Below are positions 1-64,000 of a stretch of 64,000 nucleotides of DNA, piece after piece. The stretch comes from Chloroflexota bacterium (lineage in GTDB: Bacteria; Chloroflexota; UBA11872; VXOZ01): NCBI GenBank assembly GCA_958295775.1, contig CATQHC010000009.1, positions 558,001 through 622,000 on the forward strand, in the 5' to 3' direction. The notes beneath the pieces are model-generated. The model was given only the letters and a program-made list of their open reading frames with translations, was not told the DNA's origin and made no database searches. A program made the translations under genes and the position numbers. Within the stretch, counting starts at the first letter, position 1, and each line of letters opens with the position of its first letter.

Positions 1-3000
1 ATGGCGAGGTGACCAAGCCGGAAACGATTAACTATCGCACGCTCAAGCCGGAGCGCGACGGACTATTCTGCGAACGCATTTTTGGTCCGACCAAAGACTA
101 CGAATGCTATTGCGGCAAGTACAAGCGCTACCGCTACAAGGGCATCATTTGCGATAAGTGCGGTGTCGAAGTAGCCCGCTCCCGCGTGCGCCGCGAGCGC
201 ATGGGACACATCGAGCTTGCGGCCGCAGTTAGTCACATCTGGTACTTCAAGGGCACTCCGAGCCGCCTGGGACAGTTGCTCGACATATCGCCGCGCAATT
301 TGGAACGCGTCCTCTATTTTGCTGCCTACATCATCAGCAAGGTTGAGACAGAAGCTGTGGAAGAAGCGCTCGCAAACCTGGAGGAAGAAGAGAAGGACCG
401 GCGCACACAACTCGAAGCGCGGACTCAGGAGCGCATCCAGGAAATCGAGGAGAAGCTGGTCACCGACCTGCAAGACCTCGACGACGCCATCTCCAAAGAT
501 GACGATCAAATGGACGAGTTGATCGAGCAGGCGACCGTTGCGGAAGAGCATCATGTCACGGAACTCCGCGATCAGCTTGCCGATTGGGTGGGCGTCGCTG
601 CCGAATTCGACCTCATCGTTCCCTGGCAAGAAGAGCCATTTATAACCGAAGATGAGGTGGTCGAACGAAAGCTCTTGACTGACTTTGAAAAGGCCAGCGA
701 CGAGTACATCACAAGCATCGCCGACCGGGTCCAAGTGGAGCAAGAGCAACTCAGGGAAGCCCTACCCGCAAGTCAGGAAGCCCTACGCGAAAAGGCGGAT
801 AGCGAAATCGCCGACGTGCAAGAGCAGATGGAGAAAGAACTCGCAGCGCTGCCGGACTTCATGGCGCAAAAGGCCGAAGATCTCAAGCTGCTGCAACCGC
901 TGCTGATTCTCGATGAGACCCTCTACGTGCGCCTCACGCAAACGTGCGAAGGCATGTTTGAAGCGGCTATGGGCGCCGATGGGCTGCTGGATGTTTTGCG
1001 CGGCGTCGATCTCGACGCGCTCGCGGCTCACCTGCGAGATGAGGTGCGCTCAAACTCCAGTCAAAAGCGCAAGCGAGCCATCAAGCGGATGCGCATCGTG
1101 GAGTCATTCCGACGCTCCGGCAACCGGCCGGAGTGGATGGTGCTGTCGGTGCTGCCGGTGCTGCCGCCCGATCTGCGCCCCATGGTGCAACTGGACGGCG
1201 GGCGTTTCGCCACGAGCGATCTCAACGACCTCTACCGGCGCGTCATCAACCGCAACAACCGGTTGAAGAAACTCTTAGACCTGGGCGCGCCGGAAATCAT
1301 CATCCGCAATGAAAAGCGAATGCTTCAAGAAGCAGTCGACGCGCTCGTCGACAATGGACGACGCGGACGAGCGGTAGCAGGCTCCACCGGCCACAAGCTG
1401 AAGAGCCTCTCGGACTTGCTACGCGGCAAGCAGGGGCGTTTCCGCCAGAATCTGCTAGGCAAGCGCGTAGACTACTCCGGTCGTTCCGTCATCGTCGTCG
1501 GCCCCGACTTGAAACTTCACCAGTGCGGTCTGCCGAAACGCATGGCGTTGGAGCTGTTCAAGCCTTTCGTCATGCGCACTTTGGTGGATAGCGGCCATGC
1601 TGCAACCGTGAAGATGGCAAAACGCATGGTAGAACGCGGCGCATCGGAGGTCTGGGATGCCCTGGAAGAAGTGACCACCAATCATCCGGTGTTGCTGAAT
1701 CGCGCGCCTACCCTGCACCGCCTTGGCATACAGGCGTTTGAGGTGGTGCTGGTGGAAGGAAACGCGGTACAGCTTCATCCGCTCGTCTGCCAAGCATTCA
1801 ATGCGGACTTTGACGGCGATCAGATGGCAGTGCACGTGCCCCTTTCCCGCCAAGCGCGGGAGGAGGCTTACGATCTCATGCTCTCGTCACGAAACTTGCT
1901 CCTGCCCGCCGATGGTTCACCCGTTGTCAGTCCCACGAAAGACATGGTCCTGGGGTGCTACTACCTCACCAGTTTCGAGACTCAGACCAATGGCAACGGC
2001 AGTGCGGGCCTGGATGCGGCAGAGCTCAAGTCACGCGTTTTCAATGACTTCGATGAAGTCATGCTCGCGCACGATATGGGCATGGTCGGCCTGCGTGAAG
2101 TCATCAGGATTCGGGCCAATCCCGTCGACGTGCCGGATAGCACGGAGAACCCTGACAATTCGCTTCAGTATGGCGAGCTCTATGCTGCCACGCCGGGGCA
2201 AGTGATCTTCAACCGTATTCTGCCCCGTGCATTGCGCTTCCGACAGGAGGTCATGGACAAGGGCAACCTGAAGGATGTGGTGGATGACGCTCTGCGGAGA
2301 GCCGGGCCGGACGAAGCGATTCGGCTAGTGGACGATATCAAGGAAATCGGCTTCCACTACGCCACCCTCTCCGGCTCGACAATTGCCATGTCCGACATTG
2401 AAATGCCGAGCGAGAAGACGGAAATCCTCGCTGATGCTGAAAAGCGCGTGGCACTCATCGAGCAGCAGTATAGCCGGGGGATCATCACCGATCAGGAGCA
2501 GCGGGACCTGGTAATCCGCACTTGGAAACAGGCGCAAGATGATGTCACCGACGCAGTGAAGGTAAACCTGAGCGAAGGCGGCAACGTCTTCATGATGTCG
2601 GTTTCCGGCGCGGCCAAAGGCGGCTTCGAGCAGGTGCGCCAGTTGGCTGGCATGCGCGGCTTGATGGCCGACCCGCAGGGACGCGTCATTCCATTGCCGG
2701 TGCGTTCGAACCTCCGCGAAGGCCTGAGCGTGCTCGAGTACTTCATCTCCACCCACGGGGCGCGGAAGGGTCTGGCCGATACGGCGCTGCGTACCGCAGA
2801 CTCCGGCTACTTGACCCGCCGTCTCATAGACGTGGCGCAAGACGTAATCATCCGTGAGGACGACTGCGGCGCCGCTATCGGCATTACGACGCACGCCCCG
2901 CAAGACCGCGATGTTGCCGACACCCTCGGCGAGCGCGTAACCGGTCGCTTTGCCCTGCATCCCATCATCGATCAGCGCACCGGCGAGATCATCGTGGATG

Positions 3001-4472
3001 CCGGACAACTCATCGATGACGAAGAAGCCAGGGCAATTGACGACGCGGGCCTGGAGAGCATACAGGTGCGCAGCCCCGTTACCTGCCAGGCGCGGGTAGG
3101 TGTCTGCGCCAAGTGCTACGGTCGGGACCTGGCCCGCAATGCGGTAGTGGCCGAGGGCGCTGCGGTGGGCATCATCGCCGCCCAGTCTATCGGCGAACCG
3201 GGCACCCAGCTTACCATGCGTACTTTTCACACCGGCGGTGTCGCCACCGAAGACATCACACGCGGCCTGCCGCGCGTGGAAGAGCTCTTCGAGGCGCGCC
3301 TGCCAAAGGGTGTCGCCACGATCAGCGACATTGACGGCGAGGTCGCAGTCGAACGCGCTGATGACCACCTACAGGTTACTGTGACTTCGGTCCAGACATT
3401 TGCCGAACGCATCGACGTGCCGGATGGCTTTACGCTGCTCGTTGAAGAAGGCGATGAGGTGCCGTACGGCCATGTCCTCGCCCGCCAAGAAGCAGAGGCT
3501 GAGGGACAACCGGAGGATGCCGCAGATAAAGGTGCCGAGATAGTTGAGCGGGAAATCTTCGCCCACGTCGCAGGTCGCGTGGCCTTGGAGGACGGTTTCG
3601 TTACTGTCAACTTCGAAGAAACCGAAGAGCGCGAATACGCCGTGCCGCTCTCTGCGTACTTGCTCGTCAAAGCCGGGAACACCATTCGCGCGGGTGACCA
3701 ACTCACAGAAGGTTCGAAGAACCCGCAGGATGTTCTGCGCATCCTGGGTCGTGAGGCTGTCCAGCGCTACCTCGTGGACGAAGTCCAAAAGGTGTACCGC
3801 TCGCAGGGCGTGTACATCAACGACAAGCACATAGAGGTCATCGTCCGGCAAATGTTGCGGCGTGTCCGCATCGAACACGCCGGCGACACTGATTATCTCC
3901 CAGGAGAGCTCGTGGATAGGCTCAAGTTCGAGGAGTCCAACGAGCGCGTTCTGGCCGAAGGCGGGGAGGCGGTTACTGCCGAACAGATGCTGCTCGGCAT
4001 TACCAAGTCCAGCCTGCAGACGGACTCGTTCCTGGCTGCAGCCTCGTTCCAGGAAACTACCCGCGTTCTTACCGACGCCGCGCTTGAAGGTACGGTAGAC
4101 CGTTTGGTGAGCCTCAAAGAGAACGTCATTATCGGCAAGCTCATTCCGGCCGGTACCGGCATTCGCGCCCGCGAAGAGGCAGCCGCATTGCGTAGCCAAC
4201 AGGCCGCGGAACAGGCGGCTGCAGCCCTCTTTACGGATGAGGACGAATCCGACGGTGATGAGAAAGAGGCGGTCGCCGCGTCTGCGGCGAAGTCGGCCGC
4301 GACGTTGCAGGAACAAGCTACGCGATTCTTTGAGAGCGGCGATGGCGAGGAACCTGCTGCGGAGGCTAGCCAGGAAGTCCCGGCCGCGGAGATATCTCGC
4401 GAAGAACCCGACGGCGATGCATCTTCACACGAACCTACCGCGGAAGCATCGTCCGAAGAACCCGCGACGTAG
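1..4472 (+). CDS. rpoC: DNA-directed RNA polymerase subunit beta' (5'-truncated by window)
   Basis: Catalytic beta' subunit of RNA polymerase. The track starts at an internal GTG (9), but in-frame codons before it read GEV, matching the family's [12 protein letters not shown], so the true start lies upstream of the window. A zinc site (C33, C35, C48, C51 in ORF numbering) is followed by a roughly 190-residue charged coiled-coil insertion (about 115-305), the [12 protein letters not shown] core, the catalytic NADFDGDQM (D600, D602, D604) and a C-terminal half with a second Cys cluster ([13 protein letters not shown]) and the trigger-loop region. The protein ends in an acidic Ala/Glu/Pro-rich tail of about 90 residues, which is low complexity and likely disordered. 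rpoB would be expected just upstream. Confidence 0.98.
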
Positions 4473-4517
4473 TTCGCATCCGGCTGACTGCGTAGAGGGG
4501 TTGTTTGTACGCTTTGA

Positions 4518-4562
4518 GAGCAGGGCAGGGGTGAGTACTTAGCGCTCGCTCCTGCCCTGCTC
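4518..4562. terminator. Strong bidirectional hairpin between rpoC and dtd
   Basis: GAGCAGGGCAGG (4518-4529) pairs perfectly with CCTGCCCTGCTC (4551-4562). Inner bases extend the stem to about 19 pairs, three of them G-U wobbles, around a 7-nt loop. The plus strand continues GCTTTCTC, a weak U tract. It sits between the convergent ends of rpoC and dtd, so it probably terminates both. Confidence 0.75.
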
Positions 4563-4602
4563 GCTTTCTCACAACTGCGACGTCGCGCTCCCGAAGGACG
4601 AG

Positions 4603-5070
4603 CTATGCCTGGCGGCGAGGTGTCTCCCGGTCCTCTGAATTGAGGATGATGGTCACCGGCCCGTCGTTGACAAGCGATAGTTGCATCATCGCGCCGAACT
4701 CGCCGCAGGCGACGGCAATCCCCCGCTCGCGCAGACTGCTGACAACCTGCGCAAGCAGTGGTTCCGCTTCCGTCGGCCGGGCGGACTTGGTAAAGCTCGG
4801 CCGGCGGCCCTTTCGGGTCTCGCCGTAGAGCGTGAACTGGGACACCACGAGCAGGGCGCCCCCCACGTCTTGCACGGAGAGATTCATCTTGTCCGCAGCA
4901 TCGCTAAAGATGCGCAACGTGGCAAGCTTTGTTGCAATGTAGGCCGCGTCATCCTCGGTATCGCCCGTTTTCACCGCGATGAGGACAACAAGCCCTTGCT
5001 CGATGCGGGCGACAAGTCTCTCTTCAACGTCGACGCGTGCTTCGCGCACGCGTTGCACCACAGCCAACAT
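4603..5070 (-). CDS. dtd: D-aminoacyl-tRNA deacylase
   Basis: A 155-residue cytoplasmic proofreading enzyme that hydrolyses D-amino acids (and glycine on tRNA-Ala) from mischarged tRNA. The family's two diagnostic motifs are present: SQFTLYG in the middle and NDGPVTI near the C-terminus, which form the active site at the dimer interface. Length is normal for the family (about 145-155). The gene is convergent with rpoC and stands alone; the last eight residues are a short polar tail. Confidence 0.95.
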   Translation of the reverse strand: MLAVVQRVREARVDVEERLVARIEQGLVVLIAVKTGDTEDDAAYIATKLATLRIFSDAADKMNLSVQDVGGALLVVSQFTLYGETRKGRRPSFTKSARPTEAEPLLAQVVSSLRERGIAVACGEFGAMMQLSLVNDGPVTIILNSEDRETPRRQA

Positions 5071-5170
5071 AAAGTTATCCTAAAGGGGCTTTAACGTAGT
5101 GACAGTGCTCTTGCAGAGTATACCATGCGCTTGGGTGCGCCTTGGCATGCCACAACGGCTATTGCTGGGG

Positions 5171-5408
5171 TATAATGGGGACTAGGAGTGCGCCATACCT
5201 AAGACGGTGTGTGCGGATCGATTGAGTGCGGATGACGCCTCCCCGGTTCGGTTCGCGCTCGCAACAAAGCGCACAAGAGTGTGCGGAAATCATGCAACAA
5301 TAGGCGGCACAGTGTGGCATGCCCTTGGGGGGCGCAGGCTTTACGCTGTTATTTGCGCGCGATGTGATTTCTCGCAAGAGGCTTCCAGCCTGCGGTGCCA
5401 AAGGAGGT
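5171..5408 (+). promoter_or_regulatory. Candidate -10 box and long leader upstream of pdhA
   Basis: A perfect TATAAT lies at 5171-5176, but no good -35 sits 16-18 bases upstream; the nearest TTGGCA is 23 bases away. If it is used, the pdhA transcript carries a leader of about 240 nt ending in the Shine-Dalgarno AAGGAGGT (5401-5408). No riboswitch or T-box signature was recognised in the leader. Confidence 0.3.
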
Positions 5409-5417
5409 AACACGGGA

Positions 5418-6461
5418 ATGGGTCAAAGCCAGAAACCAACCGACCGGATCTCGGACGCGGAACTTCCGGTACGCGAAGCCGGCGATCTCGGCAACTACGA
5501 AAACGACCAACTTCTCGACTTCTATGCCAGCATGCTATTCGTGCGGCGCTTTGAAGAGCGGGTCGCCGAAATGTATCTGCGCGCCAAGATTGGCGGCTAC
5601 TGTCACCTCAATATTGGCGAAGAGGCCACGGTCGTGGGCACGCTCAAGGCCTTGCGCGAGGACGATTACTTCTTTGGTAGTTACCGTACTCATGGTTTTG
5701 CCATTGTCCGAGACCTAGCGCCCGGCGCGGTCATGGCGGAGCTCTTTGGCAAGCGGGATGGCTGCGCGCGCGGCCGCGGCGGTTCGATGCACCTGGTCGA
5801 CCCCGATCGGCGTTTCATGGGTGGGTATGGCATCGTTGGCGGCAGCATTCCCCTTTCCACTGGGGTCGCATTCGCAAGCAAGTACCGCAGCACGGACGAG
5901 ATTGTCATGTCGGTCTTTGGCGACGGCGCGACCAATATCGGCGCCTTCCACGAAGCCCTCAATATGGCCTCTTTGTGGAAGTTGCCCAATCTTTTCATTT
6001 GCACCAACAATCAATACGGCATGGGCACCAGCGTTGCGCGCGCCTCCGCAGTCACCGAACTATGGAAGAAGGGCGTCGCTTACGATATCCCCGGGTACAA
6101 GGTCAACGGCATGGATGTGCTGGCGGTCTATCAGCTCACGAAGAAGCTAGTGGAAGAAGTGCGCCGCACAAAAGAGCCGATATTCGTCGAGTGCGTAACC
6201 TACCGCTACCGGGGCCACTCAATGGCCGACGCGGGCAAGAATTACCGCACCGATGAGGAAATGGCAGCATGGCGCAAACGCGACCCGGTGGAGAACTTTC
6301 GCAAGCGTCTGCTCGAGGGCGAGATCTTCACGCAAAAGGACGCCGACGCCATTGAGGAAGAGGTGCTTGCCAAGGTGCAAGACGCGGTAGACTATGCCGA
6401 AGCGAGCCCCTTCCCTGACGTAGCCGATCTTCAACAGTTCGTCTACGCGGAGAATGCGTAG
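5418..6461 (+). CDS. pdhA: Pyruvate dehydrogenase E1 component, alpha subunit
   Basis: The alpha half of the thiamine-diphosphate E1 heterotetramer that decarboxylates pyruvate and acetylates lipoyl-E2. The track begins at 5319, but the ATG at 5418 follows AAGGAGGT by 9 bases and gives a standard N-terminus, so 347 residues are called. The ThDP/Mg motif runs from GDG (168-170) to NN (197-198), and the E1alpha loop YRYRGHSMAD is present near residue 260. It is the first gene of pdhA-x-pdhB-pdhC. A related branched-chain 2-oxoacid E1 cannot be excluded by sequence alone, but the E1alpha loop and operon favour pyruvate. Confidence 0.93.
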   Translation: MGQSQKPTDRISDAELPVREAGDLGNYENDQLLDFYASMLFVRRFEERVAEMYLRAKIGGYCHLNIGEEATVVGTLKALREDDYFFGSYRTHGFAIVRDLAPGAVMAELFGKRDGCARGRGGSMHLVDPDRRFMGGYGIVGGSIPLSTGVAFASKYRSTDEIVMSVFGDGATNIGAFHEALNMASLWKLPNLFICTNNQYGMGTSVARASAVTELWKKGVAYDIPGYKVNGMDVLAVYQLTKKLVEEVRRTKEPIFVECVTYRYRGHSMADAGKNYRTDEEMAAWRKRDPVENFRKRLLEGEIFTQKDADAIEEEVLAKVQDAVDYAEASPFPDVADLQQFVYAENA

Positions 6462-6463
6462 GC

Positions 6464-6730
6464 ATGGCAGTGTACGATACTCACCGAGCCGTGAAGACGC
6501 TCACTGCCGCCGGCTTCAGTGAGGCAAAGGCGGAAGCCATGATTGATGCTATGGGCGACTCCCATGATGCACTCGCCACTAAAGCCGACCTGAATAAATT
6601 GGCTCAGTCTACCAAAGCCGACTTGCGAGAGCTAGAGTTGCGCATGCGCTTACATCTGGGGGCATACGTGTTTGCAGCGGCCGGCCTTGTAATAGCAGTG
6701 CTGCTCGCATTGGAGTGGTTGCCGCGCTAA
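6464..6730 (+). CDS. Small coiled-coil, C-terminally membrane-anchored protein (DUF1640-like)
   Basis: An 88-residue protein starting 2 bases after the pdhA stop, with ATG at 6464. The N-terminal half has a UBA-like AGFSEAKAEAMIDAM helix pair. Residues about 38-62 form a charged coiled coil with the ATKADL...KADLRELELRMR pattern seen in bacterial DUF1640/CCDC90-type proteins. A single hydrophobic segment (about 66-84) and WLPR end the protein. It lies in the operon between E1alpha and E1beta. A role in tethering or scaffolding the complex at the membrane is only inference from position. Confidence 0.75.
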   Translation: MAVYDTHRAVKTLTAAGFSEAKAEAMIDAMGDSHDALATKADLNKLAQSTKADLRELELRMRLHLGAYVFAAAGLVIAVLLALEWLPR

Positions 6731-6787
6731 GCACTATTGGCTGGTGGCTCCATTTTGCCACCAACTAGCTCAGGGAGCACAAGACCA

Positions 6788-7765
6788 ATGGCCGAAATCA
6801 CGTATCGTGAAGCCTTGCGCGATGCCCTCATTGAGGAAATGGACCAAGACCCGGATGTCTTCATCATGGGTGAAGAGGTGGGTGTCTTCCAAGGCGCATA
6901 CAAGGTCACTGAAGGCTTGCTCGACCGTTTTGGCGAAAAGCGGGTCGTCGATACACCGATTGCCGAGGAAGGCTTTATCGGTATTGGCGCCGGCGCCGCG
7001 ATGACGGGTTTACGCCCCGTCGTAGAGTTGATGACGATCAACTTCGGCATGGTTGCAATGGACCAGATCGCGAACCATGCCGCCAAGATCAGCTATATGT
7101 TCGGCGGCAGACTCAAGTGCCCCATGGTCATTCGCGCTCCCGGCGGCGGCGGTCAGCAGCTTACGGCCCAACACTCGCACAGCCTGGACGTGTGGTTTGC
7201 GTACATTCCCGGCCTAAAGGTGGTCGCACCGGCGGTGCCGGCCGATGCCAAGGGCATGCTCAAGACCGCCATTCGCGACGATAATCCTGTGATGTTCTTG
7301 GAACATCTCTGGCTCTACAACACCAAGGGCGTGGTGCCGGAAGGCGAGCATACGGTGCCCTTTGGGGAAGCTGACGTGAAACGCGTGGGCAGCGATGTCA
7401 CCCTCATCGCGCACTCGCGGATGGTCCTCTTCGCGTTGCAAGCTGCCGCGCAGTTGAGCGAAGAAGGCATAAGCGTGGAAGTCATAGACCTGCGCAGCAT
7501 TCGCCCATTGGACGCGGAGACTCTCGTCCACTCGGTGCAGAAGACGAATCACTGTGTCATAGCCGAAGAAGAGCACCGCTCTTTTGGCGTCAATGCCGAA
7601 GTGGCCGCGACCATCTATGAAGAAGCGTTTGACTACCTGGATGCCCCCATCGAGCGCGTAGGCGGCGTGGAAGTGCCCATGCCGTATTCCAAACCCTTGG
7701 AGCAAGAAGTGATTCCCAGCCCGGCAAAGATCGTGGACGCCGTCAAGCGAACCCTCGGCAGCTAA
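6788..7765 (+). CDS. pdhB: Pyruvate dehydrogenase E1 component, beta subunit
   Basis: The beta half of E1, contributing the ThDP pyrimidine-side site. The upstream in-frame start at 6737 is unlikely because its 17 extra residues are low complexity. ATG 6788 follows AGGGAG with family-like N-terminus MAEITYREALRDALIEEM. Conserved blocks include MGEEVGVFQGAYKVT, IAEEGFIGIGAG, RAPGGGGQQLTAQHS and the C-terminal domain with VIDLRSIRPLD and EEEHRSFG. At 326 residues it is the usual length. It is separated from pdhA by the small coiled-coil gene and from pdhC by 27 bases. Confidence 0.95.
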   Translation: MAEITYREALRDALIEEMDQDPDVFIMGEEVGVFQGAYKVTEGLLDRFGEKRVVDTPIAEEGFIGIGAGAAMTGLRPVVELMTINFGMVAMDQIANHAAKISYMFGGRLKCPMVIRAPGGGGQQLTAQHSHSLDVWFAYIPGLKVVAPAVPADAKGMLKTAIRDDNPVMFLEHLWLYNTKGVVPEGEHTVPFGEADVKRVGSDVTLIAHSRMVLFALQAAAQLSEEGISVEVIDLRSIRPLDAETLVHSVQKTNHCVIAEEEHRSFGVNAEVAATIYEEAFDYLDAPIERVGGVEVPMPYSKPLEQEVIPSPAKIVDAVKRTLGS

Positions 7766-7792
7766 GCCGGTAGGAGAGGATATTCGGCAGAT

Positions 7793-9031
7793 ATGGCACG
7801 CGAAATTCCCATGCCGCGGCTGAGCGACACGATGGAGGAAGGCAGAGTCCTGCAGTGGTATAAGCAGGTGGGCGATAGCGTCAAGAAAGGCGAGTTGCTC
7901 GCTGAAATCGAAACCGACAAGGCCGTGATGGACCTCGAGTCGGTGGAGGATGGAATTCTGCTGCAACTTATCGTTGCAGAGGGTGGCGCGGCCGCCTTGG
8001 GTGCGCCGATAGCACTCGTGGGAGATGAGAGCGAATTAGGCAAGGAAATTGCCGCTGCCGCGCCCAGCGCGGCAGGCGAAGCAGCCCCTCAGCCAAGCAC
8101 TGCCGGAACTGACGGCGCCACCGCTAGCACCGCTACTCCTCCCCCGCAGCCTGCCAGTGCAGCGGTCGCTGGAGACGCTGCCGGCCGCATCAAAGCGTCG
8201 CCGCTCGCGCGTCGCCTCGCTGCGGAGCAGGGCATTGATCTTACCAAGATAAAGGGCACTGGGCCCGGCGGTCGCATCGTCAAGGAAGATGTTGAGAACG
8301 CGGCGCACGTTGTCGCGGTAGCAGACGATCCTGCCGCTGAGCCAATTTCCTCTGAGGTAGCCTCGCTCTCCCGCATGCAGTCCACAATTGTCCGGCGTAT
8401 GCTGGAAAGCAAGACGACGGTGCCGCACTTCTACGTGACGATGGAAGTGGACATGGGCGCGGCAAGGGAGATGCGCGCCCAAGTCAATGCGGCCTGGAAT
8501 GAAGAAGAGCGCATTAGCTTCAACGACATCATTATCAGAGCATCCGCGCTCGCTCTAATGCGGCATCCGGAAGCCAACGGCTCCTATCGCGACGGTGGGT
8601 TTGTCTACCATCAAGAAGCAAACATCGGGATTGCCGTGGCCGTGCCGGACGGTTTGCTTGTCCCCGTGCTCAAGAACTGTGACACCAAGCCGCTCCGCCG
8701 CTTGACAGCGGAAGCCAAAGTGCTGGTGGAGCGTACCCGCGCCGGCAAGAATAGACCGGGCGACTTAGAAGGTGGCACCTTTACCGTCTCAAATCTCGGC
8801 ATGTTCGGCGTGCGCGACTTCTACGCGATCGTGAACCCGCCCCAAGCAGCCATTATTGCCGTAGGGGCGATTGAGCCGCGGCCCGTCGTCCGCGAGGGTG
8901 AGATCGTAGTGGGCGACATCATGAACCTTAGTCTCTCCGCCGATCACCGCATTCTCTACGGCGCGCCTGCGGCTGAGTTCTTGCGCGACCTGAAGGACCT
9001 CTTGGAGAATCCCTATAATCTCCTCGGCTAA
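7793..9031 (+). CDS. pdhC: Dihydrolipoyl acetyltransferase (PDH E2)
   Basis: The core of the pyruvate dehydrogenase complex, moving the acetyl group from lipoyl to CoA. Domains in order are one lipoyl domain (ETDKAVMDLES, lipoylated K43), an Ala/Pro-rich linker (about 85-130), a peripheral-subunit-binding domain (about 134-170, ASPLARRLAAE...GTGPGGRIVKEDV) and a catalytic domain from about 185. The active-site segment reads DHRILYG (H385, R386), with Tyr in place of the Asp of the common HRxxDG; this Tyr variant is known from cyanobacterial/plastid-type E2s. The track start ATG 7793 has AGGAGAGGA upstream. Fourth gene of the pdh operon. Confidence 0.94.
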   Translation: MAREIPMPRLSDTMEEGRVLQWYKQVGDSVKKGELLAEIETDKAVMDLESVEDGILLQLIVAEGGAAALGAPIALVGDESELGKEIAAAAPSAAGEAAPQPSTAGTDGATASTATPPPQPASAAVAGDAAGRIKASPLARRLAAEQGIDLTKIKGTGPGGRIVKEDVENAAHVVAVADDPAAEPISSEVASLSRMQSTIVRRMLESKTTVPHFYVTMEVDMGAAREMRAQVNAAWNEEERISFNDIIIRASALALMRHPEANGSYRDGGFVYHQEANIGIAVAVPDGLLVPVLKNCDTKPLRRLTAEAKVLVERTRAGKNRPGDLEGGTFTVSNLGMFGVRDFYAIVNPPQAAIIAVGAIEPRPVVREGEIVVGDIMNLSLSADHRILYGAPAAEFLRDLKDLLENPYNLLG

Positions 9032-9063
9032 GCTGCCAGGCAACCAAACTCCTTGGCACATGC

Positions 9064-9096
9064 ATAGGGCGAACCGGACGTTCGCCCTATTTGATT
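9064..9096 (+). terminator. Hairpin terminator after pdhC
   Basis: ATAGGGCGAA (9064-9073) and TTCGCCCTAT (9081-9090) form a perfect 10-bp stem with a 7-nt loop, followed by TTGATTCTTA. It lies 33 bases after the pdhC stop and probably ends most pdhABC transcripts, leaving lpdA to read-through or its own promoter. Confidence 0.75.
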
Positions 9097-9210
9097 CTTA
9101 CGCCGCGCTTTCGGCAAGATGGAGTCAGTACATCTGACGAGAAACTAAAGAAAAACTAGAGCAGGGATTGCCGCCCGCGGGCTGGCGCGATCACCTGAAG
9201 GAAAGGCGCA

Positions 9211-10626
9211 ATGGCAGAATCCTCATACGATGTCGTGATTATCGGCGGTGGGCCGGGGGGCTATCCGGCCGCTATTCGCGGCACGCAGCTTGGGCTGAAG
9301 ATAGCGGTGGTAGAGAAAGAAAAGCTCGGCGGCATTTGTCTCCACAAGGGCTGCATCCCAACGAAGGCGCTGCTCGAATCTGCCGAGCACTTGCACTATG
9401 CCCGCGACGAAAGCGAATCTTTCGGTATCATCGCCCCGGATGTCTCTTTCGACTACGCCAAGGTGCTCGCCCGCAAGTCCCACGTAATAGGGCAGCTCCA
9501 CAAAGGCATCCAGGGCCTATTGAAAAGAAATAAGATAGATGTCTACTTCGGCACCGGATCCTTAACGTCGCCGCAATCGGTGCACGTAGCAAGCAGTGAC
9601 GGCGGCCATGACCTCCGCGCGACAAACATCATCATCGCGACGGGCTCGCGCCCACGCAGCCTGCCTGGGCTGGCAATTGACGGCAAGGCCGTGATTAGCA
9701 GTGACCACGCACTCGAGCTAACGACACTGCCGGATTCCGCCATCATCCTGGGGGCGGGGGCGGTTGGCGTGGAGTGGGCCAGCCTGCTCCATGACTTCGG
9801 CGTGTCGGTGACGGTCGTTGAGGTCATGCCTACGCTGGTGCCGCTGGAAGACGCGGACATCGGCAAAGAACTCGGCCGCTCTTTCAAGCGGCGCGGCATC
9901 ACGGTCAAGACCGACGCAAAACTAATCGTTGACAGTGTAAAATCCGCCAAGGATTCCGTTACAGTCGCCATTGAAACGCAAGGCAAGCTGGAGTCCCTGC
10001 AGGCAGACAAATTGCTGGTTGCAGTGGGGCGTGCCGGCAATATCGAAGACTTGGGACTGGAAACTGTCGGCGTGACCGCGGAGCGGGGCGTCATTCCAGT
10101 TGACGGATACGGCCGCACGAATGTACCGCACGTCTACGCGATTGGCGACGTCGCCGGCGGATACTTGCTGGCCCACAAAGCCACTGCCGAAGGGCACGCC
10201 GCCGTGGAACACATCGCCGGCGAGGAGGCTTTCCCGCTCGATCCTACGCGGGTGCCGCGGGCCACGTACTGCCGCCCTGAAATCGCCAGCATCGGTCTCA
10301 CGGAGCAAGAGGCGAGCGAGCAAGACAAAGACGTGCAGATAGGTCGTTTTCCCTTTGCCGCGCTGGGTAAAGCGCTGATAAAGGGACAGACCGAGGGCTT
10401 TGTGAAGATGATTTGCGACGCGAAAACGGGTGAAATCCTGGGAACCCATGTCATCGGCCCCAATGCGACCGACATCGTCGCTGAGATGGGACTGGCCCAA
10501 CTGTTGGAGGCAACTCCGTTGGAAGTCGGCCTCAACATGCATCCCCATCCAACGCTGGCGGAAGCAATCATGGAAGCATCTTGGGACGTGAACCGCCGTG
10601 CGGTCCACGTCTTTCGCAGACGCTAG
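9211..10626 (+). CDS. lpdA: Dihydrolipoyl dehydrogenase (E3)
   Basis: The FAD flavoprotein that reoxidises dihydrolipoyl groups with NAD, serving PDH and possibly other 2-oxoacid or glycine systems. N-terminal FAD fold GGGPGGYPAAIR is followed by the redox disulfide GGICLHKGCIPTK (C43, C48), the NAD-binding GAGAVGVEWASLL, the second FAD motif YAIGDVAGGYLLAHKA and the C-terminal HPHPTLAE catalytic pair (H446, E451). At 471 residues it is full length. ATG 9211 follows AAGGAAAGG. It trails pdhC by 179 bases across a terminator-like hairpin, so expression may be partly independent. Confidence 0.96.
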   Translation: MAESSYDVVIIGGGPGGYPAAIRGTQLGLKIAVVEKEKLGGICLHKGCIPTKALLESAEHLHYARDESESFGIIAPDVSFDYAKVLARKSHVIGQLHKGIQGLLKRNKIDVYFGTGSLTSPQSVHVASSDGGHDLRATNIIIATGSRPRSLPGLAIDGKAVISSDHALELTTLPDSAIILGAGAVGVEWASLLHDFGVSVTVVEVMPTLVPLEDADIGKELGRSFKRRGITVKTDAKLIVDSVKSAKDSVTVAIETQGKLESLQADKLLVAVGRAGNIEDLGLETVGVTAERGVIPVDGYGRTNVPHVYAIGDVAGGYLLAHKATAEGHAAVEHIAGEEAFPLDPTRVPRATYCRPEIASIGLTEQEASEQDKDVQIGRFPFAALGKALIKGQTEGFVKMICDAKTGEILGTHVIGPNATDIVAEMGLAQLLEATPLEVGLNMHPHPTLAEAIMEASWDVNRRAVHVFRRR

Positions 10627-10685
10627 CAGCTATGAAGCCTACCTGAAATCGCAATCTTGGAAACGCAGTCTTGGAGCAAATAACT

Positions 10686-11588
10686 ATGGCGACAAGTTTC
10701 GACGTACGCGACCCAGCCTTCCTCAAGCTCGTGCCGCAAGACGCGGAACTCGAGCGCGTTGCGGGCGGCTTCAAGTTTACCGAAGGGCCGGTCTGGCGGG
10801 ACGACACCTTGCTGTTTAGCGATATTCCTAACAACCGGACCGTGCGCTGGCAGGAGTCGGAAGAAGGCTTCTCTGTCTCCACTTATCGCACACCTTCGGG
10901 CAACGCGAACGGCCTGACGCTGGATCGTGAAAGCCGCCTCATCTCGTGCGAACACTCAGCGCGCCGCGTGAGCCGCCAAGAAGCTGACGGCACCTATGTG
11001 ACTCTGGCCGATTCGTATCAAGGGAAAAGCCTCAACAGCCCCAACGACGTGGTTGTGCGTTCCGACGGCGCCATTTTCTTTACCGATCCTCCCTACGGCG
11101 TCGAGGACCTGGGGCTACAGCCGGACCTGGACTTCCGGGGTGTCTACATGATTACGACCGATGGCGCGCTACGGCTTTTGGTTGACGACTTCGACCGGCC
11201 GAACGGTCTCGCCTTCTCACCCGACGAGAAGACGCTCTATATCGACGACAGCCGGCGGCGCCACGTGCGCGCGTTCACGGTGCATGCTGACGGCGCGCTG
11301 ACGGACGGGCGGCTCTGGACGGACATGAACTCCTCCGATGCCGGCAGTCCCGACGGCATGAAGGTAGACCGCAACGGCAACGTCTATTGCACCGGTCCGG
11401 GCGGCATCTGGGTGATGAATCCGGCAGGCCACGTGTTAGGCCGGATCATCGGTGACGAACAGCCCGCAAACCTGGCCTGGGGTGATGGTGATTGGAGCGC
11501 TCTCTACGTGACTGCCCGCACGAGCCTCTACCGCATTCGTCTCAACACGACCGGCATTCCCGTGCCAATCTCACAAAGCAGGAATTGA
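10686..11588 (+). CDS. SMP-30/gluconolactonase family protein
   Basis: A six-bladed beta-propeller lactonase of the SMP-30/regucalcin/LRE type, expected to hydrolyse sugar lactones or related esters with one divalent metal. Family landmarks appear in order: FKFTEGPVW (metal-binding Glu), NSPNDVVVRSDG (Asn), RPNGLAFSPDEKTLYIDDS (Asn and catalytic Asp) and GSPDGMKVDRNGNVY. The track's TTG start is replaced by ATG 10686, which has GGAG 9 bases upstream, giving 300 residues. No signal peptide. It lies 59 bases after lpdA. It could supply the phosphogluconolactonase-like step missing from the nearby zwf cluster, but the usual substrates are unphosphorylated lactones, so this is speculative. Confidence 0.85.
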   Translation: MATSFDVRDPAFLKLVPQDAELERVAGGFKFTEGPVWRDDTLLFSDIPNNRTVRWQESEEGFSVSTYRTPSGNANGLTLDRESRLISCEHSARRVSRQEADGTYVTLADSYQGKSLNSPNDVVVRSDGAIFFTDPPYGVEDLGLQPDLDFRGVYMITTDGALRLLVDDFDRPNGLAFSPDEKTLYIDDSRRRHVRAFTVHADGALTDGRLWTDMNSSDAGSPDGMKVDRNGNVYCTGPGGIWVMNPAGHVLGRIIGDEQPANLAWGDGDWSALYVTARTSLYRIRLNTTGIPVPISQSRN

Positions 11589-11609
11589 TTGACGGCCGTC
11601 TGGTTACGC

Positions 11610-12049
11610 CTACTCCGCAAACGATCGCGAAAGACGCTCCCACTGCTTTGGGTCAATAACAGTCGAGGACGGCGCGGGCTGAACGCGGGCTTCTTCTAGC
11701 AAGTCAACAAACTGCTTCACTTGGTTGATGCCATCCTGTACCGAACCGTCCGGCTGCCAATTCTCATAGAAGTTCTGGTGTAGCGAGTGCGCCGCGTGGA
11801 AAAGCGAGCGCAGAACAGGAGTTTCCGCGTCGCGCGAGACTTGGTCTACGACATCGAAGAGCAGTCTATGCGAGTTGTGGTTCCAGCATCTGCTCGCGGC
11901 GACTGCCTTCACGGCATGCGCGGCTGCGCCCCAAGCTTTTTCTGAGGCCTGGAGCCGGTCGCCCTTATCGAATTCTTCCTGGGCCTGACGGACAAGCGAC
12001 GGCTAAGCGCCGCATAGTCATCCGCATTCGCTTGCTTGTAGTTCTCCAT
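11610..12049 (-). pseudogene. PaREP1/HEPN-like protein gene with a frameshift near codon 17
   Basis: The track shows only 11610..11912, but a strong start exists upstream: ATG 12049 preceded by AAGGAG at 8 bases, reading MENYKQANADDYAALSR. After about codon 16 the coding frame shifts by one base to continue VRQAQEEFDKGDRLQASEKA, then AWGAAAHAVKAVAASR and into the track ORF. The interval is 440 bases, one short of whole codons, so one inserted base would restore a 146-residue protein. The motif pattern resembles PaREP1 (HEPN-like, all-helical) proteins. Either a true pseudogene or a sequencing/assembly indel. Convergent with the SMP-30 gene, 21 bases apart. Confidence 0.75.
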
Positions 12050-12131
12050 TGAGTCATCTCCTTTTCTCACTATACCACTGAGCGTGTTACCATTCAGCGG
12101 CGCGCATCAGAAATTAGGAGAGAGATTACCG

Positions 12132-13031
12132 GTGTCTATGGGAGTAACACTCGTAACAGGAGCCACCGGACAACAGGGCGGTGCCGTGGCGCGCGCCTTG
12201 CTAGCCGCGGGACAGACCGTTCGCGCGCTCACGCGCGACTTTGCCCGCGCGGAGGCCCTCATCAACGCCGGGGCCCGCGTGGTGGTGGGCGACATGACCG
12301 ACCCGCAGCAGATGAAGCGAGCATTCCAAGGGGCTGAGGCCGCCTTTCTCATGGGCACGCCGTACGCCGCGGGGCCGGAGGCAGAGCGGCAGCAACTTGA
12401 GACCTGCATTGAGGCAGCGCGGGCGGCAGACATTACGCACGTCGTTTACTCGTCAGTGCAGCGCGCAGACGACCTAACCGGCGTGGCGCACTACGCGCAG
12501 AAACATCATGCCGAGCAGTGCCTCCAGGCAAGCGGGATTCCCTGGACGATCCTGCGGCCGGTCTTTTTCATGGACATCTTTGGCGCGGATGCGCTCGCGG
12601 GCAATCTGCTCGCGGGTCGGCTCCACGCCCCCATGCCGCCCCACATCAGCACGCAACTGGTCGCCGTGGACGACATCGGCCGCGCCGCCGCCGCCGTGCT
12701 CGCCGCGCCGGAATTGTGGGCGGGGAAAACCCTCGATCTCGCGGGCGACACGCGCACGTGGGCAGAAATCGCCCAGGACATCGGCGCAGCCATCGGGTGT
12801 ACGGTTGAGTTCCTGCCGCTGCCGCCGGAGTGGGTAGCCGAGAGTATGGGCGCAGACTACGCAGCCTATTACGATTGGCTGTGGCAGGAAGGCTTCACGG
12901 CGAACGTTGCGGGGATGGAGGAGGCTCTTGGCTTTCGGCCGAAAGAATTTGCTGCGTACCTTAGCGAAGCACATTGGGTGGTCGACCTGCGCATTGAGTT
13001 AGAGGTGCAACCGCCCAGCTCTTTCACCTAG
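12132..13031 (+). CDS. NmrA-like NAD(P)-binding oxidoreductase (atypical SDR)
   Basis: A single-domain Rossmann protein of the NmrA/HSCARG group, related to SDRs but usually acting as redox sensors or quinone/isoflavone-type reductases. The nucleotide-binding glycine motif GATGQQGGAVARALL lies at the N-terminus, followed by VVVGDMTD, VVYSSVQ and RPVFFMDIF. No canonical YxxxK catalytic pair is clear. GTG 12132 lies 11 bases after AGGAG; ATG 12138 is the alternative. About 299 residues, family-typical. It is divergent from the PaREP1-like gene with an 82-base shared upstream region. Confidence 0.85.
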   Translation: MSMGVTLVTGATGQQGGAVARALLAAGQTVRALTRDFARAEALINAGARVVVGDMTDPQQMKRAFQGAEAAFLMGTPYAAGPEAERQQLETCIEAARAADITHVVYSSVQRADDLTGVAHYAQKHHAEQCLQASGIPWTILRPVFFMDIFGADALAGNLLAGRLHAPMPPHISTQLVAVDDIGRAAAAVLAAPELWAGKTLDLAGDTRTWAEIAQDIGAAIGCTVEFLPLPPEWVAESMGADYAAYYDWLWQEGFTANVAGMEEALGFRPKEFAAYLSEAHWVVDLRIELEVQPPSSFT

Positions 13032-13050
13032 CGCACAACTTGCCAAGGAG

Positions 13051-13068
13051 TTGTCTCACTTGAGACAA
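13051..13068 (+). terminator. Short hairpin after the NmrA-like gene
   Basis: TTGTCTC and GAGACAA form a 7-bp stem with loop ACTT, 20 bases past the stop and followed by TATTG. Too short and poor in U to be a certain terminator. Confidence 0.4.
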
Positions 13069-13106
13069 TATTGCGCTCATCTTACCGTTACTGCTTAAGC
13101 AAGTCC

Positions 13107-13141
13107 TGTACTTAGCTTGTCGAAGTGCTCAGTACAAACGG
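13107..13141. repeat. Degenerate copy of the 33-bp palindromic repeat (family A)
   Basis: This contains the core AGCTTGTCGAAG, shared with the copies at 20861, 40649, 48414, 58680, 58831 and 60450. The outer arms TGTACT/AGTACA still form an inverted repeat. The 13032-13443 gap otherwise carries three more hairpins and no gene. Confidence 0.6.
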
Positions 13142-13217
13142 TAGGAAGGCCTGAATTGCGCTGGAATTAGAATACGAGACACCAAGCCACCGGCATAGAC
13201 GGCCTTATATTCTTTCG

Positions 13218-13235
13218 TTCCCGCTGGCGCGGGAA
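13218..13235. repeat. Hairpin repeat, TTCCCGC/GCGGGAA type (family C)
   Basis: TTCCCGC-TGGC-GCGGGAA forms a perfect 7-bp stem. Related ATTCC...GGAA hairpins occur at 15371, 36958 and 63658, always intergenic. Confidence 0.55.
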
Positions 13236-13306
13236 TCAATCTCTGCAGTGTCTCAGGATCCGGCCTGAATTGAGGAAGACGAGCGTGCGTCCTTGGCGCT
13301 AAACGT

Positions 13307-13334
13307 GTAGGGGCACGGCATGCCGTGCCCCTAC
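13307..13334. repeat. 28-bp perfect palindrome (family B, copy 1)
   Basis: The left arm GTAGGGGCACGGCA is followed by its exact reverse complement. A second copy at 48278 differs by a compensated pair (GACATGTC instead of GGCATGCC at the centre). Confidence 0.8.
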
Positions 13335-13443
13335 GTGTGACGCACACTTTCCGCAAGCAAACTCAGCTTCATAGACTCTCCATATGGGATTTTCGGCTTA
13401 TTGGCATACCTGTTGGCGCCAACCGGTCCGCCACAGAGGGATT

Positions 13444-15195
13444 TTACCCGCCTACTGCGAACTCTTCCGCCACCACGCGCGCATCGATGGACGCCTGCAA
13501 CGCACCGATTTGAGCCTGAGCGTGTGCAACGGCTTCTGCCAGCGGCACGAGGGTAAACTCCTTGTCGGTGCGAAGCTTGAGTTCCACTGATTCGTTCTTC
13601 AGCGTGCGGCGGCTGACCGTGAGGCGCAGCGGCATGCCCAAGAGATCCGCGTCGGTGAACTTAACCCCAGGGCTCTCGTTGCGGTCGTCGAATAGCACCG
13701 TAATCCCAGCCGCACCGAGATCGGCATACAATTGCTCCGCTGCCTGCATAACGGATTCGTCATTTTGATTCAGCACCACCAGATAGACCTGGAACGGCGC
13801 CACGGCAACCGGCCAGATCATGCCTCTCTCGTCGTGTGAGGCCTCGACAATCGCCGCCATGAGCCGTTCAACGCCAATGCCGTAGCAGCCCATCACCATG
13901 GGGTGCTGATCTCCGGCCTCGTCGCGGTATTGCGCCTTGAGCGCTGCCGCATACTTCGTGCCCAACTTGAAGATATTCCCCACCTCGATCGCGCGTTCCA
14001 AACGCACCGGCCCGCCACAATCCGGGCAAGGCGCGCCGTCATACGCGCTGGCAATATCAACCACCACGTCCGCTTCATAGTCACGGCCATGATTCACGTT
14101 GTACAGGTGGTAGCCCGCCTTATTTGCCCCGGCCACCAAGTTCGTAGATTGTGCCACCAGGTCGTCCACGACCACCTGCACGCCGCTTACGCCAAGCGGC
14201 GAGGCATAGCCGGGCACAATGCCGGCTTCATGTAGTTCAGCCTCGGTCGCGGGCCGCAGCGCCGTGGACTTCGTAGCGTTCGTGAGCTTGGTCTCGTTGA
14301 CTTCCATGTCGCCGCGCACTACCGCAAAGATCAGGCCCGCATCGCCCACGAAGAAGGCTGCTTTCGCGGTGCTGCTCTCCGGTATGTCCAGCAAGTCCGC
14401 CAACTCTGCGATTGTCTTCGTGTCAGGCGTTGCCACTTCCGCGAGCGGCTGTGGTTCCCCGCCGTCAATGACATCTTTGCGGAAAGTTGCGATCTGGCGG
14501 TTCGCGCTGAGACCGCACGCATCACAGAGCACCAGCGTATCCTCTCCGACCGGGGTGAGTGACATGAACTCGTGAGCCATCGTGCCGCCCATCATGCCCA
14601 CGTCGGAGTCCACTGAGATCACATCCAGCCCGCAGCGGCGGAAGATGTTGAAGTACGCCTGGTAGACCTCAGGATAGTAGCGGTCAAGGTCTTCCTGAGA
14701 AATGTGGGCGCTATACGCATCTTTCATGGTGAACTCGCGTAAACGAATGGCCCCGGCCCGGGGGCGGGGCTCATCGCGGAATTTTGTCTGGATTTGGTAG
14801 AGCATGACCGGCAGTTGGCGGTACGAGTGGACGTTGTAGCCGATGAGGCTGGTAATGACCTCCTCGTGGGTCATGGCCAGCACCAAATCGTGCTCCGCGC
14901 GGTCCTTGAGCCGCAGCAAGTCATCGCCGATGTCGTACCAGCGGCCTGACTGTTGCCAAATCTCGGCAGGCTGTACGACCGGCATTGTGAGCTCCTGCCC
15001 GCCGATGGCGTCCATTTCCTCGCGCAAGACCTGCTCGATCTTGGCTGCCACCCGCGTCCCGAGCGGGAGCAAGCTGTAGATGCCGGATGCGAGCTGGCGG
15101 ATGAAGCAGCCGCGCACCAGCAGTATGTGGTTGGGCACGTCTGCTTCCGCGGGATCGTCCCGCAATGTCTCACAAAGTAGCGTTGAACGTCTCAT
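13444..15195 (-). CDS. proS: Prolyl-tRNA synthetase, bacterial type with editing domain
   Basis: A class II aminoacyl-tRNA synthetase charging tRNA-Pro, 583 residues. The catalytic core starts at the N-terminus (GCFIRQLASGIYSLLPLG, then motif 2 region FRDEPRPRAGAIRLREFTMKD). A YbaK-like editing insertion runs from about 225 to 400 (SSTAKAAFFVG, VRGDMEVNETKL). Motif 3 GCYGIGVERLMAAI follows, then the anticodon-binding domain (VYLVVLNQN...FDDRNESPGVKFTDADLLG). ATG 15195 is the family-like start. The 308 bases upstream show no T-box. It lies downstream of zwf on the same strand but is probably a separate unit. Confidence 0.97.
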   Translation of the reverse strand: MRRSTLLCETLRDDPAEADVPNHILLVRGCFIRQLASGIYSLLPLGTRVAAKIEQVLREEMDAIGGQELTMPVVQPAEIWQQSGRWYDIGDDLLRLKDRAEHDLVLAMTHEEVITSLIGYNVHSYRQLPVMLYQIQTKFRDEPRPRAGAIRLREFTMKDAYSAHISQEDLDRYYPEVYQAYFNIFRRCGLDVISVDSDVGMMGGTMAHEFMSLTPVGEDTLVLCDACGLSANRQIATFRKDVIDGGEPQPLAEVATPDTKTIAELADLLDIPESSTAKAAFFVGDAGLIFAVVRGDMEVNETKLTNATKSTALRPATEAELHEAGIVPGYASPLGVSGVQVVVDDLVAQSTNLVAGANKAGYHLYNVNHGRDYEADVVVDIASAYDGAPCPDCGGPVRLERAIEVGNIFKLGTKYAAALKAQYRDEAGDQHPMVMGCYGIGVERLMAAIVEASHDERGMIWPVAVAPFQVYLVVLNQNDESVMQAAEQLYADLGAAGITVLFDDRNESPGVKFTDADLLGMPLRLTVSRRTLKNESVELKLRTDKEFTLVPLAEAVAHAQAQIGALQASIDARVVAEEFAVGG

Positions 15196-15370
15196 GATAG
15201 GGATAATGCTCCGCAGTCAGTTCAAATGGTTGGATAGGTCAATGACAATGCTGTCTCGGCGAGTGCTTTCAGTGTAGCAGAATCCGAGTGGCACGAACGT
15301 CAGGGCGTCTCTAGTCATGCAGCGCGGGGGGCTTGTCCCTCGCTTGGGGGGTGGGAGTTTGGCGGCGAAG

Positions 15371-15426
15371 AGAAGATGGATTCCGCGCCCCCGCGCGGGG
15401 GCGAACTTTCGCGAGAATGACGGAGG
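15371..15426. repeat. Intergenic hairpin repeats between zwf and proS (family C)
   Basis: The segment holds GATGGATTCC, a CGCCCCC-GCGC-GGGGGCG hairpin and GAGAATGACGG, an expanded form of the ATTCCCGC...GCGGGAATGAC repeats. Just before it, at about 15330, GGGGGGCTTGTCCCTCGCT resembles the hairpin at 55892. The 15196-15503 gap contains no gene I can support. Confidence 0.5.
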
Positions 15427-15503
15427 CTGCTGGCCAATTTCTATGGTAATGGCGGAAGCGGTTCGTCATCTTCATAACAAGAGGGAGATCGCAAAGCTGA
15501 TTG

Positions 15504-17051
15504 CTACGGCCGGCGCCAGGAGCGGCCGTCCATGGCGATCAGAGCATCGGCTTCCGGCGGCCCCCAGCTCCCGGCCTCGTAGTTCGGGAAGTTGCTCGCG
15601 GGGCTGGATTCCCACGCCTCGATGATGGGCGTGATCAAAGCCCAGGCGTATTCGATCCACTCTTTGTGGGCAAAGAGTGTGCGGTCACCCCGCAGTATGT
15701 CCAGCAGCAACGTTTCGTAGGCCGGCGGCGCCTCGCCGTTGAAGAGGGATTCATAGTCGAAATTCATGCTGACCTGATGCACCCGGATGGTCTGACCGGG
15801 AGACTTCACGCGGAATTGGAGCGAAAAACCTTCGTTAGGCTGCACGCGAATGACAATTGCATTGGGATTCAGGGCATCGGCAGGGGTTAGCCCGAAGAGC
15901 AAGTGGGGCACGCGCTTGAACTGAATGGCAATCTCGGTCACCTTCTTCGTCATGCTCTTGCCAGAGCGCAGATAGAATGGCACGCCCTCCCAGCGCCAGT
16001 TGTCAATATAGAGCTTCAGCGCGGCAAAAGTCTCGCGGTTAGAGTGCGGGTCGGTATTCTCCTCTTCGCGATACCCTTTGACGTATTCCCCACGGGCCCA
16101 GCCCGGACCGTATTGTCCGCGCACCGCCCACTGATCGATTTGCGTCAGTGGGATAGGGCGGGTTGCGCGCAAGACCTTGATCTTCTCCGCCCCGACCTCC
16201 TCGGCGTCGAACACCACCGGCGGATCCATAGCAACCAATGAATAGAGCTGCAGGAGATGATTTTGAAACATGTCGCGCATGGCGCCGGATTCTTCGTAGT
16301 ACCCGGCGCGGTGCTCTATGCCAATGCTTTCGGATGCCGTAATTTGCACGTGGTCCACGTAGCGGCGGTTCCAGAGCGGCTCGAAAATGTGGTTCGCCAA
16401 CCGGAAGACCAGGATGTTCTGCACCGTCTCCTTGCCGAGGTAATGGTCGATACGGTAGGTCTGAGTTTCGGCAAAGACGTTTGCGATCTGCGCGTTCAAA
16501 GTTTGGGCGGTGGCGAGATCGCGGCCAAACGGTTTCTCGATTACGACGCGCCGCCACGAGGAATTTTCCCCATTCGCTTGATGCAGGCCCACCGCGCCAA
16601 GTTGCTGAATAACGTCGGAATACACACTGGGCGGCGTGGAAAGATAGAAGACGTAGTTGCCGCCGCAGCTATGTTCGTCGGAGACCCTGCCCAGCAGCTC
16701 CGCAAGCTGCTCAAAGTCTTCCCGGCTGCCGTAGTTGCCGGAGATGTAGTGCAGACGTTGCGCGAAGTCCGCCCATGCTGTTCCATCAATTGTCATCGCG
16801 CCCGCGTATTCGCGTACGGCGGTTTCCATCTCTTCGCGAAAGACCGCGGTATTCCACTTGCTGCGGGAAAACCCGACGATGGCAAAGTCGTCAGGCAGGA
16901 GCCCACGTTGCTGCAAACTAAAGAGCGCGGGCACAATCATACGGCCCGTCAGATCGCCGGTAGCGCCAAAGATGACAATGGCGCACCCCTCCGGCACCCG
17001 CATTTGGGGCGATCTGTCCTCTAATTCGAAGGGTTGGGCGGCAAATTGCAT
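15504..17051 (-). CDS. zwf: Glucose-6-phosphate 1-dehydrogenase
   Basis: First enzyme of the oxidative pentose-phosphate pathway, oxidising glucose 6-phosphate to 6-phosphogluconolactone with NADP. The N-terminal coenzyme motif is GATGDLTGRMIVPAL. VVIEKPFGRDL follows, then the active-site RIDHYLGKETVQN (catalytic His) and the substrate-binding ESIGIEHRAGYYEESGA. 515 residues, normal length. It is the last gene of rpiB-tal-pgi-zwf on the minus strand, 184 bases after pgi. 6-Phosphogluconolactonase and 6-phosphogluconate dehydrogenase genes are not in the window. Confidence 0.97.
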   Translation of the reverse strand: MQFAAQPFELEDRSPQMRVPEGCAIVIFGATGDLTGRMIVPALFSLQQRGLLPDDFAIVGFSRSKWNTAVFREEMETAVREYAGAMTIDGTAWADFAQRLHYISGNYGSREDFEQLAELLGRVSDEHSCGGNYVFYLSTPPSVYSDVIQQLGAVGLHQANGENSSWRRVVIEKPFGRDLATAQTLNAQIANVFAETQTYRIDHYLGKETVQNILVFRLANHIFEPLWNRRYVDHVQITASESIGIEHRAGYYEESGAMRDMFQNHLLQLYSLVAMDPPVVFDAEEVGAEKIKVLRATRPIPLTQIDQWAVRGQYGPGWARGEYVKGYREEENTDPHSNRETFAALKLYIDNWRWEGVPFYLRSGKSMTKKVTEIAIQFKRVPHLLFGLTPADALNPNAIVIRVQPNEGFSLQFRVKSPGQTIRVHQVSMNFDYESLFNGEAPPAYETLLLDILRGDRTLFAHKEWIEYAWALITPIIEAWESSPASNFPNYEAGSWGPPEADALIAMDGRSWRRP

Positions 17052-17235
17052 TTGAGTCTCTTGCTCTTCAGCGCTTCAATCCACTTCTGCGCCACATTAT
17101 ACCGTGTGGCGCGAGGCGACCACCGGATCAGCCCGCAACGTGCGCGCTGCGGCACTTAACCTAAGTAGGATAGCAAATCTGGCGACAAATACAAGAGGAA
17201 TGCCCTGCCATACCCTTGACTACGCCGGCCAACGA

Positions 17236-18921
17236 TTACAAGTCAGCCAGCGCCTGTTCGAGTGCAGCAAGCCCTTGCGCGTAGTCTGCACCCAGATGCA
17301 CGCGCAAGACGCGTCGCCCGTGGCCCTGCAGCGAACGCACGTCGCCGATCGCCTGCGCTTGGATGAACGTGCCGAACGAGTACGGCGACCCGGGAATCGA
17401 CACGTCGCCGCCAACGTCGGCCGTGATTTGCAGGCAGACCGCGGTATTGGGGCCGCCTTTGTGCAGTTGTCCCGTCGAGTGGAGGAACCGCGGGCCGTAG
17501 CCGACGGTAGTGGCCGCCTGTGTCGCGGCACGGACGGCATGGCGAATAGCAGTCAAACGGCCTTGGGTCGCGCTTTCCTGCGGCAAGTACGCCATTAGGA
17601 CGACGTAGTCGCCAGTCCCAACCTGGTTGAGAAAACTACGCAGCGCCTCTGCAACCGTCTGGCCTTGGCACTCGCCGTAAAGAGAGAGAATCTCTTCCTC
17701 CACGGCCGGTGATTCAGCAGGCAGCGTGCCTACCTCTTGGTACGTTTGCAGGAGCGCGGTTGTGTTGTCCTTGCTCTCCTGAACGTTCGGTTCGTCAAAG
17801 GGGTTTACGCCAAGCAAGTGTCCCGCAATTGCCGTTGCCACTTCCCAGCGGAAGAATTCTTGCCCCAGGTCTCTCCGATCTGCCACCTGTAGACGAACTA
17901 CCGGGTGCCCCAGCGCAGCCAAACTCCGCAGCCGCTCCGTTTCCTCACCTTCACTCGAACCCGGCAGCGCGAGGTGCACGAATACCCGGTCTGAGCCGTA
18001 GGCCTCCGGCTCACCAACCCGCTCGCCTTCGACCGGAACGACACCGATGCCCTGCTTGCCGAGACTCTCAGCCACAAGCTGCTCCAGCCACCACCCCAGT
18101 GTCGCGATTTCCGGCGCGCACACCAGCGTGAGCTTGTCGCGTCCCTGCCGGGCATGGGTCGCGAGTTGTGCTCCCAAGACAAGACCGGGATTGTCGCCTG
18201 CCGCGACCTCCGATCCGCAGCGCTGCGCCATGGCCGCGGCCCGTGACAGGAAGTCAGCCACGTCCATGCCGATGAGGGCCATAGGCGCCAAACCAAAGAA
18301 CGAGAGCGCCGAGTACCGGCCGCCAATATCTGCCGGGTTGCGAAACACGTGACGAAACCCGCGCGCAGTGGCCTCCTCATCTAAGGGCGTACCGGGATCG
18401 GTTATGGCAATGAAGTGCGCCCCGGGCGCCGCGATCCCTGCCTGCGCGACTTGGTCCCAGAAGTAGTGGAAGAAGGCGTTTGACTCGCCGGTAGTGCCGG
18501 ACTTGCTCGAGACGATAAAGAGGGTGCGCTTTACGTCTACGGCATCGTGCACGGCTCGCACGGCATGCGGGTGCGTACTATCCAGAACATGAAGCCGCAG
18601 CCAGCCGGGAGCGGCGCCGAACGTAGCGCGACAGACGTCAGGGCAGAGGCTGCTGCCGCCCATGCCGAGGACCACGGCGTCGGTATAACCCTCTGCCCTC
18701 ACCGCGCTCGCAACGGCACTAATCTCGGCTATCCCGGAGCGGCGCATGTCTGCGACCACATTCAGCCAGCCGAGGCGGTTGCGGATCGCCGCCTGAACCT
18801 CCGGCTTGTCTGTCCAAAGGCCGGGGTCTCTCTGCCAGAGCCGTCTGCCTACTTCCGCTCGTGTGAGACCGGCTAACGCGCTCGCAATGGCATCGCCACA
18901 CTTGTCAGCGTCTGCTGCCAT
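17236..18921 (-). CDS. pgi: Glucose-6-phosphate isomerase (of the transaldolase-fusion type)
   Basis: Interconverts glucose 6-phosphate and fructose 6-phosphate. The track starts at 18951 inside tal, but ATG 18921 lies two bases after the tal stop and gives 561 residues. SIS-domain motifs include LGMGGSSLCPDV, IVSSKSGTTGES, the HxxxxxDPGT-type FIAITDPGT and GGRYSALSFFGL, plus a C-terminal LHSTGQLHKGGPN. The sequence is the isomerase half of proteins annotated in other genomes as bifunctional transaldolase/phosphoglucose isomerase. Here the two halves are separate, adjacent genes, probably translationally coupled. No SD beyond the coupling is obvious. Confidence 0.9.
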   Translation of the reverse strand: MAADADKCGDAIASALAGLTRAEVGRRLWQRDPGLWTDKPEVQAAIRNRLGWLNVVADMRRSGIAEISAVASAVRAEGYTDAVVLGMGGSSLCPDVCRATFGAAPGWLRLHVLDSTHPHAVRAVHDAVDVKRTLFIVSSKSGTTGESNAFFHYFWDQVAQAGIAAPGAHFIAITDPGTPLDEEATARGFRHVFRNPADIGGRYSALSFFGLAPMALIGMDVADFLSRAAAMAQRCGSEVAAGDNPGLVLGAQLATHARQGRDKLTLVCAPEIATLGWWLEQLVAESLGKQGIGVVPVEGERVGEPEAYGSDRVFVHLALPGSSEGEETERLRSLAALGHPVVRLQVADRRDLGQEFFRWEVATAIAGHLLGVNPFDEPNVQESKDNTTALLQTYQEVGTLPAESPAVEEEILSLYGECQGQTVAEALRSFLNQVGTGDYVVLMAYLPQESATQGRLTAIRHAVRAATQAATTVGYGPRFLHSTGQLHKGGPNTAVCLQITADVGGDVSIPGSPYSFGTFIQAQAIGDVRSLQGHGRRVLRVHLGADYAQGLAALEQALADL

Positions 18922-18923
18922 TG

Positions 18924-20051
18924 CTACCTGGCGGCGACGAGCTCTGCGCACACCTGTTCGATGCGGTTGAGCAGATCTTGGTAGGGCTGCACGAACTTAT
19001 CGACGCCTTCCTGCTGCAGTTGCCGCGTCATCGCAGCGTAATCAACACCGACCGCAGCGAGGGCATCCAGTACCGCTTGCGCCTCTTCAACGCCGGTATC
19101 AACCGTTTGGGCGAGCGTGCCGTGGTCGCGGAACGCGTCCATGGTGTCATCCGGCAGGGTATTCACGGTGTGCGGCCCAATCAGGTTATCTACGTACATC
19201 ACGTCGGAGTAGTCCGGATTCTTCGTGCTGGTGCTTGCCCACAGCACGCGCTGCACGCGGGCGCCCTGTGCTTCAAGTTTCGCGAATCGCTCCGACTTGA
19301 AGAAGTCGAGGAAATGTCGGTAGGCGATCTTCGCGTTGGCGATCGCCACCTTGCCCAAGAGCTCCTGCGCACCCGCTTCACCGGCCTGCACACGCGCCTC
19401 GAGCAACTCGTCAGCCAACGTGTCGATGCGACTCACGAAGAAGCTCGCGACCGACGCGATGCGGCTTATCGGCTTGCCCGCCGCCGCACGCGCCTCCAGC
19501 GCCGAAATATAGGCTTCCGCCACGTTGTCGTAGTCGGTGAGCGAGAACATCAGTGTAATGTTGACATTGTATCCCTCGGTAAGCATCTGCTGCACCGCGG
19601 GTATGCCCTCGTCCGTCGCCGGAATCTTGATCATCAGGTTCGGGCGGCCCACCTGCTGCCAGAGGCGGCGCACCTCGCCAATCGTGCCTTCGGTATCGAA
19701 AGCGAGTTCCGGCGACACCTCGAGACTGACCAAGCCGTGCTCACCGTCGCTGGCGTCGTACACCGGCCGCAGCACGTCACACGCCGACTGAATGTCCGTG
19801 ATGGCGACCTCTTCGTAGATCTCCACCGTACTCTTGCCGCCGGCATGGAGTGCGCGCAATTGGTCGCGATAGTCATCGCTGCCGCTGATCGCCTTTTCGA
19901 AAATGGCGGGATTCGACGTCATACCCCGCAGCCCATCGTTGTCCACCAGGGCTTGCAGTTGTCCCGACTGGATCAGACCGCGACTGATGCTATCCAGCCA
20001 CACGCTCTGGTCAAAGTCCTGCAATTGCACGAGCTTGTTCTTTTCTTCCAC
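18924..20051 (-). CDS. tal: Transaldolase
   Basis: Transfers a dihydroxyacetone unit from sedoheptulose 7-phosphate to glyceraldehyde 3-phosphate in the non-oxidative pentose-phosphate pathway. The 375-residue (beta/alpha)8 barrel has the conserved GMTSNPAIFEKAI, the Schiff-base lysine in LMIKIPAT (K142), NVNITLMFSL and VLWASTSTKNP. It belongs to the longer TalAB/Gram-positive-type group. Translation starts at GTG 20051, fixed by a near-perfect AGGAGGT four bases upstream. It lies 113 bases after rpiB and is followed immediately by pgi. Confidence 0.96.
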   Translation of the reverse strand: MEEKNKLVQLQDFDQSVWLDSISRGLIQSGQLQALVDNDGLRGMTSNPAIFEKAISGSDDYRDQLRALHAGGKSTVEIYEEVAITDIQSACDVLRPVYDASDGEHGLVSLEVSPELAFDTEGTIGEVRRLWQQVGRPNLMIKIPATDEGIPAVQQMLTEGYNVNITLMFSLTDYDNVAEAYISALEARAAAGKPISRIASVASFFVSRIDTLADELLEARVQAGEAGAQELLGKVAIANAKIAYRHFLDFFKSERFAKLEAQGARVQRVLWASTSTKNPDYSDVMYVDNLIGPHTVNTLPDDTMDAFRDHGTLAQTVDTGVEEAQAVLDALAAVGVDYAAMTRQLQQEGVDKFVQPYQDLLNRIEQVCAELVAAR

Positions 20052-20164
20052 AGTTACCTCCTATTTGCTGTAAGCCTTGCGATTGAGTCTTGCGGTTCCG
20101 TTCTGAAGTTGCTGAGCCGACAAACATCCGGCCCACGTATCAAAGCTACATCCATCGCCCATCC

Positions 20165-20656
20165 CTACGAAGTCTCGATCTCCTCCGCGCTGCCCACGGC
20201 GACGTCCCCTTCAGCTTGCTCCAGCGCCGTTACCTTGGCAAGGCGACGCGCATGCCGTTCTTCACCAGTGAAGCTGGCGCCCAAGAAAGCGGTCACCAAC
20301 TCCTCCATCAGCGCCGGACCCACCACACGAGGGCCCAGGCACAGCACGTTGACGTTATCATGCTCAACGGCCTGGTGTGCGGAATAGACATCGTGACAGA
20401 GGCCCGCGCGAATGCCGCGCAGCTTATTGGCCGCAATGCTTGCGCCCACGCCGCTTCCGCAGAGCAGTATGCCGCGGTCGGCCTCGCCGCGCTGCAACGT
20501 CTCACCTACGAGGCGGGCGAAGTCCGGGTAGTCGTCGTCCGGATCGAGCTGATGCGGCCCAACGTCGATCACGGTGTGACCGGCGGCTTCAAGCCACTGT
20601 CGCACGTCGTCCTTGCTGGCAAGTCCGTTGTGGTCGGCGCCAATTACAATACGCAT
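20165..20656 (-). CDS. rpiB: Ribose-5-phosphate isomerase B
   Basis: Interconverts ribose 5-phosphate and ribulose 5-phosphate. RpiB/LacAB motifs are clear: IGADHNG near the N-terminus, GILLCGSGVGASIAANK with the catalytic Cys, and CHDVYSAHQAVEHDNVNVL. ATG 20656 is preferred over the track's 20662 because GGGAG then sits 7 bases upstream. The 163-residue protein has a slightly longer acidic C-terminus than typical (about 150). It is the first gene of the pentose-phosphate cluster. Confidence 0.95.
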   Translation of the reverse strand: MRIVIGADHNGLASKDDVRQWLEAAGHTVIDVGPHQLDPDDDYPDFARLVGETLQRGEADRGILLCGSGVGASIAANKLRGIRAGLCHDVYSAHQAVEHDNVNVLCLGPRVVGPALMEELVTAFLGASFTGEERHARRLAKVTALEQAEGDVAVGSAEEIETS

Positions 20657-20735
20657 CAGCATTCTCCCGCTTTATCCTACCGGATTTGGCGAAAAAGGTG
20701 CGAGACTCTCGTTTAACTTCCTCAGAAACTACAGC

Positions 20736-20812
20736 TTGCGCTCGTTACTTACGCTTGTCGCTTGCGCTTGTAACTTGCGGAGGTCATATGCGCTTGTCAT
20801 ATGCGCTCGTCA
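20736..20812. repeat. Degenerate 13-bp tandem repeat
   Basis: Six consecutive units of about 13 bases resemble TTGCGCTTGTCAC (for example TTGCGCTCGTTAC, TTGCGCTTGTAAC, TATGCGCTTGTCA). It lies in the 476-base gap upstream of rpiB, which otherwise holds one palindromic repeat and no gene. Confidence 0.65.
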
Positions 20813-20860
20813 ATAGTTGAAAAACTCCGCTCACTGCGACTTGATCCCTCGCCCTTACGC

Positions 20861-20893
20861 CCGTTCGTACTGAGCCTGTCGAAGTATGAACGG
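20861..20893. repeat. 33-bp palindromic repeat, family A (well-formed copy)
   Basis: CCGTTCGTACT and AGTATGAACGG form an 11-bp stem (one G-U) around the 11-nt loop GAGCCTGTCGA. It is the cleanest copy of the window's most frequent repeat. Confidence 0.8.
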
Positions 20894-21132
20894 ACGTATG
20901 GGCAACCACTCGATTTTGACTAAACCTCGTTTGCCCTTCGCTAAGCTCACAGCGAACCCGGCTTGCGCTCGGGAACGAAATAGTGTCCGCAAACTAACGA
21001 ATGCCAGTGAGCAGTGACTTCGCCGTACAAAAGCCGCTGCGGCCTGGAGTCAGTTTATTGCTTGGGCCTGCTCCAACGTGCAAGGCGGCGCCCAGCGCGT
21101 CCTTGCCAGCCATGTGTTACCAGTCACCGGCT

Positions 21133-22878
21133 TCAAGCCGATCCCTGCCAACGCAGCGAGTGTTCGCCGGCTGCGAGAGAATGGGTAACCGCCTGGAACC
21201 GAAAGCCGTAGCGTTCCACGCTCCGGGAGGCCGCGGGCCGACCATCAATCCGAAATTCACACTCTTGCTCGCCAACCTGCAGCACGAGGAGCGTTGCGTC
21301 CTCGAGGGGGACGCCAACGTGAACAGTTGCGGCGGCATCGCCTACGTCGGCGAATTCAACTCTACGGCGGCTGCGCTCCCACGCATTGATCTGCTGCGCG
21401 GTCCACCAGGGCATGCCCTGCTCCCGCGCGTAACGCACTACGTCTGCCATGGCCGCCGGCACGCCGGGCCGCACGCAGTGGTGGGGATGAAAGAGGTAGT
21501 GCGCAACACCGTAGTGCTGCTTGACCCTGTCAACCAGCGGCTCTGCAATGCTATAGGGTACGTACTCTTTTACCGGCGCATCGGGTTGGCCGCGCGATTG
21601 CACCATGTCCTGGGTCAGGAAATTTATTTCCAGCACGTCATAGATGCGACCGGAATCAGGTTCCATTGGGAACCAGGGATGGGTGCTGCCAAAGAGATGG
21701 CCGGTATTGCCGAACTTTGAAGGTCCCTTCGTCTGGTCGTGAGGAATGCCAAGTTGCTCCAGCCAGCCAAAGAACTCCAGATAGCCCTCCCAGCGGGTGT
21801 AATGGTTCTTATTGCTCGCAATGTGGTCGAGTCTCGCCTCTTTGCGCAGGAATTCCCATTGAACGACAAGATCGCCATAGTCCCAGCGGTTGGGCTCCTT
21901 ACCCGAGAGCGCATCATAGTGGAGGCAGATTTCGCTGCCGTAGTCAGCCACAGCCGCGTAGAGTTCGGGCGTGTAGCCCGGATATTGTATACACCACGTG
22001 GAGTGCACTTCGAGCTCGCGGGTGTTCTCCAAGAGTTGGAACGCGCGGTCAAGCACATTGTTGTCAGAGTCGTGGGAGAGATGCGCCACGGCCTCTAGGT
22101 CACCCGGCCAGTACCACAGCAGCGGCAGCGCGGTAGCCGTGTGCAGTGCGCCAAGAAAGACGCTGCGCAGCAAAACGGCACGGAGTTCATCACCGATGGC
22201 CTCACGAAAGAACGGCACCTCAGTGCCGGAGGTGCGGTCCGTCTCCCAATCCAGGACAATCCCGTCGTCACACTTGAGGATGCCTTCGTCAATCGAGGCC
22301 GTGCCGTCCGAGGCAGGTACACCGTCCCGATGCACAGGCATTCCTTGCAGCATGTGCAGGATGCACCACGGCAGGTCCGCCGCGCAAAAGACGCTCAGTC
22401 CCTGTTGGAGCCGGTAGACGCTTAGACCGACGCCAAGGCGCTTCTCTTCCCGGTTGCAGAGGTTGGCCAGCACCGTCGCCCCGGCTGCTCGTGCCGTTAC
22501 CGCGTCCCAGACGTGCAATGACGACTGGAGATCGCGCACCAGGGCATGCTCCGGCTGTGTGACCTGCAGATAAGCCTCATGCGTACCCGTCTGTGTGCGC
22601 ACGCCGAAGAGGTCGTCCAAACCGCTCGTACCGCCCAGCCCAATCAAGGCGCCGCCTGAGGCCACAAAGCCATAGAGCCTCCCCATCTCCGGGGTGGTCA
22701 CGCCATGGTGGGGCAGGATGAGCACCTTGAGGGTCGCCAGCGCCTCCGGCAGCGTAGCGGCGTCCACGCGCGTAAAGGGAATTCCGGCATGGGCCAGGAT
22801 TTCCAGCACGTATTGGCTGCGCGGCTGATGGCAACCTTCGTGCAGATAGACGCCAAGCGGTTGATTGCCGGGTTGCAT
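21133..22878 (-). CDS. Two-domain protein: amidotransferase-like plus polysaccharide-deacetylase-like
   Basis: A 581-residue protein without signal peptide. The first about 180 residues resemble a class I glutamine-amidotransferase-like fold (LILPHHGVTTPEMGRLYGFVASGGALIGLGG) without an evident catalytic Cys. From about 260 the sequence resembles NodB/polysaccharide-deacetylase barrels: HLSHDSDNN in place of the Asp-Asp motif, SEICLHYDAL as the second motif, and FHPHHC near the end. The last about 90 residues look beta-rich. The function is likely carbohydrate ester or amide hydrolysis, but the substrate is unknown. It follows the metallopeptidase gene by 92 bases. Confidence 0.6.
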   Translation of the reverse strand: MQPGNQPLGVYLHEGCHQPRSQYVLEILAHAGIPFTRVDAATLPEALATLKVLILPHHGVTTPEMGRLYGFVASGGALIGLGGTSGLDDLFGVRTQTGTHEAYLQVTQPEHALVRDLQSSLHVWDAVTARAAGATVLANLCNREEKRLGVGLSVYRLQQGLSVFCAADLPWCILHMLQGMPVHRDGVPASDGTASIDEGILKCDDGIVLDWETDRTSGTEVPFFREAIGDELRAVLLRSVFLGALHTATALPLLWYWPGDLEAVAHLSHDSDNNVLDRAFQLLENTRELEVHSTWCIQYPGYTPELYAAVADYGSEICLHYDALSGKEPNRWDYGDLVVQWEFLRKEARLDHIASNKNHYTRWEGYLEFFGWLEQLGIPHDQTKGPSKFGNTGHLFGSTHPWFPMEPDSGRIYDVLEINFLTQDMVQSRGQPDAPVKEYVPYSIAEPLVDRVKQHYGVAHYLFHPHHCVRPGVPAAMADVVRYAREQGMPWWTAQQINAWERSRRRVEFADVGDAAATVHVGVPLEDATLLVLQVGEQECEFRIDGRPAASRSVERYGFRFQAVTHSLAAGEHSLRWQGSA

Positions 22879-22970
22879 GTTTCATCTCCGTACTATGGGT
22901 ATGAGGATTCTCAACTACAAACCCAAAGCAATACTATCGTTCCAGCGGCTGTGACGCCGACGCCCAGCGG

Positions 22971-25049
22971 TCAGGGCGTGACTTGGTATTCCACCGCGGC
23001 CACCTTGCGCTCGCCCGCGTACACGTAAACCCAATAGCGCCCAGGCGCCCATCTTTGCACAGGCGGCGGCCCGATCGAAAACCACCCCGTCCCGCCGACG
23101 TACTTGGCCTCTGCGGTCAACTCCCCGCTCCGGCGGCTGTATTCGAAACCGTCCTCGTAGTACTCTACGATCTTCAGGGGTATGCTATGCGAGCCTCCCG
23201 CTACATTGTACGAGTATTTCAAGACGAGATACACCCAATCATTTACATCCTGCGCGGAAAAGGCGGACACTCCAGGACCGTTCTTGTTGGTAGTCACATA
23301 CGCCTCATCGATGCGCCCATTGATGCTGGTCAGGCTAGGATCAATTGGGCTCGCGTCGAGACGGGAGCGGTCATAGGGCTCGGTGCCGTCGTACCAGCGG
23401 TGGATAGGGGTGTGTTCCGCTCCGTCCTCCGAGCGAAAAGCCGCTCTGACCTGGCCGATCCCCACCGATGTGCCACGGCGGTTATCGGCACCATTTTCGA
23501 GTTCCGACGCCAGGTAGAGGGCACGGAATCCTTGGCGAAACTTTCCTTGTCCCAGCGTACGGCGCAGGTCTGCGAAGAGCCGCACCCCCAGTGAGTAGTT
23601 GCAAGAAAATTCAACGTCAACTCGCGCGACTTCCAGACTTTCCAATTCGGCGATAGAGTCGGCATAGGCGCAGGGAAACCTGGCAGCGCCTGTCGGTCGA
23701 TCGGGCCGCGCCCCATCGATGACGAAGGCCATGAATTCCGCCGCGCCCTCATCTACCCAATCCTCGTTGCCGCTCCAGTAGTAATGCGCTACTTCATGAG
23801 CGTTGATATGGCCTGCGTAAGCCGCTTCATGGCTGTCGTCTTCGACGTCATACTGGGGCAGGATGGCAATGTGCGTGCCAAAATTCGTCCCTGCTTTGGA
23901 AGAGAAAACGGCGTTCTCGTAGAGCACCCCGACGTAACCGGTCGGCAGCGGCGCGCCCATGTACTCTTCCGCGCCGCGCACAGAGTGCTCCAGCAGATCC
24001 ATCGATCGCGCCGTGCCCGGACCCGTGCGGATGATAGAGAGGACGACCTCGCCCGCTAACGGCAGCGTGATGGTTCGCTGTTCCAGGGAAACCTTGGTGG
24101 GATCGAGTAAGACATCGATTAGATCGGGGTTCGTTCTTGCTACGCCATACAGCGTAGCGACAATGTGTGCAGTATCGTTCGATATGCCATCTCGCAGTGC
24201 AGGGTGGAACATCAATCTCGCGAATGCCTCCGGCTCTAAGGCCGCAAGCCGGCGCAGCGACATGACGGCCGCTATATCGGGCGGCTCAATGGTTGCGAGA
24301 AATGGCATGCTCACAATGCGCAATGCCGCCTCCGTGTCCCTTGCTAGCACAGCGAGACTCTCGATTAGGTCAACTTCCGCTTCCGCGATACCGTCCTGCA
24401 CCCACGGCAGGGAGACGACCGACGCTGCAACCTGCGCGTCACTATACGCTATATAAGACAATCGTTCAATGCTTTTAATCTCAACATTGTCAATGCCGTC
24501 CTGAATCCAATCCAAGGAGACGAGCAATGAAGCGACGGGAATGCTTACGACCGCGATGTAGAGCAGGTCCTGAATTGCCTCGGCCTCCGTGCCGTCGATT
24601 CCGTCGCGTAACCAGCCAAGCTCCTTTATGGCGGAAGCCAAGCGGGGGCCTTGTTGCTCCAGCCAGGGACCGTTCGTGAAGTCCCGCAGAGTAGAAACTT
24701 CAACTGATTGGGTAGGAGAGGCAGAAGCAGTTGGCAAAACAGAAGTAACGGCGGTCGCAGTCGGCGCAGGAGAACGGGTTGCCGCTACTACGGGAGAGGC
24801 AGTCACAGAGGGAGGACGGGACTGAGCGAATTCTTGCGCGAATGAGGCAGCCGCGGCGCGCGCATCGGCAATGACCGAAGCAACGTCATCCCACCCTATC
24901 CCAAGACTGCCCCAGAGTAATACGTTGCCGTATATGAGTGCCGCGAGTATGACGATGTCCCACAGACATCCCCACCTACTGCCGGACTGGATGGGCGAAC
25001 GTCTAGGCAGCCTAATCCCCTTTGAGGCTGAGCGGTTTGCCAATCTCAT
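22971..25049 (-). CDS. Membrane-anchored metallopeptidase (MA-like) with DGI-type repeats
   Basis: The track begins at 25229, deep inside pyk; ATG 25049 (692 residues, 38-base overlap with pyk) is the most plausible start, though no clear SD is seen. The layout is a short basic N-terminus, one membrane segment (about 31-50), a Ser/Thr/Pro/Ala linker (about 78-120), five 34-36-residue repeats (about 145-315) with consensus LxWxxDGIxxxExxxIxxL, then a zincin domain with HEVAH (418-422) and WVDEGAAEF (E434 as probable third ligand), like Peptidase_MA. A C-terminal beta-rich domain follows. Most of the protein is probably outside the cell. The substrate is unknown; the repeats are probably helical. 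Confidence 0.7.
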   Translation of the reverse strand: MRLANRSASKGIRLPRRSPIQSGSRWGCLWDIVILAALIYGNVLLWGSLGIGWDDVASVIADARAAAASFAQEFAQSRPPSVTASPVVAATRSPAPTATAVTSVLPTASASPTQSVEVSTLRDFTNGPWLEQQGPRLASAIKELGWLRDGIDGTEAEAIQDLLYIAVVSIPVASLLVSLDWIQDGIDNVEIKSIERLSYIAYSDAQVAASVVSLPWVQDGIAEAEVDLIESLAVLARDTEAALRIVSMPFLATIEPPDIAAVMSLRRLAALEPEAFARLMFHPALRDGISNDTAHIVATLYGVARTNPDLIDVLLDPTKVSLEQRTITLPLAGEVVLSIIRTGPGTARSMDLLEHSVRGAEEYMGAPLPTGYVGVLYENAVFSSKAGTNFGTHIAILPQYDVEDDSHEAAYAGHINAHEVAHYYWSGNEDWVDEGAAEFMAFVIDGARPDRPTGAARFPCAYADSIAELESLEVARVDVEFSCNYSLGVRLFADLRRTLGQGKFRQGFRALYLASELENGADNRRGTSVGIGQVRAAFRSEDGAEHTPIHRWYDGTEPYDRSRLDASPIDPSLTSINGRIDEAYVTTNKNGPGVSAFSAQDVNDWVYLVLKYSYNVAGGSHSIPLKIVEYYEDGFEYSRRSGELTAEAKYVGGTGWFSIGPPPVQRWAPGRYWVYVYAGERKVAAVEYQVTP

Positions 25050-26505
25050 GGATACGGATGAGGTTGGTCGTGCCGCCCACGCCAAAGGGCATGCCGGCCG
25101 TGAATACCACCGTATCGCCATCCTGCACATGGCCTGCGCCCTTTGCCAACGCAACCGCCTCGCGCAAGGCCATGTCGGTGTCCGTTTCCCCAGTCGCCAG
25201 CAATGGCACGGTACCCCAGCTAAGCGCAAGCTGGCGCCACACGGACTTGTCCGGCGTTACCGCGAGCAGTTGCACGTGCGGGCGTATGCGCGCAAGCATG
25301 CGGGCGGTGTAGCCCGATTGCGTAAGGGCAAAGATTGCGACGGCGCCAAGTTCTTCCGCAATGCGGTGTGTTGCCGTTGCAATGGCATCCGTGGCGTCGC
25401 TTACGTCAATAGCGGAGAAGCTCACCACATGGGGATCGACGCTGTTGGCAATGCGCGCCATCACCGCTACCGCCTCTACCGGATACGGGCCGATGGCAGT
25501 CTCGCCGGAGAGCATCACGGCATCGCTGCCATCCAGAATTGCGTTTGCCACGTCGCTGGCCTCCGCCCGCGTCGGCACCGAGTGCTGCATCATCGATTCA
25601 AGCATCTGCGTTGCCGTGATGACCGGCTTGCCCTGTGTGCGTGCTTTCTGAATGATCGCCTTCTGGTGCAGCGGGACTTCCTCAGGCGGCACCTGCACGC
25701 CCAGATCGCCCCGAGCCACCATGATGCCGTCTGCCGCCGCGAGAATCTCATCGAAATGCTCAAGCGCTTCCTGGGTCTCGATTTTCGCGATTATTGGGAT
25801 TGTGGCGCCGTGATTCAGCATCAACTGCCGCAGTATCTCAACGTCAGTTGCCGAGCGTACATAAGAGAGCGCTACCCAATCCACCTCTTGTTCCACGGCA
25901 AACCGCACGTCCTCCCAATCTTTCGCAGTGAGGCTTGGCAAGTTGAGACTTCGTCCCCGCACGACGACTGCCTTGCCGCTCACAAGCGCGCCGCCGCGAA
26001 CCACGCGCGTGACAACAGCAGCTTGCCCGGCCTTCACGTGGGTCGCAACCACCTCGACCGCGATCAATCCGTCGTCAAGCATGATTGTGTCGCCGGGGCG
26101 CGTCTCGGTAGCGAGCCCCGCCAACCTGACCGGCGCCATATCAACCTGGGACGCACCGGGGTCGATCGACTTGGCGTAGTCCAACAACTCCTGACGTGAC
26201 GCGGCATCGACTCCATCGCCCTCTATAGTGAGAATGAGCTGGCCGCCCGGGGAGAGGTGCAAGGGCTCGTCAGGAAGAGTGCCTACACGCACTTTTGGCC
26301 CTTGAAGATCGGCCATAATGGGGAGGTTTGCATTTTCCGCAGCAGCCAACTGGCGCAGCAACCTGATGGATCGCGCCTGCGCTTCATGGTTGCCGTGGGA
26401 GAAGTTAATGCGCGCCACGTCGAGGCCCGCATGCAGCATGGCACGGAGCATGTCCTCGTTCGCTGACTCCGGGCCGATGGTAGCAACGATACGAGTACGG
26501 CGCAT
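25012..26505 (-). CDS. pyk: Pyruvate kinase
   Basis: Converts phosphoenolpyruvate and ADP to pyruvate and ATP. 497 residues with the N-terminal TRIVATIGPESAN, ARINFSHGNHE, the active-site KIETQEAL (catalytic Lys) and the MVARGDLGVQVP and ATQMLESM signatures, then a C-terminal allosteric domain. ATG 26505 begins 5 bases after the stop of the BNR gene with AAGG close upstream. It is embedded between genes for exported proteins, but with glycerate 2-kinase at the head of the same strand it would carry glycerate-derived 2-phosphoglycerate on to pyruvate. Confidence 0.97.
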   Translation of the reverse strand: MRRTRIVATIGPESANEDMLRAMLHAGLDVARINFSHGNHEAQARSIRLLRQLAAAENANLPIMADLQGPKVRVGTLPDEPLHLSPGGQLILTIEGDGVDAASRQELLDYAKSIDPGASQVDMAPVRLAGLATETRPGDTIMLDDGLIAVEVVATHVKAGQAAVVTRVVRGGALVSGKAVVVRGRSLNLPSLTAKDWEDVRFAVEQEVDWVALSYVRSATDVEILRQLMLNHGATIPIIAKIETQEALEHFDEILAAADGIMVARGDLGVQVPPEEVPLHQKAIIQKARTQGKPVITATQMLESMMQHSVPTRAEASDVANAILDGSDAVMLSGETAIGPYPVEAVAVMARIANSVDPHVVSFSAIDVSDATDAIATATHRIAEELGAVAIFALTQSGYTARMLARIRPHVQLLAVTPDKSVWRQLALSWGTVPLLATGETDTDMALREAVALAKGAGHVQDGDTVVFTAGMPFGVGGTTNLIRIHEIGKPLSLKGD

Positions 26506-26510
26506 AGGCC

Positions 26511-28103
26511 TTACTGTAACCAGCCTTTCTGGGTCAAGTACTCATCGCCAATCAACCCCATGAGGATGGGCGACTCCGCTCCAGGATGGTGTTCGAGCCG
26601 TGCAAATTCAAAGTATTGCGTATACAGCGTGGCCCCATTGACTTGCTCCTCATCGGCTGCCGGAGCGATTGGGCTGCCAAGAGACTCGCGCCCGTTATTG
26701 CTTGCATAGAAGTTAATGAACACCTGATCCACGGCATACTGCGTTTGCGCGGAGCTCGCAGTCGATTGCGAGGAACCGGCGGATGGATCGGCTCCCGTTC
26801 GCAAGATCGTGCCAAGTGGAGACTGCACCACGCGCTCACCACTTTCATCCGAGGCTATTTCCAACCTGCTACGTTGGAAGTATTGCACAGTCTTGCCGTC
26901 CTCGTCGATAGCATCCGTTCGCGGGTAGCCAAAGCGCGCCACCCCTCCGTTGGCGTTGAAGAACGCAAGAAAAGGCTCCCTGATAGTGTGTCCCGTAACG
27001 ACGACATACGATTCTGTATCCGACTCCGATTGGGGAGGCGACTGTGGCGAGACCGGAGTAATTCGCTGCCAATAGGATCCGCCTGCACCGGCTACGAAAA
27101 GATACGTGTAGTTCCCTCCCCTCGTAAACAAGGCGTCGCTGATCGGCGCCATTTCGGCCGGTATGTCCAACTCCACCCACGATACACCCCCGTTCGTCGA
27201 ACGGAAGAGCGCACTTTCGGCCACGAGGAGCAGCGAATTCAATGTGTTGGGCTCGAGGAGCAACTCCTGCGATGTCTCTATGGGAGATGCACCAACCAGC
27301 GACCACTGGTCCGCGCGGTTGCTGGAGAGAAAAAGACTACTGGACGTAACTGCATAGAGCCGAACCGGTCCGCTCGCGGAGACATCAAGGCCAAGAACCG
27401 GCTCTTCCGGCAAATCGCTGTTCGCCAGGTGCCACGAGGCCCCTTCATCTTGCGAGCGGTAGAGTCCGCCCGCAGTCGTCGTAGCGGCAAAAAGTGTGCC
27501 GGAAACAATGGGGTCCGTAGCCAGCGCTACGGCGCCTGCCACGTTACCCAGCCGGTCTCTCGGCAGACCCGTGTCGATGCTCCCCCAGTAAAGGCCCCCG
27601 TCTTCACTGCGATAGGTGCCGGCCAATTCGGTACCGGCGAAGACAATCTGCGGATTCTGCGCGTTGTACGCCATTGCGATGACCGGGTCTACGATCCCTG
27701 GAAGGCGGGTCCAGGTCTCTCCTCCATCGACGGTCCGGTACACACCCAGGGGACCTGCCGTCAAGGCGGCATTCGCGTTGGTAGGATGCGGCGACACCAG
27801 CCAGGGGGTGCTATCGGTCACCCACGATTGCTGCACGCTTTCCCATGTTTGGGACGCAAAGGCGTTGCGCCAGAGTTCCCAAACAGGCAGCACTTCTCCC
27901 GGAAGGGAGTCGGTCTGAGTATGCCAAGGCGTACCCGATGCCGCGCGTGCTACGTCAGTATCAGAGAGCCAGAGCGCAAGGACGATGGAAAGTACGATAA
28001 GGCCGATAACAATGAATCGTTCGGCGCTATCCCACTTTGCCCGCCCCTCACTGCTTTTCAGGCACAAGTCGTAGTCGTTGCCCAACCCTGATCTCGTTAA
28101 CAT
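26511..28103 (-). CDS. Membrane-anchored BNR/YCF48-like repeat protein with C-terminal FG-P/QYF-R repeats
   Basis: Probable extracellular propeller protein of about 530 residues. The start is uncertain: the track's ATG 28166 overlaps the LysM gene by 119 bases, while ATG 28103 overlaps by 56. One membrane segment (about 30-46) is followed by several Asp-box-like motifs (SEDGGLYW, SQDEGASW, STNGGVSW) of sialidase/YCF48-type propellers. A Ser/Gln-rich linker then leads to two roughly 50-residue repeats (NGGVARFGYPRTDA...QYFQRSRLE and NGRESLGSPIAPA...QYFEFARLEHHP), a module common in exported proteins of Chloroflexota as I recall. No enzymatic function can be assigned. Confidence 0.75.
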   Translation of the reverse strand: MLTRSGLGNDYDLCLKSSEGRAKWDSAERFIVIGLIVLSIVLALWLSDTDVARAASGTPWHTQTDSLPGEVLPVWELWRNAFASQTWESVQQSWVTDSTPWLVSPHPTNANAALTAGPLGVYRTVDGGETWTRLPGIVDPVIAMAYNAQNPQIVFAGTELAGTYRSEDGGLYWGSIDTGLPRDRLGNVAGAVALATDPIVSGTLFAATTTAGGLYRSQDEGASWHLANSDLPEEPVLGLDVSASGPVRLYAVTSSSLFLSSNRADQWSLVGASPIETSQELLLEPNTLNSLLLVAESALFRSTNGGVSWVELDIPAEMAPISDALFTRGGNYTYLFVAGAGGSYWQRITPVSPQSPPQSESDTESYVVVTGHTIREPFLAFFNANGGVARFGYPRTDAIDEDGKTVQYFQRSRLEIASDESGERVVQSPLGTILRTGADPSAGSSQSTASSAQTQYAVDQVFINFYASNNGRESLGSPIAPAADEEQVNGATLYTQYFEFARLEHHPGAESPILMGLIGDEYLTQKGWLQ

Positions 28104-28524
28104 CCTCAATTTCATTGAGTTCAGCCAAGGCCGCCACAGTAGTATTATACTTGCTCGCAATCGCACTTAGCACCTCGCCGGTCTGCACGACGTGGAATTC
28201 CGGCGCGGCAGGCGCCACAGGAGTGGGGGCCGCGGCGGCTGGGTTGGGGGTTGAAACTACCGGGGTTATGCGCGCAACTTCGCCTACTTGCGCGATAGGC
28301 TCGCGATCGGAGCCGGCTCCGTAACTGCTTGCAAACCATAGTGTGCCGCCGCCTGCCAAAAGGACAGCAATCGCAAGGCTGACGGTGAGAAGCATCTTAT
28401 GGCTGCGGCTCTGGGAGAGTGGGCGCAAGTCGCTACGCCTACTGACTGAGTGCCAGCGTTGCACAGGAGCACGAGGGAAGAGCGACGTATCTAGGGGAGG
28501 AAGTGACTCTTCTTGCATGTCCAT
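28048..28524 (-). CDS. Membrane-anchored LysM-domain protein
   Basis: 158 residues: a basic cytoplasmic N-terminus (about 1-43), one transmembrane helix (about 44-66), an Ala/Pro-rich linker and one C-terminal LysM domain (HVVQTGEVLSAIASKYNTTVAALAELNEI...VGQRLRLVP). LysM binds peptidoglycan or related N-acetylglucosamine polymers, so this probably ties the membrane to the wall. Its 3' end overlaps the BNR gene, suggesting coupled translation and a shared envelope role. It lies 80 bases downstream of the glycerate kinase gene. Confidence 0.85.
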   Translation of the reverse strand: MDMQEESLPPLDTSLFPRAPVQRWHSVSRRSDLRPLSQSRSHKMLLTVSLAIAVLLAGGGTLWFASSYGAGSDREPIAQVGEVARITPVVSTPNPAAAAPTPVAPAAPEFHVVQTGEVLSAIASKYNTTVAALAELNEIEDVNEIRVGQRLRLVPEKQ

Positions 28525-28604
28525 ACGGAGATTACCTGCCGTTTGCTGCGGGGAGTGTCGAGGTTGGACTAGAGGATTGGCGCGGGCAGAAGCGGTCGAA
28601 AAAC

Positions 28605-29942
28605 CTATTGGAAGGCGTAGACCAAAATCAGATCGTTCACGTTGGTATTGGTAGGACCGGTAACCAGGAGGGCGTCGGTCTGCTGCAAGAAATGGTACGA
28701 GTCATTGTTATCGAGGTAAACGAGCGGATCCAAATCGAGAACTCGCGCCCGCGCGTGTACCGTACCGTCCGCAATGCCGCCGGCCGCATCGGTGGGACCG
28801 TCCGTGCCGTCTGTTCCCACCGCCATCACCGCAACGTTTTCCCAGCCATCCAGGGCCAGCGCTGCGGCAAGCGCCATTTCTTGGTTGCGCCCGCCTTTTC
28901 CTTCACCTCGCACCGTCACTGTGGTTTCACCGCCAAAGATAAGGCACGCCGGAGGAGAGAGGGGGGAGTGGTGGCGAATCAGACCTTTCGCGACACCAGC
29001 CATCACCTTGGCCACCTCACGCGCCTCGCCTTCCACCCAGGTGGTGACTAATAACGAATTATACCCCAATTGCGTTGCTGCGTCCAGAGCTGCGCGGGCG
29101 GCGATTTCGTTGCTGCCCACCAGCACACTCGCTGTACGCGCGAAAATGGGGTCTCCCTCCTTGGGCGTATCCGGAATTTCGTGGCTGAGACCGCGTTCAA
29201 GCTGCGCGCGGACGGTCTGGGGAATCGCATCCTGCAGGCGATATTTGCTCAAGAGATCCCACGCGTCTTGGAATGTAGTAGTGTCAGGCACCGTCGGCCC
29301 GGAGGCAATGAAGTCGAGTGGGTTCCCCACCACGTCCGAGAGAATGAGGGCAATCAGGGTGGCAGGCGCGGCGGCCCGCGCCAGTCCACCGCCTTTCACT
29401 TGCGAAATGTGCTTGCGGATTGTATTCACCTCGTTGATGGTGGCGCCGCTGCGCAAAAGCAGGTCCGTGAGTTGCTGGAGATCGTTCAGCGAAATGTCGC
29501 CCACCGGTAGCTCCATGAGCGCCGAGCCCCCGCCGGAAATCAAGCAGAACACCAGATCGTCCGCGCCTGCCGCTTCCGCCAATTGCAGGATACGTTCGGT
29601 ACCGCGCACGCCGCTCTCATCCGGCACGGGGTGTGCCGCCTCGATCAGTTCGATCCGTTGGGTAGGAACCGCATAGCCCTCCTTCACGTTCACGACGCCG
29701 CCGGCCAAGCGGTCGCCGAGGATGTCCTCAAGCGCCTGCGCCATGGGTCCGCTGGCCTTGCCCGCACCCACCACGAGTATCCTCCGATAGGAATCCAGGT
29801 CGTACGAGCTTTCCCCAACCAGTAAGCGCGAGCCATCGCAACGTACGCAGTTCCGCACCGCTTGCGCCGGGTCAACCGCTTTCAAGGCCGCCGTCAGCAC
29901 ACTCATCATGTCTTCACGCTGCCGCGCTGTGATGCCAGCCAT
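28605..29942 (-). CDS. gckA: Glycerate 2-kinase (GckA/MOFRL family)
   Basis: Phosphorylates D-glycerate, in this family normally to 2-phosphoglycerate. N-terminal DUF4147 domain motifs are present (ILVVGAGKASGPMAQALE, FCLISGGGSALM, ILSDVVGNPLDFIASGPT), and the C-terminal MOFRL domain is intact (GRNQEMALAAAL, VAVMAVGTDGTDGPTDAAGG). 445 residues, normal for the family. ATG 29942 is divergent from the spermidine-synthase-like gene with 194 bases between. With pyk on the same strand, the pair would feed glycerate (for example from sugar-acid or glyoxylate catabolism) into pyruvate via enolase. Confidence 0.93.
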   Translation of the reverse strand: MAGITARQREDMMSVLTAALKAVDPAQAVRNCVRCDGSRLLVGESSYDLDSYRRILVVGAGKASGPMAQALEDILGDRLAGGVVNVKEGYAVPTQRIELIEAAHPVPDESGVRGTERILQLAEAAGADDLVFCLISGGGSALMELPVGDISLNDLQQLTDLLLRSGATINEVNTIRKHISQVKGGGLARAAAPATLIALILSDVVGNPLDFIASGPTVPDTTTFQDAWDLLSKYRLQDAIPQTVRAQLERGLSHEIPDTPKEGDPIFARTASVLVGSNEIAARAALDAATQLGYNSLLVTTWVEGEAREVAKVMAGVAKGLIRHHSPLSPPACLIFGGETTVTVRGEGKGGRNQEMALAAALALDGWENVAVMAVGTDGTDGPTDAAGGIADGTVHARARVLDLDPLVYLDNNDSYHFLQQTDALLVTGPTNTNVNDLILVYAFQ

Positions 29943-30136
29943 TGCCGTGCCTATTCCTCTTGCATACGCTTGCCGCTATTCATTCTAGTGTAACCAAGCA
30001 GTTGCGGGGATGCGAGCAAACCAGGTTCGCGGCTACAATGGTATGGTGCTCAAATCATACCGACTTTCTTCCTGGCAAGAATGCTCTCTGCACAGAGAGG
30101 TCATACCACCTCACAGGGCAACGAAAGGACAACTTC

Positions 30137-31732
30137 ATGGGCGGCATCTGGCGGGCAGGCACGATTGTCTTCATAGCGAGCTTCTGCACTCTGGTTGTTG
30201 AGCTTACGGCAGGGCGGATGATCGCGCCCTACCTCGGCGTCTCCCTCTACACCTGGACCAGCGTCATTGGGGTCATGTTGGCCGGCATCAGCCTGGGGAA
30301 CTACGTGGGCGGCCGCATCGGCGACCGCTTTCCGGCGGTTTCCACGCTGGGTGTGCTCTTCCTGCTCTCCAGTATCCTTACCCTGACCATCCTGCCGCTC
30401 ACGGCGATCTTCTCCGGCATAGCGCAAGACCTGCCGGTGCACTTGATGCTGAAAATTCTATTCTTTACTGCGGTTGTCTTCTTTCTGCCGAGCCTCTTCA
30501 TGGGCACCATCACGCCGGTGGTCGTCAGGCTCACGCTGGAAGACCTGACCCGCACCGGCGGTGTGGTGGGACGCATCTACGCCCTTTCCACGGTGGGCGC
30601 GATTGCCGGCACCTTTGCCACGGGGTTCTTCCTGGTATCGTGGTTCGGCACGCGCACGATCATTCTGCTCGTGGCCTTGCTGCTCCTGCTTGTGGCGGTG
30701 ATTTTCGGCAATCTGTGGAATCGCCGCCTGCTCCTCGCGGGTGGGGCAGTGCTCCTCGTGGGGATTACCGTTTACAGCTACGGACGCAACGCGTATAACC
30801 TGCCCTTAGGCTTTTCGTACGTCCGGCAACTCGCCGGTGACGCCCTGGCGCTGCAACCGCGCGGCGCGTTCGCCGCGCCCTGCAACGTAGAGACGAATTA
30901 CTTCTGCATCCGCGTCACAGAGAAGAAGCTGGCGGAAAACGTCACCCAGCGCCGGCTCGTGCTCGACCACCTCATCCACAGCTATAGCATCCTGGAAGAC
31001 CCCACACGCTTAGACTACGATTATGTAAAGATTTATGCTGAGCTTGTGAAGTATATTGCCGGGGACCGCACCGGCATCCGCACGTTCTCAATTGGCGGCG
31101 GCGGCTACACCTTCCCCCGCTACCTGGAGGTCGTTTACCCCGACGCCGTGATCGAGGTGGCGGAGATCGACCCCGCGGTCACCGAGATCGCGCACGAGAG
31201 GATGGGTCTCCCCCGCGACACGAGCGTAATAACCTATAACGAAGACGCGCGCCTGGTGGTGAAGCGCTTAGGGGCCGGACAGTACGATGCCATCATTGGC
31301 GACGCGTTCAACGACCTCTCGGTGCCCTATCACTTGACGACGCGAGAGTTCGCTGAGATCGTGCACGATCTCCTGGCTCCCAACGGGTACTACATGTTGA
31401 ACGTGGTGGACACGTTCAAGCACGGCGTCTTTCTGCCGTCGCTCATTCTGACCCTGGAACAAGTGTTTCCGCACGTGTATTTGTTGGCGGACGGCCCCGG
31501 CTGGGAACAAGATGGCCGCAATACATTCGTTTTGGTGGCTGGCAAGCAACCGTTAACGGAAGACGCCCTGCATAGTGCAGTGGGCAGTCTGCTGCCGGAT
31601 GGACCGGTGAGCACCTTCTTGGAACCTGAGCGCCTGCGGGAGTACGTGGATAGCCGACCGGCGGTGATCCTGACCGACAGCTTCGCGCCGGTGGACAACA
31701 TGCTCGCCCCGGTCTTCGCCGAACGGGGGTAG
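30137..31732 (+). CDS. Membrane protein with spermidine-synthase-like domain
   Basis: The 66 residues before ATG 30137 in the track are not convincing. AAAGGA sits 7 bases before 30137 and the protein then begins with a membrane helix (531 residues). About seven or eight transmembrane segments (1-245) resemble the integral membrane half of fused polyamine aminopropyltransferases. A cytoplasmic Rossmann methyltransferase-like domain follows (FSIGGGGYTFPRYLEVV, EVAEIDPAVTEIAHERMG, YDAIIGDAFNDLSVPYHLTT). Such proteins are usually annotated as fused MFS/spermidine synthase, but true aminopropyltransferase activity is often unproven. Confidence 0.85.
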   Translation: MGGIWRAGTIVFIASFCTLVVELTAGRMIAPYLGVSLYTWTSVIGVMLAGISLGNYVGGRIGDRFPAVSTLGVLFLLSSILTLTILPLTAIFSGIAQDLPVHLMLKILFFTAVVFFLPSLFMGTITPVVVRLTLEDLTRTGGVVGRIYALSTVGAIAGTFATGFFLVSWFGTRTIILLVALLLLLVAVIFGNLWNRRLLLAGGAVLLVGITVYSYGRNAYNLPLGFSYVRQLAGDALALQPRGAFAAPCNVETNYFCIRVTEKKLAENVTQRRLVLDHLIHSYSILEDPTRLDYDYVKIYAELVKYIAGDRTGIRTFSIGGGGYTFPRYLEVVYPDAVIEVAEIDPAVTEIAHERMGLPRDTSVITYNEDARLVVKRLGAGQYDAIIGDAFNDLSVPYHLTTREFAEIVHDLLAPNGYYMLNVVDTFKHGVFLPSLILTLEQVFPHVYLLADGPGWEQDGRNTFVLVAGKQPLTEDALHSAVGSLLPDGPVSTFLEPERLREYVDSRPAVILTDSFAPVDNMLAPVFAERG

Positions 31733-31866
31733 GAAGCCCAGAGAGAATTGTAGGTCTATATCTTGTCCTTTCCAGGCATGACTTTGTAGAAAACTTGGGT
31801 CCAGCCAGCCTTGGTGCATGTGGTGATAGAATAGTTGCATAATTCTGTTTCCAAAGGAGCATAGGT

Positions 31867-34800
31867 TTGGACAGTCGGTTCGTCCTTCAAAAGCAGATTG
31901 GAAACGGCAGAATGAGTTCTGTCTATCTTGCTCTGGATAGCGCGTCTGGAAACGCACAAGTCGCCGTAAAAGTACTGAATACTGCCCATCCTGACGAGAT
32001 CAAACGAGAGCTATTCAAGCGCGAAACTAGCGCCTTAAAGAGGCTAAGACACCCCAATATCGTAAGGCTTTTACATAGTGGGTGGTCCGATACAGAGGAA
32101 TCGTTCTATCTCGTCCTCGAATATCTGCCTTATTCTCTCGATCGTTACTTAACAGGTGCGTTGCAAACGCAACTCAGCAGTTTTGAGAAGTATCGAGCCA
32201 TGCGAGAGCTTGCGGAGGCCCTAACTTACGCCCACTCGCAGAATGTAGTCCATCGCGATGTTAAACCCTCTAACATATTGCTCGACGTGAACGGCCGTCC
32301 AAAGCTGACGGACTTTGGCATCAGCAAACTCCTAACACATTTGACAGTGGGAGAAACACTGGCAGATTTTTGGAGTGGGGGATATGCATCACCCGAGCAA
32401 AGGGCAAGCGAACCGACCGACATCAGAGCAGATATCTATTCTTTGGGTGCTGTGTTTTTCCACCTCCTATCTGGTCAAGAGCCCCCTCCTGAAGGACCAT
32501 CTCCGTCGCTGGTAGACAATCATGTGAAGGAGTCCCCTCCGCTCAGGAACTTACTGAAGAGAATGTTAGCACCATATCCAGAAGAGCGGCTGAACAAGGG
32601 ATCGGAGTTGCTAACAGCACTTGAAAGCACCTGGCGCAATGAATTAGTGCCAAGTCACTTCCTTGAATTGACGCGTACAGCCATGAGTAACGTTGTAGCT
32701 TCAGGGTATACCACGAGCGAAGACTTCCAGGCTGTCGCAGACGCTCTCGTAGAAGACCTTGGTGGTCTGGAGTCCAATGATGTATATATTCACCGTGACA
32801 CGCGAAACCAGGAGGATCTCATTATTCTTGGGGATTCTCTTCGCCTGATATGCACCTCCGGTGAGAAGGGCGATGCGCTTGTCGTAAAGGCAGTGCAAAC
32901 TCCCTATCACCCCAACCTTGAGCGTGAGCGGGAACGTTCAATGCAATGCCGAGCGATGTGGGTCCCGGTCAAATTAGATTTTCGATCCGGAGAATGCGAT
33001 TCCTCTCTGACAATAGCAGCCGAAGAGCTAGACCATCTGTTGGCGGCACTTGACACCTATGAAAACGTTGGGGCTGTTTCACAGGAGCGCCGGCGCTCCC
33101 GCCGCGATTTCATAGAACGCTGGGACACTGAGTTGAGAAAGAGCCGGAATCGGATTGAGAGAGAAGCATTAGGTTACTCGAACGTGAGTGAAGATCCAGA
33201 CTACTTGCGGTTCACCCTAGCCGGGGCGCCGCGAGACAATCTTGACTGGGAAAACGAAGCCCCTCTTGCAGTTAGAAAGTCGCACCAGTCGCGAATACAG
33301 CCTGTTGGCAACTTAGTTGAAATCCGCGGACGCATTGTCGAAGTGGCCAAAGACAGTCGTCACTTTCATAGAGATGATACAGCTATTCCCAAAGCCGGCC
33401 TCTTGATGATCAATACTATAGAAGCCTCGACTGCCATCACGCGCCAGCAATATGCAGTGAGAGCATTCCTCCATGGTCAGATGGCTAACCCACACCTATC
33501 CAACGTCATCGTAGACCCATCCAACGCAACCCGTAGTTCGGAAAGAGATCTCGATTACTTCCAAGACTGGCTGTCGGATGATAAGAAGGAAGCGGTTAGA
33601 AGAGCCGTATCCAGCAACGAGCTGTTCCTTATTCAAGGGCCGCCTGGAACAGGCAAGACCGCCGTAATCGCTGAGATCATCCTGCAGATTCTGCAGCAGA
33701 ATCCAGACGCCCGCATCCTGCTCACATCCCAGTCAAACATTGCCGTTGATCACGCGCTCACGCAGATATCGAAAGCTGCCGGTGATGCTCTTCCTGAGAT
33801 GATCCGACTCGGTCGCGGCGAGAAGATCGGGCACGGCGGTGAACGCTGGACTTTGGAAGAGCGTGCGCGTGAATGGCGAAAGAAAGTTTTGGATGAATGC
33901 AATCCGGTGCTTGGTGATCTGCGTCAGGAAGAACGCGAAGCAAAATCTGCCGTCAAAGCAATGAATATAACAGCGGATGCAGTATCGGCAGATACAGAAG
34001 CGATAGGAGAGTGGGTAACAGAGGTGGAGGATGACGTGGCGCAACTTCAGGAATATCAACAAGAGTACGATGCACTCCCATCCGATGCCTCCGCTACCAC
34101 CAAGAGTGAAATGGCAGAAATGGTTGAGCAAACTCGCGCCCGGATAAAGAGCGACCTGGAAACACTGAATGAACTGCTACCTCAGCCAATTGACATGCAG
34201 GTCATGAGTGAAAAGGAGGCTTTGGCGGCAATCGTCAAAGCCTCTGTGTCACCTAGTATAAGCGAATCGGACATGAAAGACCCTTCGAAACGAAAGCTCC
34301 ACAAGATTCAAGAGTTGCGCAAGATACTCACGGAGTGGACAAAAGTTGCTGGTCTCACGCCGGACTTTCAGGAACTCATTGGTCGGTCGTCGCGCGTTGT
34401 GGCAGCGACATGTCTTATCAGCGGCAAGCGAAGAACCGCATCACCGGAAGAAGAGGTCGGTTTCGATTGGGCTATCGTTGACGAAGCAGGTCGGGCTACA
34501 GTTCCCGAGGTCCTTATTCCAATTGTCCAGTCCGAACGAGCAATTCTGGTGGGGGATGAACGTCAACTGCCACCAATGGTGGACGACGAGATGCTTGGCC
34601 AAGAGTCGGATAGCCCATCCGACGAGAATAGGCTCGACACTAGCCTATTCCAAAGCCTAGTCGAACAGGCGGAAGAGTCAGGCCATGACCATCTTGCCAG
34701 TCTCCGCACTCAGTATCGTATGCGCCCAGCTATTGGGAACCTGATCAGCGCAGTATTCTACGAGGGGAATTTGGAAAACGGAGAGGAGAAGCGCTCGCGA

Positions 34801-35358
34801 AGGCGCACGTTTGACTGGATGCCCGCTCCTGTAACTTGGGTATCCACATCCTCTCTGCCGGATCGTACAGAGAGTCGATATGGAGAATCATACGCCAATT
34901 CCACCGAAGCCGATATAGTGCTCAAGCTACTCGATACAATAGAGACGAAATGCCGGGAACGTAGAGAAAAGCCATCGTTAGGTGTAATCAGTGGCTATTT
35001 AGCCCAGGTACAAGAACTCATCACGCGCATCGACCCGGAAGACTCTAGTCGATGGCAGAACCTCCGTATAGAAATTGCAACTGTGGATTCATTCCAGGGG
35101 CGCGAGTGTGACATAGTAGTGTATTCAACGGTTCGCTCTAACCCAGAACGAAAAATCGGTTTCTTAAGAGACCGTCGACGGATCAATGTCGCCCTATCTC
35201 GTGCCCGTGACCTGCTTGTGATCGTTGGTGACCATCACATGATGGACACGGCTACTATTGGCGCCGATCCCAACCCGTTTGCTGCCGTGCTCGAGCATAT
35301 CCGCCAGCATGGGAACGAATGCAGAGTCATTCCGCCTGACTTGGTGAATTTACTATGA
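31867..35358 (+). CDS. Ser/Thr kinase-SF1 helicase fusion, Mokosh type I MkoA-like
   Basis: 1163 residues. TTG 31867 is fixed by AAAGGAG 7 bases upstream. Residues 1-265 are a complete protein kinase: GNGRMSSV loop, VAVK (K35), HRDVKPSN (catalytic D131), DFG (149-151) and SPEQ. A middle region of unclear fold follows (265-570). The C-terminal part is a DNA2/NAM7/UPF1-like (COG1112) helicase with Walker A GPPGTGKT (591-598), a coiled-coil insertion (about 640-830), DEAG (872-875), GDERQLPP, QYRMRP, VDSFQGRECD and RRINVALSRAR. All motifs look intact. It overlaps the downstream PLD gene by ATGA. The pairing matches the reported type I Mokosh anti-phage layout. Function here is inferred from architecture. 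Confidence 0.85.
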   Translation: MDSRFVLQKQIGNGRMSSVYLALDSASGNAQVAVKVLNTAHPDEIKRELFKRETSALKRLRHPNIVRLLHSGWSDTEESFYLVLEYLPYSLDRYLTGALQTQLSSFEKYRAMRELAEALTYAHSQNVVHRDVKPSNILLDVNGRPKLTDFGISKLLTHLTVGETLADFWSGGYASPEQRASEPTDIRADIYSLGAVFFHLLSGQEPPPEGPSPSLVDNHVKESPPLRNLLKRMLAPYPEERLNKGSELLTALESTWRNELVPSHFLELTRTAMSNVVASGYTTSEDFQAVADALVEDLGGLESNDVYIHRDTRNQEDLIILGDSLRLICTSGEKGDALVVKAVQTPYHPNLERERERSMQCRAMWVPVKLDFRSGECDSSLTIAAEELDHLLAALDTYENVGAVSQERRRSRRDFIERWDTELRKSRNRIEREALGYSNVSEDPDYLRFTLAGAPRDNLDWENEAPLAVRKSHQSRIQPVGNLVEIRGRIVEVAKDSRHFHRDDTAIPKAGLLMINTIEASTAITRQQYAVRAFLHGQMANPHLSNVIVDPSNATRSSERDLDYFQDWLSDDKKEAVRRAVSSNELFLIQGPPGTGKTAVIAEIILQILQQNPDARILLTSQSNIAVDHALTQISKAAGDALPEMIRLGRGEKIGHGGERWTLEERAREWRKKVLDECNPVLGDLRQEEREAKSAVKAMNITADAVSADTEAIGEWVTEVEDDVAQLQEYQQEYDALPSDASATTKSEMAEMVEQTRARIKSDLETLNELLPQPIDMQVMSEKEALAAIVKASVSPSISESDMKDPSKRKLHKIQELRKILTEWTKVAGLTPDFQELIGRSSRVVAATCLISGKRRTASPEEEVGFDWAIVDEAGRATVPEVLIPIVQSERAILVGDERQLPPMVDDEMLGQESDSPSDENRLDTSLFQSLVEQAEESGHDHLASLRTQYRMRPAIGNLISAVFYEGNLENGEEKRSRRRTFDWMPAPVTWVSTSSLPDRTESRYGESYANSTEADIVLKLLDTIETKCRERREKPSLGVISGYLAQVQELITRIDPEDSSRWQNLRIEIATVDSFQGRECDIVVYSTVRSNPERKIGFLRDRRRINVALSRARDLLVIVGDHHMMDTATIGADPNPFAAVLEHIRQHGNECRVIPPDLVNLL

Positions 35359-36872
35359 ACTATCCTCAAAATGAGCCTGTTGCAGTTCACGCGCGGGCAA
35401 AACGTCGTTTTCCCGACTACACGGTGGAAGCCGCTTTCCCCGTATGCTTGCCGGTCTATGAGGTTCGACTGACGGTTACCGTCATAGATGAACATAAGCT
35501 CTCTACCACTGCCCTCTTTATTCTGCGGCTGTTGTCAGTTGGCATCTCACAACCTGCCGAACTCGGCAGGTTGCTGGGCATAGCAGACAGCTTTGTGACA
35601 GGCGCTGCCGCCGAACTCCTTAGTGCAAACTTGATACGCCAACGACTTGATCAGAGAATTGAGATGACTGATCAGGGACGTACAGTGCTCAGTGATGGCG
35701 GAAAATCATTTCGTCCTCGGAATCGATCAATAAAGGTTCCTTATGATCACTTAACCAAGAAGGTCATTGACATTGACATTGATCGTCTGTTGGACAGGGA
35801 AGTCGTTCGAAAGGATGGCGCATTTATCGTTCCCGCCAGGCCTCGAAAGCCTCGTCAAGGCAATATCAGCATTGCCCAAGTAAGAAACTATGCTCGCGGA
35901 AATATCTCAAAGGAGACAGAGGTTTTCGACGTTTCTGCTCTGAAAGACACGAGACTCCGCTACCGGGATGATGTCATTTTGGTCAAGATGACTGCACCCA
36001 ACGCGAGCACGCCAATTTTCGCAGCCTACCGCGCCCAACAGTATCTTGAAGAAGAGACTGCCTCAATACAGAGATTGGCAGATAATGGCGCGGACCTAGT
36101 GCCGGAGGAATGGAAGGCAGAATCGCCTGCGTCTCGGCCAGGATCCGTAGTTGCTTCTAGTGAGGAGACGGATCTTCTTGCCACTATTGAGGAGCTCAAC
36201 CTTGAATCCAGCGAAAAGGCCCAGGCTGCTATAGAGGCAAAACTGATTAAGGGAGAAACTCAGAATGCTCAAGAACGTGCTGACCTCGAGGCTCGCATCA
36301 AAAATCTAGAGCTAGAAAAGCTGGAACTGAATAACAGGCTAGCCAAGCGTGAACATAAGCTGCATGAATTGACAAAAGGGGGAATTCGCTTGATCAAGAC
36401 TGAAGAACACCGGCCACTCCTGCTTCAAGCGATAGACAAGGCATCCTTGGAACTTACGCTTGTTTCAGCATGGATAGATCCGTATGCATTTGATAGTGAA
36501 GTATGTCACAAGCTAGCCGCTGCAATAGACAGAGGAGCAACGGTACGAATTGCCTGGGGAATGGGTGTGAATCGCCGATATGGACAAGATGGACAGCGTA
36601 ACAAGATAAAAGGGGAAAAGGCACTTGCAGAATTGAAGAAGCTGATTCCAAAGGAAAGAGATCATCAGCTAATTGACAAGGTTACAGAAACTCATGAAAA
36701 GTTCATCATCTGTGATGATATATTCTGTGCGTGGGGAAGCCTTAACTGGCTCTCCTACCGTGGAGAACTTGATCGAGGATACCGTCGAGAAACTAGCTCC
36801 TACTCAGAAAGACCTAGCGACATCATTCTATGGCAGACTAATGCCGCGACTCTCTTTAAACCAATGAGTTAG
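35355..36872 (+). CDS. Winged-helix/coiled-coil/PLD nuclease-like protein, MkoB-like
   Basis: 505 residues. ATG 35355 overlaps the kinase-helicase stop (ATGA), implying translational coupling. Residues about 45-115 look like a winged helix (LFILRLLSVGISQPAELGRLLGI...MTDQGRTVLSDGG). Residues about 285-345 are a charged coiled coil. The C-terminal domain has one phospholipase-D motif, H447-E-K449-x4-D454 with G461-S-L-N464, and a downstream Glu-rich loop. One HKD motif per chain implies a dimeric active site, probably a nuclease rather than a lipase. No membrane segment or signal peptide. Defence effector role is inference from the Mokosh-like pairing. Confidence 0.82.
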   Translation: MNYPQNEPVAVHARAKRRFPDYTVEAAFPVCLPVYEVRLTVTVIDEHKLSTTALFILRLLSVGISQPAELGRLLGIADSFVTGAAAELLSANLIRQRLDQRIEMTDQGRTVLSDGGKSFRPRNRSIKVPYDHLTKKVIDIDIDRLLDREVVRKDGAFIVPARPRKPRQGNISIAQVRNYARGNISKETEVFDVSALKDTRLRYRDDVILVKMTAPNASTPIFAAYRAQQYLEEETASIQRLADNGADLVPEEWKAESPASRPGSVVASSEETDLLATIEELNLESSEKAQAAIEAKLIKGETQNAQERADLEARIKNLELEKLELNNRLAKREHKLHELTKGGIRLIKTEEHRPLLLQAIDKASLELTLVSAWIDPYAFDSEVCHKLAAAIDRGATVRIAWGMGVNRRYGQDGQRNKIKGEKALAELKKLIPKERDHQLIDKVTETHEKFIICDDIFCAWGSLNWLSYRGELDRGYRRETSSYSERPSDIILWQTNAATLFKPMS

Positions 36873-36911
36873 GAACCTTGCCCAAGATGATGTTAACCAT
36901 CCGCCCAAGGA

Positions 36912-36944
36912 GCATGGGAAAAGTTCCCACGCTTACAGTTTATT
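36912..36944 (+). terminator. Candidate terminator after the Mokosh-like operon
   Basis: TGGGAA-AAG-TTCCCA forms a 6-bp stem extended by flanking GC/GC pairs across one mismatch, followed by TTACAGTTTATT. It lies about 40 bases after the PLD gene stop. Confidence 0.5.
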
Positions 36945-36957
36945 AGCGATAATTGGC

Positions 36958-36988
36958 CGTCATTCCCGCGCACGCGGAAATCCATCTT
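36958..36988. repeat. ATTCCCGC-type hairpin repeat (family C)
   Basis: CGTCATTCCCGCGCACGCGG continues AAATCCATCTT, the reverse orientation of the 15371 copy. It marks the right edge of the AT-rich island. Confidence 0.5.
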
Positions 36989-37009
36989 CACGTGACGTTG
37001 CCTGTGCGG

Positions 37010-38293
37010 CTACGCTTCTAGCGTGGAACAGGCTTCCCTCACCACCGTGGCAACGTCATCGCCCCGCGCGAGGCCCTCCACGATAGCATTCATGGCGCGC
37101 TGCATGAGCAGGTTCTGGGGTAGCCCGCGTCCATGTTCCAGCGATTGCTGTATTGCCGCGATCTCTGCGGGGAGAAGGTTCTCGTCGAAGTCGCCAAGGC
37201 GCGCTACCGCATCTCTCCGCGCGGGCACTTTCGCGAGCGGCTGCATGACGTCGACGAGACCCTTGAGCGCCGTATAGGCCGTCTCCATGTTCTGCGAGCG
37301 CGCGGCAATGGCAATGCCCATATTGCCAGCCACCGGAACGCTGCGCACTTTGCCCTGTGGCAACGCCGCCCAGCGATAACCGGCTCTCGAGAAGTACTGT
37401 TGTGGTAGGTACAGCATTGCCGGCCACAACCTTGATGCCGATTCAGAATCCTGCCACTCAAACACACTCGTCACAGGCGGGGCAACCCGATGGGTATGCA
37501 GCAGGTCGCGGCAGAAGTGCAGAGCCTCCGCGGCCGCCGGATCCTGCAGCAGGCAACTCATTGTCGTCGGATCGGCCAACTCTGCCTCATTTTGCCACAA
37601 CGCCCACCAGTATCCGCTCTCTTGTGTAAACAGTCCCCAGCGCTGCGCCTCGCCTTTTTCATTGCGTTGCGTCAATTTGACTGAGTTCTCCACTAAGTCA
37701 TCCCAGCCCCAACTATCGTCCACCGCAGGCACGCCCCGCTCCGCGAAGTACGCAGAATCATAGTGAACCATCAATGGGTTTGCGTCGACCGGCAAAGCGA
37801 ACAGCCCGCCCTCCGACCGAAACTGATCGACCAGGTACGGGAAGTGCCCTTGGATGAGCGTCGGTTCATCAGCGGCGATGAACTGGTCCAAGGGCGCTAG
37901 CACGCCCTGCTCTCCCAGCCATTGCGCCAAGAAGGGATTCACGGTGAATAAGTCCGCATCGAGGCTCTGGTACCACGCCAGAAACTCCTCCTGATTTCTG
38001 GGGCGGGGATTAGCTTGCTCTGGGGAAACGAGGCCCGACTGCAAGGTGTAGCCCCCCATAGTGGGACCATTGGGGTTTTCCGTGTCAGCCAGCAATGCCG
38101 CCATTACCTTTTCAAGCGTATTGGGCATACGCCGCGCAAAACCGGTCGATACACGCAGTTCGCTAAACCACGTGGATGCCCAGATTAGCTCTCCCTCTTT
38201 ACTTCGGGTCGGCAGCGACGTTGCAGACCCGGGGGCGCCGCAGGCGGCCGCTAGCGCTGCTGTGCCTGCCAACAATGTTCGGCGTGTTAGCAT
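37010..38293 (-). CDS. Extracellular solute-binding lipoprotein (ABC type), paralog 1
   Basis: 427 residues. A twin-arginine lipoprotein signal, MLTRRTLLAG with lipobox LAAAC (C18), predicts export and lipid anchoring. The remainder is a family-1 type solute-binding protein, with FTVNPFLAQWL, FALPVDANPLMVHYDSAYFAERGVP and PQGKVRSVPVAGNMGIAIA typical of sugar-binding proteins of the MalE/UgpB kind. No permease or ATPase genes are adjacent, so it must work with transporter parts encoded elsewhere. It is a close relative of the proteins at 38997 and the remnant at 38513. Confidence 0.85.
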   Translation of the reverse strand: MLTRRTLLAGTAALAAACGAPGSATSLPTRSKEGELIWASTWFSELRVSTGFARRMPNTLEKVMAALLADTENPNGPTMGGYTLQSGLVSPEQANPRPRNQEEFLAWYQSLDADLFTVNPFLAQWLGEQGVLAPLDQFIAADEPTLIQGHFPYLVDQFRSEGGLFALPVDANPLMVHYDSAYFAERGVPAVDDSWGWDDLVENSVKLTQRNEKGEAQRWGLFTQESGYWWALWQNEAELADPTTMSCLLQDPAAAEALHFCRDLLHTHRVAPPVTSVFEWQDSESASRLWPAMLYLPQQYFSRAGYRWAALPQGKVRSVPVAGNMGIAIAARSQNMETAYTALKGLVDVMQPLAKVPARRDAVARLGDFDENLLPAEIAAIQQSLEHGRGLPQNLLMQRAMNAIVEGLARGDDVATVVREACSTLEA

Positions 38294-38512
38294 CTTTTCT
38301 TGTTCCTTTCAACGCTTTCGTTGATCTCACGTTTCGGCTCGTTCTCTAGAGATCGTTACACCTTTCCCGCATATGGTCGCTCCACCAGGAATACAATCCA
38401 GTGCCTGTCAGCGAAATTATCCCAGCGAGCGTCCTCCCGAAATGTCAAATTGCGGGAAGAACCGTCATTTGCCGATAACCCCCTAAATGTAATCCTCTCC
38501 TCAAGCCCGCCG

Positions 38513-38924
38513 TTAATCTTCTATCCAAGAACAAGCTGCGTTTACGAGTGTCGACACCCGGTCGCCGCGCACCAGACCTTCTGTGATTTTCTGCATGGCG
38601 CCGGACGTCAACTCGTCCCACGGCAGCGGGCGCCCATATTCCAAAGAATTCTGAACGGCCGTCACCTCTTCGGGCAGGAGGCCCGGCCGCATCTCTGCCA
38701 GCCGCGCGACCGCCTCTCTCTGCGCAGGCACCGCGACAAACCGCTGCATGGCTTGCAGCAGGCCCTGTAAGGCCACATATGCCGTCTCTGTGTGCTCCCG
38801 TCCGCGCGACAATCGCAAGTCCGATAACTTGGGGCTGGCTCGGCGCGGAGAATGAAGACTCGAGAGTACTACACCCGGCCGCCAGCGCCGTTGTGCTCGC
38901 AATCAATGCGCGACGGGTAAGCAT
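38513..38924 (-). pseudogene. Remnant of a third solute-binding lipoprotein gene
   Basis: The N-terminus survives in one frame (MLTRRALIAS, lipobox LAAGC, C18) to about residue 40 (GLAIVAR). The C-terminal about 90 residues continue in another frame (HTETAYVALQGLLQAMQRF ... ACSWIED), aligning with the end of the paralog at 37010 (NMETAYTALKGLVDVM). About 300 internal residues are missing and one frameshift lies at the junction. The track's two overlapping ORFs (38445..38924 and 38513..38902) are the two halves. It sits between two intact paralogs. Confidence 0.85.
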
Positions 38925-38996
38925 TGTTCTGCTCCCTTCAGGCTGCCTTCAGTCTCGATTCTCGGCGTATTCCCTGCACCGTGAATCTTTCCTCGC

Positions 38997-40340
38997 TCAC
39001 ACGCGGGCACAGGCCCTGCTCGTAATGGCCTCAACATGGTCACCGCGTACGAGCGCCGCCAAAATTCGGTCCAACCCCGGCGCGGCCTCTCGCGTGAGCT
39101 GGAAGGCCGCATCTCCCATGCTGAGCGCCTGCGCCAGCGTAGGAATTCCGTCGTTCATTGGGACTCCTTGCGGCAGCATGCGGCCGTGCTCCAGGGACGC
39201 CTGCACGGCCGCGACTTCGGCGGGACGGAGGTTGCGGCGGAACTTGGCAAGCTGCGCGACCGCTTCCCTCTTCGCCGGCACGCTCACGTACTGCTGCATG
39301 ATGCCGACCAGACCCTTGAGCGCCGTCGCTGCCGCTTCGAGGTCTTCCGTCCAGTCCGTAATCGCAATGCTCATGTCGCTGTACACCGGCACACTGCGCA
39401 CCTTGCCGTGGGGCAATTTCGCCCAGCGGTAATCTCCATTCCACATGTGTTGGCGTGGGGTATAGAACATGGCGGGCCACGAGTCTGCGGTAACCTCGTA
39501 CAACTTCGCTGCATCATCGCTCATCAGCGGTGGTGATACGCGATGGTTGTGCAGCAGATTGCTATAGAACTCCAAGGCTTCGCCAGCGGCCGGATCCTGC
39601 AAGCAGCACTCCCCCGTCTCGGGATCGCGAAGCTCCGCCTCGTTTTGCCACAGCATCCACCACAGCCCGTAGCGGTGGGCCTCAAATCCCCAGTGCTCGG
39701 TAGCGCCGCTTTCATCACGCCGTGTCAACGTCACCGCGCTCTCCACCAGGGCATCCCAGTTCCAGCCACTATCGACAGGCGGCACCCCGGCGGCCGCAAA
39801 ATAGCGGGCGTCGTAGTAGAGCATCAGTGGCAGCGCGTTCACCGGCAATGCGTAGAGTGAGCCTTCGAAGCGGTACGGATCGAGCAGGTAGGGGTAGAAT
39901 TCCTGGGTAAGGAGCTTGCTGTCGGCGCTCAGCACACGGTCTATGGGCAGGAGCACGCGCTGGTCTGCCAAAGCCCGCACCATCGGGGCAGGCAGCGACA
40001 GGAGGTCAACTTCCAAGGAGCCTAGCCAATCAACAAGCTGACCCCAACTTGCGGGATAGGGATGCCAGTTCTCGATGAGGCGCGGAGTCACGCGGTAGTT
40101 GCCGCGCACTGGGCCGTTGGGGTTTTCCTTATCTTCCCCCAACGCCGCGACCGCGCTTTGGAGTTTCGCGAGGAGGTCCTGCTCACGCGCAGCAGGTTCG
40201 TACAATCCGCCAAAGGTCAGGGAGAACCAGGTGAGTTCGGCCGGTTTCGGCAGACTTGGAACTAACAGAAAAGACCTCATAGGCCCACAACCGGCGCCAA
40301 GCGCGGCCGCACCTATCACTAAAGCTCGGCGTGAAAGCAT
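38997..40340 (-). CDS. Extracellular solute-binding lipoprotein (ABC type), paralog 2
   Basis: 447 residues from ATG 40340; the track's TTG 40358 adds six residues before the signal. Tat-like lipoprotein signal MLSRRALVIG with lipobox LGAGC (C18). It shares with the 37010 protein the ENPNGP motif, YALPVNALPLMLYYDARYF, the CCLQDPAAGEAL region and GKVRSVPVYSDMSIAI. It is probably a carbohydrate or oligosaccharide binding protein. No permease genes follow. The upstream gap (40341-40805) holds repeats only. Confidence 0.85.
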   Translation of the reverse strand: MLSRRALVIGAAALGAGCGPMRSFLLVPSLPKPAELTWFSLTFGGLYEPAAREQDLLAKLQSAVAALGEDKENPNGPVRGNYRVTPRLIENWHPYPASWGQLVDWLGSLEVDLLSLPAPMVRALADQRVLLPIDRVLSADSKLLTQEFYPYLLDPYRFEGSLYALPVNALPLMLYYDARYFAAAGVPPVDSGWNWDALVESAVTLTRRDESGATEHWGFEAHRYGLWWMLWQNEAELRDPETGECCLQDPAAGEALEFYSNLLHNHRVSPPLMSDDAAKLYEVTADSWPAMFYTPRQHMWNGDYRWAKLPHGKVRSVPVYSDMSIAITDWTEDLEAAATALKGLVGIMQQYVSVPAKREAVAQLAKFRRNLRPAEVAAVQASLEHGRMLPQGVPMNDGIPTLAQALSMGDAAFQLTREAAPGLDRILAALVRGDHVEAITSRACARV

Positions 40341-40648
40341 CGCGCCCTGCCTCTGCAATGACGCTACGTAGTTGCGTACGTGCTCTCAGCCCCCTCACCG
40401 CATACCCACACTCTTGGAAGCAGATATGCCACTCTCTTTAATTATGGTAGCACAATCTGTCAATCATTTTAGCCGGAAGATTCCGTGCTGCGGCGAAGAC
40501 TTGACTGAACGGCGGGCTTGGCCCTGTTACACAGGAAGTTGCGATTTTGTGATGAGTACTCCCCACTAGACCGAAAGTAACGGGTGCAGTCTGGAGTCCT
40601 AAAGGTGAGTAGAAGCTATCTCATTAATCGGTTCGACGGCCAATTTGT

Positions 40649-40729
40649 GCTTCGACAAGGGCTTCGCGCAGCACTCAGCACGAACGGATTCTTGCCTCTT
40701 CCATTCCCCTGAGCCTGTCGCAGGGCAGG
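40649..40729. repeat. Family A repeat with an inverted partner
   Basis: CTTCGACAAGG with a GCTTCGCGCAG insertion and CTCAGCACGAACGG (40649-40687) is followed by the opposite-strand half CCCCTGAGCCTGTCGCAGGG (40706-). The same inserted form recurs at 58831. The surrounding 40341-40805 gap shows no gene. Confidence 0.65.
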
Positions 40730-40805
40730 TCTACACCGAGCGCTGCATTTGTGAGACAAGCTCCAGACAAGGTCACGCCGGGCGTGTTCTGTGCCCGCCG
40801 TTACT

Positions 40806-41780
40806 TCAGCGTCGCAGCCAGCAGTTCACGCCGTGCCTTGCGCCGTCCACAGACAGCCACTCCGGCCAGGAGGCCTGCTGTGTGAATCCGTGTGCCTGCA
40901 GGAGATCGTTCTTTGGCGAATCCTGGTCGGCATACGCAAAGATCGGCTTTGAGGGAAGAGGCAGGGCCGCGAGCAAGTCTGAAGCCGCGTGCCACGCCAC
41001 CGGATGCATGAGGAAATCGAGCAACGCCGCCGCTCCTCCCCAGATCGGGTCGTCCTCAAGGCTCGCCCAACCCACCACCAGACCCGCTTCGTTTTCCAAC
41101 ACCCGTGCCACGATGGACGAATCCTCAGCCTCCAGGTCCCGCATGTACTTGGTGTAGTCGCCTTCAAAGTTGCGCAGACCCCAGAGGCGGCGGGCGGTGT
41201 GCCGGAGGCGGTCGCCTTGGGGCTGTATGCACAGCAAATTCACCAGCGGCCAGTGCTGCCAACGCGGCGACGCGATGCCGGTGATCTCAGCCTGCCAGAG
41301 TCCCTCAGCCTGTTCCGGCCGCGCCCAATACCACATGGCGCCGCTGCCCTCGACAATGCTGCGAAAGCCATAGCCGTGGTAGATCCAGTAGGGCGGCGAA
41401 TCGAACCCGGTGCCGAGGGTGAGTGTCCGTCCGCCGCGCTCCTGGAAATCCTTCATCTGCGCGGCCATGATGCGGCTCGCGATGCCCTTGCGCCGCTGCT
41501 CGGGAAGCGTATAGACGTGGCCCAGAATGCCGATGCCGCCGTACTCCACTGTCATAATGTTCCCAACTGCCTCGCCCTTGATGATGCCAAGGTAAAAGCG
41601 CGTTTCGAGTTCATCGAGCGGCCCCGCAATGCTCCGCGCGATATGCCAGTGTACATGGTCACGCTTGTGGACGAGCAAGCGTTGCACGCCATTGGCCCAA
41701 CTCTCCTCCGGCTGCTTTACCAGCAGACACTGCATCCGCTCTCCGGTCTTGAGGGTAACTCTCGCCAGTTGGTGCACCAT
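40806..41780 (-). CDS. GNAT-family N-acetyltransferase
   Basis: About 324 residues from ATG 41780 (AAGGAG 13 bases upstream; the track start at 41834 is less likely). The acetyl-CoA motif A is VYTLPEQRRKGIASRIMAAQ near residue 105, followed by the family's GRTLTLGTGFDSPPYWIYHGYGF. The C-terminal half, with LLDFLMHPVAWHAASDLLAAL and FAYADQDSPKNDLLQAHGF, looks like a second, degenerate GNAT-like fold. The acceptor substrate is unknown. It stands alone, divergent from the VC0807-like gene. Confidence 0.8.
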   Translation of the reverse strand: MVHQLARVTLKTGERMQCLLVKQPEESWANGVQRLLVHKRDHVHWHIARSIAGPLDELETRFYLGIIKGEAVGNIMTVEYGGIGILGHVYTLPEQRRKGIASRIMAAQMKDFQERGGRTLTLGTGFDSPPYWIYHGYGFRSIVEGSGAMWYWARPEQAEGLWQAEITGIASPRWQHWPLVNLLCIQPQGDRLRHTARRLWGLRNFEGDYTKYMRDLEAEDSSIVARVLENEAGLVVGWASLEDDPIWGGAAALLDFLMHPVAWHAASDLLAALPLPSKPIFAYADQDSPKNDLLQAHGFTQQASWPEWLSVDGARHGVNCWLRR

Positions 41781-41866
41781 AGTTGAAACGCAACTCCTTA
41801 CGCTGCCCAAATTTCCGTAGCAAGCACAACACATTCACGTTGATTGGGTCAAATACCGCACTACCC

Positions 41867-41882
41867 GACGCCTAGCGGCGTC
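41867..41882. other. Small hairpin in the divergent intergenic region 41781-42085
   Basis: GACGCC-TAGC-GGCGTC is a perfect 6-bp stem with a 4-nt loop. It is the only structure I noticed in this 305-base gap, which must hold divergent promoters. No operator family was recognised. Confidence 0.35.
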
Positions 41883-42085
41883 ACGCTTACTATCCCCGGC
41901 GCTCGCCCACGAGTGTCGCGACGGGTGGATAGCAGGCCGGTACTCCCTTGTCCATTCGCTTGGAATTACCGCTTGCCCTCAACCTGTTGAACGGCTAACC
42001 GGAATCTCTTGCTAGCCTCTCCCCAAAAATCCACATTGTACTATCATAGGGAGAAACGTAGCTGCACAGAGTAGGTGAGCCTGCA

Positions 42086-42790
42086 ATGAGTGAATCCGCA
42101 CAGCACGATGCGCCGAAACAACGTGAAAACCCGCTGCTCAGCATATTGATGAACATCGTAATCCCCGTGATTATTCTGATGCGCTTCAGCGGAGAAGAGT
42201 GGTTGGGGCCGGTGAACGGTCTGCTGGTCGCGCTGGCGTTTCCTCTCGTCTACGGGGTTTTCGATTTCTCCCAGCGGCGCACGTTCAACTTTCTTCCTAT
42301 AGTCGGCATTGTCGGTATTTTGCTCACGGGCGGCATCGGGCTGCTCAAGCTCGATCCAAAGTGGATTGCCGTAAAGGAAGCGGCAATTCCGCTTGTGATT
42401 GGGCTGGTGGTGCTTGGCTCGCTCAAGACCCGCTTCTCGCTGCTCACCATGCTGCTGAACCAGGTAATCGACAGCGCGGCGGTGAACGCCGCCCTCGATG
42501 CCCGCGGCACACGGCCGGAATACAGCAAACGTCTCGTTACCGCCACGTACATCGTGGCGTCGTCCTTCTTTCTTTCCGCTACCCTCAATTATTTCCTGGC
42601 ACGCCTCGTCGTAGTAAGCCAGCCCGGCTCCACGGCCTTCAACGAAGAGTTGGGGAAGATGACGGCACTGAGTTTTCCGGTAATTTCGGTGCCCGCAATC
42701 ATCATCCTCACAATCGCCATAGTCTACACTGTCGTCGGCATTCGAAATCTTACCGGCATGGAGATGGAGCGCATCTTTCGCCAGCGCTAG
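42086..42790 (+). CDS. VC0807-like integral membrane protein
   Basis: 234 residues with about six hydrophobic segments (roughly 20-32, 44-62, 69-88, 97-112, 148-168, 195-222). The pattern NIVIPVIILMRFSGEEWLGP, FPLVYGVFDFSQRRTFN and LLNQVIDSAAVNAALDARG resembles the VC0807 family, which is of unknown function and loosely like septation or transporter fragments. ATG 42086 has AGGTGAG upstream. Its neighbours give no functional clue. Confidence 0.75.
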   Translation: MSESAQHDAPKQRENPLLSILMNIVIPVIILMRFSGEEWLGPVNGLLVALAFPLVYGVFDFSQRRTFNFLPIVGIVGILLTGGIGLLKLDPKWIAVKEAAIPLVIGLVVLGSLKTRFSLLTMLLNQVIDSAAVNAALDARGTRPEYSKRLVTATYIVASSFFLSATLNYFLARLVVVSQPGSTAFNEELGKMTALSFPVISVPAIIILTIAIVYTVVGIRNLTGMEMERIFRQR

Positions 42791-42832
42791 GGCTGGCGTA
42801 GGCCGGCTTTGGCTGCCTATCTTCCTTGCTAA

Positions 42833-42862
42833 TTGACAGATAGTGGTATTTGAACCTATACT
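42833..42862 (+). promoter_or_regulatory. Sigma70-type promoter for the tandem hydrolase gene
   Basis: A perfect TTGACA (42833-42838), an 18-base spacer and TATACT (42857-42862) lie 51 bases before the ATG at 42913. This is the best promoter match seen in the window. Confidence 0.7.
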
Positions 42863-42912
42863 CGCCTCAGTGCGTCGGTTTCGCATGTACGGCATGAAGG
42901 GATGATCACACG

Positions 42913-45018
42913 ATGGCAACGTCCACCGCACCAAGTTCTGCTGACATAGTCCCCTCGGACATGCTCCATGACTATCTCATCCAGCAGGCTCAATTGCTCT
43001 TCGACCATGCTGAAACAGCACGCGCGGCTGTGCGGACTCCGGAGCAATGGGAGCAACGCCGCGCACACTTGATGTCTGCCTTCGAACAGGCCATTGGACC
43101 CTTTCCAGAGAGAACCCCAGTGAATGCGCGGATTGTGGGGACGCTGGACCGTGAAAACTACACCATTCAAAAGATTGTCTTCGAGAGTCAGCCTCTCTTC
43201 TATGTATCCGCGCTTGCGTATGTGCCCAAACAGCATGCCGCGCCATTTCCAGGCATTCTCTTCCCGCCCGGCCACAGCCGCAACGGCAAGGCAGCCGAGA
43301 GCTACCAGCGAACGCCGGCGGGCTTTGCCGAAAAAGGCTATCTGGTGCTGGTCTACGACCCCCTCGGCCAGGGCGAGCGCTGGCAGTATTGGGACCCAAT
43401 TAAGCGGGATTCCGCGTTTACCGCATCCACGCGCGAGCACAGCAACGTCGGCGCGCAGTGTCTGCTGCTTGGTATCAACCTTGCGCAATACATGATCTGG
43501 GATAGTGTCCGCGCCTTGGACTATCTGCTCTCGCGGGATGACGTCGATCCGGAGCGCATCGGTTGTACCGGCGTTTCCGGCGGCGGCACAAATACGGCTT
43601 ATTACGTTCCTTTCGACGACCGTGTGACCGCGGCCATGCCGACGTGCTACATCGCGGGCTTTCCCGCGCTATTGGATTCGGTCGGCCCCCAAGATGCCGA
43701 ACAGAACCTCTTCGGTCAGCTTGCCGTAGGCCTTGACCATGAGGACTACCTGGCGCTTGTCGCGCCGCGCCCCTTGTGTGTGGGTGCAGCCACCGGAGAC
43801 TACTTTCCGCTTGCGGGAGCCCGACGCTGTGTCGAGAGCGCGAAACGGGTCTATGAAGTGCTCAATGTACCCGACAAACTCACGCTGGCCGTGGCCGAGC
43901 AAGGTCACGGGTATAACTTGCCCATGCGGCAAGCAGCGTATGAGTGGTTCAACGGCGAGTTTGACAAGAAAGAAGAAGGCAACAACGAGACCGAGATTGC
44001 GGTCGAACCCGATGAAACTCTCTGGTGCACGGAATCCGGCAATGTGCATGAACTGGGCAGTGAGACCGTCTACACGCTCAATTGCAAGCTGTTGGAGGAA
44101 ATAGACCCGGCGCTGCCCCCGGTTGGCTCTGAGAATGAGGTAGCGCTCTATCAGCAGGCCGTACGTGAACGCGTGCGCCGTGTGCTGTCTGCGTTCCCCC
44201 TCGCAGGCGACCTTGGACTCACGAGCATTGCACTTGACGCCAGCGACCACGTGCGGCGCGAACGCATCGTATTTGAATCTGAGCCCGGCATCCTGGTGCC
44301 CGGCGTGCTGCGCAGACCGGTCGGCGCAGAGGAAAACAGTGTGCTGCTCTGGATTGACGACGCGGGCAAGGACAGCGAGCGCAGCGAGGTGCTGCTCGAT
44401 GCGCTGGCAGTGCGCGGTGTGGCATCGCTGACGGTCGATCCACGGGGCATGGGTGAAACGGGATACCCCGCGGCAGACAATCCTCAAACGAGCGACAACG
44501 GGCACACCAGCCACAAAGTGGCCTACCTGGGCTTCTTGCAGGCGCGACCGCTACTGGGAATGCGCGTGCAGGACGTGTTGCGCGGGCTTGACGCGCTCGC
44601 GTCGCATCCGGCCACGGCCGCAAAACACATCGTCCTCGGAGGACGGGGCGGCGGCGCCTTGCTGGCGCTGTTTGCTGCCGCCTTGGACCAGCGCGCGGAA
44701 GGAGTGATCGCCCACGAGTGCCTCGGATCCTACCGCTGGCTGGTTGAGAACGAATTCTATGCATACGATGCGTCGTGGTTCCTGTTTGGGGCACTGCGTG
44801 AATTCGACATCTGCGACGTGGCGGCACTGATCGCGCCGCGCAAATTGGTGGTCTGGACACCCCACAACCACCGGCGCGAGCCGGTTGGCATGGCAACTTT
44901 CTTGCCTTCGTTTGAGCGTGCGACCGCCGCCTATCGCGCCTATGCGTCGCCGCAGGCATTGCAGTACCGCCAGGATATCTTGACTTCCGAAAGACTAGCG
45001 CGCGAACTGGCAGTGTAG
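42913..45018 (+). CDS. Tandem alpha/beta-hydrolase (acetylxylan-esterase-like), second domain degenerate
   Basis: 701 residues, no signal peptide. The first domain (about 90-345) is like acetylxylan/glucuronoyl esterases, with FPPGHSRNGK, VYDPLGQGERWQYW, nucleophile elbow GVSGG (S222) and a probable catalytic His in EQGHGYNLP. The second (about 430-680) repeats the fold (VDPRGMGETGYP, VAYLGFLQARPLLGMRVQDV), but its elbow reads GGRGG, with Arg578 where Ser is expected and no alternative Ser in the elbow. One active site is therefore expected. The substrate is probably an acylated carbohydrate, inferred from family resemblance. A TTGACA/TATACT promoter precedes the gene. Confidence 0.8.
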   Translation: MATSTAPSSADIVPSDMLHDYLIQQAQLLFDHAETARAAVRTPEQWEQRRAHLMSAFEQAIGPFPERTPVNARIVGTLDRENYTIQKIVFESQPLFYVSALAYVPKQHAAPFPGILFPPGHSRNGKAAESYQRTPAGFAEKGYLVLVYDPLGQGERWQYWDPIKRDSAFTASTREHSNVGAQCLLLGINLAQYMIWDSVRALDYLLSRDDVDPERIGCTGVSGGGTNTAYYVPFDDRVTAAMPTCYIAGFPALLDSVGPQDAEQNLFGQLAVGLDHEDYLALVAPRPLCVGAATGDYFPLAGARRCVESAKRVYEVLNVPDKLTLAVAEQGHGYNLPMRQAAYEWFNGEFDKKEEGNNETEIAVEPDETLWCTESGNVHELGSETVYTLNCKLLEEIDPALPPVGSENEVALYQQAVRERVRRVLSAFPLAGDLGLTSIALDASDHVRRERIVFESEPGILVPGVLRRPVGAEENSVLLWIDDAGKDSERSEVLLDALAVRGVASLTVDPRGMGETGYPAADNPQTSDNGHTSHKVAYLGFLQARPLLGMRVQDVLRGLDALASHPATAAKHIVLGGRGGGALLALFAAALDQRAEGVIAHECLGSYRWLVENEFYAYDASWFLFGALREFDICDVAALIAPRKLVVWTPHNHRREPVGMATFLPSFERATAAYRAYASPQALQYRQDILTSERLARELAV

Positions 45019-45128
45019 CGCTTGCGCGTGAGTCATCTCACTACCATGAGGCGAGGCCGCACTCCCGTCTTCCGTTTCCGCAAGGACGACGACTATCATC
45101 CCACCTTGCGCGAAAGCAGCGTTTAGTC

Positions 45129-45914
45129 GTGCAAATTTCGCCCTACGCGGTCGCGGTGGCCGCGGCAGAGGATACCGGAGCGTACCTGCGGGAAAACCTT
45201 GCCAATTCTGCCATTGTGGCAAGGAAGGGCCGGGGCGACTTCGTAACCGGCCTCGACCTCGCGGCAAACGACCGCATCCAAGCGCACATCCGTGCCGCTT
45301 TTCCCGACCATCGCTTCCTTACCGAAGAGACGGCGAACGAGCCGCTCACTGACGCCCCGACGTGGATCATCGATCCCATCGACGGCACGCTCAACATTGC
45401 AAACCGCTTCCCGCTCTTCACGGTGAGCATTGCGCTGGTGGAGCACAAACGTCCGGTCGTGGGCGTGGTCTACGATCCTCTATTGGGGGACCTCTTTGCG
45501 GCGGAGGCTGGCAAGGGTGCTCTGTGGAACACCGAGCCCATTGCCGTGCGCGGCGACGTTGCCTGGCACGACGCGCTGCTGGGGTTTGACCTGGGGCACA
45601 ATGAACAGGCCGCCCGGGACAGTCTGGCGCTCGCCGTTGCGGTGCGGCCTCAGGTTGCGGGGCTGCGTCTGATTGGATCGGCAGCCCTCGCGTTATGTTA
45701 TGTCGCCGCCGGCCGCCTGAGCGGGTTCTTTCATCACCGGCTCGAGCCCTGGGATATGGCTGCCGCGCTTCTGATCGTGCGCGAAGCCGGAGGCCACGTC
45801 GCCACGTTCGACGGCGACCCGGTGATGGGACCGCAGATTGGTTCCGTGGTCGCGGGAAGCCCCGCAATTGTGGCAAGGATCGGGAAGCTGGAGCAGAATC
45901 GGTGCAAGGCCTAG
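45129..45914 (+). CDS. Inositol monophosphatase family protein
   Basis: 261 residues. Metal-dependent sugar-phosphate phosphatase fold with FLTEET (E66/E67), WIIDPIDGTLNI (D82, D85) and the C-terminal LEPWDMAAALLIVREAGG, all metal-binding positions intact. Substrates in the family include inositol 1-phosphate, histidinol phosphate, fructose bisphosphate and PAP; which applies here cannot be read from the sequence. It starts at GTG 45129 with no good SD. It is followed 82 bases later by uppP. Confidence 0.9.
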   Translation: MQISPYAVAVAAAEDTGAYLRENLANSAIVARKGRGDFVTGLDLAANDRIQAHIRAAFPDHRFLTEETANEPLTDAPTWIIDPIDGTLNIANRFPLFTVSIALVEHKRPVVGVVYDPLLGDLFAAEAGKGALWNTEPIAVRGDVAWHDALLGFDLGHNEQAARDSLALAVAVRPQVAGLRLIGSAALALCYVAAGRLSGFFHHRLEPWDMAAALLIVREAGGHVATFDGDPVMGPQIGSVVAGSPAIVARIGKLEQNRCKA

Positions 45915-45996
45915 GCGCTGTGATCGGTTCTCGTGTCCCGCAGCATTCGCCGAAGCAACACCACAGTCGGCTAGTAAAGACAATGACGAGTAATTG

Positions 45997-46869
45997 ATGC
46001 CACAGAATCTCATACCCATTACCGCGCTAGGGCCAGCCTGGTGGGACGGCGACGTCACCGCCGCCGCGATTCTGGGAGTTGTACAGGGGATCACTGAATT
46101 CCTGCCGATTTCCAGTTCCGGCCACCTCGCCATTCTGCCGTGGGCGTTCCAATGGTCGTCGCCGGTTCTGAACAGCCTGCCGTTTGCGGTAGCGCTGCAC
46201 GTCGGCACGCTCCTCGCCGTGTTGCTCGTGTTCTGGCGGGACGTCCTGTCGCTGGCCGGAGCCTTTTTCGATTCAATTCGCGAACGGGACCTGCAAGCCG
46301 ACTCCCAGCGGCGCCTCGCCTGGCTGCTCGTGCTCGCCACACTCCCGGGAGTGGCCGCCGGCCTCCTGCTCGAAAACGCTGCCGCTACTGTCTTCCGCGC
46401 TCCCTGGATCATCGCCGCGACCCTTGCCGGACTCGGCATCATCCTCTTGCTTGTGGACGTGCGGCATACCGGCGAGCGCGCGTGCGCCAGCCTGGGGTGG
46501 CAGGAAGCGTTGCTCATCGGTTTCGCCCAAGCCCTGGCGATCGTACCTGGGGTCTCGCGCTCCGGCAGCACCATTACTATGGGCATGTTGCTCGGTTTGA
46601 GCCGGGTGCAGGCCGCTCGCTTCTCATTCTTGCTCATGGCGCCAATCATCTTTGGCGCCGGCGTGTGGGAGGCCCGTCATCTCGACCGCACGGCGTTGAG
46701 TGGAAACGGCGGCGCAGTCTTCCTCGTAGGGTTCGTCTGCGCCCTCGCGGTAGGCTACCTCTGTATTCGCGTTTTCCTACGCTACTTGCAGCGTGGCCAC
46801 CTCTGGCCGCTGGCGCTTTATCGCATTGGTCTGGCGGCAGTGATAGTCGTGTTGCTCGCCACACGCTAG
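45997..46869 (+). CDS. uppP: Undecaprenyl-diphosphatase
   Basis: Integral membrane BacA/UppP enzyme that dephosphorylates undecaprenyl diphosphate, recycling the lipid carrier for peptidoglycan and other wall polymers; overexpression is linked to bacitracin resistance in other bacteria. It has the two signatures: GITEFLPISSSGHL near residue 35 and PGVSRSGSTI near 185. About eight hydrophobic segments span the 290 residues. ATG 45997 is chosen over the TTG directly before it. Confidence 0.95.
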   Translation: MPQNLIPITALGPAWWDGDVTAAAILGVVQGITEFLPISSSGHLAILPWAFQWSSPVLNSLPFAVALHVGTLLAVLLVFWRDVLSLAGAFFDSIRERDLQADSQRRLAWLLVLATLPGVAAGLLLENAAATVFRAPWIIAATLAGLGIILLLVDVRHTGERACASLGWQEALLIGFAQALAIVPGVSRSGSTITMGMLLGLSRVQAARFSFLLMAPIIFGAGVWEARHLDRTALSGNGGAVFLVGFVCALAVGYLCIRVFLRYLQRGHLWPLALYRIGLAAVIVVLLATR

Positions 46870-47139
46870 CATTTACGCGGGCACAGTGTTTCGTTATACT
46901 GGGTGTCTATCCCCCAGCGCGAGCAGGACGTTCTAAGATTCAGCCAAGCGGGAACGGGCAGGCATCGCCTTTCGCGGGCGGACTCTTGAGGTCAACTCGC
47001 AAGATGCGATTGGGATTGGCTTTGTAAGACAACGCAGCAATTGCAAGCAGACTAACTCCTCTCGTCGCACCCATTGATTGCGCGCGCGCTTGGAAACTAA
47101 TCATATTTTAGACTTGCAGATAGAGTGTGGAGAATGAGG

Positions 47140-48168
47140 ATGCGCGTTGGCATTTTGAACGTTACCGGCTATGCCGGACTGGAACTCGTCCGGCTGCTGG
47201 CCTGGCATCCGGAACTGCAGCTCGCGGCCGTCACGGGCCGCAGTCAAGCCGGCAAGACCCTGGCAGAGGTTTTTCCGTTCAGCGGCCTCTTTCCCAAGAG
47301 CGACCTCGGGGCGATGATGATTACGGAAGAGATAACCACCAAGGTGGACGTCGTCTTTTCCGGGCTGCCGCACAAGGCCTCGGCGGAAGCCCTGCTGCCT
47401 TTCATACAAGACGGCATACCCGTCGTAGACATTGCCGCGGACTTTCGCCTGCATGACACCGATACCTACAAGGAATGGTACCAGGAGCACCCGTGTCCCG
47501 AGTATCTGGAAAGCGCCGTCTACGGCCTCACCGAGCTCCACCGTGAGGAGGTCCAGAAAGCCAAGATCGTGGCAAATCCCGGTTGCTATCCCACCGGCGC
47601 CATACTTGGACTTGCCCCGGCCCTGGCGGCAGGGCTAGTCCCACCTGCAGTGATCGTGGACGCAAAGTCCGGCATATCGGGGGGCGGGCGCAGTCTCACG
47701 CTCACGAACCACTATTCGGAAGTCAACGAGAGTGTGGAAGCGTACGCGCTGCAGGGCCATCGGCACATGCCCGAAATCGTCCAGGAACTCAGCGAAGTGG
47801 CGGCTGCCAACGTGCAGGTGACTTTCATCCCGCACCTCATACCCATGACGCGCGGCATCTTGACCACGTGCTACGCCGCGCTCTCCAGACCCACTAACCA
47901 GCAGGAAGTGGCTGAACTCTACCAGTCCCGCTACGCCGACGAGCCGTTTGTAGAGGCGCTCACCGTCTCGCCCAAGACCAAGTGGACGTACGGCAGCAAC
48001 CATTGCCTCATTCATCCGGTTGTGCATGAACGCACGGGGCACCTCATAGTCACCACCGCCATCGATAACCTCGTCAAAGGCGCTTCCGGCCAGGCGCTGC
48101 AGAATGCCAACGCTATGCTCGGCCTGCCCGAAACCATGGGACTGGAAGCCAAGCCGCTCTATCCATAG
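47140..48168 (+). CDS. argC: N-acetyl-gamma-glutamyl-phosphate reductase
   Basis: The NADPH-dependent third step of arginine biosynthesis. Start ATG 47140 has GGAG 7 bases upstream and begins the Rossmann fold directly (VGILNVTGYAGLELVRLL), so the track's GTG 47125 is rejected. The catalytic cysteine lies in ANPGCYPTGAI (C149), with KSGISGGGRSLTLTNHY and YALQGHRHMPEI following. 342 residues, normal. argJ is 4 kb downstream on the same strand, separated by unrelated genes; argB and argD are absent from the window. Confidence 0.96.
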   Translation: MRVGILNVTGYAGLELVRLLAWHPELQLAAVTGRSQAGKTLAEVFPFSGLFPKSDLGAMMITEEITTKVDVVFSGLPHKASAEALLPFIQDGIPVVDIAADFRLHDTDTYKEWYQEHPCPEYLESAVYGLTELHREEVQKAKIVANPGCYPTGAILGLAPALAAGLVPPAVIVDAKSGISGGGRSLTLTNHYSEVNESVEAYALQGHRHMPEIVQELSEVAAANVQVTFIPHLIPMTRGILTTCYAALSRPTNQQEVAELYQSRYADEPFVEALTVSPKTKWTYGSNHCLIHPVVHERTGHLIVTTAIDNLVKGASGQALQNANAMLGLPETMGLEAKPLYP

Positions 48169-48277
48169 TGCGGGCCAACATCGCTTCTTCCGAGAATAAC
48201 TCTTGCTCGACTTAGCTAATCGCATCCAGGCTGCTGGACAAGAGTGACTCGACCGTGAGGTCACACGCCAGTTGAAA

Positions 48278-48305
48278 GTAGGGGCACGACATGTCGTGCC
48301 CCTAC
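48278..48305. repeat. 28-bp perfect palindrome (family B, copy 2)
   Basis: The left arm GTAGGGGCACGACA and its exact reverse complement. It differs from the 13307 copy by one base on each arm, a change that keeps pairing. It lies in the gene-free gap 48169-48566. Confidence 0.8.
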
Positions 48306-48413
48306 ATCTGTTCTGTCTAAGTCTTCAGTGCGTCTGCTGCCGACGGCACAGGCACGACGAGGATCCGAATTTTCCTTCATGCGAGCTCTAGGCCATCTAA
48401 ATAGAAGAGCAGG

Positions 48414-48450
48414 AGCCGTCCGTACTTCGACAAGCTCAGCACGAACGGCT
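48414..48450. repeat. Family A palindromic repeat
   Basis: AGCCGTCCGTAC and GCACGAACGGCT flank the core TTCGACAAGCTCA; arms pair with two mismatches. Confidence 0.7.
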
Positions 48451-48566
48451 CTTGGGCCTGTCACTCACTCGTCTCGTTAACGTCGCTAAGTCGCTGTGCA
48501 GTCACGGCTCAAGCATTTTGGCCAATCTGGCAAGTTCCGCGAGCGGCAATCATACTGCCTAAGCAA

Positions 48567-51047
48567 CTAGAGCCCGCGCACTGCCTGCTCCAGCGTCTCC
48601 GTGGCTTTCATGTAGTCGGTGCCGGGAGCAAAGACCAACGGCGCACCGAATTGCACTTCCACCTTGCCGCGAGCTGGAAACGTTCCGCCCTCAAACACAC
48701 CCGGTTTCGTGAGCCGGACTCGAATCGGCACCACAGGGGTCCTCGACTCCATTGCAACGAAGCCGGTGCCGGGTTTGAACTCCTTAATCTCCCCATCGGT
48801 CCGGTCTCCCTCCGGGAAAATGAGCACCGACCACTCGGAATCCAGCAGATTCCCCAGATTCTCCAAGCTGCGGCGCACCGGGCCCTGGCGCGCAAAGGGA
48901 AAAGTGTGGCCCAGTAGCGGACTCATGAACCACCACGCAAACGACGAGTGGTAGTTATCGGCAGCCGCCGCGATTGCGAGCCGCCTGCGAACGGACGTTG
49001 GGAGACTCTTCAGAATCATGCCGGCATCCAACCTTAGATTGTGGTTCGCGGCATAGAGCACCGGCCCCGCTAGACCGTCCAGGTTTTCTTTCCCCGCAAC
49101 CTGCACCTGATAGAGCATGCCTACGCCGGGTTTGACGACGAGATAGTGCAGCACCGCGCGCGCAGCCCCGCACCACGCCGATCGGCTCCAGATGGGAAAC
49201 CGCTCGTCCTCGCTTGCGCTGCCCTGTGCCAGTAGTGTCTCAAGGTCTCCGACCGTCGTCTCAGGATGCACCTGGGATTCGTCGATGTAGACCCCCAGTT
49301 CCTGTTCAATTGCCGAGAGCAGCTCGACCCGCCCCAACGAATCCAGGCCGATATCGGCGCTCAGGCTGCTGCCGGCATGAACGTCCGCTGTGGAGACTTC
49401 ACAGGTGCGCACAATTAGCTCTTCTAAGGGCGTCTGCTCGTCCTTGAGTTCCTCCGCCGCAGGAGCGGCGTCAACTTCCGACTTGCCCTGCGCATCCGCG
49501 ATGAGCCGCTCCAGCACCAGATTCTTCTTCACCTTCAGGGTATGGGTGCGGGGGAATTCTTCCTCCGGCCAGAGGCTGAAACCTCTAATCTGCTGATGGG
49601 CGGCAAGCTGCGGGTTCACCTCAGCGACAATGCCGCTGCCATCGGAACCATCGTTTGTAAGCAAGACCGCGTGTACGTCCTCACCGCCGCTGGGGCTTGG
49701 CATGCCCACAACGACCGCATCTTCCACTGCCGGGTGGTTCTGGAGTAGTGGTTCGATATCTTCGGGGTAGACGTTTTGGCCGTTGGCAAGCACAATCAGG
49801 TCTTTCTTGCGGCCCTTGAAGTAGAGGAACCCATCCTCATCGATGTAGCCCAAGTCACCGGTCTTGTACCACTCGTCCTGGAAGGATGACTGCGTAATCT
49901 CCGGCGCCTTCCAATAGCCGGGCGTCACATTCGGCCCTCGGGTCAGTATTTCGCCGTCCGGCTCGATCTTGACCTCCTGGCCCGGCAGCACCTTGCCCAA
50001 GGCGTCCAGCTTCTTGTAGCGGAAACTGTTGCAGGCAACGATCGGCGCCGCTTCCGTCGTCCCGTATCCCTGGAGCACTAAGACGCCGAGCGCCTCCCAC
50101 TTCTCGGCGAGAGGAGGGTCTAAGCGCGCGCCGCCGCACATGACAAACTGCAGTTTGCCCCCAAAGCGACGATGCACTTTGCCGAAGAGCTTGCGGCGCA
50201 CCCATACCGGCAGGCGCGGCGCAATGCCGAGTATTTTCGCGAGTTGCTCTTTCTTGCCGGTGCGTTCCGCCTCCCGCTCGATGGCGTTCATGAAGAGTTC
50301 CAACGCCTGCGGCACGAGCACAATGCTGGTGATACCGTTCTCTTGCATTGTGCGCACCAAAATGCTTGGCTGACGGCTGGCGGGATACACAACCCGGCCG
50401 CCGCCAAGAAGCACTGCATAGAGGCCCACGGTTTGCTCCAACATGTGGCTCAGCGGCAGGAGGGATAACAAGCGCCAGTGTGGTTGCGGGACGACCTCCC
50501 GGCAGCCGGCAACCACGTTAGCGATGATGTTCCCGTGGGTAAGAATCACTCCTTTGGGCGCGCCGGTGGTACCGGAGGTGAACATGATCTCGGCAATGTC
50601 ATCTGCCGCCACGTCAACTCGCGGCGGCGCGGCAGCGCTGGCATGCAGCAGGTCTTCTATATCTTCAAGTTTCAGGTGCGGCAGGGCCTCCACCTCGGCG
50701 TTCGGCGGCGTGAATTGGGAGACGAACGCAAACTTTGGCTCCGTCTGACCCAGTACCCCGGCAACGAACTCCGGCGCGCTCCGTATGTCAAATGGGACCG
50801 CGATAGCCCCTAAACGGAGGCAGCCAAAAAGGGCAACTACCCACTCCGGCCGGTTCGGCGCCCAAATAACGACTCTGTCACCTTTTTCGATGCCCTGGTC
50901 CCGGAGATATGCGGCCACGTGGCCGGAGGCCTCCCAAAGCTCGCGATACGGCCAAGCACGTACACGAATGCCCGGCTTGATGAGCAGGGCAGGCGAATCA
51001 CCGAAACGGTTGGCCGCAGTCTCCAGGAGGTCGTTAAGCGTCTGCAT
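48567..51047 (-). CDS. Acyl-CoA/acyl-ACP synthetase - acyl carrier protein - PlsC acyltransferase fusion
   Basis: 826 residues. The N-terminal adenylation (ANL) domain (about 1-520) has MFTSGTTGAPKGVILTHGN, GYGTTEAAP, YKTGDLGYID and a C-terminal catalytic Lys region THTLKVKK. An acyl-carrier domain (about 540-615) has the phosphopantetheine site LDSLGRVELL (S570). A 1-acylglycerol-phosphate acyltransferase domain (about 640-826) has NHNLRLD (H669, D674) and FPEGDRTDGEI. AAGGAG sits 7 bases before ATG 51047. The design suggests fatty-acid activation, loading on a built-in carrier and transfer to a lipid acceptor. E. coli Aas joins related activities in the opposite order without this carrier. 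The acceptor is not known. Confidence 0.88.
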   Translation of the reverse strand: MQTLNDLLETAANRFGDSPALLIKPGIRVRAWPYRELWEASGHVAAYLRDQGIEKGDRVVIWAPNRPEWVVALFGCLRLGAIAVPFDIRSAPEFVAGVLGQTEPKFAFVSQFTPPNAEVEALPHLKLEDIEDLLHASAAAPPRVDVAADDIAEIMFTSGTTGAPKGVILTHGNIIANVVAGCREVVPQPHWRLLSLLPLSHMLEQTVGLYAVLLGGGRVVYPASRQPSILVRTMQENGITSIVLVPQALELFMNAIEREAERTGKKEQLAKILGIAPRLPVWVRRKLFGKVHRRFGGKLQFVMCGGARLDPPLAEKWEALGVLVLQGYGTTEAAPIVACNSFRYKKLDALGKVLPGQEVKIEPDGEILTRGPNVTPGYWKAPEITQSSFQDEWYKTGDLGYIDEDGFLYFKGRKKDLIVLANGQNVYPEDIEPLLQNHPAVEDAVVVGMPSPSGGEDVHAVLLTNDGSDGSGIVAEVNPQLAAHQQIRGFSLWPEEEFPRTHTLKVKKNLVLERLIADAQGKSEVDAAPAAEELKDEQTPLEELIVRTCEVSTADVHAGSSLSADIGLDSLGRVELLSAIEQELGVYIDESQVHPETTVGDLETLLAQGSASEDERFPIWSRSAWCGAARAVLHYLVVKPGVGMLYQVQVAGKENLDGLAGPVLYAANHNLRLDAGMILKSLPTSVRRRLAIAAAADNYHSSFAWWFMSPLLGHTFPFARQGPVRRSLENLGNLLDSEWSVLIFPEGDRTDGEIKEFKPGTGFVAMESRTPVVPIRVRLTKPGVFEGGTFPARGKVEVQFGAPLVFAPGTDYMKATETLEQAVRGL

Positions 51048-51216
51048 ACGCCGCTCCTTGCGTCTTTGTTGGGGGAAAGACTACGAGTATTATACGCGCC
51101 GCTCGGAATTCTGAAAACCGGTCGCATTATGGTACCGTAAAGAAGAGAGCAACAAAGCGCGAGAAAGACGGGCCCCTATTGACCCGCGCGCAGCCCGCTG
51201 GCTTACCACTTCGCCC

Positions 51217-51951
51217 ATGGATCGCAAATTCTCGGTGCCGGAAATCCCATTGTTAGGTCCCATTAGGATCGCGCCCAATGTTCATCAGGTGCGTGCGCTC
51301 ATAGCGCGTGTTACGGTGCTCACCGCGCGAGACGGTGTTGTGTTGATAGATGCGGGTAGCCGGGGCAGTCTTCCCGCCATCAAAGCGGGCTTGAGCTTGC
51401 TCGGCGTATCCTTGGAGCAGGTGCGGCTCATTGCGTTGACGCACTCCCACCCCGATCATGCCGGTGGGCTGGCGGAACTAGCGGAAGCGACACCTGCCCA
51501 GGTGGCGATACATCACACTGAGGCGGACATTGTCAGTGGCGACAAGCCCGCGCCGAGCTTTCTGCGCCGCGAAAGGCTGCCGCAAGTACCTTCTGCAGTC
51601 TCCTTCATCAATAGCCCCCCGGTAGAAGTAAGCCATCCACTGAAAGACGGCGACTATCTGCCCGAAATTGACGGGGTCCGCGCCATCCACACTCCCGGCC
51701 ACACGCCGGGGAGCACCTGTTACTACGTGGAATCCGCGAAGGCCATCGTTGTTGGCGACGCCCTTCAGTATCGGTTTCGCAAGCTGCAGCAATCCTCGTG
51801 GTTCTTTACACGAGACCCCGAGCAGGCGCGCCAGTCCCTAGCCAAGCTGCTCGACGTCGACTTTACGACCATCTGCTTCAGCCACTTTCCGCCAATCAAA
51901 GAAAACGGGCGTGAACTGCTCGCAGAGTTCCTGCAGAACTGGCAGACGTAA
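51217..51951 (+). CDS. Metallo-beta-lactamase-fold hydrolase
   Basis: 244 residues. The zinc-binding signature THSHPDHAGG (H76, H78, D80, H81) is followed by HTPGHTPGSTCYY and VVGDALQ, giving a complete two-metal site with a late His (SHFPP). The family ranges from glyoxalase II to quorum-lactone and RNA hydrolases; no subgroup can be picked here. It starts at ATG 51217, divergent from the acyl synthetase fusion with 169 bases between. Confidence 0.88.
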   Translation: MDRKFSVPEIPLLGPIRIAPNVHQVRALIARVTVLTARDGVVLIDAGSRGSLPAIKAGLSLLGVSLEQVRLIALTHSHPDHAGGLAELAEATPAQVAIHHTEADIVSGDKPAPSFLRRERLPQVPSAVSFINSPPVEVSHPLKDGDYLPEIDGVRAIHTPGHTPGSTCYYVESAKAIVVGDALQYRFRKLQQSSWFFTRDPEQARQSLAKLLDVDFTTICFSHFPPIKENGRELLAEFLQNWQT

Positions 51952-52194
51952 GCCCGCACTCCGCCGTGTTCGCTTGGCGAATCCCCAATGCGCCGCATAG
52001 GCCGCGCACCGTCCAACCGTCTCGTGTATCATCATTAGGAATCTACGTGCATGACTCATGTGCGTACGCCGCACCGGTCGTTGAGTGTAGCGCTACGGAT
52101 TGCAGAGAATTTGACTGTTTAGGCAAGAGATTGCGCCAAATTCAAACGCGGCCATTTCGGCGCGCAATTACACGTCAAGTAAGGAAAGAGTTTC

Positions 52195-53418
52195 ATGTCA
52201 GAAGAACTTGCGGAAGGACTGGTTGCCGGGGGCGCAACACGACCCGCCGGTTTTCTTGCAGACGGAGTATTCTGCGGCATAAAGGAGCACGATCCGGCAG
52301 GTGAGAAACGTGACGTAGGCTGCCTGGTCTCGGAATTGCACGCAACTGTGGCCGGCGTATTCACGGAAAATAAAGTAAAAGCCGCGCCGGTGCTCGTCGA
52401 CCAGGAACGCATGCAGCTTGGCGTGACCTGCGGCATCGTCTACTGCAGCGGCAATGCGAACGCTTGCACTGGCAACCAAGGCCTGGCAAACGCTCGGGAA
52501 ATGACGGCGCTGCTCGCAAATCAAGTCGGTGTGGCCGCCGATGAGATTCTGGTCTGCTCCACCGGCGTAATCGGCAAGCAACTTCCCATGGATATTGTCC
52601 GTGACGGCATCAGCCGGCTAGCGCCGGCAAGAGAGCGGCACCTGGAAGCAGCCGTGGCTATGTTGACCACCGATGAGTGGCCCAAGGAAGCCGCGGCCGA
52701 GTTCGAAGCCAACGGCCACACCTATGCAGTCGGCGGTATGGCCAAAGGCGCCGCCATGATCCATCCCAACATGGCCACCATGCTCGCATACCTCACCACC
52801 GACGCGCCGGTCGCCCGGTCCTTTCTTCAAACAACCTTGAAGCGCGCCGTAGATGACTCTTTTCACATGATCAGCGTGGACGGCGATACCTCAACCAACG
52901 ATACGGTGCTGGCGCTGGCAAACGGCGCGGTTGGTGGACCGGAAATCAACGGCGGCGCGGCGGGTGAAGCATTGGAAACGGCGCTGCGCGCAGTGGCCGT
53001 CCATCTCGCGAAAGAGATTGTGCGGAACGCGGAAGGCGCGACGAAGATGTTCGGCGTGGAGGTGCGCGGCGCCGCATCGGTGGCTGCCGCCCGCCTTGTC
53101 GGCCGCAGCGTTGCCAGCTCCAGCTTAGTCAAGACCGCGTTCCTCGGCTCCGACCCGAACTGGGGCCGCATTATGTGCGCGGCAGGGTACAGCGGCGTGG
53201 ACTTCGATCCTGACAAGGCATCCCTCTGGCTGGAAGACATGCTGCTCTTCCAGAACGGCACGCCCACCGACTTTGACGAGGACGCCGCTTCCACTCTGTT
53301 AGACAGGAAGCAGTCGCTGTTCATTCTCGACCTGGCGGACGGCAACGCCACCGCCACCGCCTGGGGTTGCGACCTGACCACCGAGTACGTCATCTTCAAC
53401 AGCGACTACCGCACGTAG
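52195..53418 (+). CDS. argJ: Bifunctional ornithine acetyltransferase/N-acetylglutamate synthase
   Basis: Transfers acetyl from N-acetylornithine to glutamate, recycling acetyl groups in arginine synthesis; some members also use acetyl-CoA. The self-cleavage site lies in IHPNMATMLAYLTTDA (A194-T195), giving alpha and beta chains with Thr195 as nucleophile. Other landmarks are STGVIGKQLPMD, ISVDGDTSTNDTV and GSDPNWGRIMCAAGYSG. 407 residues, normal. ATG 52195 has AGGAAAGAG upstream. Its presence with argC supports the cyclic arginine pathway. Confidence 0.96.
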   Translation: MSEELAEGLVAGGATRPAGFLADGVFCGIKEHDPAGEKRDVGCLVSELHATVAGVFTENKVKAAPVLVDQERMQLGVTCGIVYCSGNANACTGNQGLANAREMTALLANQVGVAADEILVCSTGVIGKQLPMDIVRDGISRLAPARERHLEAAVAMLTTDEWPKEAAAEFEANGHTYAVGGMAKGAAMIHPNMATMLAYLTTDAPVARSFLQTTLKRAVDDSFHMISVDGDTSTNDTVLALANGAVGGPEINGGAAGEALETALRAVAVHLAKEIVRNAEGATKMFGVEVRGAASVAAARLVGRSVASSSLVKTAFLGSDPNWGRIMCAAGYSGVDFDPDKASLWLEDMLLFQNGTPTDFDEDAASTLLDRKQSLFILDLADGNATATAWGCDLTTEYVIFNSDYRT

Positions 53419-53618
53419 AGACTGGGCAATGCCGGCTATCACATCCAGTTCTTTTTGCTAGCATGGGTCGCGCAGAGCCTCCGCTGGAAGCGTTACTTCC
53501 GTTCATGGGGGAGAGGGCGGAAGAACCACAAGGAATTGGGGCCTTTCACTCGTGGAAGCAGGTTAGAGGCGGAAGGGTCTGGGACGTTCCCTGTCCCGAG
53601 GCGAGGATTACGTCCAGT

Positions 53619-53712
53619 GGCTCGTCCATGTTCCCTCTCCCAGGGACGAGGCCCAAGTCTGGACGGCTCGTCGATGTTCCCTCTCCTGGGGGAGAGGGTT
53701 AGGGTGAGGGCG
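53619..53712. repeat. Direct repeat and CCCTCTCC/GGAGAGGG palindrome (family D)
   Basis: GGCTCGTC-ATGTTCCCTCTCC occurs at 53619 and 53665 with one mismatch. From 53678 the sequence runs CCCTCTCC-TG-GGGGAGAGGG then TTAGGGTGAGGG, matching 61978-62010 and, in reverse, 61625-61664. The remainder of the 53419-53824 gap shows nothing more. Confidence 0.6.
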
Positions 53713-53824
53713 AATTCTGTGAACGTCCACGGAACGCACCGGTTTCAACACGTTTTATACAGGCCTCTTAAGTAGGGTCGCCCAACAGTCACCTATTCTC
53801 AAGTGATGTAAAGGACCTGCCCCA

Positions 53825-54841
53825 ATGCGCTGGCACTCTGGCGAAGACTTGCTCCCTTTCCTGCGCGGCGCGCCCTTTGTGGACGTGGCGGAGGGGCGCT
53901 TACACGTTACACGCCTCGACCCGGCAGACTCGCTTAGCTACCCGGTAGGCGCGTGGCAGCATGCCCTCTCCACGGCTGGGGTACGCCTGGTGTTTTCCAC
54001 CACGGCCAACAAGATCTCTTTCCGCGCCTGGGATCCCGGACTTCAACCGGAGGAAGAGGGCATCGTCAGTCTTTGGTTGGAGGACTCGCGGCTGGCCGCG
54101 AGCAATCAGCGCAATCCGGGCGACGAGGTGCAGGTTGAGCTTGCGCTGCCGGCGCAGGGCGAGCAGACATATTCGCTTTACCTTCCCTACATCTCCCGCT
54201 TGGAGCCGATGGCGCTCGGAGTACCGGACGGCGCAACCCTCTCTTCTGTCGATCCCCCGCCGCACGTCTGGGCTGCTTACGGGGATTCCATTACGCAGGG
54301 CCGTACGGCTTCCGATCCGGGTCTGACGTATGTGGCGCAGGCGGCGCGTCTCGCGGGGGTCGAACCCCTCAATCTCGGCTATCGCGGTTGGGCGCGCGGC
54401 GAGCCGGGCGCGGCGCACATGCTGGCCGCCATGAATTTTGACATTCTCAGCATTCTCATGGGCGTCAACGTGCGCGTTTCGTCGTGGCTCGACGCCGCCG
54501 CCTGGCGTGAAACCTTTCGCAACTTCATCGAACTCGTGCGGCTGGGACATCCAACCACACCCATCCTTGTAATGAGCATCCTGAGTTGCCACGGGGAGTT
54601 TGCGGATGCGACGCCTAATGCGCGCGGCGTCACCATGAATGCGCTGCGCGAGGCCGAGCATGACGTCGTGTCGCAGCGCATTGCCGGCGGCGATGCGCAC
54701 ATTCGCCTGATCGACGGTTCCTCCATCCTCGGCCCCAACGACGCAGCCTTGATACCCGACGGCACGCACCCAAATGATACCGGTATGAACCTCATCGCCA
54801 CACGCATCGCGCCGGTGTTGCGAGAGATGTTGGAGCTGTAG
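53825..54841 (+). CDS. SGNH/GDSL-family hydrolase with N-terminal beta domain
   Basis: 338 residues, no signal peptide. The first about 150 residues appear to be a beta-sandwich with no recognised signature. The C-terminal SGNH domain has block I AYGDSITQG (nucleophile Ser), block III reading MGVNV with the conserved Asn, and block V DGTHPNDTGM (catalytic Asp/His). Probably an esterase on acylated carbohydrates, like carbohydrate esterase families with this two-domain plan. ATG 53825 is preceded by a weak SD. Confidence 0.82.
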   Translation: MRWHSGEDLLPFLRGAPFVDVAEGRLHVTRLDPADSLSYPVGAWQHALSTAGVRLVFSTTANKISFRAWDPGLQPEEEGIVSLWLEDSRLAASNQRNPGDEVQVELALPAQGEQTYSLYLPYISRLEPMALGVPDGATLSSVDPPPHVWAAYGDSITQGRTASDPGLTYVAQAARLAGVEPLNLGYRGWARGEPGAAHMLAAMNFDILSILMGVNVRVSSWLDAAAWRETFRNFIELVRLGHPTTPILVMSILSCHGEFADATPNARGVTMNALREAEHDVVSQRIAGGDAHIRLIDGSSILGPNDAALIPDGTHPNDTGMNLIATRIAPVLREMLEL

Positions 54842-55019
54842 CCACCGAGTAGCACGTTATCGTCTCGCAATGAGACTGTAAGCAGGCTGCAAGTTCACCG
54901 ACCGCAATCCGCCAGTATAGGGTACGCGAAGCTGCTGTAAGAACATCGGCCAGACCCAAATGTGACATACTTTGGGAAAAGCCGATCTCTATTGCAGCAC
55001 TACTCGCTGGAGGGGCAGC

Positions 55020-55790
55020 ATGGCAACCGAGACCAACCTGAGCACAAATGGTGTGGAGCCTGTGGTTACCGGACCCGTGATGCAAGCCCGGCGCGTTGGC
55101 AGAGGCCCCGCCATCTGGCTGGCGGGCGATCCTGAAGACCTCAAGCCCTGGATGGACCGCGGCGCCGCCGGTATTGTTACCAACACAGTCGTCCTCAACG
55201 ACATGGTGAAGAAGTACGGTCAGATTAAGGACGTCGTGCAGCGCTACCTCGACATCACAGACAGGCCCGTGGTGGTCGAGGTGGACGGCCACTCGACCGA
55301 CGAGTTGCTCGACGTGAGCCACTATTTCACAAGGCTGTCGGATCAGATCATCATCAAGATTCCCTGCACCGTGCATGGCCTTGGGGCCTTCCGCCGCTTG
55401 GCGGAAGAGGGCATCGAGACTTATTGCACCACGGTCTTTTCACTGCCCCAGGCTGCCGCCGTCGCCCAGGCGGGCGCTACCCACGTGCTCCCTTTCTGCG
55501 AGCCGGTGAAGCAGATGGGCGGCGACCCGACCAAGCTCGTACGCGAGTGCGTGCAGATGTTCGCGGGCTGGGAGAACCGCCCCTACATCACCGCCGCCCT
55601 GGTCAGGAGCGTTGAGACTGCCTACGCCGCCCTGCGCGACGGCGCCGACGGCATCATCATCTTTTGGCCTATCTTCCAAGAGATGATGGAGCATCCCCTC
55701 ACCGACACCTGGAACGAGACCTTCATGGGCGAGTGGGTAGCCATGCACGAAGCCGGCCTGCTGGAAGGTGTTCCCGTCCGACTCGATTAG
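55020..55790 (+). CDS. TalC/fructose-6-phosphate-aldolase-like protein
   Basis: 256 residues from ATG 55020 (GGAGGGG upstream); the track's start at 54972 adds a poor 16-residue extension. Small class I aldolase barrel of the transaldolase superfamily: AAGIVTNTVVLND (TSNP-like strand), the Schiff-base Lys in IIIKIPCT (K113), and ETYCTTVFSLPQAAAVAQAGATHVLPF. This short group includes fructose-6-phosphate aldolases and transaldolase-like proteins of unclear substrate. A hairpin terminator follows. The true transaldolase of the pentose pathway is the longer gene at 18924. Confidence 0.82.
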   Translation: MATETNLSTNGVEPVVTGPVMQARRVGRGPAIWLAGDPEDLKPWMDRGAAGIVTNTVVLNDMVKKYGQIKDVVQRYLDITDRPVVVEVDGHSTDELLDVSHYFTRLSDQIIIKIPCTVHGLGAFRRLAEEGIETYCTTVFSLPQAAAVAQAGATHVLPFCEPVKQMGGDPTKLVRECVQMFAGWENRPYITAALVRSVETAYAALRDGADGIIIFWPIFQEMMEHPLTDTWNETFMGEWVAMHEAGLLEGVPVRLD

Positions 55791-55891
55791 CTCTCTTTCC
55801 GGGTGAAGGGAATGGGCGAAATTGCGTTTGAAACGCTAAAGTAAGCAGCACGCTCAAACCGCCGGCAACTCTAACCCTCTAGCTGAACCGT

Positions 55892-55916
55892 AGAGCGGGG
55901 GCTTGTCCCCCGCTCT
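55892..55916 (+). terminator. Hairpin terminator after the TalC-like gene
   Basis: AGAGCGGGGG-CTTGT-CCCCCGCTCT is a perfect 10-bp stem with a 5-nt loop followed by TTAG. A degenerate relative lies near 15330, so it may also be a mobile or dispersed hairpin. Confidence 0.6.
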
Positions 55917-56069
55917 TTAGTACGAGCGTGGCGAAGGCACTTGGCAGACAGTCTTGCAGTGGACCGCTCTAAGTCTTTATGGCGCAGGCCGTAGTGTATG
56001 ATAGGAAAAGCGCAATAGAGCTGTCCCATTTGACGGCAACGCAGCAATTCGACGAATAGGCATTCTCTC

Positions 56070-56921
56070 ATGCCCGGCATTGATCTACACCTGCACACCA
56101 CAGCCTCCGACGGCGCGTTTGCGCCTGCCAACCTCGTGCGCATGGCGCATGAAGCCAGCCTTGATTGCATCGCCATCACCGACCATGACAGTACCGATGG
56201 CGTCGCCGCCGCGCAGGAGGCCGGACAGAATTGCGGCGTGCGGGTGATCGCGGGTATTGAGTTCAACACCATGTGGCACGGTCAGTCCGTACACATCCTC
56301 GGCTATTTTGTCGACATGGAACACCCGGAACTGCAGACAGTTGTTGCCCGGCAACGCGACGGGCGGCTCTACCGCGCGCAGAAAATGGTGGAGAAGCTGG
56401 CCGTGCTGGATTTGCCGCTTTCGTGGGAAGACATTCTCGAACGTGCTGACGGCGGCGCGGTGGGACGTCCCCACATCGCCAAAGCCATGATGGAGCAGGG
56501 GTACGTGCGTGATTCGAACGAAGCCTTCGCCAAGTACCTGGGTCACGGCATGCCCGCTTATGTGGAGCAGCCAAAGCTCACGCCGGGTGACGCGGTCACG
56601 CTCCTGCACCAGGCAGGGGGCGCGGCCGGACTCGCCCACCCGTACAACGTCGAAGGCGCGGACCAAGTGGACTTGGATACGCTCGTGCCCGAGCTTGCCG
56701 ATGCCGGCCTCGACGCCATCGAAACGTACTACACCGGCTACACAGCGGGCCAACAGGCGGAAATTCTAGACATCGCAGAGCGATTAGACTTGATTCCCAC
56801 CGGCGGCAGCGACTTTCACGGCGGCGGCATTTTAACCCAAGCTAGACTTGGCGCTATCAGCGTGCCCCCGGAGTCTCTGGCGCGGCTGGAAGCGGCAGTG
56901 AGGCAACACGCAACTCTCTAA
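56070..56921 (+). CDS. PHP-domain phosphoesterase (YciV/RNase AM-like)
   Basis: 283 residues. PHP motifs are complete: DLHLHTTASDGAF (H7, H9), AITDHDSTDG, a Glu in AGIEFNT, LAHPYN and a final GGSDFHGG. Together they form a trinuclear metal site. The E. coli relative YciV (RNase AM) degrades 5' ends of RNA and 3',5'-nucleoside bisphosphates; this gene has the same organisation including the inserted domain at about 100-165. ATG 56070 lacks a clear SD. Confidence 0.9.
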   Translation: MPGIDLHLHTTASDGAFAPANLVRMAHEASLDCIAITDHDSTDGVAAAQEAGQNCGVRVIAGIEFNTMWHGQSVHILGYFVDMEHPELQTVVARQRDGRLYRAQKMVEKLAVLDLPLSWEDILERADGGAVGRPHIAKAMMEQGYVRDSNEAFAKYLGHGMPAYVEQPKLTPGDAVTLLHQAGGAAGLAHPYNVEGADQVDLDTLVPELADAGLDAIETYYTGYTAGQQAEILDIAERLDLIPTGGSDFHGGGILTQARLGAISVPPESLARLEAAVRQHATL

Positions 56922-57030
56922 GAGTCGGTGGCGGCCACTCCTACATAGCCGGAAGGTACGGCTACTTAGTTCTCACTCCGTATGAGTGAAAGCGGGTTGC
57001 AGGATGCGAAAGAGGACTGCAATTTCGGAC

Positions 57031-57642
57031 ATGGACAGAATCGAGAACCCTAGTGTTGCGCAAGTGTTCGACGGTTACCCGGAGGCTATGCGCAAGCAAG
57101 TGCTGCGGCTGAGGCAGATTGTCTTCGAAGCGGCAGCAGAAACAGAGGGCGTTGCTGCCGTGGAAGAAACCCTAAAGTGGGGAGAGCCGAGCTACCTCAC
57201 CAAAGGCGGCAGCACGATTAGAATGGACTGGAAGCAGAAGTCACCCCACCAGTACGCGCTGTATTTCAACTGCAACACTTCGTTGGTTGCTACGTTCAAG
57301 GCACTTTATGGGGGCCTCTTTACGTTCGCGGGGAACAGGGCCATTGTATTTCGCGAAACCGACGAGCTACCGGTAGCTGCTCTGAAGCACTGTGTCTCAC
57401 TCGCTTTGCGGTATCATCGCTTGAAACACCTGCCGTTGCTGGGCGTTCGACTTCTTCTGGGGCCACTTGGCGCTGCGCACGGGCTTCAATGGGCAATCCG
57501 GGCCGGACTTTTGTGCAGCCCTACCCCGCAGCTCTCAGCAGGAGCGGTACAATTTCCAGGTGTCGTAGAACATTGGGCGACGAAGGACACAACTGCGGTG
57601 AGTTGGGTAATACGTGATCTTGAAGAGCCTTCGCGGCAATAA
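57031..57642 (+). CDS. DUF1801-family protein with an extended C-terminus
   Basis: Residues 1-139 from ATG 57031 match the small DUF1801/YdhG-like fold (VEETLKWGEPSYLTKGGSTIRMDWK ... ALRYHRLKHLPLLG), whose members usually end about there. The last 64 residues have no recognised domain and could be read-through past a lost stop. The track's GTG 56986 start adds 15 residues before the domain. The function is unknown in the family. It ends 15 bases before the aldolase gene. Confidence 0.7.
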   Translation: MDRIENPSVAQVFDGYPEAMRKQVLRLRQIVFEAAAETEGVAAVEETLKWGEPSYLTKGGSTIRMDWKQKSPHQYALYFNCNTSLVATFKALYGGLFTFAGNRAIVFRETDELPVAALKHCVSLALRYHRLKHLPLLGVRLLLGPLGAAHGLQWAIRAGLLCSPTPQLSAGAVQFPGVVEHWATKDTTAVSWVIRDLEEPSRQ

Positions 57643-57657
57643 TATAAGGGGGCTGTC

Positions 57658-58575
57658 ATGGCGAATGAAATAAAAAACCGGCGAGTCACAATGGACGATC
57701 TTGAGCTAAGTCCTGGCAAGTATGTCCGCTTGCAGCGCTTGCTCTATGGCTACGGTCCCGGCAACGGCACCATGATGCTTCTGCCCGTGGACCACGGCAT
57801 GGAGCATGGGCCGGTGGACTTCTTCGACAATCCGGCTGCCCTCGATACCGATTACATCTGGCGACTGGCGGTGGAGGGCGGTTTTTCCGGCGTGGCCTTG
57901 CAGTTTGGCAATGCCCTTAAGTATATGCGGCCGTATGCCGGCAGGGTGCCGCTGGTGGTGAAGCTCAACGGCAAGACGAATATTCCGCCCGACGACGACC
58001 CGCTCAATCCGCTCAATGCCACGGTCGAGGATGCCGTGCGTGTGGGCGCCGACGCTATTGGCTACACGCTCTACATGGGGTCGTCGCGTCAAGACGAGGA
58101 TTTTGCCCAGTGGCGGCAGGTGCGTCAGGACGCCGAGCGCTTCGGCATGCCGACCATCATGTGGGCCTACCCGCGCGGCCGGCACATGGAAGCCAAGGGC
58201 GGCCGCGACAGTTTCTACGCCATCGATTACGCCGCGCGCGTGGCCTGCGAATTGGGCGCGGACGTGGTCAAGATCAACGTGCCGAAGATCGACCCGGACA
58301 AGGACAAGCTCGCGCCCGCGCCTTATGACACCATGCAAGTCACCCCCGATGAGGCGCTGGCAAAAGCGGTGCAGTCCGCGGGCAAGACGCTGGTACTAAT
58401 TTCTGGCAGCTCGCGCGCCAGCGACGAAGAAGCACTGGAGAAGGCCCGCCTTGGCGTCCAAGCCGGCGCGGCGGGCTTTATCTTTGGACGCAACTGCTTC
58501 CAACGACCCTGGGATGAGGGACTCGCCCTAGTGCAACGCATGCGCGACGTGCTGCGTTCGGCAGCCGTGGAATAG
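57658..58575 (+). CDS. fbaB: Class I fructose-bisphosphate aldolase (DhnA/archaeal type)
   Basis: Cleaves fructose 1,6-bisphosphate to triose phosphates by Schiff-base chemistry; relatives may instead condense lactaldehyde or act in aromatic synthesis. 305 residues. Landmarks are LLPVDHGMEHGPVDFF, VVKLNGKTNIPPDD, MWAYPRGRHMEAKGG, the Schiff-base Lys in DVVKINVPK (K205) and a phosphate-binding GAAGFIFGRNCFQRP. AAGGGGGC precedes ATG 57658 by 6 bases. It completes upper glycolysis with pgi in the window; phosphofructokinase is not seen. Confidence 0.92.
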   Translation: MANEIKNRRVTMDDLELSPGKYVRLQRLLYGYGPGNGTMMLLPVDHGMEHGPVDFFDNPAALDTDYIWRLAVEGGFSGVALQFGNALKYMRPYAGRVPLVVKLNGKTNIPPDDDPLNPLNATVEDAVRVGADAIGYTLYMGSSRQDEDFAQWRQVRQDAERFGMPTIMWAYPRGRHMEAKGGRDSFYAIDYAARVACELGADVVKINVPKIDPDKDKLAPAPYDTMQVTPDEALAKAVQSAGKTLVLISGSSRASDEEALEKARLGVQAGAAGFIFGRNCFQRPWDEGLALVQRMRDVLRSAAVE

Positions 58576-58679
58576 CGAACAATTGGTTGGGTCAATCCAC
58601 TTTTGCGGCAAGGATTGACTAGCAGGATCAGAATCGACTCATTTGTCTGCTGAAGCTCTTTGTGTGCTGAAACTCATAG

Positions 58680-58712
58680 CCGTTCGCCCTGAGCCTGTAG
58701 AAGGGTGACCGG
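58680..58712. repeat. Family A palindromic repeat
   Basis: CCGTTCGCCCT, loop GAGCCTGTAGA, then AGGGTGACCGG. It is one half of an inverted pair with 58831-58866 across about 120 bases. Confidence 0.7.
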
Positions 58713-58739
58713 CGCGGGTGCGCTGCGGGCATTGGTCTC

Positions 58740-58782
58740 GAGCGCACGCTCGTGCGAAGACGAGCGCACTCTCGCGCGAAGA
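58740..58782. repeat. Two-copy 22-bp tandem repeat
   Basis: GAGCGCACGCTCGTGCGAAG and GAGCGCACTCTCGCGCGAAG, 22 bases apart with two mismatches. It lies between the two family A repeats in the gene-free gap 58576-58944. Confidence 0.6.
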
Positions 58783-58830
58783 ACGGAGGAGCGCGCTCTT
58801 CAAACTCCCCGTACACGCTCCGGCCATGCA

Positions 58831-58866
58831 TCGACAAGGGCTTCGCGCAGCACTCAGCACGAACGG
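58831..58866. repeat. Family A repeat, inserted form
   Basis: It has the same TCGACAAGGGCTTCGCGCAG followed by CACTCAGCACGAACGG arrangement as 40651-40687. Probably one sub-family. Confidence 0.7.
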
Positions 58867-58944
58867 CTAGATACGCGAACAGGGAGAAACCACAATCTAG
58901 CCTACGCGCGTCAGCGCTGACCGACACAGGAGGCAACACATCCA

Positions 58945-59571
58945 ATGCCCATCTACACTGGCGGCGGTGACGACGGCACCACATCGCTCTTTGGCGGCGA
59001 GCGAGTTGCCAAACACGCCCTCCGCATGGAACTCATCGGCACCATCGACGAACTCAGCGCAGCCCTGGGCATGGCAGCAACCCACCTGTTAGGTGGGAAT
59101 GTGAAGCTCGTCACGAGAGAATGGGCGAGACGTACGTTGGACGTTCACCAACCCGGTGAAGACCCAACACTTGCGGCACTGCTCCAACGCATCCAGGGCG
59201 AACTCTTCATCATGGGCGCGGACGTGGCCACGCCGCACGAGGCACGGGCCTATACAATACCCCGCATTACGAAGGAGCACACCACAGCCTTAGAAACAGC
59301 CATTGATGCAGCCGACGCCAAGCTCTCGCCGCTCACCGACTTCGTCCTCCCCGGGGGCACGCACGCCGCCGCCGCGCTTCATCTTGCCCGCGCCGTCTGC
59401 CGCCGTGCCGAACGGATCGCCGTTGCCCTGGCACAAGAGGAAGAACTCTCCAAACCCATCTTGGTCTACCTCAATCGCCTCTCCGACTTGCTCTTCACTC
59501 TCGCCCGCCTCGCCAACCATCAGGCCGGCGTCAAGGATGTGCTATCGAAAGATGTCCTGACCTCGGAATAG
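58945..59571 (+). CDS. Cob(I)alamin adenosyltransferase, PduO type
   Basis: Attaches the adenosyl group of ATP to cob(I)alamin to make coenzyme B12. 208 residues, a helical-bundle enzyme. ATP-site motif YTGGGDDGTTSLFGGERVAK begins at residue 4. GTIDELSAALG follows, and the C-terminal GGTHAAAALHLARAVCRRAER and YLNRLSDLLFTLARLAN are family signatures. An insertion of about 25 residues (about 48-75) lies between the GTIDELSAALG helix and the IQGELFIMGAD helix, where typical members are shorter. ATG 58945 follows AGGAGGC. No other B12 genes are nearby. Confidence 0.92.
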   Translation: MPIYTGGGDDGTTSLFGGERVAKHALRMELIGTIDELSAALGMAATHLLGGNVKLVTREWARRTLDVHQPGEDPTLAALLQRIQGELFIMGADVATPHEARAYTIPRITKEHTTALETAIDAADAKLSPLTDFVLPGGTHAAAALHLARAVCRRAERIAVALAQEEELSKPILVYLNRLSDLLFTLARLANHQAGVKDVLSKDVLTSE

Positions 59572-59610
59572 GCGCAGACCGTGCCGCTCAATTCGCCGCA
59601 GCTTCCGGTA

Positions 59611-59631
59611 GCGCGGGTTTGCAACCTGCGC
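59611..59631. terminator. Hairpin between convergent PduO and DUF192 genes
   Basis: GCGCGGGTT-TGC-AACCTGCGC pairs at 8 of 9 positions. It lies 40 bases past the adenosyltransferase stop; no U tract. It could be a weak bidirectional terminator or a fragment of a GCGGGTTTGCAACCCGC-type repeat. Confidence 0.4.
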
Positions 59632-59710
59632 CTGACTTGCTTGGGGGTGCCCGCGGCGGTAGATCAACTATCGAAGCGATCGAAATTGCATCTTGCCAGA
59701 GCGCACTCGA

Positions 59711-60268
59711 TCAGCCGCCATTGCCAGGTGTGGGCGTTCCATCGGTGCAGAGCGCTATCCGGTCGCCGACGGTGATTCCGAGGCGGTCCGCCGAGCCGGC
59801 CGACAACTCCAATACGTGGGTAATCGGTTCATCTGGCCGGTAGCGCGGGAGTTGGTCGTCGGGTGTATCCTTGGGTGCGGGCGGGACGGAGGCATCGATC
59901 TGCACCACCCTGCCGTCCGCAATCCATATTATGTCGAGCGCAAACTCCATTCCTTTCATCCAGAACGACGGCTGCCGCGGCTCCGGGAAAACGAAAAGCA
60001 TGCCCGTATCCTCCGGCAGACCGGGATAACCGCTCAGCCCCGCCGCCCGTTCTTGCGGCGTATCGGCCACCAGCACACGGATGCGGGCCTCGTTGCTGCA
60101 GAGTTCTGCTTCGTAGGCAGAAGGCGTTTGCTCGTCTGAGGAGACGCGCGTGGCCACGCCCTCGAGCAATTCCGCAGTGGGGTCCCCGCAGCCGGCTATG
60201 CAGAGAACCACAACCGCAAGCACGGCGCCGGCAACCACATTTCTTGCAACCAGTCTTGCGCGCTTCAT
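59711..60268 (-). CDS. DUF192-family lipoprotein
   Basis: 185 residues. Signal peptide with lipobox LCIAGC (C27) predicts a lipid-anchored exported protein. The DUF192 domain is clear from about 62: VLVADTPQERAAGLSGYPGLPEDTGMLFVF, SFWMKGMEFALDIIWI and HVLELSAGSADRLGITVGDRI. Function is not established for the family. It stands alone, convergent with the adenosyltransferase gene. Confidence 0.88.
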   Translation of the reverse strand: MKRARLVARNVVAGAVLAVVVLCIAGCGDPTAELLEGVATRVSSDEQTPSAYEAELCSNEARIRVLVADTPQERAAGLSGYPGLPEDTGMLFVFPEPRQPSFWMKGMEFALDIIWIADGRVVQIDASVPPAPKDTPDDQLPRYRPDEPITHVLELSAGSADRLGITVGDRIALCTDGTPTPGNGG

Positions 60269-60449
60269 GTCAAGACCGCGCCACCTCAGTAGTTTCTACC
60301 GACCTGCTCGCATTCTAACCCAACGAGGCATTTCCCAACTCGCGCAGGAAAATTCAGACCGATTGTCTATACCCAGTATTCAGATTTGTAGCCCGACAAA
60401 CTACTCAATTGTCCTACCAGTAGTTCAATTATCCCGCGAGCCGCGCATC

Positions 60450-60490
60450 GCATCCGTTCACGCTTCGACAAGCTCAGCGCGAACGGATGC
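60450..60490. repeat. Family A palindromic repeat, longest stem
   Basis: GCATCCGTTC and GAACGGATGC pair perfectly, then one A-C mismatch and CGCT/AGCG close around loop TCGACAAGCTC. It lies in the gap 60269-60631, which shows no gene. Confidence 0.75.
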
Positions 60491-60631
60491 GCATCTCGAC
60501 TATTACCTGTGTCGCGCCATTGGAGAACCCATAATGTCCGTTTAACTGACCGGCAGCAGGATCGGATGCGCATAAAGGGCACTATACTTGCGCGCAAGTG
60601 CAGCGAACACAGTCAAGTGCGAATTCCACCT

Positions 60632-61435
60632 TCATCGCAAACGCGGCAGCCAGCCGGGCACGGCCTGCCTGTAGCCTTGGTATGCCTCGCCGTGAGCACG
60701 TTCCAAATTGCAATCTTCCGCGGCTGCCAAACGGACGTAGGCTGCCAGCAGGACCGGGAACATCAGCAGCGTGATCAGCGTCGGCCATTGAACCAGAAAC
60801 CCAATCATGACCAGCGCAAAGCCCACGTACTGCGGGTGGCGCACCCGCCCGTAGAGGCCCGCTGTCACCAGCGCGTCCTGGGCGCGATACACGTGCCACC
60901 AGCCCCAGCCCATGAGCACCAGTCCAGCCACAACTACCGCGCTTCCGCCCCACTTCAGCACGGGCACGCCCACGCTCATTCGCACCCAGCCCAGCCGGTC
61001 GAGCAATACCGCCCAGAGGTGCCCTTCGCTGCCGTCCAGCCCGATCGAGAAGCCGAAGGCACTGCTCAGCAAGTAGATGGTGAAAGGAATGCCAAACATC
61101 TCGGTGAAGAGCGCGATGAGAAACGCCGGGCCCAAGGCCGCCTGCCGCCAGTCGCGGCGCGGGAGCGCCGCGAGAAAGCCCACGATGAAGAACGAAAAGA
61201 AGACAACCGACGACACAACCGCCGGCCAGTTGCCGTACCACGGCCGCTCATCTACGTAGAGAAACCACACCAGCAGCGCCGTGGTCGCCGCCAGCGCGAC
61301 CAGGTAAAGAATGACACCCTTCTGCTGTACACGAAACCCGCGGCCACGCTCTGGCGCGCTCTCACTCGCGTCCGCTTGCTGTCCAGCCAGAGTATGCCTC
61401 CCCGTCTCGACTCCCGCGCTGACACTTGTCGGCAC
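60632..61435 (-). CDS. ICMT/PEMT-like integral membrane methyltransferase family protein
   Basis: 267 residues from GTG 61435, the first start after an in-frame stop; the first 38 residues are hydrophilic. About six membrane segments follow (about 39-60, 70-90, 103-125, 160-178 and a pair near 200-235). The C-terminal signature GLYGRVRHPQYVGF and HGEAYQGYRQAVPGWLPRLR is that of isoprenylcysteine carboxyl methyltransferase-like and phospholipid methyltransferase proteins. The track's 60582..61241 ORF is a shadow. The substrate is unknown; bacterial members often methylate lipids or small molecules. Confidence 0.8.
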   Translation of the reverse strand: MPTSVSAGVETGRHTLAGQQADASESAPERGRGFRVQQKGVILYLVALAATTALLVWFLYVDERPWYGNWPAVVSSVVFFSFFIVGFLAALPRRDWRQAALGPAFLIALFTEMFGIPFTIYLLSSAFGFSIGLDGSEGHLWAVLLDRLGWVRMSVGVPVLKWGGSAVVVAGLVLMGWGWWHVYRAQDALVTAGLYGRVRHPQYVGFALVMIGFLVQWPTLITLLMFPVLLAAYVRLAAAEDCNLERAHGEAYQGYRQAVPGWLPRLR

Positions 61436-61624
61436 CGCCGGTTGCCATGGTCACTCCCCAAGGACATTCTTGCATAATCCTGGCTTATCAGTAGGATGTA
61501 GTTGGGTGAAACGAAGATAGCCGTCACCCTCGTATCAAGTACGGGGCAGGCTCTAGCCTTCTCCCTCGGGAGAGCTTTGCGTGACTCTGACGACCACGCG
61601 AAACTAGGCTGGTACGGTAAAGAT

Positions 61625-61664
61625 TCACCCTCACCCCGGCCCTCTCCCTCGAGGGAGAGGGTGC
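61625..61664. repeat. Family D palindrome (reverse orientation)
   Basis: CCCTCACCCC, then CCCTCTCCCTCGAGGGAGAGGG (quoted here in outline only), is the reverse of the 53678 and 61978 copies. Confidence 0.6.
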
Positions 61665-61983
61665 AGAATGCAAAAAAGTGAAAGCGGAGCGGCTCCGGTT
61701 CCCTCTTCTGGGGAGGCCGTCTCATAATTGCCCTTATCGTGGTATTCTGCCGTGCAGAGGAGCTAAGTGAGGTTTTGCGTTAGACTTGTGTTGCTTTCTG
61801 GGCGTCGCATCAAGCCTTCAAAATGCCGCTTCCATTATATTTACAACTCTGTCAATACAATCCACCACTCGGCTGCGTTCCTCATTTTACCTACCGTGCT
61901 CTGTAGCGGAATTATGAGACAGCCTCCGAGGGAGAGGGTGCAGAATGCAAAAAAGTGAGAGCGGAGCGGCTCCGGTTCCCTCT
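61651..61983. repeat. Pair of 57-bp direct repeats flanking a MITE-like element
   Basis: The copies are 61651-61707 and 61927-61983, offset 276 bases, with one mismatch. Each begins CGAGGGAGAGGGTGCAGAAT and ends CGGCTCCGGTTCCCTCT. The MITE-like element at 61716 sits between them. Confidence 0.85.
61716..61924. mobile_element. MITE-like element, 209 bp
   Basis: Terminal inverted repeats GGCCGTCTCATAATT (61716-61730) and AATTATGAGACAGCC (61910-61924) match at 14 of 15 positions. GGCTGTCTCATAA-type ends are known from IS elements of the IS5/IS1182 groups. The interior has no credible ORF and is AT-richer than its surroundings. No clear target-site duplication is seen. Confidence 0.65.
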
Positions 61984-62010
61984 CCCCCAGGAGAGGGCTA
62001 GGGTGAGGGG
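61978..62010. repeat. Family D palindrome
   Basis: CCCTCTCC-CCCA-GGAGAGGG followed by CTAGGGTGAGGGG. It overlaps the end of the second 57-bp repeat. The rest of the gap to 62292 holds nothing I can support. Confidence 0.6.
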
Positions 62011-62292
62011 AATCTTCTCGCCTGCCGCCCTGAGTTGTGCAAAGGTCTCCTCGGGGAGAAGAAACTCGGAGCCTTTCGCTGGAGCAGGGCGCGGGTCACT
62101 CGCGGCCTAGGAGATTTCTCGCTCTTTGACCAGTCTATGCGGATTACTTTAAAGGCTTGGGCCGGCGCTACCGTTCACTATATTCGCCCGCAATTCTTGG
62201 CTGGCGCGGGAGCACTACTTTTGGATTACCAAGGATCACGCCGCAAGTTAAGATCATGGTTATCAGCTCATTACCAATAGAGGACCACACCC

Positions 62293-63492
62293 GTGAAGAT
62301 AATTGACGTCGAAGCGTTCATCCCCCATTTACCGCCTGAGCCGCCCAGTTGGCTCTCGCACATTCGGGTGGCCAATCCCATGTCGCGCTATGCGGAGTAT
62401 GGCGAACGGCGGGCGCTGTGGCAGGGGCCCTTGGGACCCATCATCGTGCGTATCAAGACGGATGACGGGCTGGAGGGTCTTGGACTTGGCGGCGGCGGCA
62501 ACCCGGCGTGCTTTATCGTCGAGCAACACCTCAAGCGTCTGCTCGTCGGCCAAGATCCACGAGATACCGAACGCCTCTGGGACCAGATGTTTCGCGCTTC
62601 GCTGCCATACGGGCGCAAAGGACTGCCGCTCATGGCCATCAGCGGCATTGACAACGCCCTTTGGGACATCAAGGGCAAGGCCGCCGGTCAGCCGGTCTAC
62701 AAACTCCTGGGCGGCGCTACCAAGCCGTCGATACCGGTCTACGCCACCGGCAACCAGTCTGCGGTGTATAAGTCCCTGGGTTTCGTGGGCAACAAAGTCG
62801 CCATGCCCTACGGCCCGTGGGACGGCATCGAGGGCATGAAACTGAACGAAAAGCACGTGGCGGACGCACGTGAGGCGTTGGGGCCCGACATGCTCTTGAT
62901 GCTCGATTGCTACATGGCCTGGGACGTCACCTACACGCTGCGCATGGCTGAACGCCTGCGGCCGTACCACGTGTACTGGATCGAGGAAGCGCTGCCCCCT
63001 GACGACTACGAGGGCTACGCCGAACTGCGCCGCCGCATCTCCTGGACGCGCATCACCACCGGCGAACATGAATATACCCGCTTCGGCTTTCACGAACTCA
63101 TTCAACGCGGCTGCGCCGACATCCTACAGCCCGATCTCGCCTGGTGCGGCGGCATCACCGAGGCCCACCGCGCCGCGCAGATGGCCGAACCCCACGGCAT
63201 CGACGTCATTCCCCACGTGGGGGCAACGGCCAGCTATCATTTCTGTCTTGCACATGCGAATGCGCCTCTGGTTGAATTCATTTTCCGCGCGGGCGACGGC
63301 AGCGAACTCGTACCCGTGCAGCCCTTCTTTAGCGGCGAGCCGCTGCCGGAGAACGGACGCGTACGCCCGCCGGAAGTCCCAGGTTGGGGCTACGAGATTG
63401 CGCCGGAAGTTACCCTGGAACGCCCACATCCGACATCCGAAAGCAAAGGGGATGCCGCGCCCGGTTCGGCAGGCTTGGGAACAGGGGAATAA
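62293..63492 (+). CDS. L-rhamnonate dehydratase-like enolase-superfamily enzyme
   Basis: 399 residues. Mandelate-racemase-type acid-sugar dehydratase with metal ligands D205 (LMLDCYM), E231 (YWIEEALPPDDYEGYAEL) and E258 (TTGEHEYTRFGF), and H308 in VIPHVGA. The barrel blocks closely resemble L-rhamnonate dehydratase, including DDYEGYAE and GEHEYTR, so a 6-deoxy or related aldonate is the likely substrate, giving a 2-keto-3-deoxy sugar acid. GTG 62293 has AGAGGA upstream. The C-terminus carries an odd polar tail of about 25 residues. A paralog follows at 63723. Confidence 0.85.
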   Translation: MKIIDVEAFIPHLPPEPPSWLSHIRVANPMSRYAEYGERRALWQGPLGPIIVRIKTDDGLEGLGLGGGGNPACFIVEQHLKRLLVGQDPRDTERLWDQMFRASLPYGRKGLPLMAISGIDNALWDIKGKAAGQPVYKLLGGATKPSIPVYATGNQSAVYKSLGFVGNKVAMPYGPWDGIEGMKLNEKHVADAREALGPDMLLMLDCYMAWDVTYTLRMAERLRPYHVYWIEEALPPDDYEGYAELRRRISWTRITTGEHEYTRFGFHELIQRGCADILQPDLAWCGGITEAHRAAQMAEPHGIDVIPHVGATASYHFCLAHANAPLVEFIFRAGDGSELVPVQPFFSGEPLPENGRVRPPEVPGWGYEIAPEVTLERPHPTSESKGDAAPGSAGLGTGE

Positions 63493-63657
63493 TGACGGTA
63501 GGGTCGCGCAGGCTGCGACTGTGGGCGCAACTGGGAGACCCAAGGGTCCGTGATGACTCCGGGGAAGAGTCCGTTGCGAAACGCCATCCCTCTTGTTAGC
63601 GATGAGGCCGCGATAGGGAGGCGGGACGCGTTATGCGGATAGGCGCCGCAAATCCCC

Positions 63658-63686
63658 TGGATTCCGGCTCTCGCCGGAAAGACGCA
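63658..63686. repeat. TGGATTCC hairpin repeat (family C)
   Basis: TTCCGGC-TCTC-GCCGGAA forms a perfect 7-bp stem in the 230-base spacer between the two enolase-superfamily genes. Confidence 0.5.
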
Positions 63687-63722
63687 TTCATGCAAGGATT
63701 CATGTGCAGCGATGGGAGCGCC

Positions 63723-64000
63723 ATGAGAATTGTCGATATCGAAGCCCTCATGCCCGCCGCGCCCGCGCGCAGTAGCTGGCTCGTGGCGGAGCGCATGGCG
63801 AGCCCTATGTCCGCCTACCCGGAATACGCCGAGACCCGCAGTTCATGGCAAGGCATGGTGCCCAGAACTGTAGTCCGGGTAACTACTGATGAAGGTATTG
63901 TCGGCATCGGTGTGGGAGGCGGGGGCGTACCCAGTTGCCACATTATCGAACACCACCTCAAGCCGTTGCTCCTGGACAGAGATCCCCGCGATACGGAATT
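63723..64000 (+). CDS. Enolase-superfamily protein, paralog of the preceding gene (3'-truncated by window)
   Basis: Absent from the ORF track because it runs off the window. ATG 63723 has GGGAG about 4 bases upstream. The visible 92 residues, MRIVDIEALMPAAPARSSWL... SPMSAYPEYAETRSSWQG ... VGGGGVPSCHIIEHHLKPLL, align throughout with the N-terminal capping domain of the 62293 protein (PMSRYAEYGERRALWQG ... GGGGNPACFIVEQHLKRLL). It is therefore a tandem duplicate, diverged enough to suggest a different acid-sugar substrate. The catalytic barrel is outside the window. Confidence 0.85.
   Translation, partial: MRIVDIEALMPAAPARSSWLVAERMASPMSAYPEYAETRSSWQGMVPRTVVRVTTDEGIVGIGVGGGGVPSCHIIEHHLKPLLLDRDPRDTE

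Follow-up and report, generated by a model that had tools for sequence, protein, structure and literature searches.

The two-gene operon described here, which lies within the window (the whole stretch of 64,000 nucleotides of Chloroflexota DNA that was analysed), is very probably a horizontally acquired, chromosomal Mokosh system of type I, belonging to the short-MkoA lineage and with a predicted anti-phage role. The domains, the intact catalytic residues, the family membership and the horizontal gain are established by sequence analysis, and the gene pair is a typical member of the already known Mokosh type I anti-phage family. This copy is an intact member in a phylum where the family is rare, a strong MkoA match being present in only 2 of the 301 phylum genomes sampled. 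Moreover, the relatives of the pair give a testable idea, namely that the helicase and the N-terminal half of MkoB form a core from which nuclease, kinase and phosphatase parts may be lost or exchanged.

Domain architecture of MkoA and MkoB

Open reading frames, Pfam and AlphaFold2 all agree with the operon proposed by an earlier sequence-only reading, in which a gene fusing an intact kinase to an intact SF1 helicase (mkoA) is followed, with an ATGA overlap between its end and the start of the next gene, by one encoding a winged helix, a coiled coil and a single HKD motif (mkoB; Table 1). The residues named in that reading (K35, D131, the DFG motif, K597 and H447) are correct and are conserved in homologues.

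The kinase of MkoA begins at residue 6 and retains K35, E53, HRD129-131, N136 and DFG149-151 (D149-G151); no NERD match was found among the 25 best Pfam families for this protein. In the helicase core, Pfam places AAA_11 at residues 569-905 and AAA_12 at residues 923-1123, and the motifs comprise Walker A (GPPGTGKT, 591-598, with K597/T598), DEAG (872-875) and motif VI (VALSRAR). The AlphaFold2 model of MkoA, built from a 9-row alignment, is of modest confidence (pLDDT 68.7). It contains a long helical insertion in the helicase core (residues 663-841) and, ahead of the RecA core and at low to medium confidence, a helix (381-431), a set of strands (434-515) and a further helix (518-535). The best Foldseek matches to this model were the Senataxin-ssRNA, Ighmbp2-RNA and Upf1-RNA complexes, over ∼ 780 columns. 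MkoA is also matched by TIGR00376, and sequence-profile matches in the PDB include Senataxin, Ighmbp2, Upf1 and DNA2.

A stalk, then 1B, then the RecA core is the domain order of Upf1-like helicases. The predicted stalk and 1B order, together with the Foldseek matches, therefore suggests that approximately half of the 300-residue middle region of MkoA belongs to the helicase. The same region holds an α/β domain of 110 residues (263-373) with 16-23% identity to relatives. The sequence-only reading had placed the MkoA middle region and the MkoB N-terminus outside the known description of the family; both in fact lie inside the family profiles, and the N-terminal half recurs across the MkoB types, so that the claim is only partly right.

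In MkoB, the PDLC03922 profile covers residues 30-428 plus a second stretch, the best stretch ending at profile position 380 of 610. Searched against the PDB, a profile built from MkoB relatives hits MarR-type winged helices (E 2e-4), and AlphaFold2 predicts a second β region near residues 188-226. Pfam PLDc_2 matches residues 356-465 at 27.5 bits against a cut-off of 27, a margin of 0.5 bit. The HxKx4D motif is H447/K449/D454 (H447-E-K449-x4-D454), followed by GSLNW, and the HKD is invariant in an alignment of the window MkoB with six distant relatives. The AlphaFold2 model, built from a 7-row alignment, is again of modest confidence (pLDDT 68.5); pTM was 0.37 for MkoB and 0.42 for MkoA, both at a pLDDT of about 68. 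Foldseek matches to the MkoB model included TrmBL2, the TrmB sugar-binding domain, Nuc, NucT and Zucchini. Nucleases with a single HKD, Nuc among them, work as dimers, in which two chains build one active site, and the predicted coiled coil of MkoB fits this habit.

Table 1. Positions of the operon, its domains and related features. Coordinates are those of the window unless a locus is given.
Feature	Position	Strand	Evidence
Horizontally acquired insert, two-gene operon as sole content	31733..37009		Between two convergent chromosomal genes
Shine-Dalgarno-like AAAGGAG	31853..31859	+	7 nt upstream of the mkoA TTG start; read directly in the sequence
mkoA, kinase-helicase, 1163 aa, TTG start	31867..35358	+	PADLOC MkoA PDLC03920, E 2e-227, 756 bits
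Hanks-type Ser/Thr kinase domain, aa 6-243	31882..32595	+	Pfam Pkinase E 4.6e-44; residue conservation; Foldseek to PknB
α/β domain after kinase, aa 263-373	32653..32985	+	AlphaFold2 secondary structure; inside family profile
Helical stalk, 1B β-barrel and second stalk helix of Upf1-like SF1B helicase, aa 381-535	33007..33471	+	AlphaFold2, Foldseek
SF1 helicase core, aa 569-1123	33571..35235	+	Pfam AAA_11, AAA_12; AlphaFold2; motif table
mkoB, winged helix + coiled coil + single-HKD PLD, 505 aa	35355..36872	+	PADLOC MkoB PDLC03922 E 2.5e-43; PDLC03923 E 1.9e-12
N-terminal β + winged-helix region, MkoB aa 23-131	35421..35747	+	AlphaFold2 elements
Coiled coil, MkoB aa 269-342	36159..36380	+	AlphaFold2 helices 269-298 and 305-342
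PLD nuclease-like domain, MkoB aa 344-500, one HKD	36384..36854	+	PLDc_2; Foldseek to Nuc, NucT, Zucchini
Three-gene Mokosh form with a PP2C phosphatase gene, Rhizobiales plasmids	L016:8397-9179, L108:8637-9422, L109:8619-9344, L110:8364-9182, L111:8559-9368		

Membership of the Mokosh type I family

Type I Mokosh consists of a COG1112 RNA helicase with an added Ser/Thr kinase domain, together with a PLD nuclease encoded by a separate gene (PMC11672841). The window operon has the same composition. Its kinase is fused to a COG1112-type SF1 helicase (PDLC03920; Pkinase, AAA_11 and AAA_12), a call that rests on the Upf1/Ighmbp2-type core seen with TIGR00376 and in the PDB matches. A separate gene for a PLD-family nuclease is adjacent (PDLC03922, PLDc_2, HKD and the ATGA overlap), and the catalytic residues are intact in kinase, helicase and PLD alike. 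The two genes are separate and match MkoC, the single fused helicase-PLD protein of type II, only in part; nor does the window MkoA carry the N-terminal NERD domain of the long lineage.

The PADLOC search suggested in the sequence-only reading returned MkoA and MkoB models for the two genes (Table 1). PDLC03920 covers the mkoA product end to end, residues 4-1154 corresponding to profile positions 9-1107 of 1112. In the same genome only one further match to the MkoA profile exists, at 53.6 bits as compared with 756 bits here. Since in 13 of 14 control genomes this profile otherwise picks up ordinary helicases or kinases, the difference indicates that the full-length match is specific. Taken together, the lengths of the frames, their domain content and the matches to the family over the full length exclude chance.

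The same adjacent gene order and an intact HKD were found in 12 relatives (L010-L015 and L023-L028), which come from plasmids of cyanobacteria and Streptomyces as well as from other genomes, and in a genome of the same phylum (G180), where identity is 38%. Relatives carried by plasmids were found in cyanobacteria, Streptomyces, Rhizobiales and mycobacteria, with further relatives in Streptomyces, Cryobacterium, Pseudactinotalea, a Phycisphaerae MAG and a Saprospiraceae MAG. MkoA is 24-38% identical to the aligned relatives and MkoB about 15-27%. Eight helicase motif residues do not vary among the 18 members compared, and the kinase residues are intact in the window copy and in nearly all other members; L028 has a degenerate kinase and L027 is without E53 and R130. 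Separately, in a Vicinamibacterales MAG (L031:7839-9500) an MkoA relative is apparently cut off past Walker A by a transposase-like frame.

In a quick tree of 84 helicase domains, whose deeper forks are weakly supported, the window copy joins that of G180 (SH-aLRT 99). Both fall inside a 15-row group (88) in which every row is a kinase-helicase followed by an MkoB gene, and this group is separate from both the long NERD lineage and the other SF1 helicases. The helicase thus groups with Mokosh type I rather than with housekeeping helicases, a placement that speaks against a housekeeping origin. The proposal of a type I Mokosh system in the sequence-only reading is borne out by full-length matches to both profiles, MkoA and MkoB, by the definition of type I in the literature and by this tree.

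Horizontal gain and alternative explanations

The insert is 5.3 kb in size, and GC content is ∼ 51% across the operon versus ∼ 60% outside. In one congener (G033, locus L021) the ends of the flanking convergent genes are ∼ 100 bp apart and the operon is absent, which constitutes an empty site. Three further congeners keep the flanking gene, have no strong MkoA match and carry other sequence or duplicated transporter genes at this position; in all, the MkoA profile search gave no strong match in four congeners. The drop in GC, the empty site and the plasmid relatives agree with an accessory, horizontally moving Mokosh type I gene set, a pattern that is typical of defence systems without being a strict definition of them. 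As judged from these sequence comparisons, the operon is horizontally gained and chromosomal.

Among the ten flanking proteins scanned no defence genes were found. These proteins are metabolic, transport or unassigned and include pyruvate kinase, a MOFRL-family protein, solute-binding proteins, an acetyltransferase and an esterase-like protein. The two genes are alone in the insert and, given the flanking genes as scanned, are therefore lone cargo rather than a component of a defence island. Scanning for promoters and terminators yielded nothing beyond the level of shuffled sequence. The solute-binding protein genes adjoining the insert (window 37010-40358) are apparently duplicated in some congeners, with several matches in each of L019, L020 and L022. 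A virus-borne origin was considered and rejected, as no MkoB relative was present in viral contigs and the MkoA profile had only five matches there, four of them short.

Two other explanations of the operon were weighed. It could be a housekeeping module, in which a kinase-regulated Upf1-like helicase and a nuclease would serve RNA turnover or repair and not defence; the resemblance of the helicase core to Ighmbp2 and Upf1 and the lack of a defence island among the flanking proteins are both compatible with this. However, the operon is missing from four congeners in which the flanking gene is preserved, vertical inheritance across the genus is not seen, and strong matches are as scarce in the phylum as noted above. 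The low GC, the frequency of relatives on plasmids and the grouping of the helicase with Mokosh-type operons point the same way. A housekeeping role is very unlikely, and a housekeeping helicase was rejected on the evidence of the helicase tree and the empty site.

The sequence-only reading had also kept a fallback, that of a new kinase-helicase-nuclease defence system merely resembling Mokosh, and the divergence of MkoB from its relatives would accord with it, as would the early end of the best MkoB profile stretch. Set against this, the match to MkoA spans the full length, each of the two genes hits the partner model expected for it, the genes stand in the same order and no hallmark of type I is lacking. 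Since the two family profiles, the order of the genes and the hallmarks all fit Mokosh type I, the fallback was abandoned, and it now has next to no likelihood. Assignment to Mokosh type I is retained in what follows.

Predicted mechanism and nucleic acid target

In the mechanism envisaged for the type I Mokosh pair, MkoA would load on nucleic acid of phage origin, RNA or RNA-DNA intermediates being the most likely form. The complex would be switched by hydrolysis of ATP and by signalling of the kinase, through either autophosphorylation or phosphorylation of MkoB, and an MkoB dimer would then cut nucleic acid and stop phage production. An RNA target is favoured because the helicase relatives Senataxin, Ighmbp2 and Upf1 are RNA-bound and because an S1 domain is present in the MkoB of the mycobacterial plasmid pRAW. 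Mokosh has been stated to degrade viral transcripts (PMC11291487), and no experimental test of transcript degradation by Mokosh was found in the literature searched.

A DNA target, which competes with the RNA step only and not with the family assignment, has a modest chance of applying instead; the SF1B helicase would then track phage replication DNA or R-loops and the PLD would degrade DNA. The bacterial PLD folds nearest to MkoB by Foldseek, those of Nuc and NucT, belong to nucleases that act on DNA, and the helicase profile matches DNA2 as well. Hachiman, another helicase-nuclease system, senses DNA damage according to one report (PMC12278908), which also counts for DNA. On the other hand, the top structural matches of the helicase are the RNA-bound proteins, and an RNA-binding domain is found in the mycobacterial MkoB.

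Variation of output parts across the family

Five rhizobial plasmids, comprising all five such loci looked at, carry a kinase-helicase, an MkoB without the HKD and, directly after it, a PP2C phosphatase gene (Table 1), the PP2C identity being confirmed by Pfam for L016 and given by annotation only for L108, L109, L110 and L111. These five cases may represent one single event. A literature search found no paper naming both Mokosh and PP2C. On Mycobacterium marinum plasmid pRAW (L112:6959-8812), an MkoB relative without the HKD histidine carries an S1 RNA-binding domain at its C-terminus (residues 531-602).

In the long MkoA lineage (L017, L049 and L067) a NERD nuclease domain is added at the N-terminus of MkoA, and the kinase is degenerate or partial. 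No PLD match was found in the L017 MkoB, the long-lineage MkoB examined, which looks like a change of effector. In Thermogemmatispora (L032:4897-10843) three genes in a row encode a Trypsin_2-kinase protein, a Mokosh-like helicase and an MkoB-like protein without PLD. Bacillaceae and relatives (L039, L048 and L092) have helicases of 1245-1294 aa followed by proteins of 249-268 aa that match the N-terminal region of MkoB only.

The loss of the HKD in the rhizobial members and the degenerate kinase of L028 indicate that neither activity is indispensable family-wide. From this small, unevenly sampled set, Mokosh can tentatively be read as a modular platform, in which a fixed Upf1-like helicase and an N-terminal winged-helix adaptor in MkoB would be combined with exchangeable outputs. 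On such a reading the outputs would be the HKD PLD, NERD on the long MkoA, PP2C with loss of the HKD, S1, and a separate trypsin-kinase. The kinase would act as a switch, opposed by PP2C where this is present, and the MkoB N-terminus would couple sensor to effector.

Comparison with known systems

Nuc, NucT and Zucchini share the single-HKD PLD fold with MkoB, and TrmB proteins are transcription regulators; MkoB differs from all of these, and from TrmBL2, in adding a β/winged-helix N-terminus and in having MkoA as a partner. Upf1, Ighmbp2 and Senataxin have the stalk, 1B and RecA core of MkoA, but are cellular eukaryotic proteins without a fused kinase and without an operonic PLD partner. Mokosh type II has an SF1 helicase and a PLD in common with the window pair, whose proteins match the corresponding parts of MkoC; type II is, however, a single fused protein with the helicase N-terminal, the PLD C-terminal and no kinase (PMC11672841).

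Within type I, the long-MkoA lineage (PDLC03921 and PDLC03923) shares a kinase-like region, the SF1 helicase and the MkoB N-terminal winged-helix region, whereas its MkoA adds an N-terminal NERD domain, its kinase is degenerate or partial and its MkoB (L017) gives no PLD match. The short-MkoA lineage (PDLC03920 and PDLC03922) has the same arrangement as the window operon, an STK-helicase gene followed by a winged-helix/coiled-coil/single-HKD PLD gene; the window copy, a lone chromosomal insertion, differs from it only in sequence divergence.
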